Shown here one piece after another: positions 1-64,000 of a stretch of 64,000 nt of DNA. A program made the translations under genes and the position numbers. The first letter of the stretch is position 1, and each line of letters begins with the position of its first letter. Under the pieces are notes generated by a model. It made no database searches. It was not told the DNA's origin and saw nothing but the letters and a program-made list of their open reading frames with translations. The DNA is from Frigoribacterium sp. ACAM 257 (GTDB lineage Bacteria; Actinomycetota; Actinomycetes; Actinomycetales; Microbacteriaceae), in assembly GCF_007954365.1 (NCBI RefSeq), contig NZ_VOLO01000002.1, positions 186,001-250,000 on the forward strand, given 5' to 3'.

Positions 1-149
1 GTGGGGTCGGCAAGACCCCCGACGTAACCGAGGTAGCCGGGGACGAGGGGCAGAACGCAGGGGCTCACGAAAGAGACCAGCCCGGCGAGGAGGGCGATCG
101 GGACGGCAAGGAGGAGCTGGCCGTCGAAGACGGTGTCGGCGAGGTTCAT
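1..149 (-). CDS. ccdA: CcdA-type thiol:disulfide transporter, N-terminal part (cut by window edge)
   Basis: Only the first 49 codons are inside the window; the gene runs off the left edge. The first membrane segment contains the CcdA/DsbD signature SFVSPCVLPLVPGYLGYVGG, in which the Pro-Cys carries reducing equivalents across the membrane. CcdA proteins pass electrons from cytoplasmic thioredoxin to extracytoplasmic thioredoxin-like proteins such as TlpA or ResA. The ATG overlaps the TGA of the TlpA-like gene upstream (ATGA), so the two are translationally coupled and TlpA is the obvious redox partner. The family assignment is firm; the rest of the protein is not visible. Confidence 0.9.
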   Translation of the reverse strand, partial: MNLADTVFDGQLLLAVPIALLAGLVSFVSPCVLPLVPGYLGYVGGLADP

Positions 150-751
150 GGGGTCTCGGCGAGAACGGTGGTGATGAGGGAGTTGAGGATGGATTTCTCG
201 GCTCGGCCGGTGATCCGGGCTGCTGCTCGGCCCTCTCGGTCGACGACGATCGTGGTGGGAACGGCGTTCGGGGACACCTGGCCGGCGAAGGCCAGCTGTA
301 CGGCGCTGTCGGTGATGTCGATGACGGAGGGGTAGGTGACGTTGAACCGTTCAGCGAAGGCGACCGCGGTGCTCGCCTGGTCGCGGACGTTCACTCCGAT
401 GAAGGACACGCCCTGGTCTTGGTACTGCTGGTGGAGGGCTTCGAGGTCAGGAGCTTCGGCTCGGCACGGGGGGCAGGCGGCGTACCAGAAGTTGACCACC
501 ATCACGTCGCCGTCGTAGTCGGCTGAGTCCAGCGGTTCGCCGAGGTCTGTGGTGCTGGTGAAGGAGATCGGTTCACCCCTGTTGGCCGGAGGAATCTCGA
601 CCACGGTGCCGTCGCCGCCGATGTAGTTCTTCGTGGACCCGTCCGCGTACTGTTCCGCGACAGAACTGCTCGAGCCGCAACCCGACGTGACGATGGCCAT
701 CGCGGCGACCAGGGCAGCGGCGACAAGGGTTCGGATGGTGGGGCGTGTCAT
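146..751 (-). CDS. TlpA/ResA-like thioredoxin-fold lipoprotein
   Basis: The protein has 201 residues. A signal peptide ends in a lipobox (VTSGC, Cys25), so it should be a membrane-tethered lipoprotein. A thioredoxin-like domain follows with the redox motif WYAACPPC (Cys93 and Cys96) and the cis-proline segment NAVPTTIVV. Proteins of this type reduce or isomerise disulfides outside the membrane and are recharged by CcdA. The ATG overlaps the stop of the CopD gene, and its own stop overlaps the ccdA start, which fixes both starts. The operon context with CopC and CopD suggests that it services copper proteins or cytochrome assembly; that role is inferred. Confidence 0.9.
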   Translation of the reverse strand: MTRPTIRTLVAAALVAAMAIVTSGCGSSSSVAEQYADGSTKNYIGGDGTVVEIPPANRGEPISFTSTTDLGEPLDSADYDGDVMVVNFWYAACPPCRAEAPDLEALHQQYQDQGVSFIGVNVRDQASTAVAFAERFNVTYPSVIDITDSAVQLAFAGQVSPNAVPTTIVVDREGRAAARITGRAEKSILNSLITTVLAETP

Positions 752-2670
752 GAACGTGAGTCCTCCGAGGTAAGGGACGGGGTGGCGGTGCGGGGCCCGG
801 TGAGCGCACGGAGGGCCAGGACTGTTGCGGTGAGAGCTGTGGCGGCGGCGCTGATGAGGAGGATGACGCTCCCGAGGCGCTGATCGGCGTCGGCGGCGGG
901 GTGTCCGCCGGGGTTCATCGTCTTGAACCAGTCGAGCATCACGGTCGGCCCCAAAAGGGTTACTGCGGTACCCGCGAGAGCACAGGCGGCGAGGCCGCCG
1001 ATCAGGGCGATGTCGCCAGCTTTGTGGCCGGTCAGTGCCCGTCGGAGAGCGGACCCCAGCACGGCGCCGGCGACAACGACAGCGGTGAGGACGACGACAC
1101 GTCCGAGGGGCTCGGTCACTGCCCAGCGCATGCCCGCCGGGATCATGGCCAGCACCACGGTCACCAGCACGATCAAGCCGACGCCGAGCGGGCTGTCGTC
1201 GAACAGGCCCAGGGGCCGGCGAAGGAGAGACGTCGCCCACTCCCGGGGGCCTCTCGTCCCGTCTTCTCTGAGTCTGAGGGTCGCTCGAGCAAGGGCGCCC
1301 GGGCGTCCCTGAGCGATGCAGGCCCCCGCGAGCAGAAGCGTCACGATCGTCAGCACGTAGGAGCTGAGGAGGTACGTGGCGTAGATCGCCAGTGGACCAC
1401 ACGTCACCCACAGGACGACGAGCAGGCCTGCCAAGAAGGCCGCACTGCGATGCCACGGCCAGGGCGTCCCGGGCCGGTGCTGCGCACGGGTGGCGAGGAG
1501 GTAGGTCGCTGCGGAGAAGAGGATGAGGAGGAGCCAGAAGGGATCTGGTTGACCTTGGAACACGGTGGCCCAGCTCGGTGGTGCAGGGAAGACCGACCCG
1601 GTGAGGGATTCAGCCGCGGTCACTGGACCCGTTTCGTAGATCTCTTGCTCAGCGCCAGGAGGCGCGGTGCGGGCGAGCACGCCGGCAAGACCGGACGCGA
1701 CACCCATGAACGTGACCTCCACGGCAGCTAAAGCCCAGAAGAGACGCGTTCGGCCGGTGTGGATGTGCGGCAGCAGCCACGTGCGGAAGACGGCAGCGAG
1801 GACGCCGACGAGGACCAACACAACGACCTTGCCGAGGACGATGAGGCCGTAGGAGGTGGTGGTGAGCGTTGCGGGGTCGGTGATGCGGATGGTGGCACTG
1901 ACGAGGCCCGAGAGTGCCACGGCGACGAAGGCCGCGAACGCGATTGCCGAGTAGCGGCGGAGGACGACGGGGAACAGGTGCCCGGGGAGGGTTCGTCTGA
2001 GCCAGACGAGGGCGACGAGGCCGCCGACCCAGATCGAGGCGAACAGGACGTGCATCAGGATCGACACAACCGCGAGGTTGTGGGACGCCGAACCCGCCGC
2101 ATGCCCTTGCTGAGCCAGGGGTATCAGGGCCAAGGCGCTCACCCCCGCGAGGGCTGCTGCGTGTCCGGGGGAGTGGGTGAGTGACGCCCACACGGTGACG
2201 AGGACTGCTGCGGCAATGGTGGTCGTCCACGCCTGGCCGAGCTCAATGCCGGTGCTGTAGAAGGCGAACTGCGACCAGAAAGCGGCAGTCCCTGCCTCGT
2301 CGAGGGGAACGCCGCTGATGTTGGCGAACGTGAACACGCTGGCAACGAAGCCCGCGATGGCCCAGACAGCAGCTGAGCTGCGCAGCAGGTGGAACAGGCT
2401 TCGCTGTGAGGGCTGGTGAACGGGGACGGCGGCGGCCAGGAGGAAAGAGGTACCGAGGGTGATCGCGGCTGCACTGTTGCTGATGGTCTTGCTGACCGTG
2501 TACCCAGACCTCACGATTTCTCCGGGGTCCACGATCAGCACAATTTCGCTTGATTTCACCGCCACCAGCAGAACCGCGACGGTCGCCAGGGCCGCGATCG
2601 CGGCCACAACCAGGGTGATTCGTGGTCGGGGATTGCTCGTGATGCGGCGAGCATGAAGTGGCGTGCTCAC
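748..2670 (-). CDS. CopD-like copper transport membrane protein with degenerate CtaG-like C-terminal half
   Basis: This is a 640-residue polytopic membrane protein with about 15 hydrophobic segments. The N-terminal half (to about residue 330) is CopD-like, with the conserved helix VLMHVLFASIWVGGLVALVW near residue 205. The C-terminal half resembles the caa3 oxidase assembly factor CtaG in topology. The helix that normally carries an HMxQH-type metal-binding motif reads SSYVLTIVTLLLAG here, without histidines. CopD-CtaG fusions are common in actinobacteria and act with CopC in copper import or delivery. The start is GTG, overlapping the copC stop as GTGA. Loss of the histidines suggests the C-terminal half no longer binds metal in the usual way. 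Confidence 0.85.
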   Translation of the reverse strand: MSTPLHARRITSNPRPRITLVVAAIAALATVAVLLVAVKSSEIVLIVDPGEIVRSGYTVSKTISNSAAAITLGTSFLLAAAVPVHQPSQRSLFHLLRSSAAVWAIAGFVASVFTFANISGVPLDEAGTAAFWSQFAFYSTGIELGQAWTTTIAAAVLVTVWASLTHSPGHAAALAGVSALALIPLAQQGHAAGSASHNLAVVSILMHVLFASIWVGGLVALVWLRRTLPGHLFPVVLRRYSAIAFAAFVAVALSGLVSATIRITDPATLTTTSYGLIVLGKVVVLVLVGVLAAVFRTWLLPHIHTGRTRLFWALAAVEVTFMGVASGLAGVLARTAPPGAEQEIYETGPVTAAESLTGSVFPAPPSWATVFQGQPDPFWLLLILFSAATYLLATRAQHRPGTPWPWHRSAAFLAGLLVVLWVTCGPLAIYATYLLSSYVLTIVTLLLAGACIAQGRPGALARATLRLREDGTRGPREWATSLLRRPLGLFDDSPLGVGLIVLVTVVLAMIPAGMRWAVTEPLGRVVVLTAVVVAGAVLGSALRRALTGHKAGDIALIGGLAACALAGTAVTLLGPTVMLDWFKTMNPGGHPAADADQRLGSVILLISAAATALTATVLALRALTGPRTATPSLTSEDSRS

Positions 2671-3326
2671 TCCTCAGTGCCACCTGTCTCCGGGGCCGCC
2701 ATCTCGGCCTTCTTCCGGCGGCGGGCTCGAAGGAGGCGGACCACGATCAAGGGAATCAACATCAACGCAGCGAATGTCGTCACCCCAATGATGAGTGGAA
2801 TGCTGTTGGTCGAGGCGGGCCCAGCGGCCGTCTGAGTCGGATCTGGTGCCGTCGGTTCTGCCGTGGCGGAGGGCGAAGCGGCGGGTGTGCTCGCGGCGGG
2901 GGCCGGTGTCGTAGGGGCAGCTGCGGCGACGGGGCCGGCGTAGGTAAAGGTGTAGGTGCCGGAGATGGTGTGTCCGTCACTCGACACGCTCTGCCACGTC
3001 ACGGTGTGCAGACCTGCCTCGCTGACCTCGACGGGAACAGAGAGGGTTGTTCCTTCCGCCACGGGGGCGCCTGTGGTGACGGAGGCCCCGGTGGGGTCGG
3101 TGACGTTCAACGCGATGGCGTTGGCGAACTCCGCCAACGGTGTCTCCGAGAACGTCAGGGTCACCGAGGACAGTTCGGTCGTCACGGTCTCATCAGCCGC
3201 GGGAACTGCTCGGGCGAGGGCGTCATGGGCGGCGGCAGGGCGAGCGTCCAGGACAGCGAGGCCAGCAGCGAGGGCGAGCATGACGAACAGTGCCGTCACG
3301 AGGTTTCGAAGAGGGGGGAAGGTCAT
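2667..3326 (-). CDS. copC: CopC-domain copper-binding protein, membrane anchored
   Basis: The protein has 219 residues. An N-terminal signal peptide ends at AAAHDAL, leaving a histidine at or near the mature N-terminus as in CopC proteins, where it is a Cu(II) ligand. A beta-sandwich with the conserved SSDGHTISGTYTFTY segment follows. An Ala/Pro/Thr-rich linker (about residues 130-165) leads to one C-terminal membrane helix and a basic tail (RARRRKK). CopC proteins bind Cu(II) outside the membrane and hand it to CopD, which is encoded immediately downstream with a 4-base overlap. Family is clear; direction of copper flow is not visible. Confidence 0.93.
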   Translation of the reverse strand: MTFPPLRNLVTALFVMLALAAGLAVLDARPAAAHDALARAVPAADETVTTELSSVTLTFSETPLAEFANAIALNVTDPTGASVTTGAPVAEGTTLSVPVEVSEAGLHTVTWQSVSSDGHTISGTYTFTYAGPVAAAAPTTPAPAASTPAASPSATAEPTAPDPTQTAAGPASTNSIPLIIGVTTFAALMLIPLIVVRLLRARRRKKAEMAAPETGGTEE

Positions 3327-3334
3327 GGGCTTTC

Positions 3335-3673
3335 TCAGTTCTCGGGGCAGGTGAAGGTGCCGAAGGCGCCGTCGTGGTCGCCGGGGCCGAGCTCGGCGCA
3401 GACACCGGTCTGGCCGGCGAAGACGGCTTGGAAGTAGATGACCCCGGCGACGAACGCCGCAGTCGTGGCGAGGCCGACGATCATCCCGACCAAAGCGACC
3501 GTGTTCTTTTCACCTGCTCGACGTGAGCGGATGAACGCGAGAAGGCTGACGACGAAACCGACCGGGCCGGCCATGCAGGCCAGCAGCAGCCCGAGGACGG
3601 CCAGTGTGCGGAGGTTCGGCGGGGGAGCAGCGACGGGTTGCGCTTTCCGGGCGCGCCCGCGGTTCCTAGCCAC
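3335..3673 (-). CDS. Small two-helix membrane protein (DUF4190-like)
   Basis: The protein has 112 residues: a basic, Pro-rich N-terminus, two membrane segments (about residues 23-47 and 60-85) separated by the short basic loop RSRRAGEK, and an extracytoplasmic tail with two cysteines (GVCAEL and FTCPEN) that could form a disulfide. The start GTG lies inside the end of the upstream DsbA-like gene (8-base overlap) and its stop is 8 bases before copC, so it is part of the operon. Similar small proteins are often annotated DUF4190. A possible substrate relation to the neighbouring thiol protein is only suggested by the two tail cysteines. Confidence 0.7.
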   Translation of the reverse strand: MARNRGRARKAQPVAAPPPNLRTLAVLGLLLACMAGPVGFVVSLLAFIRSRRAGEKNTVALVGMIVGLATTAAFVAGVIYFQAVFAGQTGVCAELGPGDHDGAFGTFTCPEN

Positions 3674-4340
3674 CGGCGACTGCGCTTTCCACGGCCTTGT
3701 CGAGGTCGTCGACGGCGGTGAGTTCGATCATCTGACCGTCGACGAAGAACGTCGGGGTGCCGGTGACGCCGAGGGCGGTGCCCTCCGCCCGGTCGGCGAC
3801 CACGCGCTCGAGGGTCGCCGGGTCGGCCACCGCCTCGTCGAACGCTGTCATGTCGAGCCCGAGGTCTTCAGCGAACGTGCGGAACAGGGCTGCTTCGGAC
3901 TCCTGCTTCTCGCCCCACTCGGCCTGGGTCTCGTACATGCGCGCGTACATCGCCTCGAGCTGGCCCTGCTGGGCAGCCGCCTCGACGGCGACGGCCGCGT
4001 TCTCGGAGTTCCGGTGCGACGGGATCGGGAAGTAGCGGACCGCGAGGTTGATCTGCCCGGCGTACTTCTCCCGGACCTGCTCGACGTACGGGTACATGGC
4101 CGCGCACGACTCGCACTCGAAGTCGAGGAACTCCACGACGGTGACGGCGTCGCCCTCGACCTGGTCGAGGTAGCGGGTGTCGTCACGAACGACTTCCGCA
4201 CTGGCCGGTGCGACGGTGGGGTCGGCGGCGAGGGGCTGGGCGGTGTCGGTGCGCGTGCCGTTGTAGATGATGACCGCGACGACGACGGCAGCGGTGACGA
4301 TGAGTGCGATGACGGCGACGATGAATTGGTTCTTGACCAT
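3666..4340 (-). CDS. DsbA-like thioredoxin-fold protein, membrane anchored
   Basis: The protein has 224 residues. One N-terminal membrane anchor (about residues 6-26) is followed by a DsbA-type thioredoxin domain with active site CESC (Cys76, Cys79), a helical insertion, and the cis-proline loop TGTPTFFVDG near residue 197. Such proteins oxidise or reduce disulfides outside the membrane in Gram-positive bacteria. I chose ATG 4340 because the protein then begins with the anchor and sits 2 bases after the M23 gene stop; the open frame extends upstream without homology. Together with the TlpA and CcdA genes this makes the operon a redox module. Confidence 0.9.
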   Translation of the reverse strand: MVKNQFIVAVIALIVTAAVVVAVIIYNGTRTDTAQPLAADPTVAPASAEVVRDDTRYLDQVEGDAVTVVEFLDFECESCAAMYPYVEQVREKYAGQINLAVRYFPIPSHRNSENAAVAVEAAAQQGQLEAMYARMYETQAEWGEKQESEAALFRTFAEDLGLDMTAFDEAVADPATLERVVADRAEGTALGVTGTPTFFVDGQMIELTAVDDLDKAVESAVAGG

Positions 4341-4342
4341 GG

Positions 4343-5584
4343 TCAGACTCCTTTGGTTCTGAGGTAGGCGATGGGGTCGGTGGCAGCTCCGCCCTGGCGG
4401 AGCTCGAAGTGGAGGTGGCAGCCCGTCGAGAGGCCGGCGTTGCCGACCTGGGCGATCTGCTGACCGGCGGTGACCTGCTGGCCGACACGGACTTGAACGC
4501 CAGAGGAATACATGTGGCCATAGTTGGTGGAAACCCCGCCGGCAGACGTAACCGTAATGAGGTTCCCGAATCCGCCGTAGGCGCCGGCATAGGTGACGGT
4601 GCCGGCGGTGGCGGCGTAGATCGCGTTTCCGCAGGAGGCCCCGAAGTCCGCCCCAGCATGCAGTTTCGGGTAGCCCAGGACTGGGTGGATGCGCATGCCG
4701 TAGGCCTGGTAGCTCGAGTACGCCGTGATCGGCATCGTCCATCCCGAAGGCGACACGGCGGAGGATGTGGGGGCTGCAGGAGCCGAGGTCGCCGCGGCTG
4801 CTGCGCGGGCGGCTGCGGCGCGAGCTGCCGCCTCGGCGGCCGCCTTGGCTCGCGCGGCTTCGGCCGCTGCGTACCCTTGTTCGGCGGTGGCAGTCTCTTG
4901 CTTCAACACGGCCAACTGAGCCTCGAGCTCGATGCTCCGTGTCTCTTGTTCCGCGACGGCGGCTTGCGCGGTGGTCGCCGCGGCAAGCGCGTCGTCGCGG
5001 GCTGTCTGCGCGAGACCCTGGAGTCGGTCCCGTTCGGTCGTTGCGACTTGAGCTTGATCGCGAAGGCTGCTGACGGTGTTCGCTTTCGCGGTCGCGTTTT
5101 CTAGCATCCGGTTCGAGGTTTTCGTCAGCTGCGAGGCCGTTCCGAGCCGGGAAAGCAGGTCATCGGCGTCGCCGCCGGCGACGGCGATGTTCATCGACAC
5201 ATCGGTCCCGCCGGCACGGCTCAGCGACGCAGCCCACTGGCTGATCTGCCGTTCTGCATTGTCGGCGTCCTGCTCGGCGCGGGCGACGTCGTCAGAAAGG
5301 GAACGAAGGGCTTCCGTTGCAGCGTCAGCGGCATCCTGAGCCTCTTGAAGCTCAAGGCCACGCTGATCGGCTGCAGTGGTCAGCGTCTCGGCTTGTTGCC
5401 GGAGGCCATCCAGTAGGCCGGTCAATTCGGTGATCTTGTCGGCGGTCGCCGCCTCGTTTGAGCGGGCGGCGATGACGTCATCCCAGGTTGGATAGGCCGC
5501 AGCGCGAGAAGGGGTGGCGGTAAGAAAGGTGGCGGCGAGAACGGCTACAAGGGCCGGCGCAGTCACCCTGACGATGCGAAGCAT
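4343..5584 (-). CDS. Secreted M23 family peptidase with long coiled coil (LytM type)
   Basis: The protein has 413 residues. A signal peptide (cleavage near SRAAAYPTW) is followed by a long Ala/Gln/Glu-rich coiled coil (about residues 40-265), as in EnvC/NlpD- and RipA-like regulators of wall hydrolysis. The C-terminal M23 domain (about residues 285-405) keeps both zinc motifs, HAGAD and HLHFE, plus the NYGHM segment, so it should be an active endopeptidase cutting peptidoglycan cross-links. It is the first gene of a minus-strand operon otherwise devoted to copper and thiol proteins, an unusual partner. A dyad just upstream (5627-5643) may be the operator. Confidence 0.9.
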   Translation of the reverse strand: MLRIVRVTAPALVAVLAATFLTATPSRAAAYPTWDDVIAARSNEAATADKITELTGLLDGLRQQAETLTTAADQRGLELQEAQDAADAATEALRSLSDDVARAEQDADNAERQISQWAASLSRAGGTDVSMNIAVAGGDADDLLSRLGTASQLTKTSNRMLENATAKANTVSSLRDQAQVATTERDRLQGLAQTARDDALAAATTAQAAVAEQETRSIELEAQLAVLKQETATAEQGYAAAEAARAKAAAEAAARAAAARAAAAATSAPAAPTSSAVSPSGWTMPITAYSSYQAYGMRIHPVLGYPKLHAGADFGASCGNAIYAATAGTVTYAGAYGGFGNLITVTSAGGVSTNYGHMYSSGVQVRVGQQVTAGQQIAQVGNAGLSTGCHLHFELRQGGAATDPIAYLRTKGV

Positions 5585-5626
5585 GTAAGGGGTGTCCTCG
5601 GTCTCGAAGGAGCACGCCGAACGCCT

Positions 5627-5643
5627 GATGACTGATCGTCATC
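5627..5643. promoter_or_regulatory. Perfect 6-bp-arm dyad upstream of the copper/redox operon
   Basis: GATGAC-TGATC-GTCATC is a perfect inverted repeat 43 bases before the ATG of the M23 gene, the first gene of the operon. Position and symmetry fit a repressor operator. The regulator is unknown, and there is no adjacent regulator gene reading into this operon. Confidence 0.4.
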
Positions 5644-5677
5644 GTCCGCCGACGCGCAGGTCGCGATCGGGGAGTGT

Positions 5678-6127
5678 CTAGATTCGGGAGATGCCCAGCA
5701 CGGTAAGGCTCACGATCGCCGGGCGTCGCGCATCCGGGACGGAGGGCACTGTTGAGTCGGGGCCGGCGAGTGGATCGAGCGTTCGGGCGGCTGCGCCCCG
5801 CATCCGCACCAGGGCAACAGCGAGAGTCACCACGCAGAGGAGGGCCAGGAGGGTACAGGCCAGAACTCCACCGCTGTCAGTGAGCCCGGTCATGGCCTCG
5901 TCGCCGACTGACAGTGGAGGGAGGGAAGAGTCTCGAGGGGCCGGGTCGTCGACCGACACGGCCTGCGTCACGCTCGACGCGGCTTGCACCCCGCCGGAGA
6001 AGGCGTTGTCGCCGAGGGTGTGGATGCCCAGAACTGCTGCGAGGGTCGCGGCTGTGATGGACAGCAACAGTGCCCAGACCCCGACGGACCACCGTGAACG
6101 GGAGGCGCCGGACGTAGTTCTGAACAT
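5678..6127 (-). CDS. Small membrane protein, function unknown (two helices)
   Basis: The protein has 149 residues. I recognise no family. It has a membrane segment near residues 14-36, a polar extracytoplasmic stretch, a second hydrophobic segment (GVLACTLLALLCVVTLAVALV, written here only as a description of residues about 90-110) and a basic C-terminus. The arrangement resembles small actinobacterial proteins found next to CopC/CDF genes. I chose ATG 6127 because the rc sequence AAGGAGGCGTG directly precedes it, a good ribosome site; an in-frame upstream extension lacks one. It is divergent from the KmtR-like regulator gene at 6243. Confidence 0.6.
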   Translation of the reverse strand: MFRTTSGASRSRWSVGVWALLLSITAATLAAVLGIHTLGDNAFSGGVQAASSVTQAVSVDDPAPRDSSLPPLSVGDEAMTGLTDSGGVLACTLLALLCVVTLAVALVRMRGAAARTLDPLAGPDSTVPSVPDARRPAIVSLTVLGISRI

Positions 6128-6234
6128 CACGCCTCCTTCCAGGTCCAGGTCTGACCAAAGGCTAATCAACAACAGGGGTACGTCGCTGCAGAACTGCCCC
6201 AAGACTCTAGACATCGAGGCAACGTCGTGTGACC

Positions 6235-6254
6235 ATCTTCGCATGCACGAAGAT
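6235..6254. promoter_or_regulatory. Inverted repeat across the start codon of the KmtR-like gene
   Basis: ATCTTCG-CATGCA-CGAAGAT has perfect 7-bp arms. The regulator's ATG (6243-6245) lies in the spacer, so binding here would block expression directly. No Shine-Dalgarno sequence precedes this ATG, so the transcript may be leaderless and the dyad may cover the transcription start. Autoregulation is typical for ArsR/SmtB sensors; this site is the obvious candidate. Confidence 0.5.
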
Positions 6255-6596
6255 ACGCATCAAGAGGAACTCCACCCGGATGACGCGTTCGTGGAACTCG
6301 CCGTCGAAGTGTTCTCCATGCTTGCCGACGCAACCCGTGTCCGGATGATCCTTGCTCTCCGCGACGAAGAGCTATCGGTAAATCATCTGGCCGACATCGT
6401 TGACAAATCTCCCACTGCGGTCTCGCAACACCTCGCCAAGCTCCGTATGGCCCGGATGGTCTCGACGCGCCAGGCCGGCAACCGTGTCTTCTACAGGCTC
6501 GTCAACGATCACGCCAGCAAGCTCGTGCAAGACGCCATCTTCCAAGCCGAGCACTCCGTCGGCGCCGCTTACCGTCACCACCACGAAGGACACTGA
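6243..6596 (+). CDS. ArsR/SmtB-family metal sensor, KmtR type (Ni/Co)
   Basis: The protein has 117 residues with a winged helix (recognition helix near SPTAVSQHLAKLR). The C-terminal ligands have the spacing of Mycobacterium tuberculosis KmtR (His88, Glu101, His102, His110, His111): here His90, Glu103, His104, His112 and His113, followed by His114 and His117. KmtR represses a CDF exporter gene and releases DNA on Ni(II) or Co(II) binding. The CDF gene starts one base after this stop (TGACATG), matching the KmtR-CDF pairing. The metal identity is inferred from ligand spacing. Confidence 0.85.
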   Translation: MHEDTHQEELHPDDAFVELAVEVFSMLADATRVRMILALRDEELSVNHLADIVDKSPTAVSQHLAKLRMARMVSTRQAGNRVFYRLVNDHASKLVQDAIFQAEHSVGAAYRHHHEGH

Positions 6597-6597
6597 C

Positions 6598-7518
6598 ATG
6601 GGCGCAGGCCACGATCACGCGGCACCCGGCGGCACCGACCACCGCCGCCGCCTCGCCATCGCCTTCGGGATCACCACCTCGATCCTGATCGTCGAAGTCA
6701 TCGGCTCGGTCATCACGGGAAGCCTGTCGCTCCTGGTCGACGCAGCCCACATGCTCACCGACGCCGGCGGCCTCTTCATGGCGCTTCTCGCAGCCACCCT
6801 CATGAAGCGAGCCGCAACCTCAAAACGAACGTGGGGCTTCCAGCGAGCGGAAGTGCTCGCCGCCACAGCCCAAGCGACGGTGCTTCTTGCGGTTGGCCTC
6901 TTCGCTCTCGTCGAAGGCATCCGGCGCCTGTTCGAGCCTCCTGCTGTGCCCTCTTCTGAGCTGCTCATCTTCGGCATCATCGGACTCGTGGGCAACATCG
7001 TGTCCATCACTGTTCTCGCTGCCGGCCGCTCGGCCAACATGAACATGCGGGCAGCGTTCCTCGAAGTCGTCAACGACGCCCTCGGCTCAGTGGCCGTTAT
7101 CGCCAGCGCCCTGATCATCATGACCACCGGATGGGGCCAAGCCGACGCACTCGCCGGAATGCTCATCGCCGTGCTCATCATCCCCCGCACCATCAAGCTG
7201 CTCCGCGAGACAACAGGGGTGCTGATGGAATCGACCCCCACCGGCCTTGACCTCGACGACGTTCGGGCTCACATGCTCGAGCTGCCACACGTCACCGAGG
7301 TCCACGACCTGCACGCTTCGCTCGTGGCCACGGGGCTGCCGATCCTGAGTGCGCACGTCACCGTCGAGGATTCCTGTTTCCAAGACGGGCACGCACCTCA
7401 GATCCTCGACGACCTCCAGAAGTGCGTCGCTGAACACTTCTCGATCAAGGTCGAGCACTCGACCTTCCAGATCGAGCCCGCCCAGCACGCTCAGCACGAG
7501 CACCACACCCACGTCTGA
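6598..7518 (+). CDS. Cation diffusion facilitator (CDF) metal exporter
   Basis: The protein has 306 residues. The His-rich N-terminus (MGAGHDHAAPGGTDH) precedes six membrane helices. Metal-site residues are visible as DAAHMLTDAGG (helix 2) and EVVNDALGS (helix 5), the HxxxD and NDxxx patterns of CDF proteins. A cytoplasmic ferredoxin-like domain (about residues 215-290) and a His-rich tail (HAQHEHHTHV) follow. CDF exporters expel Zn, Co, Ni or Cd in exchange for protons. The gene follows the KmtR-like regulator by one base, so the pair is an operon and Ni/Co/Zn are the likely substrates. Confidence 0.93.
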   Translation: MGAGHDHAAPGGTDHRRRLAIAFGITTSILIVEVIGSVITGSLSLLVDAAHMLTDAGGLFMALLAATLMKRAATSKRTWGFQRAEVLAATAQATVLLAVGLFALVEGIRRLFEPPAVPSSELLIFGIIGLVGNIVSITVLAAGRSANMNMRAAFLEVVNDALGSVAVIASALIIMTTGWGQADALAGMLIAVLIIPRTIKLLRETTGVLMESTPTGLDLDDVRAHMLELPHVTEVHDLHASLVATGLPILSAHVTVEDSCFQDGHAPQILDDLQKCVAEHFSIKVEHSTFQIEPAQHAQHEHHTHV

Positions 7519-7530
7519 GCTTCCCCGGGG

Positions 7531-8211
7531 TCAGCAGCAATCGCAGGCCTCGACCTGGCGCTCGCCCGTCAGGGCCGACACGGGCGTCTTGCAGGCGTCG
7601 CCGCGCCAGGCCTCGAGGCCCTCCCTAACGGCGAAGACGACGATGACGAGCCCGGCCACGGGGTCGGCCCATGCCCACCCGAACGCGAGGTTGAGCACGA
7701 GTCCGACGAGGACCGCGGCCGAGAGGTATGAGCAGATCAGCGTTTGCTTCGAGTCGGCCACCGCGGACGCCGAGCCCAGCTCGATGCCGGTGCGGCGCTC
7801 GACCAGGCTGAGGAACGGCATGATCGCGAGACTGACCGCGGCGAGAACGATGCCGACGGGGGAGTGGTCGGGCTCGCGGATGCCGGTCAGGGCGAGTACT
7901 GCATCCACGGACACGTAGGCGGCTAGGCCGAAGAACGACACGGCGATGACGCGCAGCGCGAGCCGTTCGCGCTTCTCCGGGTCGGGGGCGGCGAACTGCC
8001 ACGCGATCGCGGCGGCCGAGAGAACCTCCACGATCGAGTCCAGGCCGAAGCCGACCAGGGCCGTCGAGGAGGCGACGGTGCCGGCGGCGATCGCAACGAT
8101 CGCCTCGATCACGTTGTAAGTGATCGTGATCGCGACGATGATCCGGATCCGACGCTGCAGGAGTAGCCGGCGTGCGGGCTTGAGCAGGGCAGGCAGCGTG
8201 GTCGTGCTCAT
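7531..8211 (-). CDS. CDF-like membrane transporter lacking cytoplasmic domain, cysteine-rich tail
   Basis: The protein has 226 residues. It has the six-helix CDF membrane domain, with metal-site motifs GFGLDSIVEV (helix 2) and VADSKQTLI (helix 5). It stops soon after the last helix, without the usual cytoplasmic domain. The tail contains cysteines (GDACKTP and VEACDCC) that could bind soft metals. The ATG overlaps the stop of the CmtR-like regulator gene (ATGA), which fixes the start and makes the two one operon. Substrate is inferred from the regulator to be Cd(II) or Pb(II). Confidence 0.85.
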   Translation of the reverse strand: MSTTTLPALLKPARRLLLQRRIRIIVAITITYNVIEAIVAIAAGTVASSTALVGFGLDSIVEVLSAAAIAWQFAAPDPEKRERLALRVIAVSFFGLAAYVSVDAVLALTGIREPDHSPVGIVLAAVSLAIMPFLSLVERRTGIELGSASAVADSKQTLICSYLSAAVLVGLVLNLAFGWAWADPVAGLVIVVFAVREGLEAWRGDACKTPVSALTGERQVEACDCC

Positions 8212-8561
8212 GCGCCGGTTCCGCAGCAAAGGGGGACGTCGCATGCGTCGTCGGTGCAGGGCTCTCCGTCGTCGACGGCGAGCACGACGTCGACAAGGGC
8301 AGTGAGTGCCTTCGTGAGGTGAGCGTCAGCGATCTCGTAGCGGGTCGACCGACCCTCGGGAACGGCAACGACGATGCCGCAGCCGCGGAGGCACGAGAGG
8401 TGGTTCGACACGTTGGACCGCGTGAGATCGAGCTGCTCTGCCAGAGCGCCGGGGTAGCCGGGCTGGTTCAGGAGGTGCAGCAGGATGCGCGATCGTGTCG
8501 GATCGGCCATGGCGCGCCCGAGGCGGTTCATGACGTCGACGCGCGATGAAAGAGTCAGCAT
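8208..8561 (-). CDS. cmtR: ArsR/SmtB-family sensor, CmtR type (Cd/Pb)
   Basis: The protein has 117 residues. The recognition helix region NHLSCLRGCG places cysteines at 57 and 61, and a third lies at 102 (EPCTDDAC). These are exactly the numbered ligands of Mycobacterium tuberculosis CmtR (Cys57, Cys61, Cys102), which releases DNA on Cd(II) or Pb(II). Additional tail cysteines (Cys107, Cys112, Cys113) are present. It is first in a two-gene operon with the CDF-like exporter, so it most likely represses that exporter. Confidence 0.9.
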   Translation of the reverse strand: MLTLSSRVDVMNRLGRAMADPTRSRILLHLLNQPGYPGALAEQLDLTRSNVSNHLSCLRGCGIVVAVPEGRSTRYEIADAHLTKALTALVDVVLAVDDGEPCTDDACDVPLCCGTGA

Positions 8562-8600
8562 GCACTGACTCTACAGTCGACGCTGACTTGACGCGACTGG

Positions 8601-9602
8601 CTAATTGGGCTCGGGTCTAGATGCCGCCGGTTCGATTCGCCCGGCCGAGCTCGGGACAAGACGAGGGACGAGTCGGACGAAGATCACCATGCCGATGAGC
8701 TCGACGAGCGTCTGGGTCACGACGACGACTGGAGTGAGCGACAGGGACGCCGGCAGGGCCAGCGCCAGCGGGAGGACCACGAGGGAGTTCCTGGTCGCGC
8801 CGCTGAACACCAGAGCACGGGTCGCTGGCACGTCAAGGCGGAAGATGCGGCCGGCGCCGATGCCGAGCGCTGCCATGGCGACGAGGAACGCGGCGTAGAT
8901 CGGCACCAGCACCAGCAGCTGGCCCAGGGCGTCTCCGATGGCGCCGGCTTGTGAGGCCACGACGGTGAACAGGGTCGCCATCATCAGCAGGACCATCAGG
9001 CCCAGCATCGTCCGCTCGATCCCGACACCGGAGCGGTGTCGCCGGGCGAGGGCCTGCGCGAGGGCGGCCGCGGTGAGCGGGACGACGATCAGGAGGAGGA
9101 AGGCCCGGGCAAAGGGACCGACCTCGACCACGGCGACGCCCTTGAGGCCGATGAACAACAGCAGGTACAGCGGCAGGAGCAGGATCTGCGCCAGCATCAG
9201 CAGCGGTGCCGCAGCGAGGAGCCGTTCTGACGCGCCGCCGGCCAGGCCGGCGAACACGATCACGTAGTCGATGCACGGGGTCAGCAGCACCAGCAGCACC
9301 CCGAACAGCAGCGCCGGCTCGACCGCGACGAACCGGGACAGCCCGTACGCGACGAGCGGGACGACGACGAAGTTCAGCACCCCGACCGCGGCGAGGAACC
9401 GCCCGTCTCGGAGGGACTTCCCGATCGCGGCGAACGGCACCCCGAGGAACGTCGCGAACAGCAGCAGCGCGAGCACAGGCTCGATCGCTCCCTCCAGGTG
9501 GTGCGCCCCCGGCACGGTGATACCGACGACGCCGGCAGCCAGGATCGCCGCCAGGTAGAGGCCGATCTGCCGGTGTTCGAGCCAGGAGACGACCGCGTTC
9601 AC
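8601..9602 (-). CDS. ACR3/BASS-family arsenite-type permease
   Basis: The protein has 333 residues and about ten hydrophobic segments. The signature TPCIDYVIVFAGLAGG carries the membrane cysteine that ACR3 arsenite permeases require; the later segment FSGATRNSLVVLPLALALP fits the second half of the bile acid:sodium symporter/ACR3 fold. It probably exports As(III) or Sb(III). The start is GTG 9602 with a weak ribosome site. It diverges from a MerR-family gene, not an ArsR, so its inducer may differ from that of the main ars cluster. A bile-acid-symporter-like role with another substrate remains possible. Confidence 0.8.
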   Translation of the reverse strand: MNAVVSWLEHRQIGLYLAAILAAGVVGITVPGAHHLEGAIEPVLALLLFATFLGVPFAAIGKSLRDGRFLAAVGVLNFVVVPLVAYGLSRFVAVEPALLFGVLLVLLTPCIDYVIVFAGLAGGASERLLAAAPLLMLAQILLLPLYLLLFIGLKGVAVVEVGPFARAFLLLIVVPLTAAALAQALARRHRSGVGIERTMLGLMVLLMMATLFTVVASQAGAIGDALGQLLVLVPIYAAFLVAMAALGIGAGRIFRLDVPATRALVFSGATRNSLVVLPLALALPASLSLTPVVVVTQTLVELIGMVIFVRLVPRLVPSSAGRIEPAASRPEPN

Positions 9603-9657
9603 GGCAGGACTGGTGTGGAGGAGGAGGGCACGTCAGTGACCGTAGAGGTTCGAGCCA

Positions 9658-9670
9658 CTTGAAGGTCAAG
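9658..9670. promoter_or_regulatory. Short dyad between the ACR3-like and MerR genes
   Basis: CTTGA-AGG-TCAAG is a perfect 5-bp-arm dyad 28 bases before the MerR-family ATG, in the 95-base divergent spacer. MerR regulators bind dyads inside long-spacer promoters; this is the best candidate, but the arms are short. Confidence 0.35.
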
Positions 9671-9697
9671 CGGCGCCGGCGGCTCTAGGGTCGCGGT

Positions 9698-10099
9698 ATG
9701 CGAATCTCCGAGGTCAGCAAGCGCAGCGGCGTCCCCGCCACGGCGCTCCGCTATTACGAGTCCATCGGGCTCTTGACTGCTGCCAGGACCTCGAACGGGT
9801 ACCGGGATTACAGCCCGGACGTTCTCAGTCGGCTCGACCTGATCGAGGCCAGCAAAGAACTCGGGCTGCCTCTTGATCAGATAGGCGCGCACCTCAGCAC
9901 CATGGAGTCGACGTCCTGCACCGATGTACGCGAAGCCCTGCGGCCGCTCCTGGGCGAGCAGGTGCGGCAGATCGAGGAGAAGCAGGCCCGCCTCGACCGG
10001 CTCCGGTCGCGTCTCTCGCGCGCCGAGCACGACCTAGCCGAGTGCCCTGACCGGTCTGAGCGATGCTCCACCGAATGCGTTCTCCGCGGTAGCAGGTGA
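9698..10099 (+). CDS. MerR-family metal-responsive regulator
   Basis: The protein has 133 residues. The N-terminal winged helix begins MRISEVSKRSGVPATALRYYESIGLL, shown here in part as the MerR hallmark ALRYYE; a dimerisation coiled coil (about residues 80-115) and a cysteine-bearing C-terminus follow. Cysteines lie at 74, 116, 123 and 127, similar in layout to ZntR-type sensors. It is divergent from the ACR3-like permease and likely activates it on metal or metalloid binding. The exact inducer cannot be read from the sequence. Confidence 0.85.
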   Translation: MRISEVSKRSGVPATALRYYESIGLLTAARTSNGYRDYSPDVLSRLDLIEASKELGLPLDQIGAHLSTMESTSCTDVREALRPLLGEQVRQIEEKQARLDRLRSRLSRAEHDLAECPDRSERCSTECVLRGSR

Positions 10100-10169
10100 T
10101 CGGGGGCTCCCGCAGTGGTGTGTGGGCGCAAGACGAATGCGGAGGTGGCCCCTTGGCGACAGGCAGATG

Positions 10170-10532
10170 TCAGTCGCGCAAGGAGGTCGAGCTTAGGAGC
10201 CCTGCAAGGGAGTCGAGCGCGCCAGGAATCAAAGAGAAGTACGCCCAGGTGCCGCGCTTCTCACGATGGAGCATGCCCGCGTCGACAAGAACCTTGAGAT
10301 GGTGCGAGACGGTGGGTTGGGAAAGGCCGAGTGGCTCCGTCAAGTCGCACACGCACGCTTCCGCGCCGGGTTGAGATGCCACCATCGAGAGCAGTCTGAG
10401 CCGCGCCGGGTCAGCGACAGCTTTCAGGGCCTTCGCCAGTACTGCCGCGCTTTCTGTATCCATGGCGCCGCCCGTCACGGGAGTGCAGCAGGCAGTCATG
10501 TCCGTGAGGGTCGAGGGCTCGGCGATGGTCAT
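10170..10532 (-). CDS. arsR: ArsR-family arsenite-responsive repressor
   Basis: The protein has 120 residues. An N-terminal Cys15-Cys16 pair matches the position of the Cys15-Cys16 ligands of Corynebacterium glutamicum ArsR, and EACVCDL adds Cys60 and Cys62 near the DNA-binding domain, where the third As(III) ligand would come. The winged-helix recognition segment is LSQPTVSHHLKVL. It is divergent from the FAD/NAD oxidoreductase gene at 10590, and the spacer holds a dyad of the type repeated through this cluster. It is the best candidate for the master repressor of the ars genes. Confidence 0.92.
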   Translation of the reverse strand: MTIAEPSTLTDMTACCTPVTGGAMDTESAAVLAKALKAVADPARLRLLSMVASQPGAEACVCDLTEPLGLSQPTVSHHLKVLVDAGMLHREKRGTWAYFSLIPGALDSLAGLLSSTSLRD

Positions 10533-10551
10533 GTGAACAGTCTGCCACGCG

Positions 10552-10569
10552 CATTGACATGCGTCGATG
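10552..10569. promoter_or_regulatory. Candidate ArsR operator 1 (CATTGAC-N4-GTCGATG)
   Basis: An 18-bp dyad (one arm mismatch) lies in the 57-base spacer between divergent arsR and the FAD/NAD oxidoreductase gene. The same half-sites recur at 13046, 14579 and 14615, always ahead of an ars gene, which supports a shared regulator. Confidence 0.6.
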
Positions 10570-10589
10570 TCTCAGACCACAGTGGCGAC

Positions 10590-11978
10590 ATGACTCATCT
10601 CCTCGCGATCGGCGGGAGCGACGCCGGCATCGCCGCAGCGCTCCGCGCCCGCGAACTGGACCCCTCGGCCGATGTGACGGTCATGCTCGCCGACTCCTAC
10701 CCGAACTACTCCATCTGCGGCATCCCCTACTGGATCTCCGGAGACGTCGCTGCCGAGAGCGACCTGGCCCATCGCACCGGGAGTGATCTCGAGGCCGCGG
10801 GGATCCGACTCCTTACCGACACTCGAGCCGTTGCCATCGACGTCGACGGACGCCGGGTGGAGACCGTTCACGCGGCATCTGGCGCAAGCAGTCACGTCAG
10901 CTACGACGAGGTGCTCATCGGAACAGGGGCGCATCCGGTCCGGCCCGACGGCATCCCAGTCGGCGAGCCCGGCGTCTTGCCCCTCCACACGATGGCCGAC
11001 GCCGAAGCCGTCCACGAGGCTGTTGCAGCACTGGCTGCTGGGGCACGGGTCGCCGTCATCGGGGCCGGGTACATCGGCCTGGAGATGTGCGAGGCACTCA
11101 TCGCCCGAGGCCTCGACGTCACACTCGTCCAGCGTGGACCCGAGGTGCTCAGCACCCTCGACCCCGAGCTCGGCGCCCTCATCACTGGTGAGGCCCGCGC
11201 CCACGGGGTGGCGGTCGCAACGGGAACGACCGTCACCAGCCTCACGCCCGACCGAGGAGGCACCTGGCTCGTCCACGCGTCCGGCCCTGACTCATCCACG
11301 AACCTCCTGGACGCGCCCTTCTCGCTCGTCATCGTGTGCCTCGGCGTCGCACCGAGCACCGAGCTGGCGGTGAGCGCGGGGGCCGAGCTCGGCAGCCACG
11401 GTGCGGTCGCGGTCGATGACCGGATGCGCACCGGCGTGCCGCATGTCTGGGCTGCGGGCGACTGCGTCGTCACGCACCATCGTCTCCTGGGTCTCACGTG
11501 GCTGCCCCTTGGTACGACCGCCCACAAACAGGGCCGAGTCGCCGGCGAGAACATGCTCGGAGGTGACCGCCGCTACGCCGGCTCCGTCGGTACGCAAGTC
11601 GTCAAGGTCTTCGACCTCGTCGCCGCCCGGACAGGCCTTCGCGACCGCGACGCCGCCGACCTGCCCGGCACCACGCCCCTGTCGAGCATCACCATCGCTG
11701 ACGACCACAAGGCCTACTACCCCGGTGCGGTGCCGCTCAGCATCGGCGTCACGGGCGACACCGCGACCGGACGTCTGCTCGGAGCCCAGATCGTCGGGCA
11801 CCGGAGCGCAGAAGTCGCGAAACGCATCGACGTCTTCGCCGCCGCGCTGCACGCCGGTTCCACCCTCGACGAGGTCAGCGACCTCGACCTCAGCTACACG
11901 CCACCGCTCGGATCGCCGTGGGACGCCGTCCAGGTCGCTGCCCAGGCATGGGAGCGAGAGCGACGAGAGCGCGCGTGA
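10590..11978 (+). CDS. FAD/NAD(P)-dependent disulfide oxidoreductase, CoA-disulfide-reductase-like
   Basis: The protein has 462 residues. The N-terminal FAD motif is degenerate at the first position (AIGGSDAGIAAAL). The single active-site cysteine lies in NYSICGIPYWISG, as in CoA-disulfide reductase/NADH oxidase proteins. The NAD(P) motif VIGAGYIGLEM is near residue 155, the second FAD segment VWAAGDC near residue 288, and the C-terminal dimerisation domain completes the usual length. It is first in the ars plus-strand operon, behind candidate operator 1. It may use a low-molecular-weight thiol or reduce an arsenic-thiol adduct; its substrate is unknown. The downstream monooxygenase overlaps its stop (GTGA). 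Confidence 0.88.
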   Translation: MTHLLAIGGSDAGIAAALRARELDPSADVTVMLADSYPNYSICGIPYWISGDVAAESDLAHRTGSDLEAAGIRLLTDTRAVAIDVDGRRVETVHAASGASSHVSYDEVLIGTGAHPVRPDGIPVGEPGVLPLHTMADAEAVHEAVAALAAGARVAVIGAGYIGLEMCEALIARGLDVTLVQRGPEVLSTLDPELGALITGEARAHGVAVATGTTVTSLTPDRGGTWLVHASGPDSSTNLLDAPFSLVIVCLGVAPSTELAVSAGAELGSHGAVAVDDRMRTGVPHVWAAGDCVVTHHRLLGLTWLPLGTTAHKQGRVAGENMLGGDRRYAGSVGTQVVKVFDLVAARTGLRDRDAADLPGTTPLSSITIADDHKAYYPGAVPLSIGVTGDTATGRLLGAQIVGHRSAEVAKRIDVFAAALHAGSTLDEVSDLDLSYTPPLGSPWDAVQVAAQAWERERRERA

Positions 11979-13066
11979 CCGACCCCGACGTGGTGATCGT
12001 CGGGGCAGGGCAGTCCGGCCTCGCGCTCGGCCACTTCCTCGCGCGCCTGCGAGGCGACGTCGATCGGGGTCGGCGCCAGAGCGCCCCGACGTTCGCCCTG
12101 CTCGATGAGCGGGACGAGCCAGGAGGCGCATGGCCCGACGGCTGGGACAGCCTCCGCCTGTTCTCACCAGCCTCGATGAGCTCCTTGCCCGGATGGCCCA
12201 TGCCGCCCTCGACGGACCAGGGAACCCCCTCCGCTTCACACGTCGCCGCATACCTGGCTGCCTACGAGGCACGCTACGACCTGCCCGTCCACCGACCTGA
12301 GCACGTGCTGACCGTCGCGCGGAGCGGAGAGGGGTTCCTCGTCACCACTGACCTCCGCCAGCTGACGTCTCGCATCGTCGTGATGGCGGGCGGGACGTGG
12401 GGGCGCCCCTTCGTGCCCGTGCTGCCTGGGATCGAGGCGTTTGCAGGGCGTCAGCTGCACGCGTCCGGCTACCGCAACCCGGATGATCTCGTCGGGCAGA
12501 AGGTCCTGGTCGTCGGAGCCGGCAACAGCGCAGCCCAGATCGCGGCCGATCTCGCCCCCACGACTGACACGACCTGGGTGACCAGAGAGCCGCCTCGGTA
12601 CCTGCCCGACGACGTCGACGGTCGGGCGCTCTTCCAGCTCGCCACCCAGCACGTCGCCGGCGCCGGCCGCGGAGTCGGAGCTCTCGGAGACATCGTCGTC
12701 ACCCCACCGGTGCACGCCACCCGCGCCGCAGGACTACTCAAGGCCCGACGCCTCTTCGAGCAGTTCACGGAAGACGGCGTCATCTGGTCTGGCGGAGACG
12801 CCGAGCACTTCGATGCCGTCATCTGGTGCACCGGCTTCCACCCGGACCTCCGACCCGTCCTCGGCCTGACAGCAGGCCACGAAGCAGAAGCCCCAGCGAC
12901 GACCGACGAGCTGCCCACCGAGTCGGCCGACGTCCCGGGACTGTTCTTCCTCGGCTACGGGGACTGGTGCGGCACAGCATCGGCGACCCTTGTCGGAGTC
13001 GGTGCACCAGCACGGGCGACTGCTCGTCGCATCGACGAATTGCTACATCGACACGCATCAATGTAG
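11975..13066 (+). CDS. arsO: ArsO-like flavin-containing monooxygenase
   Basis: The protein has 363 residues. The FAD motif [13 protein letters not shown] is at the N-terminus, an NADPH motif [12 protein letters not shown] is near residue 180, and FWIG-like C-terminal segments such as [11 protein letters not shown] follow. Proteins of this type are common in ars operons as ArsO; their chemistry on arsenicals is not settled. The start is GTG 11975, which overlaps the previous stop as GTGA and places the FAD motif at the usual distance from the N-terminus. A dyad of the ars type sits at its end (13046-13063), ahead of arsB. Confidence 0.85.
13046..13063. promoter_or_regulatory. Candidate ArsR operator 2 (CATCGAC-N4-ATCAATG)
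   Basis: This 18-bp imperfect dyad ends one base before the arsO stop codon and about 75 bases before the arsB start. It matches the half-site pattern of operator 1. Confidence 0.5.
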
Positions 13067-13083
13067 CGTCGATCATTGACGCT
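13065..13083. promoter_or_regulatory. Second dyad ahead of arsB (AGCGTC-N7-GACGCT)
   Basis: Perfect 6-bp arms lie directly after operator 2. The centre GATCATTGAC again contains an ATTGAC half-site, so the two dyads may form a tandem operator for an internal arsB promoter. Confidence 0.4.
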
Positions 13084-13137
13084 GATCTATCTGATGCGTC
13101 TTCCCGCACCCCGCCTGCCCGAGGAGCCCCCCCTGCC

Positions 13138-14568
13138 ATGACCGTGGTCGCCATCTTGATCTTCCTCGCCACACTCACCTTGGTGATCTGGCAACCGAAG
13201 GGGCTCGGCATCGGCTGGTCCGCCCTCGGCGGCGCGGTCCTCGCGCTCGTGACCACCGTCGTCAGCATCTCGGACATCCCGACGGTGTGGAGCATCGTCT
13301 GGAACGCCACCTTCGCCTTCGTGGCGATCGTGATCATCTCCCTGATCCTCGACGAGTCCGGCTTCTTCGAATGGGCAGCGCTCCACGTAGCCCGATGGGG
13401 CCGAGGCAACGGACGTCTGCTCTTCACCCTGATCGTCTTGCTCGGCGCCGTCATCGCTGCGGTCTTCGCCAACGACGGAGCCGCCCTCATCCTGACGCCG
13501 ATCGTCATCCAGATGCTGCTGGCCTTGAAGTTCCCCGCCAAGGCCTCACTGGCGTTCGTCATCGCCTGCGGGTTCATCGCTGACGCGGGGAGCCTTCCCT
13601 TGGTGGTGTCGAACCTCGTCAACATCGTCACGGCCGACTTCTTCGACATCGGCTTCGCGCGGTACGCCGCCGTCATGGTGCCGGTCGGCATCGTCTCCGT
13701 CGCCGCGAGCCTCGGCGTCCTGCTGCTGTTCTTCCGCAAAGCCATCCCGCGCCGCTACGACGTCTCCGTCCTCGCCGCACCGCGCTCGGCCGTGCGCGAC
13801 CGAGTCACGTTCAAGACCGGTTGGATCGTCCTCGCAGTCCTCCTCGTCGGCTACTTCGCAGCCGAGCCCCTCCACATCCCCCTCTCCGCCGTGGCAGGGC
13901 TCGGCGCGGTCGTGCTCATGCTCGTCGCCTCACGACAGCCCGCGTTCCTGTTCCGCTCCACGCGCGAAGTCGCCGTGCCGGTCGGTGCTCGCGTCGGCGG
14001 TAGCGGGATGGACGTCGCGGCAGCTGGCGACGAAGGCTCGCCCCGTGACACCAGCTCCGCGGGAGATGCGCGTCCGCAGCGCATCTCCGTGCCGAAGATC
14101 CTCAAGGAAGCCCCCTGGCAGATCGTATTGTTCTCGATCGGCATGTACCTCGTCGTCTACGGCCTGCGAAACCAGGGGCTCACAGACCAGCTCGCCGGCG
14201 TCTTCTCCGGCATCAGCGACAACGGAGTCCTCGTCACGGCCCTCGGCGTCGGAGTCATCGTTGCGGTCCTCGCATCCCTGATGAACAACATGCCCACGGT
14301 GCTCATCGCCGCCCTCGCGATCGGCTCCGCCGGAGCGACCGGCCTCACCCAGGAGGCCATGATCTACGCCAACGTCATCGGCTCTGACCTCGGCCCGAAG
14401 ATCACCCCCATCGGCTCCCTCGCGACCTTGCTCTGGCTGCACGTCCTCGACCGCAAGGGCATCCACATCGGTTGGGGCCAGTACTTCCGCACCGGCATCG
14501 TCCTGACGATCCCCGTCCTCCTCATCACGCTGGTGGCGCTGGCCGGCTGGCTCATGGTCATCGGCTGA
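13138..14568 (+). CDS. arsB: ArsB-type arsenite efflux permease
   Basis: The protein has 476 residues with 11-12 hydrophobic segments, in the ArsB/NhaD ion transporter superfamily. Typical segments are [14 protein letters not shown] near residue 105 and [10 protein letters not shown] near residue 385, plus the [19 protein letters not shown] segment near the C-terminus. A hydrophilic insert of about 45 residues (around 270-315) joins the two halves. It extrudes arsenite using the proton motive force or an ArsA ATPase; no arsA is present here. The start ATG 13138 has GAGGAG 12-17 bases upstream. It is preceded by two dyads that may give it its own promoter. Confidence 0.93.
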
Positions 14569-14578
14569 CCGCCAGGGA

Positions 14579-14596
14579 CATTGACAGGCGTCGATA
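14579..14596. promoter_or_regulatory. Candidate ArsR operator 3 (CATTGAC-N4-GTCGATA)
   Basis: This 18-bp dyad is the first of two in the 74-base gap between arsB and the arsenate reductase gene, with half-sites as in operators 1 and 2. Confidence 0.55.
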
Positions 14597-14614
14597 CGCC
14601 TGCCACCATCAAGA

Positions 14615-14632
14615 CATCGACAAGCATCGATA
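14615..14632. promoter_or_regulatory. Candidate ArsR operator 4 (CATCGAC-N4-ATCGATA)
   Basis: This second dyad lies 36 bp (centre to centre) after operator 3 and overlaps the approach to the ribosome site AGAGGAG of the arsenate reductase gene. The paired sites suggest an additional, repressible promoter here. Confidence 0.55.
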
Positions 14633-14642
14633 GAGGAGACAC

Positions 14643-15314
14643 ATGACTGCGACCCCGTCCACCGCCGGGATGCCAGGTCTGGCTTACCCGGAAGAGTCCC
14701 TGCGTCGAGATGCTCGGGTCCTCACGACCCGATTTGACGGCATCTTCGCGGCCGAGACGGTCGAACGGTACGTCCTCGAGTCGTACACGGCGCTCCTGCG
14801 GACAGCGACCGTTAAGGCGCACCTGACGCAGAACGCAGTCCGCTTCGCCACCTCCCGGTTGACGGCCCTCGCCGAGGCGAAGGGCGCCCTCCCGGCGACC
14901 CGCCCCTCCGTGCTGTTCGTCTGTGAGCAGAACGCCGGCCGGTCCCAGATGGCCGCCGTCTTCGCCGAGATGCTCTCGGACGGCGCCGTGACCGTCCGCT
15001 CCGCAGGTTCTGCTCCGTCGAAGGAGCTCCACCCGATCGTTTTCGAAGCGATGGCAGAAACTGGCCTCGACCTCTCCGGCGCGTTCCCGAAGCCCCTCAC
15101 CGATGACGTCGTGCAGGCCGCCGACGTCGTCGTCACGATGGGCTGCGGCGACGCATGCCCCGTCTACCCCGGCAAGCGCTACCAGGACTGGTCCCTGGCC
15201 GACCCCGCAGACCTCCCGCTCGAAGGCGTCCGACAGGTCCGCGACGACATCCGCAACCGGGTCGAGGCGCTCCTGTCCGACCTCGGCGTCACCACGAAGG
15301 ACATCAACTCATGA
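14643..15314 (+). CDS. arsC: Arsenate reductase with N-terminal three-helix domain
   Basis: The protein has 223 residues. An all-helical N-terminal domain (about residues 15-85) precedes a low-molecular-weight phosphatase fold. The catalytic loop is CEQNAGRSQ, with the C-x5-R pattern and Glu in place of the more usual Val or His. The second redox pair lies in [15 protein letters not shown]. This three-cysteine layout is that of thioredoxin-coupled actinobacterial arsenate reductases, and a thioredoxin reductase gene overlaps its stop (ATGA), so arsenate reduction is probably thioredoxin driven. The helical extension is shared with the fusion at 18128. Confidence 0.92.
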
Positions 15315-16321
15315 CCACCGCAGTCGAAAACGTCGTCGTCGTCGGTTCAGGGCCGGCCGGGTACACAGCGGCCATCTACCTCGCCCGTGCGGGACTGTCG
15401 CCTGTCGTGCTGACCAGCTCCGTCGAGGCAGGAGGCGCCCTGGTGAACACCACCGAGGTCGAGAACTTCCCCGGCTTCCCCGACGGGATCATGGGCCCCG
15501 ACCTCATGGAGAACATGCGGGCCCAGGCGGAGCGCTTCGGGGCACGAATCGTCTACGACGACGCCACGGCCCTCGAGCTCACCACCGACGTCAAGACCAT
15601 CGAGACCGGCTCCGGAACGACATACCGGGCCCACGCTGTCGTGCTCGCGATGGGTTCCGCCTACCGCCAGCTCGACGTCGACGGGGAACAGCGCCTCACC
15701 GGGCACGGCGTCAGCTGGTGCGCGACCTGCGACGGCTTCTTCTTCCGAGGCAAGGACGTGGTCGTGGTCGGCGGAGGTGACAGCGCCCTCGAGGAGGCCA
15801 TGTTCCTGACGCGCTTCGCCTCCTCCGTCACCCTCGTCCACCGACGCGACGCCCTCCGGGCATCGAAGATCATGCAAGACCGCGCCCTGGCCAACGGGAA
15901 AATCACCGTGCGCTGGAGCAGCGACATCGCCGAAGTGCTCGGCGACACGACGATGACCGGAGTCACGCTCCGCGACACCCGCACCGGTGAGACGTCCACC
16001 CTCGAAGCGCAGGGTCTCTTCATCGCTATCGGACACGATCCCCGAAGCCAGCTCGTGACGGGCCAGGTCGGGGTCGACCCGAACGGCTACGTCCTCGTCG
16101 AGCACCCCACCACTCACACCGGCGTCGCCGGTGTCTTCGCCGCCGGCGACCTCGTCGACGACCGGTACCGGCAGGCCATCACTGCCGCGGGCCGTGGCTG
16201 CTCCGCCGCCGAAGACGCCGAGCACTACCTCGCCTCACACGGCCTCGCGACCTACGCGCAGGCCGAGACGGCGGCCCTCGACGCCGAGGCCGCCACCGCA
16301 CTGGAAGGAGCGCACGCATGA
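15311..16321 (+). CDS. trxB: Thioredoxin reductase
   Basis: The protein has 336 residues. It shows the FAD motif [19 protein letters not shown], the redox site [10 protein letters not shown] near residue 137, the NADPH motif [15 protein letters not shown] and the C-terminal FAD segment [10 protein letters not shown]. It transfers electrons from NADPH to thioredoxin. Its start overlaps arsC and its stop overlaps the next flavoprotein gene (both ATGA), so it is a dedicated copy for arsenate reduction. No thioredoxin gene lies next to it, so the carrier must come from elsewhere, or another protein replaces it. Confidence 0.95.
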
Positions 16322-17634
16322 GCATCGCCACCTTGACCGTCCCCCCGCGCCGCAACGAGGCACGCCTCGACGGACTCCCCGTCGCCGTCATCGGCGCCGG
16401 TCCCGTGGGCCTGGCCGCTGCCGCCGAGCTCCTCGAACGGGGCCTCGACGTCGTCGTCCTCGAAGCCGGTGCCAGCGCCGCGACCTCCGTGCGCGCCTGG
16501 GGACACACACGACTGTTCTCCCCGTGGGAGTGGATCACCGACCCCGCAGCGGAGCGCCTCCTGACGAAGACCGGATGGGCCGCCCCTGACGCTGACATCC
16601 TCCCCACGGGCCACGACCTCGTCGAGCAGTACCTTGCACCCCTCGCCGCCACCCCCGAGCTGTCTGCTCTGATCCGGTACGGCCACCGCGTGGAAGCCGT
16701 GAGCCGCCAGGGCATGGACCGCACCCGCTCCACCGGCCGTGCCGCGACTCCCTTCGTGCTGCGCCTCTCGACGGGGGACGAACTCCTCGCCCGCGCCGTC
16801 ATCGACACGTCCGGCACGTACGACTCGCCCAACGGACTCATCGCCAGCGGCCTGAAGCCTCGTGACGCCGACGCTGTCGCGCCGTTCCTCAGCCACGCGT
16901 TGCCCGACGTCCTCGGCGCAGAGCGCGAACGATTCGCTGGCAGGCACACCCTCGTCGTCGGTGCGGGCCACTCGGCTGCGAACACCCTCCTGCGCCTGGC
17001 GGACCTCGCTCGTGACGAGCCCGGGACGACGATTAGCTGGGCGATCCGCTCCGACAGCCCCGTCCGGGTCTTCGGCTCCGACGCCGACGAACTCGAAGGA
17101 CGCGCCGAGCTCGGCTCCGGCGTCCACGACCTCGTTCGCCAGGGCACGATCGCGCTCATCGACACCTTCGAGATCGACGATGTCGCTCTCGCCCCGGGCG
17201 GTGCCGGTGTGCGCGTCTCCGGACGGCGAGCAGGCACGCCCAGCATCGTCGACGCGGACATCGTCGTGCAGGCGACCGGGTTCCGGCCCGACCTCGATCC
17301 CCTTCGAGAGATCCGCCTCTCCCTGGACGAGATCGTCGAGGCGCCCCGCCTGCTCGCCCCGCTGATCGACCCGAATGTGCACAGCTGCGGCACTGTCGAG
17401 CCGCACGGCATCGCCGAGCTGACCCACCCGGAGCCTGCGTTCTACGTCGCCGGGATGAAGAGCTACGGGCGGGCGCCGACGTTCCTGCTCCGCACCGGCT
17501 ACGAACAGGTCCGCTCCATCGCCGCAGAACTTGCCGGCGACCACGAAGCGGCCCGCCGCATCGAGCTCGTCCTGCCCGCCACCGGCGTGTGCTCCACGAG
17601 CGACCTCGGAACCGGCGGCAGCTGCTGCAGCTGA
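16318..17634 (+). CDS. FAD-dependent oxidoreductase of ars operons, cysteine-tailed
   Basis: The protein has 438 residues. It has two dinucleotide motifs, [15 protein letters not shown] near residue 22 and [12 protein letters not shown] near residue 216, in a flavin monooxygenase-like layout. It is related in organisation to the ArsO-like protein at 11975 but longer. The last residues are GGSCCS, preceded by GVCSTSD, a cysteine cluster that could bind As(III) or serve redox relay. It is the last gene of the arsC-trxB operon, followed by a strong hairpin at 17726. Substrate unknown; a role on arsenite or organoarsenicals is inferred from context. Confidence 0.82.
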
Positions 17635-17725
17635 ACCGAGAACTGCTCCGGGTGGTACCTCCCAGGGCCATCCCGGGGCCGGGCAGCAACGCCCACCGCT
17701 GTGGGCGCTTCCTTCGCCCGCAGCC

Positions 17726-17760
17726 GGGGTCGTGACCGGACACTGACCGGCCACGACCCC
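17726..17760 (+). terminator. Hairpin after the arsC-trxB-flavoprotein operon
   Basis: A 14-bp stem with one mismatch (GGGGTCGTG-a-CCGG against CCGG-c-CACGACCCC) encloses a 7-base loop. There is no T run, as is common in high-GC actinobacteria. It separates the operon from the ArsR gene at 17790. Confidence 0.6.
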
Positions 17761-17789
17761 GACCGCCACGTCCCGATACGATCAGGTCC

Positions 17790-18110
17790 ATGACTGCCGA
17801 CGCCGAGGCGCACCCCGACGCACAGCGCGTGTCGCTGGCTCGCGCCGACGCCGAGACGCTCGCCAAGACCTTGCGTGCCGTCGCGGACCCGACTCGGCTG
17901 CAGCTGCTCAGCATGATCGTCGGCAGCACGGCAGGCGAAGCGTCGGTCGGGGACATGGCGGCCCAGCTGGGCCTGACCCAACCGACGGTCAGTCATCACC
18001 TGAAGATCATGCTCGACGACGAACTGCTCGTGAAGGACCAGAGGGGACGGCACGCGTGGTACTCGGTGACCGAAGCCCGCAAGACGGCGATCGTCGACCT
18101 GCTGCGCTGA
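17790..18110 (+). CDS. ArsR-family regulator without cysteines
   Basis: The protein has 106 residues with a clear winged helix (LTQPTVSHHLKIM). It aligns by eye with the ArsR at 10170, but the stretch EACVCDL of that protein reads EASVGDM here, and there is no cysteine in the whole protein. It therefore cannot sense As(III) through thiols in the usual way. It may be constitutive, use another ligand, or respond through the fusion protein encoded immediately downstream, which overlaps or nearly abuts it. Target genes are unknown. Confidence 0.85.
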   Translation: MTADAEAHPDAQRVSLARADAETLAKTLRAVADPTRLQLLSMIVGSTAGEASVGDMAAQLGLTQPTVSHHLKIMLDDELLVKDQRGRHAWYSVTEARKTAIVDLLR

Positions 18111-18127
18111 CGACCGCACCTCGCGCT

Positions 18128-19096
18128 GTGGGTGTTCCTCTGGATGATGCCCACGCTCGATCGAGGACACAGCAGATCGCTGTCCTCACCGACCCTGACC
18201 GGCTACGGCTGCTCAGCGAGCTCGCCGTCGATGCGACCCAGCCCCTCGATGATCTCGCCGCCACGTCGGGCCTTGACATCGACATCGTGCACGAACACCT
18301 CGACGTCCTCTCCCGCAGCGGCCTGATCGAACCGGTCCCGTCGACTGCCGGGCCGCGGTGGAGACTCACCCCTGAGGCGATCGTGCGGTTCGGTCGCCTC
18401 CTCGTCGACACCGGGCCGAGGAACGAGCCGGTCCGGGCCCGGTCGGACCATGAGCCTCGGGAGGAGACGTCGCCCGCGGTCCTCCCTGCGGCGATCCTCC
18501 GGGTCGTCGACCAGCTCGCGTACCGTCACGACGGGTCGTTCTCCCGTGAGACCGTCGCCGCGTACGTCGCCGAGAGCTACGCCCTGCTCGCCGAGCAGGC
18601 ACACATCACCCGGCACCTGCCTTCCCTCACGTCTCGCTTCGCTCAGCAACGCCTCGAGGCTCTGGCCACGACGACCGGTCTGGTGCTGCGGGGCACGCCG
18701 GAGGTGCTGTTCGTCTGCGTGCAGAACGCCGGCCGGTCACAGATGGCCGCGGCGTTGCTCCGATCGCTCGCAGGGGGCGCGGTACATGTACGGACGGCCG
18801 GGTCGAGTCCCGCCTCGTCCATCGACCCGGACGTCGTCGATGCCCTCGATGAGATCGGGGTCCCCGTTGCGGCGGAGTTCCCGAAGCCCCTGACGGACGA
18901 GGTCGTCCAGGCGGCCGACGTCGTGATCACGATGGGCTGCGGTGATGCGTGCCCCATCTACCCGGGAAGGCGGTACCTGGACTGGCCGGTCGAGGACCCG
19001 GTGGGTCTCGGTGTCGAGGGCGTGCGTGCCGTGCGGGACGACATCGCCGGCCGCGTCACCGCTCTCGTCGAGGAGCTGGGCGTGCTCAGCCGCTGA
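18128..19096 (+). CDS. HTH - three-helix - arsenate reductase fusion
   Basis: The protein has about 322 residues. An N-terminal ArsR-like winged helix (PDRLRLLSELA to the wing near residue 80) is followed by the same helical domain as in ArsC at 14643, then a low-molecular-weight phosphatase domain with catalytic loop CVQNAGRSQ and redox segment [15 protein letters not shown]. It thus joins DNA binding to an intact arsenate reductase. I favour GTG 18128 as the start because it begins near the HTH; an upstream in-frame GTG at 18056 would overlap the ArsR gene by 55 bases. The stop overlaps the convergent regulator gene by 11 bases. Confidence 0.8.
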   Translation: MGVPLDDAHARSRTQQIAVLTDPDRLRLLSELAVDATQPLDDLAATSGLDIDIVHEHLDVLSRSGLIEPVPSTAGPRWRLTPEAIVRFGRLLVDTGPRNEPVRARSDHEPREETSPAVLPAAILRVVDQLAYRHDGSFSRETVAAYVAESYALLAEQAHITRHLPSLTSRFAQQRLEALATTTGLVLRGTPEVLFVCVQNAGRSQMAAALLRSLAGGAVHVRTAGSSPASSIDPDVVDALDEIGVPVAAEFPKPLTDEVVQAADVVITMGCGDACPIYPGRRYLDWPVEDPVGLGVEGVRAVRDDIAGRVTALVEELGVLSR

Positions 19097-19817
19097 CTCG
19101 GTAGCCGACCCCTCGGACGGTCTCGACGGTGGCGTGAGCGGCACCGGACACCGCGTCAAGCTTGTGGCGCACCTTCCCGACCATGACCCGCATCCGGCTG
19201 GCGTACTGCTGCTCGCCGGACTCGAAGACGGACAGCAACTCCTCGAGGGGCACGACGCGCGGGGATTGCGCGACCAGGTGGTGCAGGATCGCGAACTCTT
19301 TCGGGCTCAGCGCGACGGGGGTGTCCCCGACGGCAGCGACGTGGGCTGCGGCGTCGATGCAGAGGGCACCGCAGCACACCGATCCGAGGGTGGCGTCGAC
19401 CTTCCACGGCATCGACGAGACAGCTCGAGCGAGGGGCTGTGGTGCTGCGGGGAGGGCCATGATCGAGCGGGCGCCGAGGTCGAGAGGGCTGACGGCTTCC
19501 CCGGTGTCCGGGGAGGCGGTGGGCAGCCCGACGATGACCGGCGCAGACGTCAGCGCGGAGGCGAGTTCGACGAGACGTGCCAGGGTCATGCCGTGCAGAT
19601 CGACGGGTGCGAGGATCACCGCTCCGGGGGAGCGGCTGGCGACGAGGAGCGCGTCGAGCGGATCGATGCAGCTGATCGCGTCGACTCCGCTGGTGCGGTG
19701 TTCCTCGGGTGTGCCCGAGAGGACCGGGCCTGATGCGGAGTCGATGACGACGACTGTCCGGGCGGACGTCGCCGGCGCCAGGGGAGGAGCCATGCGGTGG
19801 CGCCAGTCGGTGGTCAC
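19086..19817 (-). CDS. OmpR-type winged-helix regulator with degenerate receiver half and Cys cluster
   Basis: The protein has 243 residues. Residues 20-135 have the alternating hydrophobic pattern of a receiver domain but lack a recognisable phospho-acceptor pattern. Residues 145-243 form an OmpR/PhoB-type winged helix ([13 protein letters not shown], then VRHKLD and [11 protein letters not shown]). Between them, in the first strands of the winged helix, is VCCGALC with Cys148, Cys149 and Cys153; Cys50 is the only other cysteine. A three-thiol site is what As(III) sensors use. The GTG start overlaps the pstB stop (GTGA), so it is made with the phosphate importer. A dedicated regulator of pst or ars genes is inferred. 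Confidence 0.8.
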
Positions 19818-20698
19818 CCGAACCTGCCGGAGATGTAGCCCTCGGTCCGGTCGTCTCTCGGGTCTCCGAAGATCTGAGCGGTCTTGCCGTACTCCACGAG
19901 CACCCCGGTCCGGTCACCCGACCCCTCGGCTGCCTGCGCGGTGAAGAACGCCGTCCTGTCAGCGACACGGGCCGCTTGCTGCATGTTGTGGGTCACGATC
20001 ACGATCGTGTAGTCGTTCTTGAGGTCCTGCATGAGGTCCTCGATGCGGACTGTCGCGATCGGGTCGAGGGCCGAGCAGGGTTCGTCCATCAGGATCACGT
20101 CGGGGCGGACCGCAATGGTGCGTGCGATGCAGAGCCTCTGCTGCTGCCCGCCGGAGAGCCCGTTTGCGGACTGCTTCAGCTTGTCCTTGACCTCGTCCCA
20201 GAGCGCCGCTTTGGTCAGGGCCTCCTCGACGAGGTCGTCCATCGACGCGACCTTCATGCCCGTGACTCTCGGACCGTAGGCGATGTTGTCGTAGATGGAC
20301 TTGGGGAACGGGTTCGGTTTCTGGAACACCATGCCGATGCGCCGGCGGACCTCGATCGGGTCGACGCCGCGGCTGTAGATGTCCTCGCCGTCGAAGGTGA
20401 CCGCGCCGGAGACGCGGGCGCCGTCGACGAGGTCGTTCATGCGGTTGATCGAGCGCAGCAGGGTCGACTTGCCGCAGCCTGAGGGGCCGATGAGTGCTGT
20501 GATCTCGTTCTTGCCGAAGTCGAGGGAGACGTCGGTGACGGCGCGGAAGTCGCCGTAGAAGACGCTGACGTCGTCGAGTCGGATGAGGGTGTCGGGCACG
20601 TCGGGGACCGTCGAGGGGGAGTGCGTGGCGTGCAGTTCCATCGGTGCGGCCGTGCGGCGCTGCGAGGAGGAGGACGGGTTCATCGTGGTCTGGGCCAT
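19814..20698 (-). CDS. pstB: Phosphate ABC transporter ATP-binding protein
   Basis: The protein has 294 residues, with a 35-residue N-terminal extension before the ATPase domain. Walker A is GPSGCGKST, the signature is LSGGQQQR, Walker B is [13 protein letters not shown], and the PstB-specific [15 protein letters not shown] and [18 protein letters not shown] segments are present. It powers high-affinity phosphate uptake with PstA, PstC and PstS, all encoded upstream. The stop overlaps the OmpR-type regulator gene. Confidence 0.97.
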
Positions 20699-20707
20699 TT
20701 CGTCGGG

Positions 20708-21622
20708 CTACCAGCGGCTCTGGAAGCGGTTGCGGATGAAGATCGCGAGGGCGTTCATGGTCACCAGCAGTACGAGCAGCACGATCGATGTCGCAGCTGC
20801 CAGGTCGTGGAACTCGGCCTGGGGCCTGCCGGTCCAGTTGAAGATCTGGATGGGGAGGGTCGTGAACCCGCTGAGGAGGCCGTTGGGGTCGAAGCTGACG
20901 AACACGAGGGCACCGAGCAGCAGCAGTGGGGCTGCCTCGCCGAGAGCGCGTGAGAGGGCGAGGATCGATCCGGTGGCGATGCCGGGAACGGCGGAGGGCA
21001 GTACCTGACGCCAGGTCGTCTGCCACTGGCTGGCACCAAGGGCGAGGGAACCCTGGCGGATCTCTTGCGGGACAGCTCTGAGAGCTTCCCGGGTGGAGAT
21101 GATGATGACGGGCAGGATCAGCAGGCTCAGGGCCAGGGCGCCACCGATGACGATGTTCTTGTCCTGGACGCCGAGGAGGCTGAGGAAGCTGAGCGCCAGG
21201 AGGCCGTAGACGATGGAGGGCACCGAGGCGAGGTTCTGCACGTTGACCTCGACGAGTCTGTTGAACCAGTTCGAGCGGTCCGCGAACTCCTCGAGGTGCA
21301 CCGCGGCGGCGACGCCGAGGGGAATTGTGAACACGGCGGTGGTGGCGATGACCCAGATGGACCCGAGGATCGCGGGCCGGGCTCCTGCTCGTTCCGGAGA
21401 TGATGACGGGTACTCCGTCAGCAGTGTTGCAGTGAGGCGCGGGGCGCCTTGGATGGCGACCGTGGCCACCAGGGTGATGAGGAACACCACCGCGACCGCG
21501 AGGCACAGCCACAACGCGACCAGGAAGATCATGGGGCGAAGTCCCCGCTCGCCGTTGCGTGACGATGACGCCAGGGGCGCCGGCCGGGTCGAGGGAGCGA
21601 CGCTCTCGGACAGGGTCTTCAT
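20708..21622 (-). CDS. pstA: Phosphate ABC transporter permease PstA
   Basis: The protein has 304 residues with six membrane helices and the permease EAA-like loop (QEIRQGSLALGASQWQTTWR, in part) near residue 195. It begins with a polar 30-residue stretch. ATG 21622 overlaps the pstC stop by one base. It forms the channel with PstC. Confidence 0.95.
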   Translation of the reverse strand: MKTLSESVAPSTRPAPLASSSRNGERGLRPMIFLVALWLCLAVAVVFLITLVATVAIQGAPRLTATLLTEYPSSSPERAGARPAILGSIWVIATTAVFTIPLGVAAAVHLEEFADRSNWFNRLVEVNVQNLASVPSIVYGLLALSFLSLLGVQDKNIVIGGALALSLLILPVIIISTREALRAVPQEIRQGSLALGASQWQTTWRQVLPSAVPGIATGSILALSRALGEAAPLLLLGALVFVSFDPNGLLSGFTTLPIQIFNWTGRPQAEFHDLAAATSIVLLVLLVTMNALAIFIRNRFQSRW

Positions 21623-22572
21623 CAGTAGATCTCCCGGAAGCGGCGGACGATTCGGATGCTGATCGCGTTGACCAGCAAGGTGACGGCGAACAGGAGCAGT
21701 CCGACGGCGAAGAGCGTGTCGTACTCGAGGGAGCCGACCCGGGAGTCTCCGAGGGCTGCGTTGGCGATGAAGCCGGTCATCGTCTGACCCTGCTCGAGGG
21801 GGCCGCCGACGAGACGCGCCTGGTTGCCGGCGGCGATGGCGACGATCATGGTCTCTCCGACGGCGCGACTGATGCCGAGGACGACGGCGGCCACGATGCC
21901 TGACGTCGCGGCGGGGAAGACGACGCGGAGAGTCGTCTGCATGCGGTTGGCGCCGAGAGCTGCTGACCCCTGGCGAAGCGCGAGCGGCACCGCCGACAGG
22001 GAGTCCTCGGAGATGGACGCGATGGTGGGGACGATCATCACGCCCATCACGAGCCCTGCGGCGAGGACGCTGAAGGCCCCGGTCTGGAGCGCGAGGACGT
22101 CGCGGAGCACGACCGTCTGGACGAACTGGAGGGCGAAGAGGCCGTAGACGACGGTGGGGATGCCCGCCAAGATCTCGAGGATCGGCTTGAGGACGCGGCG
22201 TACTCGGGGTCGGGCGTACTCGGCGAGGTACACGGCTGCGCCCAGGCCGAGCGGGACGGCGACGACGAGGGCGATGACCGTCGTCCACAGAGTCGCGGTG
22301 ACCAGGGGGAGCACGCCGAAGGAGGCGTCAGCGAAGCGAGGTGCCCAGCGGGTCCCGAAGAGGAACTCGAGCACGGGGACCTCGCGGAAGAACCCCCACG
22401 CAGGGACGACGAGGGCGATGAGGATGCCGAGGGCAGTGATGACAGTCACCGACGCGGCGATGCGCAGAACGACGCGGATGACTGCCTCCACGGGCCGGGC
22501 GCGACCGGTGAAGTGCGATGTGCCTGCTCGTGCCGGTGCGCCGGAGCGGGCGGGCTCGGTCATGGTGGTCAT
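21622..22572 (-). CDS. pstC: Phosphate ABC transporter permease PstC
   Basis: The protein has 316 residues and six membrane helices. The permease loop reads LALRQGSAALGANRMQT in part, near residue 205. PstC and PstA form the transmembrane channel. A second in-frame ATG nine bases downstream (22563) is an alternative start. A strong hairpin lies between this gene and pstS. Confidence 0.95.
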   Translation of the reverse strand: MTTMTEPARSGAPARAGTSHFTGRARPVEAVIRVVLRIAASVTVITALGILIALVVPAWGFFREVPVLEFLFGTRWAPRFADASFGVLPLVTATLWTTVIALVVAVPLGLGAAVYLAEYARPRVRRVLKPILEILAGIPTVVYGLFALQFVQTVVLRDVLALQTGAFSVLAAGLVMGVMIVPTIASISEDSLSAVPLALRQGSAALGANRMQTTLRVVFPAATSGIVAAVVLGISRAVGETMIVAIAAGNQARLVGGPLEQGQTMTGFIANAALGDSRVGSLEYDTLFAVGLLLFAVTLLVNAISIRIVRRFREIY

Positions 22573-22605
22573 GTGCGCGGGGTGCTCCTCGGGTGGGGAT
22601 CGGTG

Positions 22606-22642
22606 CGCAGGAGGCGCGCCCTGGGCCGGCGCGCCTCCTGCG
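22606..22642 (-). terminator. Attenuator-like hairpin between pstS and pstC
   Basis: A perfect 15-bp stem (CGCAGGAGGCGCGCC and its complement) with a 7-base loop sits just after the pstS stop and 34 bases before pstC. Such hairpins let pstS be transcribed in excess over the permease genes. Confidence 0.65.
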
Positions 22643-22648
22643 TCATGG

Positions 22649-23608
22649 TCAGGAAGCGAGGCTTGCGAGCTCGTCCTGTGCGGTGGTCAGCTGCTCGTCG
22701 GTGAGGCCGATGAACAGGGCGTCCTCCGCGACCTGGGAGGCGTTCTCGACGTAGTAGTCCACGAACGACTTCACCTGGGGCTTGTCGGTGTACGAGGCGT
22801 TGGCGACGTAGACGTAGAGTCCGCGCCCGAGCGGGGCGTAGGTGCCGTCCTGGACGGTCTCGGCGGTCGGCGAGACGCAGCCGGAACCGTTGTCGACTGC
22901 GACGGCCTTGACGGAGTCGCTGTTCTGCTCGACGTAGGAGAGGCCGAAGAACCCGACGGCACCGGTGTCGCCGGAGACTCCCTGCACGGTGATGTTGTCG
23001 TCTTCGCTGGGCGAGTAGTCCGTGCGGATCGCGCCCTCTTCGCCGTTGATGGCGTCGGTGAAGTAGTCGAAGGTGCCCGAGTCGGTGCCTGCTCCGAAGA
23101 GCGACAGCTCCTGGTCGGGGAAGGACGGGTCGATCTGGTTCCAGTTGGTGATGGTGCCTTCGGCGTCCGGCCCCCACATCGTCGCGAGCTGCTCGGTGGT
23201 GAGGCACTCGGCCCAGTCGTTCTCGGGGTTCACCACGACCGAGAGGCCGTCGTTGGCGATGATGATCTCGGTGTAGTCGATGCCCGCTGCCTCGCACGCA
23301 GCGATCTCGTCGTCCTCGATGGGACGGGAAGCGTCCTGCAGGTCGGTCTCGCCGGCGCAGAACTTCGCGAAGCCACCTCCGGTGCCAGAGGTGGCGACGG
23401 TGACGTTGACGTCGGACTGCTCGGAGCGGAAGAGGTCGGCTGCGGCCTCGCTGAGGGGGGCCACCGTCGAGGACCCGTCGACGGTGACGGTTCCTGACGT
23501 CCCGTCCTCAGAGCCCTCGGACGACTGGCCACCGCAGCCGGTCAGGAGGAGGCCGGCAGATGCGACTACGGCCAAGAGGCTGATGATCTTCGGAGAACGT
23601 GTGCGCAC
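22649..23608 (-). CDS. pstS: Phosphate-binding lipoprotein PstS
   Basis: The protein has 319 residues. A signal peptide ends in the lipobox LLTGCGG, so it is membrane-tethered. The periplasmic-binding fold shows the phosphate-contact segments DGSSTVAPLS, TSGTGGGF and GTDSGTFDYF. It captures phosphate for PstCAB. I chose GTG 23608 because AGAAGGA lies 6 bases upstream and it places the signal peptide correctly. The upstream region holds a PHO box and dyads shared with the divergent arsenate reductase gene. Selectivity for phosphate over arsenate would be expected to matter here. Confidence 0.95.
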   Translation of the reverse strand: MRTRSPKIISLLAVVASAGLLLTGCGGQSSEGSEDGTSGTVTVDGSSTVAPLSEAAADLFRSEQSDVNVTVATSGTGGGFAKFCAGETDLQDASRPIEDDEIAACEAAGIDYTEIIIANDGLSVVVNPENDWAECLTTEQLATMWGPDAEGTITNWNQIDPSFPDQELSLFGAGTDSGTFDYFTDAINGEEGAIRTDYSPSEDDNITVQGVSGDTGAVGFFGLSYVEQNSDSVKAVAVDNGSGCVSPTAETVQDGTYAPLGRGLYVYVANASYTDKPQVKSFVDYYVENASQVAEDALFIGLTDEQLTTAQDELASLAS

Positions 23609-23672
23609 GATTGTCCTTCTTCTCCCCGGTGCGGGGCGTGGGGCTGTGAGGTGCGGCGGACGCCGCACAACC

Positions 23673-23690
23673 GATAGAAGATCGTCTATG
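23673..23690. promoter_or_regulatory. Dyad A in the pstS-arsC spacer (GATAGA-N6-TCTATG)
   Basis: This 18-bp dyad has one terminal mismatch. Its right arm overlaps the PHO box by six bases. The same arms recur 55 bases downstream as dyad B. Confidence 0.5.
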
Positions 23691-23706
23691 TGAACGTAGG
23701 GTGAAC
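23685..23706 (-). promoter_or_regulatory. PHO box (two 11-nt direct repeats) upstream of pstS
   Basis: Read toward pstS, the site is GTTCACCCTAC followed directly by GTTCACATAGA. Direct repeats of 11 nt beginning GTTCAC are the PhoP binding unit of Streptomyces PHO boxes. It lies 77-98 bases before the pstS start, suitable for activation under phosphate limitation. Confidence 0.7.
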
Positions 23707-23727
23707 TGGGTCGGAACGCAAAGAAAA

Positions 23728-23745
23728 GATAGACGGCCCTCTATC
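23728..23745. promoter_or_regulatory. Dyad B in the pstS-arsC spacer (GATAGA-N6-TCTATC)
   Basis: Perfect 6-bp arms lie 71 bases before the arsC start. With dyad A it brackets the divergent promoter region, suggesting that one dyad-binding regulator controls both pstS and arsC. Confidence 0.55.
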
Positions 23746-23815
23746 GATGTCGGGCAGAATGGTCATGCCCGCCGTCCCGCCTCGGACGGCCGAACACCGA
23801 GAACGGAACAACCCC

Positions 23816-24226
23816 ATGTCTGACAAGCCCACTGTCCTGTTCGTCTGCGTGCACAACGCTGGCCGCTCCCAGATGGCTGCCGGTTACCTGCAGGCCATGG
23901 CTGGAGACCGAGTAGAAGTTGTGTCCGCGGGTAGCGAGCCGAAGGACCAGATCAACCCGGTCGCGATCCAGGCCATGGCCGAAGAGGGCATCGACATCGC
24001 CGGGAACCAGCCGAAGGTCCTCACGACCGAGGCTGTCCGCGGCAGCGACGTCGTCATCACCATGGGTTGCGGCGACGCGTGCCCGATCTTCCCCGGCAAG
24101 CGCTACGAGGACTGGGAGCTCGCCGACCCGGCCGGCCAGGGCATCGACGCCGTCCGGCCGATCCGCGACGACATCAAGGCGCGGATCACGGCCCTGCTGG
24201 CCGAGATCGCGCCGGCCGCCGCATGA
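23816..24226 (+). CDS. arsC: Arsenate reductase (three-cysteine type), short form
   Basis: The protein has 136 residues, without the helical extension of the copy at 14643. The catalytic loop is CVHNAGRSQ and the redox segment [18 protein letters not shown]. It reduces arsenate to arsenite. It is divergent from pstS across a 207-base control region and overlaps the next phosphatase gene (ATGA). Confidence 0.94.
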   Translation: MSDKPTVLFVCVHNAGRSQMAAGYLQAMAGDRVEVVSAGSEPKDQINPVAIQAMAEEGIDIAGNQPKVLTTEAVRGSDVVITMGCGDACPIFPGKRYEDWELADPAGQGIDAVRPIRDDIKARITALLAEIAPAAA

Positions 24227-24618
24227 CCGACAAGACCGTCGTGCTGTTCATCTGCCAGCACAACGCCGGCCGATCTCAGCTCGGTGCAGCTCTGCTCGAG
24301 ATCGCCGCATCCGATCGCTTCGTCGCCACGTCAGCGGGCCTCGCGCCGGCTGGTGAGGTGAACCCCGCGATCGCCGCGACCGTTGCTGAGCTCGGGCTCG
24401 ACATCTCTGCGCGTCGTCCGCGCGCCGTGTCGCCGGAACTCCTCGAGGAGGCCGACGTCGTCGTGCTGATGAAGCCGGGGCTCGAGTTGCCTGCGGTGCC
24501 GCGGGGTGACGTCCTTGAGTGGTCGTTCCCCAACCCGGAGGACTGGACGACTGATGCGGTCCGTCCGCTCCGTGACGCTGTGGATGCTCGAATCGCCTCG
24601 GAGATCCTCACTCGCTAG
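24223..24618 (+). CDS. Low-molecular-weight phosphatase-like protein lacking the redox cysteines
   Basis: The protein has 131 residues. It keeps the catalytic loop CQHNAGRSQ, but the region that should carry the second and third cysteines reads VVLMKPGLELPAVP. It may therefore be a phosphatase, or an arsenate reductase that uses mycothiol or another external thiol in place of an internal disulfide. It overlaps the arsC stop and is co-transcribed with it. Candidate partner for mycoredoxin-type recycling; unproven. Confidence 0.85.
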   Translation: MTDKTVVLFICQHNAGRSQLGAALLEIAASDRFVATSAGLAPAGEVNPAIAATVAELGLDISARRPRAVSPELLEEADVVVLMKPGLELPAVPRGDVLEWSFPNPEDWTTDAVRPLRDAVDARIASEILTR

Positions 24619-24781
24619 GAGTTGCTCTCGTGCAGCTGTCAGCATCCGAGGAATGTTCAGGCTGCGTGATAAGTTGGATCACACGAACGGTCAAGAGGCC
24701 ACGGGGACAACGCCAGGTTTGCTGTCAAACCCTTCTGGACATCCAGTTGAGGTGCCCCGGGCTCCTTGGCCGTTCGTTGTC

Positions 24782-25579
24782 TCACAGGCCTCCGGCGGGC
24801 CACCAGGGGTAGCTCTGCAGGGTCACCTGCTGTGTCATCGTCTTGAAGCCGTAGCCAGCGCTCGAGCCCGACGATGATCGACGGATCTGCGGTCTGACGG
24901 ACAGCAAGTGCTGCGCCTCGTAGCCACCGAATCGGTCCACGTTCATGGCGGCACTGAGCATGCCGGCGTACTGGTCGGCCGCTTGCATCCCGGAGTTCGT
25001 CGACATCGCCAGGAACCTCGGGGTCCCCTCCAAGAGCGACCACCGAGCTGGGCCCTGGCCTTGCTCCTTCTTGATGCGGAAGTAGTCGAGTGTCTTGTCG
25101 TGATCGAAACCTCTGACATGACCGAACGAGACGCGAACATCCCGAGTCTGGCCGGGCCAGTACTGGGCAGTGAGTAGCAGCCGCTCCATCATCAACCCTG
25201 CCGTGTAGTTGTAGAACGTCGACTGATCCGAGCGCATGCCGGCCGTGTGGGGGATGGCGGCCTTCTCGAAGATGACGTAGTTGATGATGAGGCCCGGGAT
25301 GTTGCTCAGCTCACGCGCGACGAACTGGCGGCGATCGAAGGTCTTGACGTGATCTTTCCAGTGGAGGGGCTTGGCCTTCTCGACGCCGAAGCGGGCTTTG
25401 ATCCCGATGATGGCCGCTGACAGGGCTGCGTAGTCCTCCTCGGCTACGACCACGCCCGCCATGCTGAAGAACCGTGATGCTTTCGGTCCGGTGCCACGGT
25501 CACCCGTCTCGTCGACGAACGCGAGCACCTTCTTGCGCGGTGTCGCCGGCGCTGTCCTAGGCGTGAATGAGTGCGGCAT
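24782..25579 (-). CDS. DUF3800 domain protein
   Basis: The protein has 265 residues. The N-terminal segment VLAFVDETGDRG (residues 18-29) and the later QAADQYAG near residue 200 are the acidic motifs of DUF3800, a family with an RNase-H-like predicted fold, often found in mobile or defence-associated DNA. It stands alone and marks the right end of the resistance island. Function is unknown. Confidence 0.8.
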   Translation of the reverse strand: MPHSFTPRTAPATPRKKVLAFVDETGDRGTGPKASRFFSMAGVVVAEEDYAALSAAIIGIKARFGVEKAKPLHWKDHVKTFDRRQFVARELSNIPGLIINYVIFEKAAIPHTAGMRSDQSTFYNYTAGLMMERLLLTAQYWPGQTRDVRVSFGHVRGFDHDKTLDYFRIKKEQGQGPARWSLLEGTPRFLAMSTNSGMQAADQYAGMLSAAMNVDRFGGYEAQHLLSVRPQIRRSSSGSSAGYGFKTMTQQVTLQSYPWWPAGGL

Positions 25580-26075
25580 CGATCTCCCCGGTCGGTCGTA
25601 GAACCAACCCCCGGGGCAGCTCCAAGCAGATCGATTTTACTTGAAGGGTTGTCACTTGCGTGGCGGACGTCCCTCGTGTCGGCGTCTCAGTCAAGGTGCG
25701 CCACGACTTCGCGCAGGTCTCCGCAGTCGAGCCGCGCATGGCATGGCCATGAACAGGAGCAAGCACGAGGCGGGAGTTGCGCTGACACACGGCGTGACCT
25801 GCAGCGCGGGCAGGCCCGAACTCGACGCCAACACGGTCGGCCGCGGGCGACGCGTTCAGCAGGCCTCAGAGCGACGTAGTCCCTGGCCGGGGGAAAATGG
25901 CGAGGTGCTCGGGGGAAACTCAGCCTGCCGCTTCGGGAGCGGGCCCGAGTTCAGAGGGGTCGCGAGGTTGTGCAAACAACCCGCCAACGAGAACGCCCCG
26001 CGAACCCAGTCTCACTGGGTTCCGGGGCTTTTCTCGTCTCGCGTGCTCCGGGAGGGCCCGAGACGCAGTCTTGGG
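25580..26075. other. Gene-poor stretch between the island and the aldo/keto reductase
   Basis: I see no convincing gene here. Open frames on both strands lack recognisable motifs or ribosome sites. The only clear element is the hairpin at 25995-26032. No tRNA or integrase that would define an island boundary was found, although the change in gene content suggests that the junction lies here. Confidence 0.5.
25995..26032. terminator. Rho-independent terminator
   Basis: A stem of GCCCC plus GAACCCAGT pairs with ACTGGGTTC plus GGGGC around a 3-base loop and is followed by TTTT on the plus strand. It lies 44 bases beyond the stop of the minus-strand aldo/keto reductase gene, which is its probable transcript, so it may work in both directions. 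Confidence 0.75.
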
Positions 26076-26951
26076 TCAGCTCACCGCGTCCGTGAGTGCG
26101 TCGAACTCGGCGTCGGTGAGCTCGATGGTCGCGCCAGCGAGGTTGTCCTCGAGGTGGGCGATGCTCGACGTTCCGGGGATGGGCAGCATCGCGGGCGAGC
26201 GCTTGAGGAGCCAGGCGAGGGCCAGCTGCGCCGGGGTGGCCTCGTGCTGCTCTGCGAGCTTCGTGAGCGGGCTGTCCGAACCGGTGAGGCCGCCGGTGGC
26301 GAGCGGGAACCAGGGGATGAACGCCAGGCCGTTCTCGGTCGCCCAGTCGAGCAGCGGCTCGGCGGAGCGGTCGGTGAGGTTGAAGAGGTTCTGCACGGAG
26401 ACGATCGGGGCGACCTCCTGTGCCGCCTCCACCTCGTCGATGCTGACCTCGCTGAGGCCGATGTGGCGGATCTTGCCCTCGTCGCGCAGCGCGCCCAGCT
26501 CGCCGACCTGGTCCTCGAGGGGGACGTTCGGGTCGATGCGGTGCAGCTGCAGGAGGTCGATGCGCTCCACGTCGAGGTGACGGAGGTTCATCTCGACCTG
26601 CTGACGGAGGTAGGCCGGGACGCCGAGCGGGGTCCACTGACCCGGGCCCTGGCGGGTGTTGCCGACCTTGGTGGCGATGACGATGTCGTCGGCGTAGGGG
26701 TGGAGGGCCTCGCGGAGGAGGCCGTCGGTGACGGCGGGCCCGTAGGCGTCGGCGCTGTCGAAGAACGTCACGCCGAGCTCGACGGCGCGGCGGATGACGC
26801 GGACGGCTTCGTCACGGTCGCTCGGCTCGCCCCAGACCCCGGGGCCGGTGAGCTGCATGGTGCCGTAGCCGAGGCGGGTGGTGGGCAGGTCCCCACCGAT
26901 GCTGAAGGTGCCGGAGGCGGCTGCGGGACGGTTCGTGGTGGTGTCGGTCAT
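26076..26951 (-). CDS. Aldo/keto reductase
   Basis: The protein has 291 residues forming a TIM barrel of the AKR superfamily. Catalytic residues are visible: Asp and Tyr in FFDSADAYGP, Lys in VIATKVGN and His in LLQLHRIDPN. The C-terminal NADPH segment is PIPGTSSIAHLEDN. It reduces carbonyls with NADPH; the substrate is not predictable. Its upstream region holds three 41-bp repeats with internal hairpins. Confidence 0.93.
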   Translation of the reverse strand: MTDTTTNRPAAASGTFSIGGDLPTTRLGYGTMQLTGPGVWGEPSDRDEAVRVIRRAVELGVTFFDSADAYGPAVTDGLLREALHPYADDIVIATKVGNTRQGPGQWTPLGVPAYLRQQVEMNLRHLDVERIDLLQLHRIDPNVPLEDQVGELGALRDEGKIRHIGLSEVSIDEVEAAQEVAPIVSVQNLFNLTDRSAEPLLDWATENGLAFIPWFPLATGGLTGSDSPLTKLAEQHEATPAQLALAWLLKRSPAMLPIPGTSSIAHLEDNLAGATIELTDAEFDALTDAVS

Positions 26952-27000
26952 GGACGCAGCCTGCTCCTCGCTCGGCGTCGTCCGTACAGCAGCTGAGTCG

Positions 27001-27123
27001 GTGCTGTCACTTGTTCGAGCTGAGTGACAACAACGACAGAGGTGTTGTCACTTGTTCGTCCTGAGTGACAACAACGACGGAGCTGTTGTCACTTGTTCGT
27101 CCGATGTGACGACAACGGTGGAG
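27001..27123. repeat. Three tandem 41-bp repeats, each an inverted repeat
   Basis: Units lie at 27001-27041, 27042-27082 and 27083-27123. Each contains GTTGTCACT-N11-AGTGACAAC or a near version; unit 2 is perfect with 9-bp arms. They fill the space between the aldo/keto reductase start and the NERD gene stop. They could be an operator array, a terminator series or an intergenic repetitive element. Confidence 0.8.
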
Positions 27124-27158
27124 GCGCCGCCACGGTGAGACAGCCAGCGGCCGCGGGG

Positions 27159-27812
27159 TCAGGCGGGCGGGAAGCCCGTGCCGATCGCAGCCGCGACGGC
27201 AGCGACGTCGACCTGCCCGTCGAGCGAAGCGAGCCGCTTCGCGAGCCTCCTCGGCCAGCAGACCTCGACACCGCGGACGCTGAACGAACCGCCGAGCAGC
27301 GGCCAGTCGGCGTCGACGAAGCAGAGCGTGCCGGCGACGGGCACCGGGTCGATGAGCTCGTGCACGAGCTGCACCTGACGGAGCACGCCGTCCACGAGCT
27401 TCGTGCGGTCGCCGCCGACGATGAGTTTCTCCACGCGCGGCCGCACGACACCGCCCTCGACGCGGAGGGTCGGTCGCTTGTCGCGGTAGCGCTTGGCGTC
27501 GACGACCCAGGCTCCTGCACGGGTGACGACGAGGTGGTCGATGTTGGCTCTCGTGCCACGGACGCGACGATCGTGGAGCACCACGAGGTGCTCGGAGGCG
27601 ATCTCGTCGAGGGCGCGGCCGACGGCGGCTTCTCCGACAGCACCGGACTTCCACGCGACGGTGCTCTGCCGTTCCGCTGCGAGGGCGACGGCGATCGTGC
27701 CGAGCCTGCCGTCGCCCCACGTCCCGCGGATCCTCGCCTCGTCGCGCGCCCGCCGGCGCTCGTACTCGCGCCGAGCGGAGGCGCCTGCGCCGGTGATGTC
27801 GTTCGTCCCCAT
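27159..27812 (-). CDS. NERD domain protein (nuclease-related)
   Basis: The protein has 217 residues. A basic, Arg-rich N-terminal helix (about residues 10-35) precedes a NERD domain with AVGEAAVGRALDEI, then RANIDHLVVTRAGAWVVDAKRYRDK in part, holding the DH and DAK residues typical of this restriction-enzyme-like fold. The role of NERD proteins is poorly known; DNA processing is suggested. I chose ATG 27812 because GGGGG lies just upstream; ATG 27821 is an alternative. Confidence 0.8.
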   Translation of the reverse strand: MGTNDITGAGASARREYERRRARDEARIRGTWGDGRLGTIAVALAAERQSTVAWKSGAVGEAAVGRALDEIASEHLVVLHDRRVRGTRANIDHLVVTRAGAWVVDAKRYRDKRPTLRVEGGVVRPRVEKLIVGGDRTKLVDGVLRQVQLVHELIDPVPVAGTLCFVDADWPLLGGSFSVRGVEVCWPRRLAKRLASLDGQVDVAAVAAAIGTGFPPA

Positions 27813-27945
27813 GACCCCCATCAAGCCAGGTCGGTCGGGCAGGGCGACAGCCCCAGTGTGCGGCGCAGGGGCGCCCGTGCGGCTCCGGCGTCGAGCCGAG
27901 GCAGGCCCAGGTCGGTGCCTACAGCGGCCCCTCACGCGGCCGCGC

Positions 27946-28803
27946 TCACCGATACGAGTAGAAGCCCTCGCCCGACTCGACCCCGAGCTTGCCCTGGTCG
28001 AGGTAGTTCGTCTTGAGGTGGTCCGCCCAGAGCTGGGCCCCCTCCTCGTCGCTCGCCGCCGAGATCGCCCAGGCGGTCCGCAGGCCGACGACGTCGAAGA
28101 TCTGGAACGGGCCCATCGGCGCTCCGGTGCCGATGCGCCAGGTGGCGTCGATCGTCTCGGGGTCGGCGACGCCGCGGAGGACGAGCTCGGACGCCGCGCC
28201 GAGGAACGGCACGAGCAGCGAGTTCAGCACGTAGCCGGGCTGCTCCTTGTGGAGCGGGATCGGCACCATCCCGATCTCGCCCGCGAAGGCCACGACCTGG
28301 TCGAAGACGGCAGGGTCTGTGCGGGGGCTGCCCATGACCTCGGCCGTGTTCTGCCGCCAGATGTGGTTGGCGAAGTGCAGCGCGAGGAACTTCTCGGGGC
28401 GGCCCGTCGCGTCGGCCAGCTGGCTCGGCAGCAGGGTCGACGAGTTCGTCGCGAACACCGTGCGCTCGGGCGCGGCGGCGGCGAGCCGGGCGTACACGCC
28501 CTGCTTGAGCTCGAGCGTCTCCGGCACGGCCTCGACCACGAGGTCGGCGTCGGCGACCGCCTCGGCGAGGTCGGTGGTGAACACGATCCCGGCCACCGCC
28601 TCCTCGGCTGCCTGCCGGTGCTCGTCGCCGAGGTCGGCGACGTACTGCTCGACGATCGACCGGAGGCGCCCCTCGGCGGCTGCGACGGCGTCGGCGTCGA
28701 CGTCCCAGGCCCGGACAGCGACGCCGTGGCTCGCGATCTGGAAGGCGATCTGGGCGCCGAGGACGCCGGCGCCGACGACGGTGACGTTGCTGAACGTGGT
28801 CAT
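27946..28803 (-). CDS. 3-hydroxyacyl-CoA dehydrogenase
   Basis: The protein has 285 residues. The NAD motif VVGAGVLGAQIA is at the N-terminus, the catalytic His lies in ALHFANHIW near residue 140, and the C-terminal dimer domain has GAPMGPFQIFDVVGL. It oxidises 3-hydroxyacyl-CoA in fatty acid or butyrate-type metabolism. ATG 28803 has AGGAAC upstream. The TetR gene just upstream on the same strand may regulate it. Confidence 0.92.
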   Translation of the reverse strand: MTTFSNVTVVGAGVLGAQIAFQIASHGVAVRAWDVDADAVAAAEGRLRSIVEQYVADLGDEHRQAAEEAVAGIVFTTDLAEAVADADLVVEAVPETLELKQGVYARLAAAAPERTVFATNSSTLLPSQLADATGRPEKFLALHFANHIWRQNTAEVMGSPRTDPAVFDQVVAFAGEIGMVPIPLHKEQPGYVLNSLLVPFLGAASELVLRGVADPETIDATWRIGTGAPMGPFQIFDVVGLRTAWAISAASDEEGAQLWADHLKTNYLDQGKLGVESGEGFYSYR

Positions 28804-28906
28804 GGGGTTCCTGTCTCTCGAGGGGGCGCGCGTCGTGGCGCCCTGCCTCATCGAGGTGTACTCCTCCACGCCCGGACGGCAGCTGTCGGTGGACAGCCGC
28901 CGACGA

Positions 28907-29551
28907 TCAGCTGTCGAGGTCCCAGATCTGCTCGACGTAGTCCTGCGACCAGCCGGCGCGGAGGCGCGTCACGGCCCGGTCGTACGAGGCCGGCAGGTCC
29001 ATCTCGGGTCGCACCATCGACTGCATCTGGAGCCCCTCGTACAGAGCGATGAGCTGCTCCGCCCCGCGGACCGGGTCCATCGTCTCCGGTTCGCGTCCGA
29101 GCTCGACGTCGGCGGTGAGGCCCCCCAGGATCAGCGCGTGGAACTTGCGCCACTCGTGCTGCAGGGTCGGCGCCATCGGGTGTCCCGGCGTCGCCGCCAC
29201 GTTCAGCAGCGAGGTGAGGAGGCGCATCAACGAGGGGTCGAGGACGTTGCGCTCCACGATCCCCCGGAGGAACCGGACGGTGCCGTGCGCGTGCATGAGC
29301 GGGATGACGGGGCGCATGCGCTCGGCGTTCCACCGGTCGACGGCGGCCATGACGAGGCCGTTCCAGCTCGGGAAGAGCCCGCGCACCGTCTCGACGGGCA
29401 CGCCGGCCAGCTCGGAGACCACGTCGACGTCGGTCTCGTGGAACGCGCGGCTGCGGAACGCGACGATCACCGCCTCGACGACGCGGACCCGCAGCTCGGT
29501 GTCCTCGTCGAGGGGGGAGGCAGGGCGGGGGAGCGAGGGCACGTCGGTCAC
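28907..29551 (-). CDS. TetR-family transcriptional regulator
   Basis: The protein has 214 residues. The N-terminal HTH shows AVIVAFRSRAFHETDVDVVSELAGV in part, with GLFPSWNGLV as the end of the DNA-binding region. The C-terminal ligand domain has no recognisable signature. The start is GTG 29551. It lies 103 bases upstream of the 3-hydroxyacyl-CoA dehydrogenase gene on the same strand, so it may control that gene, and it is divergent from the epoxide hydrolase, another possible target. Confidence 0.85.
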   Translation of the reverse strand: MTDVPSLPRPASPLDEDTELRVRVVEAVIVAFRSRAFHETDVDVVSELAGVPVETVRGLFPSWNGLVMAAVDRWNAERMRPVIPLMHAHGTVRFLRGIVERNVLDPSLMRLLTSLLNVAATPGHPMAPTLQHEWRKFHALILGGLTADVELGREPETMDPVRGAEQLIALYEGLQMQSMVRPEMDLPASYDRAVTRLRAGWSQDYVEQIWDLDS

Positions 29552-29692
29552 TGATCCACCTCACCAGGTGGCGGCGGTCGCGGCCAGACCCCGTTCTGGT
29601 GGCGGGCTCGACGAGGAGCCCTGCCGGGAGGGCCATCGCGAGCACCAGCGCATCACCGAGCCGGTGTCGGTCCCTGGTCGTAGGGTGCGGCC

Positions 29693-30814
29693 ATGCAGAC
29701 GAACACGCAGAGCGCAGCCCCGGCACGCGTCTCCGAGGAGGCGGTGGCCGACCTCCGAGATCGCCTCGCCCGACGACGACGCGTCGACCTGCCCGCAGGG
29801 CTCGAGCCGCGCCACGGCGTCGACGCCTCGTGGCTGGAGCGCCTGCTCGCCCGCTGGGCCGACGGGTACGACTGGCGGGTGCACGAGCAGCGGATCCTCG
29901 ACCTGCCGTGGGAGCTCGTCGACGGGCCGACCCCGCTCCGCGTCGTGCACCGCCGTGGTGCGCCCGGCGCCCCGGTGGTCGTGCTGCTGCACGGCTGGCC
30001 CGACTCGGTGCTGCGCTTCGAGAAGGTCCTGCCGCTGCTGGGCGACGCGACGGTCGTGGTGCCGGCCCTGCCCGGGTACCCGTTCAGCGCCTCCTCGGCT
30101 GCCCGGGGGATGTCGGGGGTCGACATGGCCGACGTCGTCGCGGCGGCTCTCGCGGCCATGGGGCACGAGCGGTACGTGGTCAGTGGCGGCGACATCGGGG
30201 CCGGCGTCGCCGAGGCGCTGCTGCGCCGGCACGGCCACGCGGTCTCGGCCGTGCACCTGACCGACGTGCCGCAGGGGCACCTCGCCGCCGAGCTGCCCGA
30301 CGACCTCACCGACGCCGAGCGCGCCTACGCCGACCGCCGCGAGCAGTGGCAGGCGGCCGAGGGCGGCTACGCCCACGAGCACGCGACGAAGCCCGGCACG
30401 CTCGCCGTCGGGCTCGGCGACTCCCCGGCGGGGCTCCTCGCCTGGATCGGCGAGAAGCTCTGGTCGTGGAGCGACCGCTCGATCGAGGGCGGCATGGAGG
30501 CGGTCTTCGGTGACGACGACGTGCTCACCTGGGTCTCCGCCTACTGGTTCACGGAGACGATCGGCACGTCGTTCGCCCCCTACGCGCTCCGCGAGCCGGC
30601 GAGCAACGAGCGCGTCGAGGCGGCGGCGCCGGCCGTGCTGTCGATCTTCCCTGGCGACCTGGCCAACGCCCCGCGGTCGTTCGCCGAGCGGCTGTTCGAC
30701 GTCCGCGCGTTCCACGAGCACCCGTCGGGCGGGCACTTCGCCGCGTGGGAGCAGTCCGAGGCGTTCACCGCCGATCTGCGCGAGGCGATCACGCTGGGCT
30801 CGGCCCGGGCCTAG
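29693..30814 (+). CDS. Epoxide hydrolase (alpha/beta hydrolase, EHN type)
   Basis: The protein has 373 residues. The N-terminal segment to about residue 90 has the epoxide-hydrolase lid pattern (WLERLLARWADGYDWRVHEQ in part). The oxyanion motif is LLHGWPDS, the nucleophile Asp lies in SGGDIGAG, and the catalytic His is in PSGGHFAAWEQ. It opens epoxides to diols. It diverges from the TetR gene with a 141-base spacer. Confidence 0.92.
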   Translation: MQTNTQSAAPARVSEEAVADLRDRLARRRRVDLPAGLEPRHGVDASWLERLLARWADGYDWRVHEQRILDLPWELVDGPTPLRVVHRRGAPGAPVVVLLHGWPDSVLRFEKVLPLLGDATVVVPALPGYPFSASSAARGMSGVDMADVVAAALAAMGHERYVVSGGDIGAGVAEALLRRHGHAVSAVHLTDVPQGHLAAELPDDLTDAERAYADRREQWQAAEGGYAHEHATKPGTLAVGLGDSPAGLLAWIGEKLWSWSDRSIEGGMEAVFGDDDVLTWVSAYWFTETIGTSFAPYALREPASNERVEAAAPAVLSIFPGDLANAPRSFAERLFDVRAFHEHPSGGHFAAWEQSEAFTADLREAITLGSARA

Positions 30815-30981
30815 GCCGTTCCGGCCGAGTCTGGCCTGCGCCCGGCACGCGGCGACCCGCCCTCGATCGCCGAACGGGGTACACGGCGGTCGGCCTGACG
30901 GGCGACAGCCGTGGCCGAAGTGCCCCGAACGGGGGACGCGGGAGGCGGCATCCGCTCTTCCCCTGGCCCACTGGTCCTTCA

Positions 30982-30987
30982 TAGAAT
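30982..30987 (+). promoter_or_regulatory. Possible -10 element before the giant surface gene
   Basis: TAGAAT stands out in this GC-rich spacer, 106 bases before the GTG start. No convincing -35 is visible, so this is only a candidate. Confidence 0.3.
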
Positions 30988-31092
30988 CAGCTCGCACGTG
31001 TCGTCTCGACCTCCTCCTCGACGGGGTACAGATGCGGTGCGGACCGGTTCTGCCTCACCAGCCGGCCACCAACGAGGCCGACAGGGGCAGCA

Positions 31093-34000
31093 GTGCAGGA
31101 GCCAGGCCGCAGGGCACGCCGGGACGGACGTCGCCGTCGGCCGTTCGTGCGCGCGCTCGCGGGCGTGCTCGCCGTCGCCGTGGCCGTCGTCGGGCTGAGC
31201 CTCACGCCGGTCGAGCAGGCCGAGGCCGCCGTCGTTCAGTGGGGCACGAACAGCGGCACCGCGCCCAACTACCAGGCCACGGTCAACGGCGACTTCGTCA
31301 TGGCCGGCAACGGGGTGCTCGCGTGCCAGACGCTGAACATCTCGGGCGCGGGCACCTGCGCCGACCTCCACTCGACCTCGACCAACACGCAGAACGTCAA
31401 CGACAACTTCGCGATGGTCGCCACGAACACGGTCTCCGGCTTCACGACGAACTCCTCGAGCGCCCAGGTCACCATCCCGGCCGGGGCGTCCGTCGCGAAG
31501 GCTTTCCTCAGCTGGAGCGCCAACACCGGGTCGTACAACGTCTCGCAGACCGCCTGCACCGCGCCCAGCACCGCACGCGGCACGACGACGCTCCCCGGAG
31601 GTGCGGCGAACGGCTACCTGACGCGCGCGGCCCAGCTGCGGGTCGGCAGCGGCACCGCGGCCCCCACGTCCGTCGCCCCCGCCAGCGTCCTCGTCGACCA
31701 GCCGGTCGCGTCGCAGCCGCAGTACTACAGCGCGAGCGCGGACGTCACGTCGGCCTTCGCCGGCGCCGCGACCGGCAGCCCCCTCACGGTGTCGGCGGGC
31801 AACATCTGGGCCCCCACCGGCGCCGGCTGCTACGCCGGCTGGTCGCTGACGGTCGTCTACGACTACGGCAGCTACGTCGCGGGCAACTCGGCGTCGGTGC
31901 CCAAGCGCGTCATCTTCTACGAGGGGCACGTGCGCCAGGCCTCGACCGACACGCCCCTGACCGTCGCCTTCGCGGGGTTCACGGCCGTCGGCGCCGGCAC
32001 GCGGGCCGGCTTCACGCTGTTCGAGGGCGACCGCAACATCACGGGCGACACGGTCGAGTACAGCAGGGCGAGCTCGTCGACCTACACGCAGCTGCCGAAC
32101 GCCAACGGCGCCACGGGCAACTACGGGGTCGGCCAGGCGCTCGGCTCGACCCGGTACACGCAGACCGGCACGCCCTTCACCAACCAGAGCGTCGACGTCA
32201 CCACGAACTCGCTCACCGCCGTGCAGAGCGGCGACACCCGCATCGACCTGCGGGTCAGCACCTCGGGCGACTCCTACCTGCTCCGCAACGCCGTGCTCTC
32301 GGTGCCGACCGCCGGCCTGCAGGTCGACAAGTCGGCCGACGGCACCGCCGACGTCCAGTCCCGGCTGGCGGGGGAGCCGGCCAGCTTCACGATCCGGCTC
32401 ACCAACTCCGGCGCCGGCACGCTGCAGTCCATCTCGGTCAGCGACGACCAGGCCGACTGCTCGAGGACGCTGACCGGCCTCACGTTGGCTCCGCAGGAGT
32501 CGTACACCTACACCTGCACGGCGAACGGCGGGTCGAGCCAGCAGTACGTCTCGACGGCGACCGCCACGGCCAGGACGGTCAACGGGGCGTTCCTCGCCGA
32601 GGACAGCGACAGCACGACGGTCCAGGTGACGGCGCTCGCCCTCGCCAAGACGAGCGCGCTGGCCGCCGGTGCCACGGGCCGCGCGGGCGACACGCTCACC
32701 TACACGTTCACGGCCACGAACACGGGCCAGTCGACGCTGACCGGGGTCGCCGTCACGGACCCGCTGCCCGGTCTCTCGGCCGTCTCGTACGCCTGGCCCG
32801 GCACCGCGGGGACGCTGACCGGCGGACAGGCCGTCGTGGCCACCGCGACCTACGTCCTGCGGCAGGCCGACGTCGACGCCGGATCGGTCGTCAACACCGC
32901 GACCCTCGTCGGCACCGACCCCGACGGCGGCCAGCAGCCCCGGGCGAGCGCGGCGCGGACGACCCCGCTGGCTCCTGCGCCCGGCCTCGCCGTCACGAAG
33001 ACCGGGGCGCTCGCCGCCGGTGCCGCCGGCGTCGTCGGCGACCGCGTCACCTGGTCGATCTCGTTCACGAACAGCGGCAACGTCACCCTCACCGGCGTCG
33101 CGCTGACCGACTCGCTCGCCGGCCTCTCGACGCCGGTCGTCACCTGGCCCGGCACGGCGGGCACGCTCGCTCCCGGGCAGACCGCCACCGCCACCGCCAC
33201 CTCCGCCCTGACGCAGGCTCAGGTCGACGCCGGCTCTGTGCGGAACACGGCGTCGGTCACCGGGCGCACGCCGACCGGCGCCACGACCACCGCCACCAGC
33301 GCGGAGGCGGTGGTCGCGACGGTCGCGGCGGCCCCGTCGCTCGTCACGACCAAGAGCGCGGTCGTCGGCGGGACGGGCGGCGTCGGCAGCACCGTCACGT
33401 ACTCGTTCGCGGCCCGCAACAGCGGCAACGTCACCCTCAGCGGCGTCTCGATCGCCGACCCGCTGCCGCGGCTCTCCGCCCTCGCCCCGACCTGGCCCGG
33501 CACGCCCGGCGCCCTCGCACCGGGCCAGACCGTCACGGCGACCGCGACGTACACGCTGACGCAGGCCGACGTCGACGCCGGCTCCGTGCGCAACACGGCG
33601 ACCGCGACCGGCACGGCCCCGTCGGGCGCCGCCGTCTCGGCGGCCTCCGCGCAGGTCGTCACGCCGACCGCCGCGGCCGCGCCGGCCGTCACGCTGGCCA
33701 AGTCGGGGGCCCTCGCGACGGGCGCGACGGGCGTCGCGGGCGACACGGTCACCTACTCGTTCACGCTGCGCAACACCGGCAACGTCACCCTGACCGGCGC
33801 CTCCGTCGCCGATCCGCTGCCGGGGCTCTCGGCGCTCACCTACGGCACCTGGCCGAGCGGCACCGTGGGCACGCTCGCGCCGTCGCAGCAGGTGACCGCC
33901 ACCGCGACCTACACGCTCCGCCAGTCCGACGTCGACGCCGGCGCGGTCGCCAACGCCGCGACGGGCACCGCCGCCCCGCCCACGGGCGCCGCGGTCTCCC

Positions 34001-37000
34001 AGACCCGCAGCGCCACCGTGCCGATCACGCCGACGGGCGCGCTCGTCGTCACCAAGACGGGGACCGCGAGCGGCGGCGCCGGCGTCGGCAGCACCGTCAC
34101 CTACGACTTCACGGTGCGGAACTCCGGGAACGTCACCCTCACGCAGGTCTCCCTCGCCGACGCGCGCGCCGGGGTCTCCGCCCCCACGGTCACGTGGCCG
34201 GGCACGGCGGGCACCCTCGCGCCGGGGCAGACGGCCACCGCCCGGGCCACGTACACGATCACGCAGGCCGACGTCGACGCCGGCCGGGTGCCCAACACCG
34301 CGACGGCCACCGGCCGCACGCCGCAGGGCGCCACCGTCACGGGCACCTCGCCGCAGTCGGTCGTGACGACGGCGCCGGCGGCGCCCGCCGTCACGCTCGG
34401 CAAGGCCGGGGCCGTCCAGGGCGGCGCGGCAGGCGGGGCCGGCGACGTCGTCCGGTACACCTTCACCCTCCGCAACAGCGGCAACGTCACCGTCACCGGC
34501 CTCGGAGTGTCCGACCCGCTGCCCGGCCTGTCCGCCCTGCAGTACGCGTGGCCCGCGACCGCCGGCACGCTCGCGCCCGGGCAGACCGCGACCGCGACCG
34601 CGAGCTACACGCTGACGCAGGCCGACGTGAACGCGGGCAGCGTGCGCAACACGGCCACCGCCTCCGGCAGGTACGGCACCGCGCCGGTCACGGCGACCTC
34701 CGGCGAGGTGACGACCCCGACGGCGGCGGCCCAGCCGTCGGTGGCCGTCACCAAGAGCGGAGCGCTGACGAACGGGCAGGCCGCCGCGGCGGGCAGCACG
34801 ATCACGTGGTCGTTCACGCTCCGCAACACCGGCACCGTGACGCTCACGAGCGCCGGCGTCGCCGACTCGCTGCCCGGCATCTCCGCAGTGAGCTGGGGCA
34901 CGTGGCCGAGCGGCACGGCGGGCACGCTGCAGCCGGGCCAGACCGTGACGGGCACCGCCACGTCCCCCGTCTCGCAGCAGGACGTCGACGCGGGGTCCGT
35001 CGCCAACACGGCGACCGGCAGCGGCACCGCGCCCTCCGGCGCCGTGGTCCGCTCCGTGGCGCCCGCGACGGTGGCGCTCGCCGCCGTCCCCGGGATCTCG
35101 CTCGGCAAGTCGGGCGCCGTGACGTCCGGCACCGGCGCGGTCGGCGACACGATCACCTACACGTTCTCCGCCCGGAACACCGGCGGCACCACCCTGACCG
35201 GCGTCGCCGTGGCCGACCCTGCGCCCGGGCTCTCCGCCCTCGCATACGGGACGTGGCCCGGCGGCACGGCCGGGACGCTCGCGCCCGGGCAGGCCGTCGC
35301 GGCGACGGCGACGCACGTCGTCACGCAGGCCGACCTCGACGCCGGCGTCGTCCGCAACACCGCCACCGTGAGCGCGCGGACTCCGACCGGCGACGCCGTG
35401 GCCGCGACCTCGCCGCAGGCAGTCGTCGCGACGGCGGCCGCCGCGCCGGCGCTCGTCACGACGAAGACCGCGTCGAACGGGGGAGGCGGCGTCGGGTCGG
35501 TCGTCAGCTACGCGTTCTCGGCACGCAACTCGGGCAACGTGACGCTCACCGGCGTCGTCGTCACCGACCCCCTCGCCGGCCTCTCGGCGCTGACGTACTC
35601 GTGGCCGGGCACGGCGGGCACGCTCCGCCCGGGCCAGACGGTCACGGCGACCGCGACCTACACGGTGACGCAGGCCGACGTCGACCGGGGCGCCGTGCCC
35701 AACCGGTCGACCGCCTCCGGCACCTCGCCCTCGGGCGCGCCCGTCTCGGTGCAGTCGGCGACCGTCACCACCGCGACCGTCGCCTCCTCGCCCGCGCTCG
35801 CCCTGACGAAGTCGGGCGTGCTCAGCGGCCCGCCCGCTGCCGGCAGCACGATCACGTACTCGTTCGGCCTGCGGAACACCGGCAACGTCACGCTCACCGG
35901 GGCGACCGTCGCCGACCCGATGCCGGGCCTGTCGCCGCTCGTCGTGACCTGGCCGGGCACCCCCGGGGTCCTCGGCCCCGACCAGCGGGCCACCGCGACG
36001 GCGACGCGCACCGTGACGCAGGCGGACGTCGACGCAGGCGCCGTCGCGAACACGGCCTCCGCCTCCGCGGCCCCGCCCACCGGCGGCCGGGTCTCGTCCT
36101 CGGCGTCGGCGACCGTCCCGCTGCCCGCGTCGGGCGCGCTCGCCGTCGAGAAGACCGGCGTGGTGACGAGCGGCTCGGGCGTCGCCGGCGACGTCGTCCG
36201 CTTCGACTTCGTGGTGCGGAACACGGGCGCGGTCACCGTGTCCGGCATCGTGCTCGCCGACGCGCTGCCGGGCGTCAGCACCCCCACGATCACCTGGCCG
36301 GGCGCCGCTCGCACGCTGGCCCCCGGCCAGCAGGCGACGGCGACGGCCAGCTACGTCGTCCGCCAGTCGGACGTCGACTCGGGCAGCGTCCGCAACACGG
36401 CGTCCGTCCAGGGCACGACGCCCGCGGGCACGACCGTCTCTGCCGCGTCCCTGCCGGCCGTCGTCCCGACCGCCGCGGCCGCGCCGGCCCTCGACGTGCA
36501 GAAGTCGGCGACCTCGCCGGGCGACCGCAAGGTCGGCGACGTGGTCACCTACGCCGTGTCGGTGCGCAACAGCGGCAACCAGACGGTGACCGGCGTCACG
36601 ATCGTCGACTCGCTGCCCGGTCTCTCCGCTCCGTCCGTCACCTGGCCCGGCCAGGCGGGCGTGCTCGCGCCCGGCCAGCAGGCGCTCGCCACCGCGACGT
36701 ACGTCGTCCGCCAGGCCGACGTCGACGCGGGCCAGGTCGTCAACGAGGCCAGCGCCTCCGGCCAGGCCCCCGGCGGCGTGGCCGTCGTCGACTCGTCCGG
36801 CCAGGTCGTCACCAGCACCCAGGCCGCGGCCCCCTCGCTCGCGGTGACCAAGGCCGGCGCCTTCGCCTCGGGGTCGAGCGGGCGGGCCGGCGACGTCGTC
36901 GACTTCACGGTCACCCTGCGCAACACCGGCAACCAGACCCTCACCGGCGTCACGGCGACCGACAGCCTGCCCGGCCTCGGGTCCCTCACCTACGGCACGT

Positions 37001-40000
37001 GGCCGAGCGGCACCGCGGGCACCCTCGCGCCGGGCCAGGCCGTCACGGCCATGGCGAGCTACACGTCGCGCCAGTCGGACCTCGACGCGGGCGCGATCGC
37101 CAACACCGCGGAGGGCCGCGGCACGGCGCCGGGCGGCGTCGGCGTCACGGCGAGCGGCAGCGCGTCCGTCCCGACCGCGCAGACGCCGTCGCTGAGCCTC
37201 GTCGAGGTGGCCACCGCCTCCGGCCGGGCCGCGGTCGGCGACACGGCCACCTTCACCTACACCGCCCGCAACACGGGCAACCAGACCCTCGCCGGCGTCG
37301 TCGTCGCCCCCGGGCCGGGCCTGTCGACGCCGACCGTGACCTGGCCCGGCACGCCCGGCACCCTCGCGCCGGGGCAGACCGTCACCCTCGTGGCGTCGCG
37401 CACGATCACGCAGGCGGACGTCGACGCCGGCTCGGTCCGCGACGCCGGCACCGCGACGGGCACGGCCGGTGCGCGCACCGTCACGGCGACGGCCTCCTCG
37501 TCGGTCGCGACCGTGGCCTCCGCCCCGCGGGTCACGACCACCAAGACCGCGAGCACAGGAGGAGCGGGTGCGGTCGGCGACGTCGTCACGTACTCGTTCC
37601 GCGCGACCAACGCCGGGAACGTGACCCTCACGGGCGTGACGATCGCCGACCCGCTCGCCGGGCTGTCGCCGGTCGCCGCGACGTGGCCGGGCACGACCGG
37701 CGTGCTCGCCCCCGGGCAGTCCGTCACCGCCGTGGCGACGTACACGCTCGGCCAGGCCGACGTGGACCGAGGCTCGGTCGTCAACACGGCGACCACGACC
37801 GCCACGGCGCCGGGCGGGACGGCCGTCTCGTCGAGCTCGCCCGTCGTGACGACCCCGACGGTCGCGTCGGCGCCCGAGCTCGAGCTGGAGAAGACCGGCG
37901 TCCTCGCGTCGGGCTCGACGCCGCGGGCCGGCGACGGCGTCGACTACGCGTTCCGCCTGGTGAACAGCGGCAACGTCACGCTCACCGGCGTGGGCGTGGC
38001 CGACGCCCTCCCGGGCCTCGGGGCGATCACGGTCACGACGTGGCCGAGCGGCACCGCGGGCACGCTGCGACCGGGCGACGCCGTCGTGGGCACCGCCTCC
38101 TACGCGCTGCGGCAGGCCGACGTCGACGCCGGGGCGCTCGCCAACACCGCCGTGGCCACGGCGACGCCGCCCGTCGGCGCGGCCGTGACGACCCGCGACT
38201 CCTCGACCCTGCCCCTCGCGTCCGCGGGCGCCGTCTCCCTGACGAAGACCGCGACGGTGTCCGGCGCGGGCGGGGTCGGCGACACGGTCACCCTCGACTA
38301 CGTCGTCACCAACACGAGCGCCGTCACGCTGGCGGGCGTCGGCGTGGCCGACCCGCTGCCCGGTCTCGGGACCGTGACCTACGGGCCGTTCCCCGGCGGC
38401 ACCCCGGGCGTGCTGGCGCCCGACGCGACCGTCACGGCCCGCGCGACCTACACGATCCGGCAGTCGGACGTCGACGCCGGCGTGGTCGCGAGCACGGCGA
38501 CGGCGACCGGGCGCACGCCGCAGGGCGTCGTCGTCTCGGCGGAGGCCGGCACCAGGACCCTCACGATCGCCGCGGCCCCGGGCCTGTCGACGACGAAGAG
38601 CGTCACGCCCGCGGCGGGCGCGCGCCTCGGCGACACCGTCCGCTACTCCGTCACGGCGTCGAACACGGGCAACGTCACGCTCACGGGCGTCGTCCTGGCC
38701 GACCCCCTGCCCGGCCTCTCGACCCTGACCCCGGGGGCCTGGCCCGACGGCGTCGCCGGTCGCCTGCTGCCCGGCCAGTCCGTCTCGGCCACCGCGAACT
38801 ACACGATCCGCCAGGCGGACGTCGACCGAGGGTCGGTCACCAACACCGCGACGGCGACGGGCACCACGCCCGCCGGGGCCCTGGTGTCGGCGCCGAGCGC
38901 CGCCCTCACCTCGCCGACCGCCGTCGCGGCTCCGTCGCTCGCGATCACGCAGACGGGCAGCCTCGCCGCCGGCGCCGCGGGCCGCGCCGGCGACGTCGTC
39001 ACGTGGTCGTCGACCGTCCGCAACTCGGGCGACCAGACCGTGACCGGCATCACGGTCGCCCTCGACCAGCCGGGGACGTCCGCGCCCGTCGTGCGCTGGC
39101 CCGGCGCGGTCGGCGTCCTGGCTCCAGGGCAGACCGTGACGGCGACGGCCACCTACACGCTCACGCAGGCCGACGTCGACGCCGGCAGCGTCTCCGACCT
39201 GGCGACGACGCGGGGGACCTCGCCCGCCGGCACGGCCGTCGAGGCCTCCGCCCCCGCCACCGTGCCGATCGGCAGCGACGCGCGGATCACCCTGGAGAAG
39301 ATCGGCCGCTTCGTCGCCGGCGAGCCGGGCGACCTGGGGGACCTGCAGTACGTCTTCACCGTGCGGAACACCGGGAACGTCACGCTGCGCGGCGTCGCCC
39401 TCGTCGACGCGCTGGCCGGGGTGTCGGTCAGCGGATGGGTCTGGCCGGAGTCGGCGCCCCCGGGCGTCCTCGCCCCGGGTGCCGTCGCGACCGCAGTCGG
39501 CGACTACGCCGTGACCCAGGCCGACGTGAACCGCGGATCCGTGACCAACACCGCCACGGTGCGGGCGACGTCGCCGACGGGGCGACTCGTCGAGGGCGAC
39601 GCGTCGGTCACGGTGTCGACGGGGCCCCAGCGCGCCGACCTGATCACGACCAAGTCCGCCTCGATCCTCGGCGGCGGCGGCGGAGCCGTCGGTCAGAGGA
39701 TCGTCTACACGTTCACGGCCGAGAACGCCGGCAACGTCACGCTGACCGGGGTCGAGGTCGTCGACCCGATGCCCGGCCTCGGTGCGATCGAGCACGAGTG
39801 GGGAGGCACGCCGGGCGTGCTGGATCCGGGCGACGTCGTCGAGGCGACAGCGACCTACACGATCACCCAGGCCGACATCGACCGCGGTTCCGTCGTCAAC
39901 ACCGCGACCGCCCAGGGCTCGCCGCCCACCGGGGACGCGATCGCCAGCGCCCCCGTCACGGTCGAGACGCCCACTGCGCGCCGTGCCGCCGCCGTCTCCG

Positions 40001-43000
40001 TCGACAAGACCGCCGCCCTGGCCGGCGAGCCCGCCGCCGGCTCCGTCGTCACCTACTCGTTCACGGTGACGAACTCCGGCAACACCACCCTGTACGCGCC
40101 GACCGTCGCGGACGCCCTCCCGGGCCTGTCGCCGATCGACGTCGGCGCCCTGCCCGCCGTCCTGCGACCCGCCCTGCTCGACCCGGCGACCGGCGACGTC
40201 GTCCGCCCGGCCGACAGCGCCCCCGTGACCGCGACCTACGCGCTCACGCAGGACGACGTCGACGCCGGGGCAGTGGCGAACTCCGCCTCCGCGACGGCCG
40301 CCTCCCGGCCGACGCCCGACGCGCCCGTCGACCAGTCCGTCGTCGTCACCTCGAGCGACGCCGCCACGGTGCCGCTCGCGGCGGCCCCCGGCCTCACGCT
40401 CGACAAGCGCGCCGCGCTGCCGAGCGGAGTGGCCGCGGCCCGGGTCGGCGACGTGGTCACCTACTCGTTCACGGCCGTCAACACGGGCACCGTGACGCTC
40501 GACGGGGTCGCGATCACCGACCCGCTCGCCGGTCTCTCCGCGCTCACGACGACCTGGCCGGGAGACCCCGGGGTGCTCGCGCCCCGCGGCACGGCCACCG
40601 CGACCGCGACCTACACGGTCACCCAGGCCGACGTCGACGCCGGCGCCGTGCGCAACCAGGCATCGGTCGTCGGGGCCACCCCCGCCGGCGACGACCTCCT
40701 CGTCCTGTCTCCGCAGACGACCGTCCCGACCGTCGCCGCCGCTCCGCAGCTCACGACGTCCGTGGCGTCGACGGTCGGCGGGCCGGGGCAGGTCGGCGAC
40801 GTCGTCGAGTACGTCGTCACCGTCACGAACGCCGGCAACGTCACCGTCGAGGGCGTCGCCCTCGACGCCGAGATCACCGGGGGAGGCGCGCTCACTCCGC
40901 CGGCGTACGGCACCTTCCCGAGCGGCACCGTCGGCACCCTCGCCCCCGGGCAGTCCGTCACCGTGCGCACGAGCCACGTCCTGACGCAGGCCGACCTCGA
41001 CGCGGGGCGCGTCGAGCTCGCCGCCGTCTCGACGGGCACCGCCGCCGTCAGCGGCGCCGCCGTGACGAGCGCCCCGGCCGTGCGGACCGACGACACGGTC
41101 GTCGCGGCGCCGTCCGTCGCGGTCACCGACGAGGGGGCGCTCGCGAGCGGCGCCACCGGGGTCGCCGGCGACGTCGTCACATGGCGCTACTCGGTGACGA
41201 ACACCGGCAACGTCACCCTCACGGACCTGCGGCTGGCGGACGAGCTCCCCGTCGACGGCCTCGACGTGACGTGGCCCGGCGCGACGGGGCAGCTCGCCCC
41301 CGGCCAGAGCGCGACCGCCACGTCGACGCACCGCCTGACGCAGGACGAGGTCGACGGCGGCGGCGTGACCAGCCGCGCGACGGCGAGCGGCCGCTCGCCG
41401 GCGGGCGCGACCGTGACCGCGACGGCGACGGACTCCGTCGAGGTGCTCGCCCGCGGGGCGCTGGCCATCGTCAAGACGGGCGCCCTCGCCGACGGCGCCG
41501 AGGGCGGCGTGGGCGACACGGTGGTCTACCGCCTCGAGATCACCAACACCGGCAACGTCACGCTCGACCGGGGCGTCCTGGTCGACCCGCTGCCCGGCCT
41601 CGGCACGCCGACCATCACCTGGCCCGTGCCCGAGCGCCCCGGGTACGTGCCGGTCGGCGCGACCGTCGTCGGCGTCGCCGAGTACCCGCTCACGCAGGCC
41701 GACGTCGATCGCGGCTACATCGACAACACGGCCGCCGTCCGCGCGACGACGCCCGCGGGCACGGCCGTCGACGCCCCCTCGAACACGGTGCGGGTCGCGA
41801 CGGCGCTGCCCGCGCCCGAGCTGACGACGACCAAGACCGCCAGCACCGCCGACGGCGACGCGCCCGGCGTGGGCGACGTCGTGACGTACCGCATCACGAC
41901 CCGCAACACCGGCACGGTCACGCTCACCGACGTCGCGCTGAGCGACTCGCTGCCGGGTCTCTCGCCCGTCGTCACCGACGCGTGGCCGGGCAGCACGGGC
42001 GTGCTCGCCCCCGGCGACGAGATCAGCGGCACGGCGACCTACACGGTCGGCCTCCCCGACGTCGACGCCGGCTCGGTCGTGAACACCGCCGGCGCGACCG
42101 GCGTCGCACCCGGCGGCGCAGGCGTCGAGTCCGCACCCGTCGTGGTCACCACTCCGACCGAGGAGGCGTCCCCGAAGGTCGCCGTCCGCAACGGCGCGAC
42201 CCCCCTGCCGGGCTACCGCGGCGTCGCCGGCGACCAGGTGCAGCTGACCTACACGCTGGTGAACGACGGCAACGTGACCCTCTCGTCCGTCGCCTTCGTC
42301 GACGCCCTGGCCGCCGCCTCCTCGCCCGCCTACCTGTTCCCGAACGCGGACGGCACGACCGTCCGTCCCGGGCAGGCCGTGACCGCGACCGCCGTCTACG
42401 TCCTGACGCAGGCCGACGTCGACGCCGGCTCCGTGACCAGCCTCGTCACGGGCTCGGCCACCTCGCCTCGGGGCGTCGTCCTCTCGGGGACCGCACCGGC
42501 GACGCTCTCGATCGCGCCCTCTCCCGGCCTCTTCATCGACAAGCTCACCGTCGAGCGAGGCAAGGCGTTCGCGCTCGGCGAGAGCATCGACTACACGATC
42601 ACCGTGACGAACACCGGCACGGTCACGCTGTCGGGCGTGCTGATCTACGACGCGCTCGACGGGCTGTCGCGGCCGGTCGTCACCTGGCCCGGCCAGGAGC
42701 GCGTGCTCGCACCCGGAGAGTCGGCGAGGGCCACCGCGTCGTACGTCGTGCGGCAGTCGGACGTCGACCGCGGCACCGTGACGAACCTCGCGAGCGCGTC
42801 GGCCCAGACCCCCACGGGCGCGTCGGTGCCCACGGTCTCGGACGAGGTCGTCAACCGCACCGTCGCCGCGGCTCCGGAGGTCACGACGACGTCGACGGCG
42901 ACGGTCGGCGGCACGGGCGCCGGCATGGTCGGCGACACCGTCACCTTCTCCGTGCTGGTGCGCAACACGGGCAACGTCACCCTCGCCGGCGTCACGACGT

Positions 43001-46000
43001 CGACGCCGCTGCCGGGTCTCTCGGCCCCCGCGACCACGTGGCCGGGCGACGAGGGCGTGCTCGCCCCCGGCCAGGCGGTCGAGACGCGCGCGACCTACGT
43101 CCTCACCCAGGCCGACGTCGACCGGGGCTCGGTCGCGCTCGCCGCGACGGGATCCGGCACGGCGCCCGGCGGCCGTGTGGTCGAGGCCCCCGCGCCGCTC
43201 CTCACCGTGCCCACCGAGGCAGCGGCCCCCGCGGCCCTGGTCACCGACAGCGGGTCGCTCGCCCCCGGCGCGACCGGCCTCGCAGGCGACGACCTCGTCT
43301 TCACCTACACGCTGGCGAACACCGGCAACACGACCCTGACCGCCGTCGGCTTCACGGACCGCACCCCGGGCGTCGGCGCACCGGCCTACGCCTGGCCCGG
43401 CGCCGAGGGCGTGCTGGCTCCCGGCCAGACCGTCACCGCGACCGCCCGCTACACGCTGACGCAGGCCGACGTCGACGCAGGATCGGTCACGAGCCTCGTC
43501 GTGGGCCGGAGCACCGACCCGGCGGGCGTCGAGCGCACCGCGTCCGCTCCGGCGACCGTCACCGTCGCGCCGGCCCCTGCGCTCACCGTCCTCAAGTCGG
43601 CCACGATCGTCTCGGGCACCGGAGGCGCGGGCGACGTCGTCCGGTACCGGCTCGACATCACGAACACCGGCTCGGTCACCCTGACCGACGGCCGCCTCCT
43701 CGACCCGCTGCCCGGACTCGGCACTCCGCGGATCACCTGGCCCGACCCGGAGCGCCCCGGTCGCGTCGGCGTCGGCGAGACCGTCGTCGGCGTCGCGGAC
43801 TACGCGCTGACCCAGGCCGACGTCGACCTCGGCCACATCGACAACCAGGCCTCCGTCTCGGCCGTGACGCCGCAGGGCGTCGAGGTGCGCGCCGAGTCGA
43901 ACACGGTCCGGGTGACCACGGTCGAGCCCTCGCCGTCGCTCACGGTCACGCAGACGGGCGCAGTCCGGGCCGACGGCGGCGCCGGCGACACGGTCGACTG
44001 GGTCGTCGTGCTGCGGAACACCGGCAACGTGACCCTCGAGGGCGTCGTCCCGGCGGGCACGCTCGGCGATCTCTCCGCCTACGTCGTCGACTGGCCGGGG
44101 ACGCCGGGCGTGCTCGCGCCGGGAGCCGTCGCGACGGCACGTGCGTCGTCGCCCGTCGAGCAGTCGGACGTGGACGCGGGGTCGGTGACCAACGTGGCCG
44201 CCGCCTCCGGCACCTCCGCCCGTGACGGTGCCGCCGTGGTCAGCGCGGACGCGCCGACGACCGTGGCGACGCTCGCCGCCGCCCCCGGCCTGTCGGTCAC
44301 CAAGACGGCGGCCCTGGCCGACGGCGCCCGCGGCGTGGCCGGCGACACGGTCTCGTTCTCGTACACGGCGACCAACACGGGCACCGTGACGCTCTCCGGC
44401 GTCCAGCTGGCCGACGCGCAGCCGGGCAGCACGCCCCCGGTCGTCGCGTGGCCCGGCACGCCAGGGGTCCTCGCGCCCGGGCAGAGCGCCACGGCCACTG
44501 CCGCGTACACGCTGACGCAGTCGGACGTCGACTCGGGCGAGCAGTCGTCCACCGTGACGGCGACCGGTCGCACCCCCGCGGCGGCGACGGTCGAGGCGAC
44601 CGCGACGGACGGCGTCGTGCTGGCGGACGGTGCCTCGATGGTGGTGGCCAAGTCCGGAGCGGCCCGGGGTGCCGGAGGGGTCGGCGACGTCGTCGACTAC
44701 TCGTTCTCGATCACGAACACCGGAGACGTCACCCTCTCGCTCGTCGACCTGGTCGACCAGCTCGGCGGGGTGTCCGACCCGCAGATCACCTGGCCCGGGC
44801 GGCCCGGCACGCTCGCCCCCGGGCAGGTGGCCACCGCCACCGCGACCTACGGGGTCACCCAGGCCGACGTCGACCGCGGCAGCGTCGGCAACACGGCCGT
44901 CGCGACGGGCAAGCCGCCCGTGGGCGACACGATCAGCGTGAGCTCGCCGCTCACGACCACCACGGTCCAGCCCGCCGCGCCCGGGCTCAGCGTCTCCAAG
45001 ACCGGCGCCTACCGGGCCGACGGCGCCCTGCGCGACACGGTCGACTGGTCGTTCGTCGTCACCAACACGGGCAACGTCACGGTGACGGGCATCGCCCTCG
45101 TCGACGACGTGCCCGGCGTCTCGACGCCCGCCGTCCGCTGGCCGGGTGCCGACGGCGTGCTCGCTCCGGGCCAGCAGGCCACCGCGACCGCCACCTCCGA
45201 GATCGGCCAGGCCGACCTCGACCGCGGCAGCGTCCTCAACGTCGCGACCGCGACCGGCTCGTTCGCCGGCGACGCGGTGTCCGCGACGACGGGCGAGGTG
45301 TCCGCGCCGACCGCCGCCGCGGCCCCCGCGATCGCCGTGACGGACTCCGGCGCGCTCGCCGCGGGCTCGACCGGCGTCGCCGGCGACACCGTGACCTGGT
45401 CCTACCGCGTCACGAACACGGGCACGGTGACCCTGACCGGGGTCGCCGTCGACGAGCGCGTCCCCGGCACGACGACCCCGGTCGTCGCCTGGCCGGGCGA
45501 GCCGGGCGTGCTCGCGCCGGGCGCGTCGGCGACCGCCACGACGACCGCCGTCCTGACGCAGGCCGACGTCGACGCCGGCGCCGTCTCGAGCGCCGTCGAC
45601 ACGACGGGCGCCGACCGGGCGGGCACCGTCGTGGCCGCCCGCGCCTCCGCCACCGTGCCGATCGCGCCCCTCGGCGTGCTCGTCGCGACCCAGGTCGGCG
45701 GCGTCGTCGCCCCCGGCATCGGCCAGGTCGGCGACACCGTCGAGTACGTCGTGACGGTCCGCAACGACGGCAACGTCACCCTCGCCGACGTGGACGTCGC
45801 ACTCAGCCTCGCCGGGCTGACCGCCGACGCGATCGACTGGCCGGCCGCCCCCGGCGTGCTCGAGCCCGGCCGGTCCGTCCAGGTGCGCGGGACGCTGACG
45901 CTGACCCAGGCCGACGTCGACCGCGGCTTCGTCGAGAACACGGCCTCGACCAGGGGCACGGCGCCCGGCGGCGCCGAGGTCACGGCCGACGCCGGCGTGG

Positions 46001-49000
46001 TCCGCGTCGCCACCGTCTCCGCCGTGCCCGGCATCACGACGACGAAGAGCGGCTCGGTCGCCGGCGCCGGCGCGGTCGGCGACCTCGCGACCTTTGAGAT
46101 CGTCGTCCGCAACACGGGCAACGTGACCCTCACGGGCGTCTCGGTCGCCGACGACCTCGAGGGGCTCTCCCCGCTGGCCTACGGCACCTGGCCCGGCGCC
46201 GAGGGCGTCCTCGCCCCCGGCCAGGCCGTCACCGCGACGACGACGATCGTCCTCGACCAGGGCGACGTCGACGCCGGCGGGCTCGTCAACACGGCCACGG
46301 CCACGGGAACGCCCCCGGGCGGGGCCGCGCCCGTGAGCGACGCCTCCGACCCGGCGCCGGTCGCCGCCGAGGCCGCACGCCCCGCCGTCGCCGTGACCGA
46401 CTCCGGCGCCCTCGCGCAGGGGTCCACGGGAGTCGCGGGCGACACCGTCGTCTGGACCCGGACCATCCGCAACACCGGCACCGTGACGCTCACCGGCGCC
46501 GCGCTCACGGACACGCTGCCCGGCATCGGCGAGCCCGTCTGGGTGTGGCCCGGCGAGCCCGGCGTGCTGCTGCCGGGCCAGGTCGCGACGGCGACGTCCA
46601 CCTCCGCGCTGCTCCAGGCCGACGTCGACGCCGGCAGCGTCACGAGCCAGGTGACCGGCAGCGCGCTGCCGCCGACGGGAGCCGCCGCGACCGCGACCGA
46701 CGTCGCGACCGTGCCGATCGCCTCCGCCCCCGGGCTCACCCTCGTGAAGGAGGCGGCCCTCGCGTCCGCAGGGCAGAACGGCCTGGGCGACATGGTCGAC
46801 TACACCTTCACGATCGGCAACACCGGCAACGTGACGCTCACGGGAGTCGTGCTGGCCGACGCGCTGCCCGGCCTGGGCCCGGTCGTCGTGACCTGGCCGG
46901 GCGAGCAGGAGGGCGTGCTGCCGCCGGGCACGCAGGCCACCGCGACGGCCCGCTACGCCGTCCAGCAGGAGGACGTCGACCGCGGCGCCGTCCAGAACTC
47001 GGCGACCGCCACGGCGACGGCGCCGGACGGCCGCTCGTCGATCGCGGCGTCGACCCTCGTCGTCGTCCCGACCGAGACGTCGGCCCCGTCGATCGCGACC
47101 GAGAAGTCGGCGGTCGTCGCCGGCCCCGGAGCCGTGGGCGACGTCGTCACCTACACGTTCGAGATCCTCAACACGGGCAACGTGACGCTGAACCTCATCG
47201 CGCTCCGCGACCGCCTGCCGGGGCTCTCACGACCCGACATCGACTTCCCGACCGCGACGGGCATCCTCGCCCCGGGCGAGAGCGCCCTCGGCGAGGCCAC
47301 GTACGCGATCTCGCAGGCCGACGTCGACCGCGGACACGTCGACAACCAGGCCACCTCGGTCGGCTCGGCGCCCGACGGCACCGTCGTGACCGGCGTCTCG
47401 AACACCGTCCGCACCTCCACGGATCCCCGGGCTGCCTCGGTGACGACGACGCAGGCGGCGCGCCTGGCGTCGGGCGACGTCGGTCGGGTGGGCGACGTCG
47501 TCGAGTACACGTTCACGGTGGTCGCTGACGGGGCGCGCACGCTGACCGGCGTCCGCGTCGACTCCACCGTCGTCGGGCTCACCGACGTCGTGGCGGTCTG
47601 GCCCGGCCAGCCGGGGACCCTCGCCCCCGGTCAGCAGCTGACCGTCACCGCGCGGCACGTCGTGACGCAGGCCGACGTGGACGCGGGACGGGTCGTGAAC
47701 GTCGTCACGGGCTCGGGCCGCGACCCCGCAGGGGCGCTCGTGGCCGACGACTCCGACGAGGCCGTCGTCGAGCTCGTGGCGGCTTCGCGGGCCCTCGACC
47801 TGCAGAAGACCGGGACGCGCTCGGGCTCCGGCGCCGTCGGCGACTCGGTCGAGTACCTCTTCGTCGTCGAGAACACCGGCGAGACCACCGTGCGCGGCGT
47901 CGTCGTCGCCGACCCGCTGCCCGGGCTGTCCGCCGTCACCTGGGGCGCGTGGCCGGCGGAGGCCGGCGTGCTCGCCCCGGGCGAGTCCGCCACGGCGACG
48001 GCGACGTACGTCCTGACCCAGGCCGACGTCGACCGCGGCTCCGTCCGCAACACGGCGACCGTCTCGGGGACGACCCCCCGCGGCGACGACGTGGCCGACG
48101 CCTCCGGGGAGTCGGTCGTGCCGACCGCCCCGCGCGCCGCCTCGCTCGAGGTGTCGAAGCAGCAGGCGCTCGCCGCCGGCGCCGAGGGGCGGCCGGGCGA
48201 CGTCGTCGAGTACTCCTACTCGGTCACCAACACGGGCAACGTCACCCTCGACGGCGTCGTCCTCCGCGACCCGCAGGCTCGCCTCTCCCGGCTCTCGTAC
48301 CGGTGGCCGGGCGAGCCGGGCGTGCTCCTGCCGGGCCAGACCGCGACGGCCACGGCGACCTACGTCCTGACGCAGGCCGACGTCGAGGCCGGCGTCGTGG
48401 CCTCCGCCGTGACCGCCTCCGCGTCGACTCCTGCCGACGCGGTCGTCGTCGACCGTGCGGCGGACTCGGTGGCGATCGTGGCCATCTCCGAGCTCGCCCT
48501 GTCGAAGACCGCACAGCCGCGGACGGCCGCCCAGCTCGGCGCCGTCGTCGACTACCGCTTCGAGGTCACGAACACGGGGACGGCGACACTCACCGGCGTC
48601 GTCGTCGAGGACGACCTCGTCGGCCTGACCTCGCCCGTCTACCGGTGGCCGGGCGCCCCCGGCGTCCTCGCACCGGGCGAGGCCGTCGTCGCCACCGCCT
48701 CCTACGTCGTCGGCGAGGCCGACGCCGAGGCCGGGGCCGTCGCGAACACGGCGACGGCGAGGGCGTCCGGCGCAGAGGGCGCGAGCGTCCAGGCGACCGA
48801 CGCGGCGACCGTGGCCGTGGCCCCGGTCACGGACCCGCAGCCGCCGGTGGACCCGCAGCCGCCTGTGGACCCGCAGCCCCCCGTCGACCCGCAGCCGCCG
48901 GTCGGGCCGGTGTCGCCGGCCGACCCGGCGCAGCCCGTCGTGCCCGGCGGCCCCTCGGTGCTCGTGCCCGTCTTCTCGCCCGTGGCCACGGGCGTCCTGG

Positions 49001-49122
49001 CCTGGACCGGCAGCGGTCTCGCCGGTCTCGTCGGCCTCCCCCTCGGCGGCCTGTTGCTGCTGCTCGGCGCACTCGTGATGAGATGGGGACAGCGCCGCCC
49101 ACCTCGAAAGGAACGCCCATGA
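31093..49122 (+). CDS. Giant cell-wall-anchored repeat protein (6009 residues, about 46 DUF7507/DUF11-like repeats)
   Basis: One uninterrupted frame encodes 6009 residues. A signal peptide (about 1-42, basic then hydrophobic, ending VEQAEA) leads to an N-terminal globular domain (about 43-405) with four cysteines. One divergent repeat with two cysteines follows (about 406-512), then about 46 repeats of roughly 118 residues that appear cysteine-free. Each repeat carries RNTGNVTLTGV, WPGTAGTLAPGQ and LTQADVDAGSV-like segments. A Pro-rich spacer (DPQPPV units), the sortase motif LAWTG, a hydrophobic helix and RRPPRKERP end the protein. It is probably a long fibrillar adhesin or stalk fixed to the wall. 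GTG 31093 has AGGGG upstream. The stop overlaps the next gene. Confidence 0.92.
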   Translation: MQEPGRRARRDGRRRRPFVRALAGVLAVAVAVVGLSLTPVEQAEAAVVQWGTNSGTAPNYQATVNGDFVMAGNGVLACQTLNISGAGTCADLHSTSTNTQNVNDNFAMVATNTVSGFTTNSSSAQVTIPAGASVAKAFLSWSANTGSYNVSQTACTAPSTARGTTTLPGGAANGYLTRAAQLRVGSGTAAPTSVAPASVLVDQPVASQPQYYSASADVTSAFAGAATGSPLTVSAGNIWAPTGAGCYAGWSLTVVYDYGSYVAGNSASVPKRVIFYEGHVRQASTDTPLTVAFAGFTAVGAGTRAGFTLFEGDRNITGDTVEYSRASSSTYTQLPNANGATGNYGVGQALGSTRYTQTGTPFTNQSVDVTTNSLTAVQSGDTRIDLRVSTSGDSYLLRNAVLSVPTAGLQVDKSADGTADVQSRLAGEPASFTIRLTNSGAGTLQSISVSDDQADCSRTLTGLTLAPQESYTYTCTANGGSSQQYVSTATATARTVNGAFLAEDSDSTTVQVTALALAKTSALAAGATGRAGDTLTYTFTATNTGQSTLTGVAVTDPLPGLSAVSYAWPGTAGTLTGGQAVVATATYVLRQADVDAGSVVNTATLVGTDPDGGQQPRASAARTTPLAPAPGLAVTKTGALAAGAAGVVGDRVTWSISFTNSGNVTLTGVALTDSLAGLSTPVVTWPGTAGTLAPGQTATATATSALTQAQVDAGSVRNTASVTGRTPTGATTTATSAEAVVATVAAAPSLVTTKSAVVGGTGGVGSTVTYSFAARNSGNVTLSGVSIADPLPRLSALAPTWPGTPGALAPGQTVTATATYTLTQADVDAGSVRNTATATGTAPSGAAVSAASAQVVTPTAAAAPAVTLAKSGALATGATGVAGDTVTYSFTLRNTGNVTLTGASVADPLPGLSALTYGTWPSGTVGTLAPSQQVTATATYTLRQSDVDAGAVANAATGTAAPPTGAAVSQTRSATVPITPTGALVVTKTGTASGGAGVGSTVTYDFTVRNSGNVTLTQVSLADARAGVSAPTVTWPGTAGTLAPGQTATARATYTITQADVDAGRVPNTATATGRTPQGATVTGTSPQSVVTTAPAAPAVTLGKAGAVQGGAAGGAGDVVRYTFTLRNSGNVTVTGLGVSDPLPGLSALQYAWPATAGTLAPGQTATATASYTLTQADVNAGSVRNTATASGRYGTAPVTATSGEVTTPTAAAQPSVAVTKSGALTNGQAAAAGSTITWSFTLRNTGTVTLTSAGVADSLPGISAVSWGTWPSGTAGTLQPGQTVTGTATSPVSQQDVDAGSVANTATGSGTAPSGAVVRSVAPATVALAAVPGISLGKSGAVTSGTGAVGDTITYTFSARNTGGTTLTGVAVADPAPGLSALAYGTWPGGTAGTLAPGQAVAATATHVVTQADLDAGVVRNTATVSARTPTGDAVAATSPQAVVATAAAAPALVTTKTASNGGGGVGSVVSYAFSARNSGNVTLTGVVVTDPLAGLSALTYSWPGTAGTLRPGQTVTATATYTVTQADVDRGAVPNRSTASGTSPSGAPVSVQSATVTTATVASSPALALTKSGVLSGPPAAGSTITYSFGLRNTGNVTLTGATVADPMPGLSPLVVTWPGTPGVLGPDQRATATATRTVTQADVDAGAVANTASASAAPPTGGRVSSSASATVPLPASGALAVEKTGVVTSGSGVAGDVVRFDFVVRNTGAVTVSGIVLADALPGVSTPTITWPGAARTLAPGQQATATASYVVRQSDVDSGSVRNTASVQGTTPAGTTVSAASLPAVVPTAAAAPALDVQKSATSPGDRKVGDVVTYAVSVRNSGNQTVTGVTIVDSLPGLSAPSVTWPGQAGVLAPGQQALATATYVVRQADVDAGQVVNEASASGQAPGGVAVVDSSGQVVTSTQAAAPSLAVTKAGAFASGSSGRAGDVVDFTVTLRNTGNQTLTGVTATDSLPGLGSLTYGTWPSGTAGTLAPGQAVTAMASYTSRQSDLDAGAIANTAEGRGTAPGGVGVTASGSASVPTAQTPSLSLVEVATASGRAAVGDTATFTYTARNTGNQTLAGVVVAPGPGLSTPTVTWPGTPGTLAPGQTVTLVASRTITQADVDAGSVRDAGTATGTAGARTVTATASSSVATVASAPRVTTTKTASTGGAGAVGDVVTYSFRATNAGNVTLTGVTIADPLAGLSPVAATWPGTTGVLAPGQSVTAVATYTLGQADVDRGSVVNTATTTATAPGGTAVSSSSPVVTTPTVASAPELELEKTGVLASGSTPRAGDGVDYAFRLVNSGNVTLTGVGVADALPGLGAITVTTWPSGTAGTLRPGDAVVGTASYALRQADVDAGALANTAVATATPPVGAAVTTRDSSTLPLASAGAVSLTKTATVSGAGGVGDTVTLDYVVTNTSAVTLAGVGVADPLPGLGTVTYGPFPGGTPGVLAPDATVTARATYTIRQSDVDAGVVASTATATGRTPQGVVVSAEAGTRTLTIAAAPGLSTTKSVTPAAGARLGDTVRYSVTASNTGNVTLTGVVLADPLPGLSTLTPGAWPDGVAGRLLPGQSVSATANYTIRQADVDRGSVTNTATATGTTPAGALVSAPSAALTSPTAVAAPSLAITQTGSLAAGAAGRAGDVVTWSSTVRNSGDQTVTGITVALDQPGTSAPVVRWPGAVGVLAPGQTVTATATYTLTQADVDAGSVSDLATTRGTSPAGTAVEASAPATVPIGSDARITLEKIGRFVAGEPGDLGDLQYVFTVRNTGNVTLRGVALVDALAGVSVSGWVWPESAPPGVLAPGAVATAVGDYAVTQADVNRGSVTNTATVRATSPTGRLVEGDASVTVSTGPQRADLITTKSASILGGGGGAVGQRIVYTFTAENAGNVTLTGVEVVDPMPGLGAIEHEWGGTPGVLDPGDVVEATATYTITQADIDRGSVVNTATAQGSPPTGDAIASAPVTVETPTARRAAAVSVDKTAALAGEPAAGSVVTYSFTVTNSGNTTLYAPTVADALPGLSPIDVGALPAVLRPALLDPATGDVVRPADSAPVTATYALTQDDVDAGAVANSASATAASRPTPDAPVDQSVVVTSSDAATVPLAAAPGLTLDKRAALPSGVAAARVGDVVTYSFTAVNTGTVTLDGVAITDPLAGLSALTTTWPGDPGVLAPRGTATATATYTVTQADVDAGAVRNQASVVGATPAGDDLLVLSPQTTVPTVAAAPQLTTSVASTVGGPGQVGDVVEYVVTVTNAGNVTVEGVALDAEITGGGALTPPAYGTFPSGTVGTLAPGQSVTVRTSHVLTQADLDAGRVELAAVSTGTAAVSGAAVTSAPAVRTDDTVVAAPSVAVTDEGALASGATGVAGDVVTWRYSVTNTGNVTLTDLRLADELPVDGLDVTWPGATGQLAPGQSATATSTHRLTQDEVDGGGVTSRATASGRSPAGATVTATATDSVEVLARGALAIVKTGALADGAEGGVGDTVVYRLEITNTGNVTLDRGVLVDPLPGLGTPTITWPVPERPGYVPVGATVVGVAEYPLTQADVDRGYIDNTAAVRATTPAGTAVDAPSNTVRVATALPAPELTTTKTASTADGDAPGVGDVVTYRITTRNTGTVTLTDVALSDSLPGLSPVVTDAWPGSTGVLAPGDEISGTATYTVGLPDVDAGSVVNTAGATGVAPGGAGVESAPVVVTTPTEEASPKVAVRNGATPLPGYRGVAGDQVQLTYTLVNDGNVTLSSVAFVDALAAASSPAYLFPNADGTTVRPGQAVTATAVYVLTQADVDAGSVTSLVTGSATSPRGVVLSGTAPATLSIAPSPGLFIDKLTVERGKAFALGESIDYTITVTNTGTVTLSGVLIYDALDGLSRPVVTWPGQERVLAPGESARATASYVVRQSDVDRGTVTNLASASAQTPTGASVPTVSDEVVNRTVAAAPEVTTTSTATVGGTGAGMVGDTVTFSVLVRNTGNVTLAGVTTSTPLPGLSAPATTWPGDEGVLAPGQAVETRATYVLTQADVDRGSVALAATGSGTAPGGRVVEAPAPLLTVPTEAAAPAALVTDSGSLAPGATGLAGDDLVFTYTLANTGNTTLTAVGFTDRTPGVGAPAYAWPGAEGVLAPGQTVTATARYTLTQADVDAGSVTSLVVGRSTDPAGVERTASAPATVTVAPAPALTVLKSATIVSGTGGAGDVVRYRLDITNTGSVTLTDGRLLDPLPGLGTPRITWPDPERPGRVGVGETVVGVADYALTQADVDLGHIDNQASVSAVTPQGVEVRAESNTVRVTTVEPSPSLTVTQTGAVRADGGAGDTVDWVVVLRNTGNVTLEGVVPAGTLGDLSAYVVDWPGTPGVLAPGAVATARASSPVEQSDVDAGSVTNVAAASGTSARDGAAVVSADAPTTVATLAAAPGLSVTKTAALADGARGVAGDTVSFSYTATNTGTVTLSGVQLADAQPGSTPPVVAWPGTPGVLAPGQSATATAAYTLTQSDVDSGEQSSTVTATGRTPAAATVEATATDGVVLADGASMVVAKSGAARGAGGVGDVVDYSFSITNTGDVTLSLVDLVDQLGGVSDPQITWPGRPGTLAPGQVATATATYGVTQADVDRGSVGNTAVATGKPPVGDTISVSSPLTTTTVQPAAPGLSVSKTGAYRADGALRDTVDWSFVVTNTGNVTVTGIALVDDVPGVSTPAVRWPGADGVLAPGQQATATATSEIGQADLDRGSVLNVATATGSFAGDAVSATTGEVSAPTAAAAPAIAVTDSGALAAGSTGVAGDTVTWSYRVTNTGTVTLTGVAVDERVPGTTTPVVAWPGEPGVLAPGASATATTTAVLTQADVDAGAVSSAVDTTGADRAGTVVAARASATVPIAPLGVLVATQVGGVVAPGIGQVGDTVEYVVTVRNDGNVTLADVDVALSLAGLTADAIDWPAAPGVLEPGRSVQVRGTLTLTQADVDRGFVENTASTRGTAPGGAEVTADAGVVRVATVSAVPGITTTKSGSVAGAGAVGDLATFEIVVRNTGNVTLTGVSVADDLEGLSPLAYGTWPGAEGVLAPGQAVTATTTIVLDQGDVDAGGLVNTATATGTPPGGAAPVSDASDPAPVAAEAARPAVAVTDSGALAQGSTGVAGDTVVWTRTIRNTGTVTLTGAALTDTLPGIGEPVWVWPGEPGVLLPGQVATATSTSALLQADVDAGSVTSQVTGSALPPTGAAATATDVATVPIASAPGLTLVKEAALASAGQNGLGDMVDYTFTIGNTGNVTLTGVVLADALPGLGPVVVTWPGEQEGVLPPGTQATATARYAVQQEDVDRGAVQNSATATATAPDGRSSIAASTLVVVPTETSAPSIATEKSAVVAGPGAVGDVVTYTFEILNTGNVTLNLIALRDRLPGLSRPDIDFPTATGILAPGESALGEATYAISQADVDRGHVDNQATSVGSAPDGTVVTGVSNTVRTSTDPRAASVTTTQAARLASGDVGRVGDVVEYTFTVVADGARTLTGVRVDSTVVGLTDVVAVWPGQPGTLAPGQQLTVTARHVVTQADVDAGRVVNVVTGSGRDPAGALVADDSDEAVVELVAASRALDLQKTGTRSGSGAVGDSVEYLFVVENTGETTVRGVVVADPLPGLSAVTWGAWPAEAGVLAPGESATATATYVLTQADVDRGSVRNTATVSGTTPRGDDVADASGESVVPTAPRAASLEVSKQQALAAGAEGRPGDVVEYSYSVTNTGNVTLDGVVLRDPQARLSRLSYRWPGEPGVLLPGQTATATATYVLTQADVEAGVVASAVTASASTPADAVVVDRAADSVAIVAISELALSKTAQPRTAAQLGAVVDYRFEVTNTGTATLTGVVVEDDLVGLTSPVYRWPGAPGVLAPGEAVVATASYVVGEADAEAGAVANTATARASGAEGASVQATDAATVAVAPVTDPQPPVDPQPPVDPQPPVDPQPPVGPVSPADPAQPVVPGGPSVLVPVFSPVATGVLAWTGSGLAGLVGLPLGGLLLLLGALVMRWGQRRPPRKERP

Positions 49123-49568
49123 CCTCCACCCGGTGGACGACGACCCTCGCGGTCGGTGCCCTGGCACTGGCCCTGACCGGCTGCACCTCGCAGGACGCGG
49201 AGCCGACGCCGACGCCGACGCCCACGGCCGAGGCGACCGAGCAGGCCTCGGCGGGCATCACCGACGTCCAGGACGTCCCCGGCTCCGGTGAGGGCTTCGC
49301 GGGAGCCCTCAGCGACCTCACGATCGCCACCTGCGAGCGGGGCGACGGCGGCTGGACCGTCGACGGCACCGTGCAGAACCCCACCGACGGCGCCGCCTCG
49401 TACCGGCTCTACATGTCGCTGCTCACCGGAGGGTCGGACACCCGCGCCCTGCAGCAGGTCGACGTCGGCCCCGTCGCGGCCGGCGAGGGCGCCGACTGGT
49501 CGATGACGATCCCCGTCGAGGAGGACGGCCTCACCTGCGTGCCGCGCGTGGAGCGGTACGCCGCGTAG
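49119..49568 (+). CDS. Small lipoprotein coupled to the giant surface protein
   Basis: The protein has 149 residues. A signal peptide ends in LALTGC (Cys22), followed by a Thr/Pro spacer (TPTPTPT) and a compact domain with two cysteines (ATCERG and LTCVPR) that may pair. I recognise no family; the fold reads like small beta-sandwich proteins of the FxLYD kind (RLYMSLLTGG, WTVDGTVQN). The ATG overlaps the stop of the giant gene (ATGA), so translation is coupled, and AAAGGA lies 7-12 bases upstream. A partner role in export or display of the giant protein is plausible but unproven. Confidence 0.85.
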   Translation: MTSTRWTTTLAVGALALALTGCTSQDAEPTPTPTPTAEATEQASAGITDVQDVPGSGEGFAGALSDLTIATCERGDGGWTVDGTVQNPTDGAASYRLYMSLLTGGSDTRALQQVDVGPVAAGEGADWSMTIPVEEDGLTCVPRVERYAA

Positions 49569-49603
49569 GGCACAGCGGGCCACCTCGTCAACGAAGATCC
49601 CGA

Positions 49604-50120
49604 GTGCGATTCGGGACCGATGGTCACGGCCGGGACGAGACGGAGTACCCGGCTGAAGCAGTTCGGGAGTTGCTGGCCAATGCGCTGGTGCACAGGGACC
49701 TCGCGCCGCATGCTCAGAACCAGGCCATCACGCTCAAGGTCGACGGCGACAGGTCGGTGATCAGCAACCCGGGTGGTCTGTGGGGATTGTCCGTCGACCA
49801 ACTGGGAAAGAGGGACGTCACGTCGTCCCGGAACGACTACGTGTCGAGGGCCTTGCGGGCGACTCGGCCTCCGGCCCGAGCAGGTCGGGGATGGACGACT
49901 CGGAGGACGATGGCCGGGCTCCGGTCCGGCGAACGAGACGCGACGCCAACGCCGCGCGCATCGTCGCGACGCCAACGCCGCGCGCATCGTCGCGACGCTG
50001 GACGACGGCGGGAACACGGTCGCGGAGATCATGACCGACCTCGATCTGACCCGACGGTAGGTCGAGTACGCCTTGGGGCTCCTCCGGACTCGAGAGCAGG
50101 TACCCCAGATCGGCGGACGG
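49604..50120 (+). pseudogene. Decayed HATPase_c_4 (RecG C-terminal-like) gene
   Basis: The frame from about 49643 reads EYPAEAVRELLANALVHRD, then DRSVISNPGGL, the core of the PF13749-type ATP-binding domain found in AlbA_2/HATPase regulators. The N-terminal part is absent. Downstream the reading shifts frame. A winged-helix-like tail (ATLDDGGNTVAEIMTDLDL in part) appears after a 26-bp tandem duplication and is broken by TAG at 50058, followed in frame by VEYALGLLRTREQ. The gene is therefore truncated, frameshifted and interrupted. Confidence 0.75.
49940..49991 (+). repeat. 26-bp tandem duplication inside the pseudogene
   Basis: Two exact 26-bp copies (49940-49965 and 49966-49991) begin GCGACGCCAACGCC. 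As 26 is not a multiple of three, the duplication shifts the frame. Confidence 0.9.
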
Positions 50121-50254
50121 GGAGCGCGTCAGGCTCGGCACGAACGGTCCTGACGTTCTCGGGCTCAGCCCCAGCCTTGCTCGGCTCCATCTCGCTTGCA
50201 GCCGGGCGATGTGCAGGGCCGGGGCTCACGTCTCGGAACTCCCCGTCTCGGGGC

Positions 50255-51043
50255 TCAGGCGTCGGAGCGGCCCAGGCGAGCAGCGGCAGCGGCAGCGGCG
50301 AGTGCCATCCAGACGCAGACGGTGGCCACCTGCACCCACGCGCCGGCGCCGAACGACGTCTGGAGGACCAGCCCCGGCCCGGCCTCGGACAGGAGGTAGT
50401 CGGACAGGAACACGTCGCCGACGCGCACGCCGCCGGTCATCGCGGGGAGCAGCAGGACGAGCGCCATGACGGAGGCCGTCGTGAGGGCGACCCCGCGCAG
50501 GACGGTGCCGAGCAGCAGGCAGAAGACGGCGACGACTGCGACGTAGATCGCGGCGGCGCCCACGGCGCGCACGACGGTGCCGACCTCGATCCAGCCGCCG
50601 GGGTGCATCGCCGAGGTGGCGGACAGGCCGGCCACCGAGCCGACGACCGACAGGACGGCGCCCAGCAGTGCCGACACGGCCGCCTTGGCCAGCAGCGCGA
50701 GACCGCGACGGGGGGCGACGGTCAGGGTGGTGCGGATGCTGCCGGTGGCGTACTCCGACGTCATCCCCAGGGCCGTCAGGAGGCCGATCACGAGGGCGGA
50801 CAGGGTGGCGGAGCCGAGGACCGCCGTGGTGGTCGAGGCCTCGGCGCTCGAGGCGAACGCCCCGGCGCCGACGGCCCCGGCGCCGACGGTGGCGAGCGCG
50901 AGCCACCGCATCGAGGTCAGGGACGCGATCTTCAGCCACTCCGACCGCGCGAGGCTCGTGAAGTCCTGGCGAGGCGCGGTCGACGTGCGGGCGTCGCGGG
51001 CCGCGACGGGCGCCGAGGACGGGGTGGGCAGGTGCTCGTTCAT
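50255..51043 (-). CDS. ABC-2 type transporter permease
   Basis: The protein has 262 residues and six hydrophobic segments, with SEWLKIASLTSMRW before the first helix and MTSEYATGSIRTTLTVAPRR between helices 2 and 3, both typical of ABC-2 permeases. The 40-residue N-terminus is polar. It overlaps the ATPase gene by 4 bases and should form an exporter with it. Substrate unknown. Confidence 0.88.
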   Translation of the reverse strand: MNEHLPTPSSAPVAARDARTSTAPRQDFTSLARSEWLKIASLTSMRWLALATVGAGAVGAGAFASSAEASTTTAVLGSATLSALVIGLLTALGMTSEYATGSIRTTLTVAPRRGLALLAKAAVSALLGAVLSVVGSVAGLSATSAMHPGGWIEVGTVVRAVGAAAIYVAVVAVFCLLLGTVLRGVALTTASVMALVLLLPAMTGGVRVGDVFLSDYLLSEAGPGLVLQTSFGAGAWVQVATVCVWMALAAAAAAARLGRSDA

Positions 51044-51978
51044 CGTGTGGCCTCCGGGGAGTCGGTGTCGGTGACCGCATCAGCTCGGTACTCGACCGAG
51101 CCGCTGGTGAGGTCGAAGAAGGCGTCCTCGAGGGATGCCTGTACCGGGGCGATCTCGTAGAGCAGCACACCGGCGGGGCCGGCCGCGTGGGCGATCTGCT
51201 CCGCGGTGAGGCCGGTCACCTCGACGGTGTCGGCCGAGGTGCGGACGAGGCTCGCGCCCAGCTGGGCCACCAGGGTGCCGAGGCGGTCGGGCGAGTCGGT
51301 GCGGACGCGGATCACGCCGCCGCCGGCTCGCGCCAGCAGCTCGGCCGTCGAGGCGTCGGCGATCACTCGCCCTCGTCCGAGCACGACGAGGCGGTCGGCC
51401 GTCTGGGCCATCTCGCTCATCAGGTGACTCGAGAGGAGCACGGCCCGGCCCTCGGCGGCCAGCTGACGACACAGCTGTCGCACCCAGATGACCCCCTCCG
51501 GGTCGAGGCCGTTGACCGGCTCGTCGAGCACGAGCGTCCCGGGGTCGCCGAGCAGGGCCGTGGCGATGCCGAGCCGCTGCTTCATGCCGAGCGAGAACGT
51601 GCCGACCTTCTTGCGGGCGACGCTCTCGAGCCCGGTCAGGCTCAGCACCTCGTCGACACGACGGTCGCCGATCGCGTTGGTGCTGGCGACGACCCGGAGG
51701 TGATCGCGGGCACGCCGGCCGGGATGGACCGCTCCGGCGTCGAGGAGCACGCCGACCTCGGCCATCGGGGCGGGGCTGTCGACGTAGCGGCGACCGTTCA
51801 CGGTGACGGTTCCCGACGTGGGGCGGTCGAGGCCGACGATCATCCGCATCGTGGTCGACTTGCCGGCGCCGTTCGGCCCGAGGAACCCGGTCACCGTGCC
51901 CGGCTGCACGGAGAAGCACACGCCGTCGACGACGGTCTTCGCGCCGTAGCGCTTGCTGAGGTCCTTCGCTTCGATCAT
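51040..51978 (-). CDS. ABC transporter ATP-binding protein (ABC-2 exporter)
   Basis: The protein has 312 residues. Walker A is GPNGAGKST, the signature is FSLGMKQRLG, Walker B is TLVLDEPVNGLDP and the H-loop lies in LLSSHLMSEMAQ. A C-terminal regulatory extension (about residues 220-312) follows. It resembles exporters of the bacitracin/daunorubicin resistance kind. It is the first gene of a two-gene unit with the permease. Confidence 0.93.
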   Translation of the reverse strand: MIEAKDLSKRYGAKTVVDGVCFSVQPGTVTGFLGPNGAGKSTTMRMIVGLDRPTSGTVTVNGRRYVDSPAPMAEVGVLLDAGAVHPGRRARDHLRVVASTNAIGDRRVDEVLSLTGLESVARKKVGTFSLGMKQRLGIATALLGDPGTLVLDEPVNGLDPEGVIWVRQLCRQLAAEGRAVLLSSHLMSEMAQTADRLVVLGRGRVIADASTAELLARAGGGVIRVRTDSPDRLGTLVAQLGASLVRTSADTVEVTGLTAEQIAHAAGPAGVLLYEIAPVQASLEDAFFDLTSGSVEYRADAVTDTDSPEATR

Positions 51979-52124
51979 GGTGTCGACGCTAGGGAAGACG
52001 ACTCGTCACGCCATCCGCCGTCGGTATCCGTCCTGTGGTACTCCAGTACCGTGTTCTTCCGCCCGCCCGCCCTCTCGGCCGCCCGTCCGTCCGTCTGCCC
52101 ACCCGCACGACCGGCCGCCGTCCG

Positions 52125-53387
52125 TCAGCGCCAGCTGCCGAGCAGCGCCAGCACCAGCCCGCCCGCGGCCGCGACGAGCACGACGGCCCACGGCGGCGTC
52201 CGCCATGCGGTCAGCAGCACGAAGCAGACCAGCGCCAGGCAGAAGGCCCCGGTCGACGTGATCGCCGTCGTCGCGACCGGGTCCCAGAGGGCCGCCGCGA
52301 GCAGCCCGACGACGGCTGCGCCCGCACCGCGCACCACGCCGTGCAGCCACGCTCGCTCGTGCAGCGCCGCCCAGAACGGCAGCACGCCGACGAGGAGGAG
52401 CAGGCCGGGAGCGAAGATCGCCAGCGTCGCGAGCAGTGCGCCGAGCGGGCCCCCGGGGCCGAGCGTCGTGACGGCGCCGAGGTACGTGGCGAAGGTGAAG
52501 AGGGGTCCGGGCACCGCCTGGGCAGCTGCGTACCCCGTGAGGAACGCCTCCTCGGTGACCCAGCCGGGGTCGACGAGACCCGCCTGCAGCAAGGGCAGCA
52601 CCACGTGGCCGCCGCCGAGCACGAGGGCGCCCGAGCGGTAGAGGACGTCGACGAGGGCGAGCGCCTCCGAGCCGGTCGCCCCGGCGAGCAGCGGCAGGCC
52701 GACGAGCAGCGCCGCGAAGAGGACGAGGCAGGCGACGGCAGCGCGGCGGGGGACGGCGGCTGCCCACGCGGTGGAGGCAGTCGACGCAGGTGCCGTCGCC
52801 CCGGCCCCGTGTCGGCACAGCCACAGCCCGGCGAGCACCCCGAGGGCGACGGCCGCGAGCTGCCCTGGCCACCCCGGCAGCGCGAGGGCGAGCACGGCGG
52901 CGACCACCGCGACGGAGGCGCGGGTCCGGTCGGGCGCGAGCGTCCGGGCCATCCCCGTCACGGCGTGCGCCACGATCGCCACGGCCCCGATCGTCAGGCC
53001 CGAGAGGACCGCTCCGCCCACCGGCCCGTCGACCAGGCTCACGCCCGAGGCGACCGCGAGCATCAGCAGCGCCGACGGCAGCGTGAACGCGACGAAGGCG
53101 GCGAGGGCCCCGAGCGCGCCGCCGCGCAGCAGCCCCAGGCCGAGGCCGACCTGGCTCGAGGCCGGGCCGGGCAGGAACTGCCCCAGCACGACGAGGTCGC
53201 CGTAGTCGGCGTCGTCGAGCCACCGACGTCGCTCGACGAGCTCGGCCCTGAAGTACCCGAGGTGCGCGACGGGGCCGCCGAACGACGTGACGCCGAGCAC
53301 GGCGAACGCGCGCAGCACCTCGGCCGGGGTGCCGGGCCGAGGGGGCGCCTCCTGCGGGCCGTCGTCGGTGGTGTCCATCGCCTCCAT
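52125..53387 (-). CDS. chrA: Chromate transporter ChrA, two-domain form
   Basis: The protein has 420 residues built from two related halves of about six helices. The N-half signature reads TSFGGPVAHLGYFR and then GQFLPGPASSQVGLGLG; the C-half begins LVLGGGHVVLPLL and continues AAQAVPGPLFTFATYLGA. ChrA exports chromate. Two in-frame ATG codons lie at 53387 and 53378. No ChrB regulator is visible nearby. Confidence 0.92.
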   Translation of the reverse strand: MEAMDTTDDGPQEAPPRPGTPAEVLRAFAVLGVTSFGGPVAHLGYFRAELVERRRWLDDADYGDLVVLGQFLPGPASSQVGLGLGLLRGGALGALAAFVAFTLPSALLMLAVASGVSLVDGPVGGAVLSGLTIGAVAIVAHAVTGMARTLAPDRTRASVAVVAAVLALALPGWPGQLAAVALGVLAGLWLCRHGAGATAPASTASTAWAAAVPRRAAVACLVLFAALLVGLPLLAGATGSEALALVDVLYRSGALVLGGGHVVLPLLQAGLVDPGWVTEEAFLTGYAAAQAVPGPLFTFATYLGAVTTLGPGGPLGALLATLAIFAPGLLLLVGVLPFWAALHERAWLHGVVRGAGAAVVGLLAAALWDPVATTAITSTGAFCLALVCFVLLTAWRTPPWAVVLVAAAGGLVLALLGSWR

Positions 53388-53717
53388 CGTGGCGGCTGGC
53401 GACCGGCCACGTCACGGGAGGAGGTGGACGTGCGGTGACGAGGAGGTGGCGGGGCCGGGGGTCGGCCGGGTCGAGCGTGAAGAGGCGCGCCGGGGTCGCA
53501 AGGGGACGCCCGGCACTCGAGGTGCCGGACGTCCGCGCGAGGTTCGGCCCTTCGGGAGGGGCCGCCCGCGCCCCCGATCACGACTCTGTGGGCACGAGGG
53601 CGCAAGTCCGGCGAGCGTGTTCCGTCGGGGCAGGCTCCCCGACACGCTGAAGGTAGCTCACCTTCGTCCCGGCCCCTAGGAGATCCGCGACATCCGCGTC
53701 GTGGAAGACTCGGGGAC
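53388..53717. other. Gene-free stretch between chrA and the histidine phosphatase gene
   Basis: No coding signal is seen. It holds an imperfect hairpin at about 53615-53648 (GTCGGGG-CAGGCT-CCCCGAC core with a bulged extension) and presumably divergent promoters for chrA and the phosphatase gene. Confidence 0.4.
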
Positions 53718-54380
53718 GTGCGCATCCTCCTCGTCAGACACGGCCAGAGCACCGCCAACGCCGCAGGTGCCGTCTCCAGCGCGGCTCCCGGGCCCGACCT
53801 CACCGACCTCGGCCGCGAGCAGGCCGAGGCGCTCGCCGAGCAGCTCGGCATCGGCCGCGTCGACGCCGTCTACGCGTCCACGCTGGTGCGGGCCCAGCAG
53901 ACCGCGGCCCCGTTGGCCGCTCGTCTCGGCCTCGACATCATCGTGCGCGACGGCCTGCACGAGATCGAGGCCGGCGACCTCGAGGACCGTACCGACGAGG
54001 AGGCGCTCCGCGGCTACGTCCTGCCGTTGGTCGCCTGGGCAGGGGGAGACCTCACGGCCTCGGCCCCGGGCGCCCCGGACGGCCACGCGTTCTTCGAGCG
54101 GTTCGACGCCGCGATCGGCGCGATCGTCGACCTGCACGACGCCGCCGACGACGCCTCCGTGGTCGTCGTCGGCCACGGCGCGGCCACGCGCGTCTGGCTC
54201 GGCGGGCGGGCCCTGAACGTCGACCCCGAGTTCACGACGAGCACCGAGATGGAGAACACGGGCGTCATCGAGATCTCGGGCTCGCCCGCGACCGGCTGGA
54301 CGGTCGAGAGCTGGCAGGGTGCACCGGTCGGGGTGGCCGCCCCGAACGACCCCACGGGCGAGGCGCTCGACGAGGTCTGA
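53718..54380 (+). CDS. Histidine phosphatase family protein
   Basis: The protein has 220 residues. The phosphohistidine motif LVRHGQSTANAAG opens the protein, followed by VYASTLVRAQQTA, the acid region HEIEAGDLEDRT and the second His in VVVVGHGAATRVW. It belongs to the phosphoglycerate mutase-like branch; substrate unknown. The start is GTG 53718. Confidence 0.92.
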   Translation: MRILLVRHGQSTANAAGAVSSAAPGPDLTDLGREQAEALAEQLGIGRVDAVYASTLVRAQQTAAPLAARLGLDIIVRDGLHEIEAGDLEDRTDEEALRGYVLPLVAWAGGDLTASAPGAPDGHAFFERFDAAIGAIVDLHDAADDASVVVVGHGAATRVWLGGRALNVDPEFTTSTEMENTGVIEISGSPATGWTVESWQGAPVGVAAPNDPTGEALDEV

Positions 54381-54384
54381 CGGT

Positions 54385-54786
54385 CTAGGGCCGCCGGTAC
54401 TCGCCGTCGGAGACGTGCTCCAGCCAGGTGGTCGTCGTCGACGGATCGTCGGCCGACTCGATCATGGCGAGGTGCTCCATGTAGTCGTCGGGGCCGGCCC
54501 CGTGCCAGTGCTCCTCGCCGGGAGGCGTGTAGATCGTCTGCCCGGGCAGCGCCTCGATCACCGTGCCGTCGCGCGAGCCGAGCAGCGCGACTCCCTCGGT
54601 GACGTGCAGGGTCTGCCCCCGGGCGTGGGAGTGCCAGGCGGTGCGGGCACCCGGCAGGAACCGCACCTTCACGACCGTCATCCGGTCGCCTTCCTGCTGC
54701 GGCGACGCGATCGCGTCGAGCCAGACGTCGCCGGTGAACTGCTCGGGCGGGTTCTTGACGGTGGGCGCCTTCGGGACGATCTGCAC
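54385..54786 (-). CDS. Cupin domain protein
   Basis: The protein has 133 residues in a single cupin barrel. Metal ligands are visible as WHSHARGQTLHVTEG (His, His, His) and EEHWHGAG. Similar small cupins are annotated as carboxymuconolactone decarboxylase partners or quercetinase-like proteins, but no activity can be named. It converges with the phosphatase gene, with only 4 bases between the stops. Confidence 0.85.
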   Translation of the reverse strand: MQIVPKAPTVKNPPEQFTGDVWLDAIASPQQEGDRMTVVKVRFLPGARTAWHSHARGQTLHVTEGVALLGSRDGTVIEALPGQTIYTPPGEEHWHGAGPDDYMEHLAMIESADDPSTTTTWLEHVSDGEYRRP

Positions 54787-54983
54787 GGTTCCTCCTCGGT
54801 CGTGGTGAGCGGCGGCCGGGCGGCGGCCCCTCGCGCCGCCGCGGGGCTGACCGCGAGGCGCACCTCGACGCTACGACGGCGACCCGGCGCCCGGGGTGCC
54901 CTGCTGGTGCCCCTGTGGAGCCGGGGCAGGCACGTGGTTCACGGGGCGGGGTGACGGGAGGCGCGGAGGCGACCGGAGGGACG

Positions 54984-55022
54984 GAAGGAGGCGCCGCGCC
55001 CGACGGGCACCGCGCCTCCTTC
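54984..55022. terminator. Hairpin of the GAAGGAGG family
   Basis: Perfect 11-bp outer arms (GAAGGAGGCGC and its complement) enclose an inner GCCC/GGGC pair. It lies just beyond the stop of the minus-strand SDR gene at 55044 and probably ends that transcript. Confidence 0.6.
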
Positions 55023-55043
55023 GCCCCAGGGCCAGGGCCCTCG

Positions 55044-55709
55044 TCAGTCGGGCAGCGGTGCCGCGTAGACGCGGAAGTCGCCCTTGTCGGCGTGCATCGA
55101 CCAGAGGGTGTCGGCGAGCACCTCGGGCTCGTGGGCCGGGTCGCCGCCGCCGATGCCGAGCGGGATGATCAGCTGCCCGACGTGGATCCCCTCAGGTGCC
55201 AGGGCGCCGTGCAGCAGCTCGGCGTAGGCGCTCTCGCCCGCGAAGGCCACGGCGGTGCCGGTGACGCCGTCGCGCGGACGCACGGCGCTCGCGCCGTTGA
55301 CGAACAGGAGGGTCCCTCCACCGAGGCTGCGCATCCCGGGGATCACCTGGTGCGCAGCCGCCGCGGCTCCGTAGATCGAGAACTCGACCGGGCCGACGAG
55401 GTCGTCGGCGACCGTCTCGAGCACGGGGCGCATGAACTCCTTGGCGGGCAGCGGGCTGTACTGCAGCACCTCGATCGGGCCGAGGCGGGAGGCGGCCTGC
55501 TCGAGCGCGGAGACGAGGGACGGGCGGTCGCGCACGTCGGCGACGAAGCCGGCGGCCGTGTGGCCCTCGGCGACGAGGGTCGCGGCGAGCTCGTCGACCC
55601 TGGCCTGGTCGCGGGCGATCAGCGCGATGCTGAGGCCCTCGCGGGCGAAGCGGCGGGCGACGGCCAGGCCGAGGCCCTGGCCGGCACCGATGATGGCGAG
55701 AGTGGTCAT
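55044..55709 (-). CDS. Short-chain dehydrogenase/reductase
   Basis: The protein has 221 residues. The cofactor motif AIIGAGQGLGLAVARRF is at the N-terminus. The active-site region is atypical: Ser/Tyr/Lys reads NGASAVRP and GESAYAELLHGAL, with no Lys four residues after the Tyr. It may be a non-catalytic or altered SDR. A Pro-rich or extended C-terminus is absent. Substrate unknown. Confidence 0.8.
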   Translation of the reverse strand: MTTLAIIGAGQGLGLAVARRFAREGLSIALIARDQARVDELAATLVAEGHTAAGFVADVRDRPSLVSALEQAASRLGPIEVLQYSPLPAKEFMRPVLETVADDLVGPVEFSIYGAAAAAHQVIPGMRSLGGGTLLFVNGASAVRPRDGVTGTAVAFAGESAYAELLHGALAPEGIHVGQLIIPLGIGGGDPAHEPEVLADTLWSMHADKGDFRVYAAPLPD

Positions 55710-55788
55710 GGCCCGACCCTACGGACGGCCGAGGAGGCGTGACGTGCCCTGCCAGGGAACGCTCGGGCGCCGCCGCTGACGTGCGCAG

Positions 55789-55848
55789 ACCCCTCGAACC
55801 CGCGCAGACCCCTCTGCGCGCTCGAGGGTGTGCGCGGGTCCGAGGGGT
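55789..55848. terminator. Long hairpin with 18-bp arms
   Basis: Arms 55789-55806 and 55831-55848 match at 17 of 18 positions, and the loop itself holds GACCCCTC/GAGGGT. It follows the stop of the minus-strand epimerase gene, so it likely ends that transcript. The unit GCGCAGACCCCTC is also directly repeated. Confidence 0.55.
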
Positions 55849-55877
55849 GCAGGCGCGAGCTGCGGGGGCAGGCTGGG

Positions 55878-56861
55878 TCAGCGGACGAGCTCGCGCAGCA
55901 GCGCCGCCTCCTCGTCGGGGGCGAGGCCGGAACGGCGCGGGCGGTCGACGCCGCGCGCCAGCTCGTCGTCGCGCACGCGCCGCATCGTCTCGGCGAGGGG
56001 GCGTGCCGTGCCGCCCGCGGCGCGGAACGCCGCCGTGCCGCGCCGCGCGAAGCCCGACGCCTCGAGCGGCAGCCACATCGGCAGGGACCGGGGGCCCGCC
56101 CACCACCGCACGTCGTGCTCGAGCAGCCAGGCGTCGTCGACCGGCACGAGCTCGGGGTCGGTGCCGGCCGCGAGCCGCGCCTCCTCGAGCACCTCGGCCA
56201 GCGGCAGCGGCTCGCCGGCCGCCGTGACGGGTCCGAGGAGGCGGTCGCGGCCCGCCAGCACGACCCACGCCGCGAGGTCGGCCACGTCGATCACCTGCAC
56301 CCAGCGCGCCTCGGTCGTCGGCACGAGCACGCGGCCGCCGCGCAGCATCCGCGCGGGCCACGTGCCGAACCGGTCGCTGGGATCACCCGGACCCACGACC
56401 AGCGACGGGCGCACGACGAGGAGGCGGTCGCCCAGCCGGGCGGCGGAGGTGCGCTCCGCCCAGGCTTTCTGCTGTGCGTAGTCGTCCGGCGCGGGGCGCT
56501 CGCCGACGGCCACGAGCTCGGCGGACTCGTCCGCGCCCGGCTCGTCGTCACGGGCGTGGACGGAGACGGAGGAGATCAGGGTCCAGTGTCGGGCGCGCGT
56601 CGCCAAGGCGGCCAGCGCGCCCCCGACGAGGTCGGGAGCGGTCGCGAGCTCGACGACCTCGTCCCACTCGTGGTCTGCCCGGGCCACGGCGTCGTAGGCG
56701 CCGGGGCGGGTGCGGTCGGACCGGACCAGCGCGGCTCCGTCGGGGGCGCCTCCTGCGCTGCCTCGGGCGAGGCAGGTGACCTCGGCTCCGTCGGCCACCG
56801 CCTGCCGAGCGATCTCGTGGCCGAGCCACCCCGTCCCGCCGAGCACCAGCACCTTGCGCAT
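55878..56861 (-). CDS. NAD-dependent epimerase/dehydratase family protein
   Basis: The protein has 327 residues of extended SDR type. The cofactor motif is VLVLGGTGWLGHEIARQA. The usual Tyr-x3-Lys appears as DYAQQKAWAER, and VVRPSLVVGPGDPSDRF follows the pattern of sugar epimerase relatives. The substrate is unknown. The ATG at 56861 has no strong ribosome site. Confidence 0.88.
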   Translation of the reverse strand: MRKVLVLGGTGWLGHEIARQAVADGAEVTCLARGSAGGAPDGAALVRSDRTRPGAYDAVARADHEWDEVVELATAPDLVGGALAALATRARHWTLISSVSVHARDDEPGADESAELVAVGERPAPDDYAQQKAWAERTSAARLGDRLLVVRPSLVVGPGDPSDRFGTWPARMLRGGRVLVPTTEARWVQVIDVADLAAWVVLAGRDRLLGPVTAAGEPLPLAEVLEEARLAAGTDPELVPVDDAWLLEHDVRWWAGPRSLPMWLPLEASGFARRGTAAFRAAGGTARPLAETMRRVRDDELARGVDRPRRSGLAPDEEAALLRELVR

Positions 56862-56895
56862 GCGGACCAGTGTGCCCGTCGTCTACCCTCGCCGC

Positions 56896-57435
56896 ATGGA
56901 CGCCGAGCCCCCGGAGACCGACACCGAGTCCGACACCCACACCGACACCGAGTCCGCCGTTGTGCGGCTGTTCGTCGGGCACGCACCGTCGCCCGTCTGG
57001 TTCCGAGGCGTGCGCGACTGGGACGAGATGGGGTTCGACTCCGACCTCACGGCCGATCTGCGCCGGTGGGACGCCGACTGGTACGCCTCCCGCGACCGCG
57101 GCGACCCCCGCCGGAGCGCCGACGAGCCCGAGATCGAGCACCGCCGCCGGGGGCTCGCGCTGGCGCGGCGAATCGCCGACGCCCTCGGCTGGCCGTTCGT
57201 GGTGCAGGTCGACGCCGTGGAGTCGCCGGTCGGGGCAGACGGGGCGTCCCGCCGTGAGGTCGTCCGGGCGGAGCAGGGGCCGACCCAGCCCGGGGCGTCG
57301 GCACGGTTCCGTGCGTGGGCGAAGGACGGCGAGGCCGAGGACGCGAGGGTGCGAGCGGCGCTCGCCGAGGGCGGCGGCCGCTGGGTCGCCTACGCGCCGC
57401 TGTCGGGGCGCACGTTCCGGCCGGGCCGGCGCTAG
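56896..57435 (+). CDS. Hypothetical protein
   Basis: The protein has 179 residues and I do not recognise a family. The N-terminus is very acidic (ETDTESDTHTDTES), the middle is Arg/Asp-rich with WFRGVRDWDEMGFDSDL, and the end is basic (GRTFRPGRR). No signal peptide or membrane helix is seen. It is divergent from the epimerase gene by 34 bases. The reading is supported by codon pattern and length only. Confidence 0.65.
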   Translation: MDAEPPETDTESDTHTDTESAVVRLFVGHAPSPVWFRGVRDWDEMGFDSDLTADLRRWDADWYASRDRGDPRRSADEPEIEHRRRGLALARRIADALGWPFVVQVDAVESPVGADGASRREVVRAEQGPTQPGASARFRAWAKDGEAEDARVRAALAEGGGRWVAYAPLSGRTFRPGRR

Positions 57436-57740
57436 GCCCGAGGCCCGAGGCGCGAGGCGCAAGGCCCGAGTCGGAAGGCCCGAGGCGCAAGGGGGATCGG
57501 GCACGAAGTGGGCACGACCACCACGCGGGTGGCCGTGCCCAGGTCGATGTTGTCCGCATCTGAGCTTCACGGGCAGGGGAGCGGAGCAACACCGGCCGGT
57601 GAAGACGCATGGTGACGCCTTCGACTCCGTGGACGGTACGCCCGCCGTGCCGGGCCTGTCCGCGTGCGCCCGAAGATCGCGGACGCCGCCCAGGCGTCGT
57701 GCACGACGCCCCCAGGTGCCCACGGTCTAGCGTTCAGGGC
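57436..57740. other. Gene-free stretch with degenerate GC-rich repeats
   Basis: No coding signal is seen. The first 60 bases carry degenerate direct repeats of AGGCCCGAGGCGC type. The promoter of the SDR gene at 57741 should lie near the right end. Confidence 0.4.
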
Positions 57741-58616
57741 ATGTCCGTCACCCTCCCTGCCCCTGGCCGCCTCGACGACCGCGCCGTCGTCGTCACCGGA
57801 GCGAGCTCCGGCATCGGCCGCGAGGCCGCCCGTGCGCTCTCGGAGCTCGGCGCGACCGTCGCCGTCGTCGGCCGGAACGCCGACCGCACGCGCGCCGTCG
57901 CGGACGAGGTGGGCGGCACCGCCTACCTCGCCGACTTCGCCGATCTCTCGTCGGTGCGCTCGCTCGCCGACCAGCTGCTGGCCGACCTGCCCCGCATCCA
58001 CGTGCTCGCCAACAACGCCGGTGCCACGATCTCGGAGCGCCAGCGCACCTCCGACGGCTTCGAGCTGACGTTCCAGGGCAACCACCTGGCGCCCTTCCTG
58101 CTCACCTCGCTGCTGCTGCCCCGCATGGTGGAGACCGCGGCCGACCACGCGCCCGGCACGGTGCGCGTGGTCCAGACCTCGAGCGCCGGCAACCTGTTCG
58201 GCCGGGTGGACCTCGCCGACCTCGACGGCGACGACGAGCGCTGGTACGGCGGGTTCCGCGCCTACGGCACCTCGAAGCTGCTGAACATCCTCTTCACGCG
58301 GGAACTGGCCCGTCGCCTGGGCAGCACGGGAGTCGACGCGTTCGCGTTCCACCCCGGCTTCGTCGCGTCGGGCTTCGGCGGCGACGGACCGGTCGCGACC
58401 TTCGCGAAGCGCGCGGCCGTGTCGACCGAGCAGGGCGCCGAGCCGCTCGTGCGCCTGGCTGCGGCGCCGACGGTGCCTGCCCCGAGCGGCAACTACTTCG
58501 ACCGGCTCAGGGCGCCCGGCCGCGTCGCGGCGCAGGCCGGCGACCGCGACCTCATGCGCGGCCTGTGGGAGCGGAGCGCCGACCTGCTCGGCATCCCCTC
58601 CGACCCCCTGGCCTGA
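57741..58616 (+). CDS. Short-chain dehydrogenase/reductase (retinol dehydrogenase-like)
   Basis: The protein has 291 residues. The motifs are VVVTGASSGIGREAA, NNAGATISERQRT, then QTSSAGNLFG and AYGTSKLLNILFT, giving the Ser-Tyr-Lys triad. The layout resembles NADP-linked SDRs of retinol dehydrogenase type. ATG 57741 has CAGGGC directly before it. Substrate unknown. Confidence 0.92.
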   Translation: MSVTLPAPGRLDDRAVVVTGASSGIGREAARALSELGATVAVVGRNADRTRAVADEVGGTAYLADFADLSSVRSLADQLLADLPRIHVLANNAGATISERQRTSDGFELTFQGNHLAPFLLTSLLLPRMVETAADHAPGTVRVVQTSSAGNLFGRVDLADLDGDDERWYGGFRAYGTSKLLNILFTRELARRLGSTGVDAFAFHPGFVASGFGGDGPVATFAKRAAVSTEQGAEPLVRLAAAPTVPAPSGNYFDRLRAPGRVAAQAGDRDLMRGLWERSADLLGIPSDPLA

Positions 58617-58810
58617 CCTGCCCGTGCTCTCTCCTCATTCAGGAACATGAGTCCTGAGTTTCGCAGCGGGGGGAGTCTGCGGCCTGAGTTGTGCACGCTT
58701 CAGGAACTCCCGCCCGCGAGTTCCTGAACCGCGCGCAGGAGACCGGGAGTCCGTCCGCGAGAGTCCCTGAACTGCGCCGGGCGGTCCGGGTGAGCGAGGG
58801 GCGACATGGT

Positions 58811-58852
58811 GAAGGAGGCGAGGGTCAGGTGATCCTGACCCTCGCCTCCTTC
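58811..58852. terminator. Bidirectional terminator hairpin, 18-bp perfect stem
   Basis: GAAGGAGGCGAGGGTCAG pairs exactly with CTGACCCTCGCCTCCTTC around GTGATC, whose ends can pair further. It lies between convergent SDR genes and suits termination from both sides. Confidence 0.75.
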
Positions 58853-58883
58853 GCCGATCGCGTTCGTGACGCGACGCCGGGTG

Positions 58884-58934
58884 CTCCGGCACATGACTGA
58901 CTCCGGCACATGACGGACTCCGGCACGTGCCGGC
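58884..58934. repeat. Three tandem 17-bp repeats
   Basis: Units CTCCGGCACATGACTGA, CTCCGGCACATGACGGA and a diverged third copy lie head to tail at 58884, 58901 and 58918, just beyond the stop of the NAD(P)-binding protein gene. Confidence 0.75.
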
Positions 58935-58953
58935 TCTCGGCGCCCGGCGGGCC

Positions 58954-59619
58954 TCAGTACGCGACGGAGATGTGCTCGCGGCGGTGCGCCGGCGTCTCGA
59001 TCTCGTCGACGATCGCGAGGGCGAAGTCCGCGCCGCTGACGGCGGAGACGCCGTCGTCGTCGGTGAACGCGACCTCGCCGCCGACGCGGTAGCGGCCCAG
59101 CGCCTCGCCGGGTGCGTACGCGCCGAACTGCATCGCCGGCGACACGAAGAGGAAGTCCAGGGACTCGGCGTCCAGGGAGTCGCGGCTGGCGAGCAGCTCG
59201 CCGAGCACCTCGTTCATCTGCAGGGCCTCACCGGCGTACTCGGGCGGGATCTGGCCGGTCTCGGCCTGGCGCGGCCCGCCCTCCTCGAGGCGGAGCGAGC
59301 TGTAGCCGCCGACGACGACGAAGCGGGCGCCGTGCTGCGCGGCGAGGGCCGCCAGCTCGCGGTCGACCTCGACTATGCGTCCGTCGAGCTCACCGCGGGG
59401 CGAGAGGCTCGACACGACGACCTCGGCGTCGGCCACGGCACGCGCGCGCACGTCGGCGTCGACCAGCGAGCCGGTCTCGTAGCGGACGCCCTCGACGCGG
59501 GCCTCCTCGGCAGGCACGCTGCGGCTGACCGAGACGACTTCGTGTCCGCGGCGCGCGGCCTCGGCGACGATCGCGCTGCCGGCGTAGCCGGTCCCTCCGA
59601 CGACGGTGATGCGGGTCAT
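58954..59619 (-). CDS. NAD(P)-binding Rossmann protein (NmrA/QOR2-like)
   Basis: The protein has 221 residues. The cofactor motif is VVGGTGYAGSAIVAEAARRGHEV in part. There is no classic SDR triad, in keeping with NmrA-like or SDR_a5 proteins. It is divergent from an HxlR-type regulator, the same arrangement as quinone-responsive oxidoreductase genes in other bacteria, which suggests reduction of reactive carbonyls or quinones. Confidence 0.88.
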   Translation of the reverse strand: MTRITVVGGTGYAGSAIVAEAARRGHEVVSVSRSVPAEEARVEGVRYETGSLVDADVRARAVADAEVVVSSLSPRGELDGRIVEVDRELAALAAQHGARFVVVGGYSSLRLEEGGPRQAETGQIPPEYAGEALQMNEVLGELLASRDSLDAESLDFLFVSPAMQFGAYAPGEALGRYRVGGEVAFTDDDGVSAVSGADFALAIVDEIETPAHRREHISVAY

Positions 59620-59692
59620 GGCGTTCTCCTCTGGTTCTTGGTGTTCTTCTGTTCGTGGGGCTTCGCGGCTACGCTAGATCCAATGGTCACTG

Positions 59693-60124
59693 ATGGGAAG
59701 TAGGCACTTTTTGGTAACCGTCACCGCTCCGGCCCTCGACGCCGCGCCTCCTGCGCTCGATCCGTACGCCGCGGGCTGCCCGTCGCGCCGCCTCCTCGAC
59801 CGCATCGGCGATCGCTGGACGGTGTTGATCGTCGGCTCGCTCGGCGCGGGTCCGCTGCGCTTCTCCGACATCCGCCGCCGCGTCGAGGGCATCTCGCAGA
59901 AGATGCTGACGCAGACGCTCCGCGGGCTCGAGCGCGACGGGCTCGTCACCCGCACCGTCTTCGCCGAGGTCCCGCCGCGCGTCGTCTACGAGCTGACGGA
60001 GGCGGGCGAGACGCTCCGGACGCCGCTGCGCGCCCTCGAGGAGTGGTCCATCGCGCACTTCGGGCAGGTCTCGGGCGCCTGGGCCGAGTACGACGAGCGG
60101 GCCGGCGGAGGCGCGGAGGACTGA
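59693..60124 (+). CDS. HxlR-family transcriptional regulator
   Basis: The protein has about 143 residues. The HxlR hallmark [19 protein letters not shown] is near residue 29, including the conserved redox-sensing Cys29, followed by [24 protein letters not shown] in part. It probably represses the divergent NAD(P)-binding protein and releases on electrophile or oxidant stress. The start is uncertain: ATG 59693 is listed, but a start closer to [10 protein letters not shown] would also fit. Confidence 0.88.
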
Positions 60125-60538
60125 CGCAGGAGGCCGGTGATCCGGCAGGCCGGCGACGCGGCGGCCCGGCAGGCCCGGCCGTGGGCATCGGGGTGGACGC
60201 AGCCCGGTACGAGACGTATCGTCGACCCGTGATCATCACCGCAGTCGCGCAGCCCTCGGGGCGTCAGGAGGTCGTCGGCGGGCTCTCCGCCGGCGGCAGG
60301 TAGTCGCGCAGTCGACACCCTTTCCTCCCTCCTCCCCTGATCACTGCTCATGTGCGCCGTCGTGCGCGCGCCTCCCCGTCCCCCTGTGGTCGTCCCGCCG
60401 TCGAGTGGTCACTTCTCGTCCTTCCCCCTCGCGGGAACGACCGGAGCTGACCACTCGTCGTGCGGGCACGCCCCGACAGGGCCGGGACAGGTGGGCGCGG
60501 CCCGGTGCCCGAGCGCCCCGAACGACTGGTGAACCCTG
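60125..60538. other. Gene-free stretch before the FBP gene, with a long hairpin
   Basis: No coding signal is seen. A dyad with perfect 10-bp arms (CGAGTGGTCA at 60402-60411 and TGACCACTCG at 60448-60457) encloses a nested TTCCC/GGGAA pair; it could end HxlR transcription. Confidence 0.5.
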
Positions 60539-61030
60539 ATGCTGCCCCTGACCGTCTCCGCCCTCCGCGCCTCCTTCGCGAACGCCTCGCGCAAGGAGCT
60601 CGCCGATCTCACGCTCCCGGCCGACCTCGCCGACGCCGACTGGGACTCGCTCGAGTTCGTCGGCTGGCGCGACCCGAAGCTGCCCCGCCGCGCCTACGTC
60701 GTCGTGCCCGTCGGCGGCGAGCCGGTCGGCCTCGTGCTGCGCCAGGCCGAGGCCACGACCCGGTCCCGAGCCCAGTGCAGCTGGTGCCAGGACGTGACCC
60801 TGCCCGCGCCCGTCGCGTTCTTCAGTGCGAAGCGGGGCGGTGCCGCCGGACGCAACGGCGACACCGTCGGCACGCTCGTCTGCGCCGGGTTCGAGTGCAG
60901 CGCGAACGCCCACCGACCGCCGCCGCCCGCCTACCTCGGCTTCGACGTCGCCGCCGCCGTCGAGCAGCGGGTGCTGAGCCTGCGCGAGCGGGCCGCCGGC
61001 TTCGTGCGGACCGTGGTCGACGGGCGCTGA
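60539..61030 (+). CDS. FBP domain protein (treble-clef zinc finger)
   Basis: The protein has 163 residues. The C-terminal part has a four-cysteine treble-clef site: CSWCQD near residue 81 and CAGFECS near residue 121. This is the pattern of FBP_C, related to the EF-G binding protein FusB, which rescues ribosomes from fusidic acid-stalled EF-G. A ribosome-associated role is suggested by family only. ATG 60539 has no strong ribosome site. Confidence 0.85.
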   Translation: MLPLTVSALRASFANASRKELADLTLPADLADADWDSLEFVGWRDPKLPRRAYVVVPVGGEPVGLVLRQAEATTRSRAQCSWCQDVTLPAPVAFFSAKRGGAAGRNGDTVGTLVCAGFECSANAHRPPPPAYLGFDVAAAVEQRVLSLRERAAGFVRTVVDGR

Positions 61031-61053
61031 GCCGGCCGGGCCCCGCTCCTCAG

Positions 61054-61179
61054 ACCTCGGTCCTCGGTCCTCGATCCCCGGTCCTCGATCCCCGGTCCCC
61101 GGTCCCCGGTCCCCGGTCCCCGGTCCCCGGTCCCCGGTCCCCGGTCCCCGGTCCCCGGTCCCCGGTCCCCGGTCCCCGG
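61054..61179. repeat. Heptanucleotide tandem repeat (TCCCCGG), 18 units
   Basis: Thirteen exact TCCCCGG units at 61089-61179 follow five degenerate units (61054-61088). The period of 7 is clear by eye. It lies between the FBP gene and a hairpin. Confidence 0.92.
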
Positions 61180-61195
61180 TCGTCAGGCGTCGAGA

Positions 61196-61241
61196 GGTCC
61201 GAACTGGTCGTCCCCTGCCCTGTGGGGAACCAATTCGGACC
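61196..61241. terminator. Hairpin between the FBP and TetR genes
   Basis: GGTCCGAA at the left pairs with TTCGGACC at the right, and an inner TGGT/ACCA plus TCCCC/GGGGA continue the stem with small mismatches. It lies between convergent genes and may end both transcripts. Confidence 0.6.
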
Positions 61242-61312
61242 ACTCGGCGGCGCCGGCCGGTCAGCTCGGTCGGCCCGCCGGGTCGGGCAGTCGGCCGGGA
61301 GGACCAGCGAGC

Positions 61313-61963
61313 TCAGTCCAGGAGGCGCCCCACGGCCACGCGCACGATCGCGCGCTGGGCGTCGACGTCGGGTGTCCGCGGCTCGTCGTCGGGCAGGCCC
61401 GGCAGCTGCACCCACGCCGACGCGATCGCCAGCACGAGGGCGAACAGGTCGTCGGGCGTCCAAGGCTGCTGCTGCGCCGTCGTCGTCCTCGTCCTCGTCG
61501 TCGTCGAGCCGGCGGCACCGGCACCGGCACCGGCACCGGGACGGGCGCCAGCACCGGCGCCGGGCTGGCCGACCAGGCGCTCGAGGTGCCCGACGGAGGT
61601 GGCACGCACGCTCTCGAGGACGGCGAACGACGCCGCCCAGTCGTGCCGCTGCTCGAGCCGGGCCCAGGCGAGGAGGCGCTGGTTGTCGGGGTTGTCGACG
61701 AGATGGTCGAAGACGGCGACCGCGAAGTCCTCGACGGAGGCGAAATCGGCCGACGCGGCCTCGCCGAGGTGGGCGAAGGAGGCGTTCAGCACCGCCGTGA
61801 ACAGCGATTCCTTGTCTCCGTAGTGCGCGTACAGCCGCTCCTTGCTGCAGCCGGCCGCCGCGGCGATCCGGTCGACGCGGGCGCCGGCGAGGCCGTGCTC
61901 GGCGAACTCGGCCGTGGCCGCCGCGAGGATGCGGCGTCGCGTCTCGTCAGCGTCATAGGCCAT
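61313..61963 (-). CDS. TetR-family repressor of the MFS transporter
   Basis: The protein has 216 residues. The HTH is seen as TRRRILAAATAEFAEHG, then DRIAAAAGCSKERLYAHYGDKE in part. A low-complexity stretch (about residues 134-163) made of Gly-Ala and Thr-Arg runs interrupts the ligand domain. ATG 61963 is chosen because MAYDADETRRR is typical; an upstream ATG adds 11 residues. It is divergent from the MFS gene and probably represses it. Confidence 0.9.
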   Translation of the reverse strand: MAYDADETRRRILAAATAEFAEHGLAGARVDRIAAAAGCSKERLYAHYGDKESLFTAVLNASFAHLGEAASADFASVEDFAVAVFDHLVDNPDNQRLLAWARLEQRHDWAASFAVLESVRATSVGHLERLVGQPGAGAGARPGAGAGAGAAGSTTTRTRTTTAQQQPWTPDDLFALVLAIASAWVQLPGLPDDEPRTPDVDAQRAIVRVAVGRLLD

Positions 61964-62077
61964 GCGCCGACAGTAGCCCCTTACGAAGCCAACCAACCAG
62001 TAGGTAGTATCGACAGGTCCACGACGGCCACCCGTCGTGCGGCACCCCGCGACACGGGGCCCAGAACCAGGAGAACA

Positions 62078-63556
62078 GTGATCACCTCAGAAACACGGCC
62101 CGCCACCGGGTCGATCCCCGCTGCGTCCTCGCCCGCCGCACCTCCGTCCGCCCGCCGCTGGTGGGTGCTCGTCATCGTCGGGCTCGCGCAGCTCGTCGTC
62201 GTCCTCGACGGCACCATCGTCAACATCGCCCTGCCGCAGGCCCAGGCTGAGCTCGGCCTCTCGGACGAGAACCGCCAGTGGGTCGTCACGGCCTACGCCC
62301 TCGCCTTCGGCGCGCTGCTGCTGCTCGGCGGCCGCATCGCCGACTTCTGGGGCCGCAAGCGCACCTTCATCGTCGGCATGGTCGGCTTCGGGGCCGCGTC
62401 GGCCTTCGGCGGGCTCGTCTCGACCGGCGAGCTGCTCGTCACCGCCCGCGCGCTGCAGGGCGTCTTCGCCGCGCTGCTCGCCCCGGCCGCCCTCGCCGTG
62501 CTCACGACGACCTTCTCGCGCGGTCGCGAGCGCAACACGGCCTTCGCCGTCTTCGGTGCCATCTCGGGTGCGGGCGCGGCCGTCGGCCTCGTGCTCGGCG
62601 GCGTCCTCACGGAGTTCGTCAGCTGGCGCTGGTGCCTCCTCGTCAACGTGCCGATCGTGATCGTCGCGATCGTCGCCGCCGCGCTCGTCGTGCGCGAGAG
62701 CAAGGCCGAGGGCGACAACCGGCTCGACGTGGTCGGCACGGTCGTCGTGGCCCTCGGCCTCGCGTCGCTGGTCTACGGCTTCACCCAGGCGGAGGACGGC
62801 TGGGGCAGCCCCGTCGTCATCGGCTTCATCGCCCTCGGCGCGGGCCTGCTCGCCCTGTTCGTCCTCGTCCAGAAGCGCAGCGACCACCCCCTCCTGCCCC
62901 TCGGCGTGCTCACGAACCGCGTGCGCGGCGGAGCGTTCCTGGTGCAGCTGATCGTCGGCAGCGTCATGATCGGCGCCCTGCTCTACCTGACGTTCCACCT
63001 GCAGATCGTGCTCGGCTTCGGCCCGCTCGAGGCCGGTCTCGCGACGCTGCCCATGACGCTGGTCATCATGGTGATGGCCCCGATCCTGACGAAGCTGCTG
63101 CCGGTGATCGGGCCGCGCCTCCTCATGATCGTCGGGCCGATCGTGGCCGCTGCCGGCCTCTTCTGGCTGTCGTTCATCACGGCCGACGGCGGCTACGCGA
63201 CGCACGTGCTGCCCCCGTTGATCGTCATGGGCGTCGGCCTGGCCGGCATCTTCGTGCCGATGCAGAACCTCGCGCTCGCCGGGGTCGCGCCGCACGAGGC
63301 CGGCGCGGCCAGCGCCACCTCGAACGCGATGATGCAGATCGGCGGCTCGATCGGGCTCGCGGTCTACACGAACCTGTACGCGTCGGCCGTGGCCGGCAGT
63401 GCGGCAGGCGGGCTCGGAGCCCTCGTCGACGGCTACTCGGCGGCGTTCGTCGCGGCCGCGGTGGCCGCGTTCATCGCGGCGCCGATCTCGTTCTTCATGA
63501 TCCGCGGCACGAAGGAGGAGCTGCTCCCGAGCGGCCCCGTGGTGCACCTGGGCTGA
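62078..63556 (+). CDS. MFS drug exporter (DHA2, 14 helices)
   Basis: The protein has 492 residues. The family motif is LVVVLDGTIVNIALPQAQ in helix 1, then GGRIADFWGRKRTF between helices 2 and 3 and AISGAGAAVGLVLGGVL as the antiporter motif C. It exports drugs or toxic compounds by proton antiport. GTG 62078 has AGGAGAA upstream. Expression is probably controlled by the divergent TetR gene. Confidence 0.95.
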   Translation: MITSETRPATGSIPAASSPAAPPSARRWWVLVIVGLAQLVVVLDGTIVNIALPQAQAELGLSDENRQWVVTAYALAFGALLLLGGRIADFWGRKRTFIVGMVGFGAASAFGGLVSTGELLVTARALQGVFAALLAPAALAVLTTTFSRGRERNTAFAVFGAISGAGAAVGLVLGGVLTEFVSWRWCLLVNVPIVIVAIVAAALVVRESKAEGDNRLDVVGTVVVALGLASLVYGFTQAEDGWGSPVVIGFIALGAGLLALFVLVQKRSDHPLLPLGVLTNRVRGGAFLVQLIVGSVMIGALLYLTFHLQIVLGFGPLEAGLATLPMTLVIMVMAPILTKLLPVIGPRLLMIVGPIVAAAGLFWLSFITADGGYATHVLPPLIVMGVGLAGIFVPMQNLALAGVAPHEAGAASATSNAMMQIGGSIGLAVYTNLYASAVAGSAAGGLGALVDGYSAAFVAAAVAAFIAAPISFFMIRGTKEELLPSGPVVHLG

Positions 63557-63570
63557 CGCCCGGGGCTGCT

Positions 63571-63633
63571 GCGCCCCGCGCCCCGCACCCTGCGCCCCGC
63601 GCCCCGCGCCCCGCACCCTGCACCCTGCACCCC
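63571..63633. repeat. Second heptanucleotide repeat (GCGCCCC/GCACCCT), 9 units
   Basis: Nine units of 7 bp, alternating between GCGCCCC and GCACCCT with GCACCCC last, follow the MFS stop. The same period as at 61054 is seen. Confidence 0.8.
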
Positions 63634-63685
63634 GGTGTGGACCATGCACCCCGTCGTTTCGCGGTGCATGGTCCACTCCGGGGTG
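63628..63685. terminator. Long inverted repeat, 23-bp arms with one mismatch
   Basis: Arms 63628-63650 and 63663-63685 match at 22 of 23 positions (inner part GTGGACCATGCACC perfect over 14 bp) around a 12-base loop. It lies between convergent genes, with another hairpin directly after it. Confidence 0.6.
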
Positions 63686-63706
63686 TTTCGTGCTCGGTGC
63701 CCAGAA

Positions 63707-63743
63707 GGAGGTGCGGTGTGCGCCCGGCGGGCACCGCACCTCC
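63707..63743. terminator. Hairpin of the GGAGG family near the right edge
   Basis: GGAGGTGCGGTG pairs perfectly (12 bp) with CACCGCACCTCC. It is the downstream side of both the MFS gene and the minus-strand NDH-2-like gene, so it should end one or both. Confidence 0.65.
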
Positions 63744-63752
63744 TCGGGGGGG

Positions 63753-64000
63753 CTACTCGGCCTTCTCGGTCTGCCACTTCTCGGGGGCGCGGTCGCCGTT
63801 CGGGCGGACCGGGCGCACGTCGCCGACGATCGGGATGGCGCGCTTGCGCAGCGCCCACATGTAGCGGACGAAGAAGTGGGTCAGCGTCGACAGGCGGTTG
63901 CCGTTGCCGAGCAGGCTCGTGATGTGCACGAAGACCCAGAGCAGCCAGGCGACCGGCCCGGTCATCGTGAAGCCGTTCGGCAGCTGCACCACGGCCGCGT
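63753..64000 (-). CDS. NADH dehydrogenase type II-like flavoprotein, C-terminal part (cut by window edge)
   Basis: About 82 codons of the C-terminus are inside the window; the N-terminal part lies beyond 64000. The segment reads AAVVQLPNGFTMTGPVAWLLWVFVHI in part and then NRLSTLTHFFVRY, the membrane-anchoring end of NDH-2 type enzymes, which pass electrons from NADH to quinone. A basic/polar tail follows. The assignment rests on this end alone. Confidence 0.75.
   Translation of the reverse strand, partial: AAVVQLPNGFTMTGPVAWLLWVFVHITSLLGNGNRLSTLTHFFVRYMWALRKRAIPIVGDVRPVRPNGDRAPEKWQTEKAE

Follow-up and report, generated by a model that had tools for sequence, protein, structure and literature searches.

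A putative pseudo-receiver regulator at the end of an island pstSCAB operon may tie phosphate import to arsenic

The island phosphate transport (pst) operon in the window, the whole 64,000-nucleotide stretch of DNA that we analysed, ends in a gene, here termed REG, whose product appears to be a kinase-free regulator of the OmpR/PhoB type. We propose that with this regulator arsenic, and not only phosphate starvation, sets phosphate import, a reading whose chances we rate as even. The assignment of REG to a family, the apparent loss of its phospho-acceptor, its synteny, its coupling to pstB and the co-occurrence of a candidate composite promoter site with ars genes are all read from sequence; the binding of an ArsR protein to that site, the binding of REG to the repeats within it and the sign of REG action are what we infer.

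Results

An OmpR-type regulator coupled to pstB

The island comprises the following genes.

18125..19096, plus strand: ArsR-ArsC fusion, convergent with REG; start uncertain
19086..19817, minus strand: REG, 243 aa from a GTG start; putative pseudo-receiver followed by an OmpR-type winged helix
19814..20698, minus strand: pstB of the island (second) pst operon, ABC_tran
20708..21622, minus strand: pstA; start inferred; assigned from its position and from island-to-island matches
21622..22572, minus strand: pstC; likewise assigned from its position and from island-to-island matches
22649..23608, minus strand: pstS, lipoprotein, TIGR02136; start inferred from the signal peptide
23816..24226, plus strand: arsC (LMWPc), divergent from pstS; start inferred

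Translation of the minus-strand frame at 19086-19817 gave 243 residues with zero internal stops. The stop codon of pstB and the start codon of REG share 4 nt as GTGA (GTG plus TGA), which confirms the overlap described in the initial annotation, and the 3' end of REG overlaps the convergent arsR-arsC fusion. The C-terminal half of REG is a PF00486 winged helix (residues 166-240, E 1.3e-13, 51.2 bits against a cut-off of 26.2). Pfam detected this domain and no HTH_5 match in REG, hence the protein does not have the ArsR fold. Whole-length profile matches were headed by PrrA and RegX3, and among solved structures PhoB chains were closest to the effector domain. REG scored 49.2 bits with the PhoB model TIGR02154, far under its cut-off of 296.2, and 56.7 bits with the MtrA model, against a cut-off of 300 (both NCBIfam).

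The receiver half of REG appears to lack the usual phospho-acceptor

HMMER alignment to RegX3 and DrrD placed Pro71 at the phospho-Asp site of REG and Leu122 at the Lys site; the receiver half is therefore degenerate, as had been noted before, and gave no Response_reg match in the window protein at E 0.01. The same features recur across the family. Among 21 aligned proteins the phospho-Asp column holds Pro in 12, Ala in three, Ser in three and Gly in three, never Asp or Glu, and the Lys column holds Leu in 17 of 21 and Lys in none. Neither of the alignment columns for residues 70 and 71 contains Asp or Glu in any of the 21 proteins. Asp73, near the lost phospho-site, is present in 10 of 21 and may be an alternative phospho-acceptor. 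At E 0.01, Pfam matched PF00486 in 20 of 21 family members and Response_reg in three, so that the homology of the N-terminal half to receivers rests on these three matches and on the profile alignment, which covers positions 10-232 of 241.

Pfam scans revealed no kinase gene beside REG among the window neighbours scanned, nor among the nine neighbours scanned at three further loci (L073, L075 and L126); at the remaining loci, the neighbours were scanned for pst and ars genes only.

REG belongs to a fast-evolving family

The REG family has at least 22 members including the window protein. These counts are lower bounds, since six to seven candidates were scored per genome and two members (in G411 and G695) were not singled out in this way. 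A search of 99 genomes, among them that of the window, listed for the most part ordinary regulators (24-36% identity), together with one syntenic match, in G033, where pstA-pstB-REG is convergent with an ArsR-ArsC fusion. A two-row model built from the window protein and that of G033 found at least 12 matches besides the window at E 6.9e-29 or better in 398 genomes of the bacterial family, G033 itself being counted among the 12, and the next match stood across a gap at 8.5e-22. A 14-row model applied to 396 genomes of the order added at least six further members above background, and the members in G411 and G695 were recovered by synteny and by an operator match, respectively. In addition, a search with the fusion protein led to a plasmid copy in Cellulosimicrobium cellulans (NZ_CP072388.1), annotated as a winged helix regulator after pstB. 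Searches of plasmids, genome contigs and viral contigs with the window protein returned no close relative, the best match having 36% identity over part of the protein.

In a phylogenetic tree the 22 REG genes form one side of a branch with support 100/99, separate from 21 ordinary regulators, with L187 and L135 on long branches. Identity to the window REG ranges from 17 to 33% in the 21-row alignment. The two closest REG pairs have dN/dS of about 0.15 and about 0.31, and REG is therefore under purifying selection; three distant pairs gave 0.33, 0.49 and 0.70, values that lie near saturation. In the recognition helix, residue 217 is Arg in all 21 proteins, and residue 215 is Arg or Lys in 17 and Ser or Thr in four. 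In the alignment, one member (L135:7329-8042, from G411) is missing the usual C-terminal wing motif and may be decaying.

REG genes lie among pst and ars genes

Thirteen of the 22 REG genes have pstB on one side and a convergent arsR-arsC fusion on the other (the window, L033, L067, L068, L069, L077, L064, L125, L127, L128, L130, L135 and L187), with a small hypothetical gene intervening in L064. In three more, REG comes after an island-type pstB and the stretch retrieved showed no ars gene (L075, where polyphosphate kinase is the next gene to REG, L126 and L129), and in another three the preceding pstB is of a different type (L072, L074 and L076). Two end an ars operon and have a pst operon about 5 kb away (L070 and L071), and one is unlinked (L073, in G124), with a PHO-type repeat just upstream, around position 10480. 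Because three members have neither a nearby ars gene nor the ArsR-like site described below, and three more accompany another pst type, phosphate is the commoner partner of REG. L070 and L071 come from two related genomes, in which an arsR-arsC-arsC operon lacking pst ends with the family member; the neighbours of L073 are DUF1206 and sigma-factor genes.

We also compared islands with closely similar transporters. A pstB at least 75% identical to that of the window occurs in 12 of the 398 genomes of the family, eight of them with REG and four without detected REG, although in one of these four (G257, L133) the sequence ends 353 bases after pstB and the absence is not firm. Adjacent ars genes were found in seven of the eight REG-bearing islands and in none of the four REG-less ones (one-sided Fisher p 0.010, or 0.024 without G257, with kinship ignored). 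Besides the island operon, the window genome has a housekeeping pst operon, and the pstB genes of the two are 59% identical.

A candidate composite PHO and ArsR-like site at pstS

The spacer between pstS and arsC contains two kinds of repeat.

23674..23689: candidate ArsR-like operator ATAGA-N6-TCTAT, abutting the PHO-type repeat on the pstS side
23690..23706, minus strand: PHO-type direct repeat GTTCACCCTACGTTCAC, exact GTTCAYN5GTTCAY
to about 23717, minus strand: weaker third PHO-type repeat (GTTCC), extending the direct repeat
23729..23744: second exact ATAGA-N6-TCTAT, on the arsC side of the spacer

The inverted repeat ATAGA-N6-TCTAT occurs in the window twice exactly and once with one mismatch, against 0.02 expected. 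The one-mismatch copy, at 13075-13090, lies near the 5' end of the arsB gene, and the two exact copies in the pstS-arsC spacer perhaps serve one divergent operon each. The direct repeat GTTCAYN5GTTCAY occurs once in the window against 0.23 expected and in 20 of 100 shuffles, and is thus not significant alone; its exact form is the single occurrence in the 3.33-Mb genome. With N in place of Y and up to one mismatch allowed, the genome has 44 sites (two of them exact) compared to 15 for the reversed pattern, and one of these relaxed sites lies at the housekeeping pstS.

Joined, the two elements make up a 33-nt composite pattern, GTTCAY-N5-GTTCAY abutting ATAGA-N6-TCTAT, which was noticed by eye and then tested. 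All 13 ars-linked islands match the composite with 0-3 mismatches, 12 of them having helped to define it and the 13th (G695) having been found by it, whereas 15 other pst promoters have 4-9. The latter comprise three ars-unlinked family members (6-8 mismatches), five pst operons without detected REG (4-9) and seven operons of another pst type (4-9), with the L072 comparison segment centred on a repeat whose pstS is unconfirmed. The ArsR-like half separates the ars-linked islands from the other promoters better than the whole composite does, with 0-1 of 10 mismatches in 13 of 13 islands compared to 3-8 at the same place in the 15 others.

PHO-type repeats with 0-2 mismatches are present in 13 of the 15 other pst promoters, including three where REG was undetected (L133, L134 and L137) and the housekeeping pst of the window genome (L144), and are weak, with three mismatches, in L136 and L139. 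We had considered the GTTCA repeats as sites specific to REG and rejected this, as they also occur at REG-undetected pst operons and at the housekeeping pst. Since the PHO-type repeats are general, they need not be those of REG, and the host phosphate regulator may use them. In L137 (G281, about 10767-10799), where no REG or ars gene was found, a PHO-type repeat is abutted by a partial ArsR-like half with three mismatches; this site, which has four mismatches to the composite, is perhaps a relic or chance.

Genome scans with the composite gave matches at up to three mismatches in nine of 396 genomes of the order, compared to one of 396 for a reversed control. The six matches at no more than one mismatch are the six genomes with REG and ars genes known from the protein search. 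The match in G695, with three mismatches, revealed a pst-REG-ars island not singled out by the protein search, and the three-mismatch matches in G486 and G585, near ordinary regulators, are probably chance. In the class, sites with up to two mismatches were found in three of 286 genomes, all in that order, and in none of 260 genomes of other orders.

ArsR proteins of the islands

Two further ArsR-type genes of the window bear on arsenic sensing.

17790..18110, plus strand: Cys-less ArsR paralogue beside the fusion
10194..10412, minus strand: part of a 120-aa Cys-bearing ArsR (CC at 15-16, C60, C62)

The Cys-less ArsR (17790-18110) and the fusion (18125-19096) are found together again in the ars-linked islands. 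In 12 of 13 such islands the fusion-adjacent ArsR lacks Cys, the exception (L068) having a single Cys in an N-terminal stretch with a possibly misplaced start, and the ArsR-like domain of the ArsR-ArsC fusion has no Cys either. The fusion might sense arsenate via its reductase half. The Cys-bearing ArsR at 10194-10412, with its CC and CVC motifs, lies distant from the pst operon and is of the type that we take to be the conventional As(III) sensor. Such a protein (CC, CVC) is present in the window and in eight of the other 12 ars-linked islands in the stretches examined, and a conventional As(III) sensor is thus often present in these islands.

A proposed mechanism and its alternatives

In the mechanism we propose, the island pstSCAB-REG operon would be switched at a composite promoter in which an ArsR-like operator adjoins PHO-type 11-bp repeats that an OmpR-family protein would bind. 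Arsenic would relieve an ArsR-type repressor, and pstSCAB and REG would be made together; REG, requiring no kinase, would then act back on PHO-type repeats of its own operon and perhaps of others, its supply being set by the operon that it ends. Phosphate-selective import would thereby track arsenic exposure and not a PhoR-type phosphate signal alone. We favour activation by REG, as in a feed-forward loop, because ArsR-controlled island pst genes in Agrobacterium tumefaciens rise with As(III) under a control described as insensitive to phosphate (PMC7965956). The variation at residue 215 of the recognition helix would be odd for a constant operator and counts against this mechanism. As a wider and more tentative generalization, which we rate as somewhat less likely than not, a dedicated family of kinase-free PHO-box regulators would place phosphate import under arsenic in place of phosphate starvation, by way of a fused PHO-ArsR operator whose ArsR half is gained and lost with ars genes.

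REG in the window lineage could instead be a switch for As(III) or redox state, acting through the thiols of Cys148, Cys149, Cys153 and possibly Cys50.

19359..19376, minus strand: cysteine cluster CCGALC, codons 148-153 of REG; not conserved in orthologues

Minus-strand translation of 19086-19817 bore out the VCCGALC motif reported for this OmpR-type protein, with Cys148, Cys149 and Cys153 located as stated where the effector domain begins its first strands, in line with VCGDLIL of DrrD. The protein has four Cys in 243 residues (50, 148, 149 and 153), three of them within six residues, and Cys-mediated control is described for the pseudo-receiver RitR and for HP1021-type proteins in a review (PMC12632262). 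Moreover, no near relative of the window REG was found in 15 other genomes of the genus, where the best match (L004; E 2.6e-16, 33% identity) has canonical receiver residues. However, Cys148, Cys149 and Cys153 are present in 0, 1 (L036) and 0 of 21 orthologues (20 others in the 21-row alignment plus the L187 segment, which has no Cys there), 12 of which adjoin both pst and ars genes. The initial annotation had taken REG for a putative As(III) or thiol sensor and had asked whether VCCGALC is kept where pst and ars co-occur; the cysteines are not kept in those 12, and we rejected the cluster as a family feature. The window also contains its own conventional Cys-bearing ArsR, and so the island needs no REG for As(III) sensing. 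The cluster is a lineage-specific addition with at most a putative role, and we regard a thiol switch as very improbable.

REG could also be a brake that fills the PHO-type repeats without activating, and so limits arsenate entry via Pst or damps the phosphate regulon, which we consider unlikely. The linkage and operator evidence suits a brake as it does activation, and a non-phosphorylatable relative that competes with the host phosphate regulator for the repeats would repress; consistent with this, inorganic arsenic does not induce but negatively affects pstB and pstC in Rhodococcus aetherivorans BCP1, which there belong to a housekeeping pst (PMC6514093). PstS strongly favours phosphate over arsenate, however, making a shut-off of Pst under arsenic less expected (PMC7866108). 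Less probable still is that REG acts mainly by protein contact, through a PhoP-type mixed dimer or PstB/PhoU-type signalling, and not by binding an operator of its own. The slot after pstB is a frequent position of phoU. REG occupies it, coupled to pstB by 4 nt, the only PhoU gene of the window genome lies elsewhere on the contig, and the recognition helix varies, all of which would suit a contact partner; against this stand the winged-helix core in 20 of 21 members and the invariant Arg217, as well as the members that end ars operons without pst and the one that is unlinked.

Discussion

Much of the setting of REG is already known, including second pst operons in arsenic islands (PMC3834237), ArsR control of pst1, ArsR-ArsC fusions, which occur in actinobacteria (PMC6514093), and pseudo-receivers. 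Direct PHO repeats of 11 nt at pstS have likewise been described (PMC7866108). Arsenic-linked phosphate import, advanced in the initial annotation as a wiring without described precedent, therefore stands in outline, given the linkage and the ArsR-like operator at pstS, and its novelty does not, the general wiring being known from A. tumefaciens 5A. For the REG family or the composite operator we found no published description in the open-licence literature.

If the wider generalization holds, the activity of a pseudo-receiver would be set by co-expression and not by phosphorylation. Known modes of pseudo-receiver control include availability, Cys-linked dimerisation and ligands (PMC12632262), and RitR dimerises via a linker Cys (PMC12632262, PMC5965902). 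Control by availability would fit REG best; Cys-linked dimerisation has this precedent, but in the 21-row alignment Cys is conserved at no position in the REG linker or close to it. The switching of bacterial pseudo-receivers has been called unsolved (PMC12632262). It now becomes testable, because for the REG family the operon is defined, a likely operator is at hand and islands that have ars genes can be set against islands that lack them.

ChxR, HP1043, RitR and JadR1 are OmpR-type regulators. As REG appears to do, they combine an effector domain with a receiver-like N-terminal half that lacks the usual catalytic residues (PMC12632262); the review sections consulted tie none of them to pst and ars genes (PMC12632262). 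The PhoP, PhoB and RegX3 regulators share with the REG system the kinship of the effector domain and the 11-nt direct repeats at pstS, and REG differs from them in the loss of the usual phospho-acceptor and in a TIGR02154 score far below cut-off.

The closest known arrangement is the pst1/phoB1 locus of A. tumefaciens 5A, which likewise has a second pst beside ars genes, ArsR control and a PhoB-type gene in the locus (PMC7965956, PMC3834237), and where ArsR1 represses the island copies pstS1 and phoB1 (PMC7965956). In that locus phoB1 and pstS1 are divergent and there is a phoU1 gene, whereas in the window REG follows pstB and no phoU comes after it. The window regulator is a putative pseudo-receiver, and, as a further difference, an ArsR-like site abuts the PHO-type repeat. 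If our reading is true, the REG islands would be the counterpart, in actinobacteria, of the ArsR-pst1 wiring known from proteobacteria, in which phosphate is drawn in and arsenate kept out.
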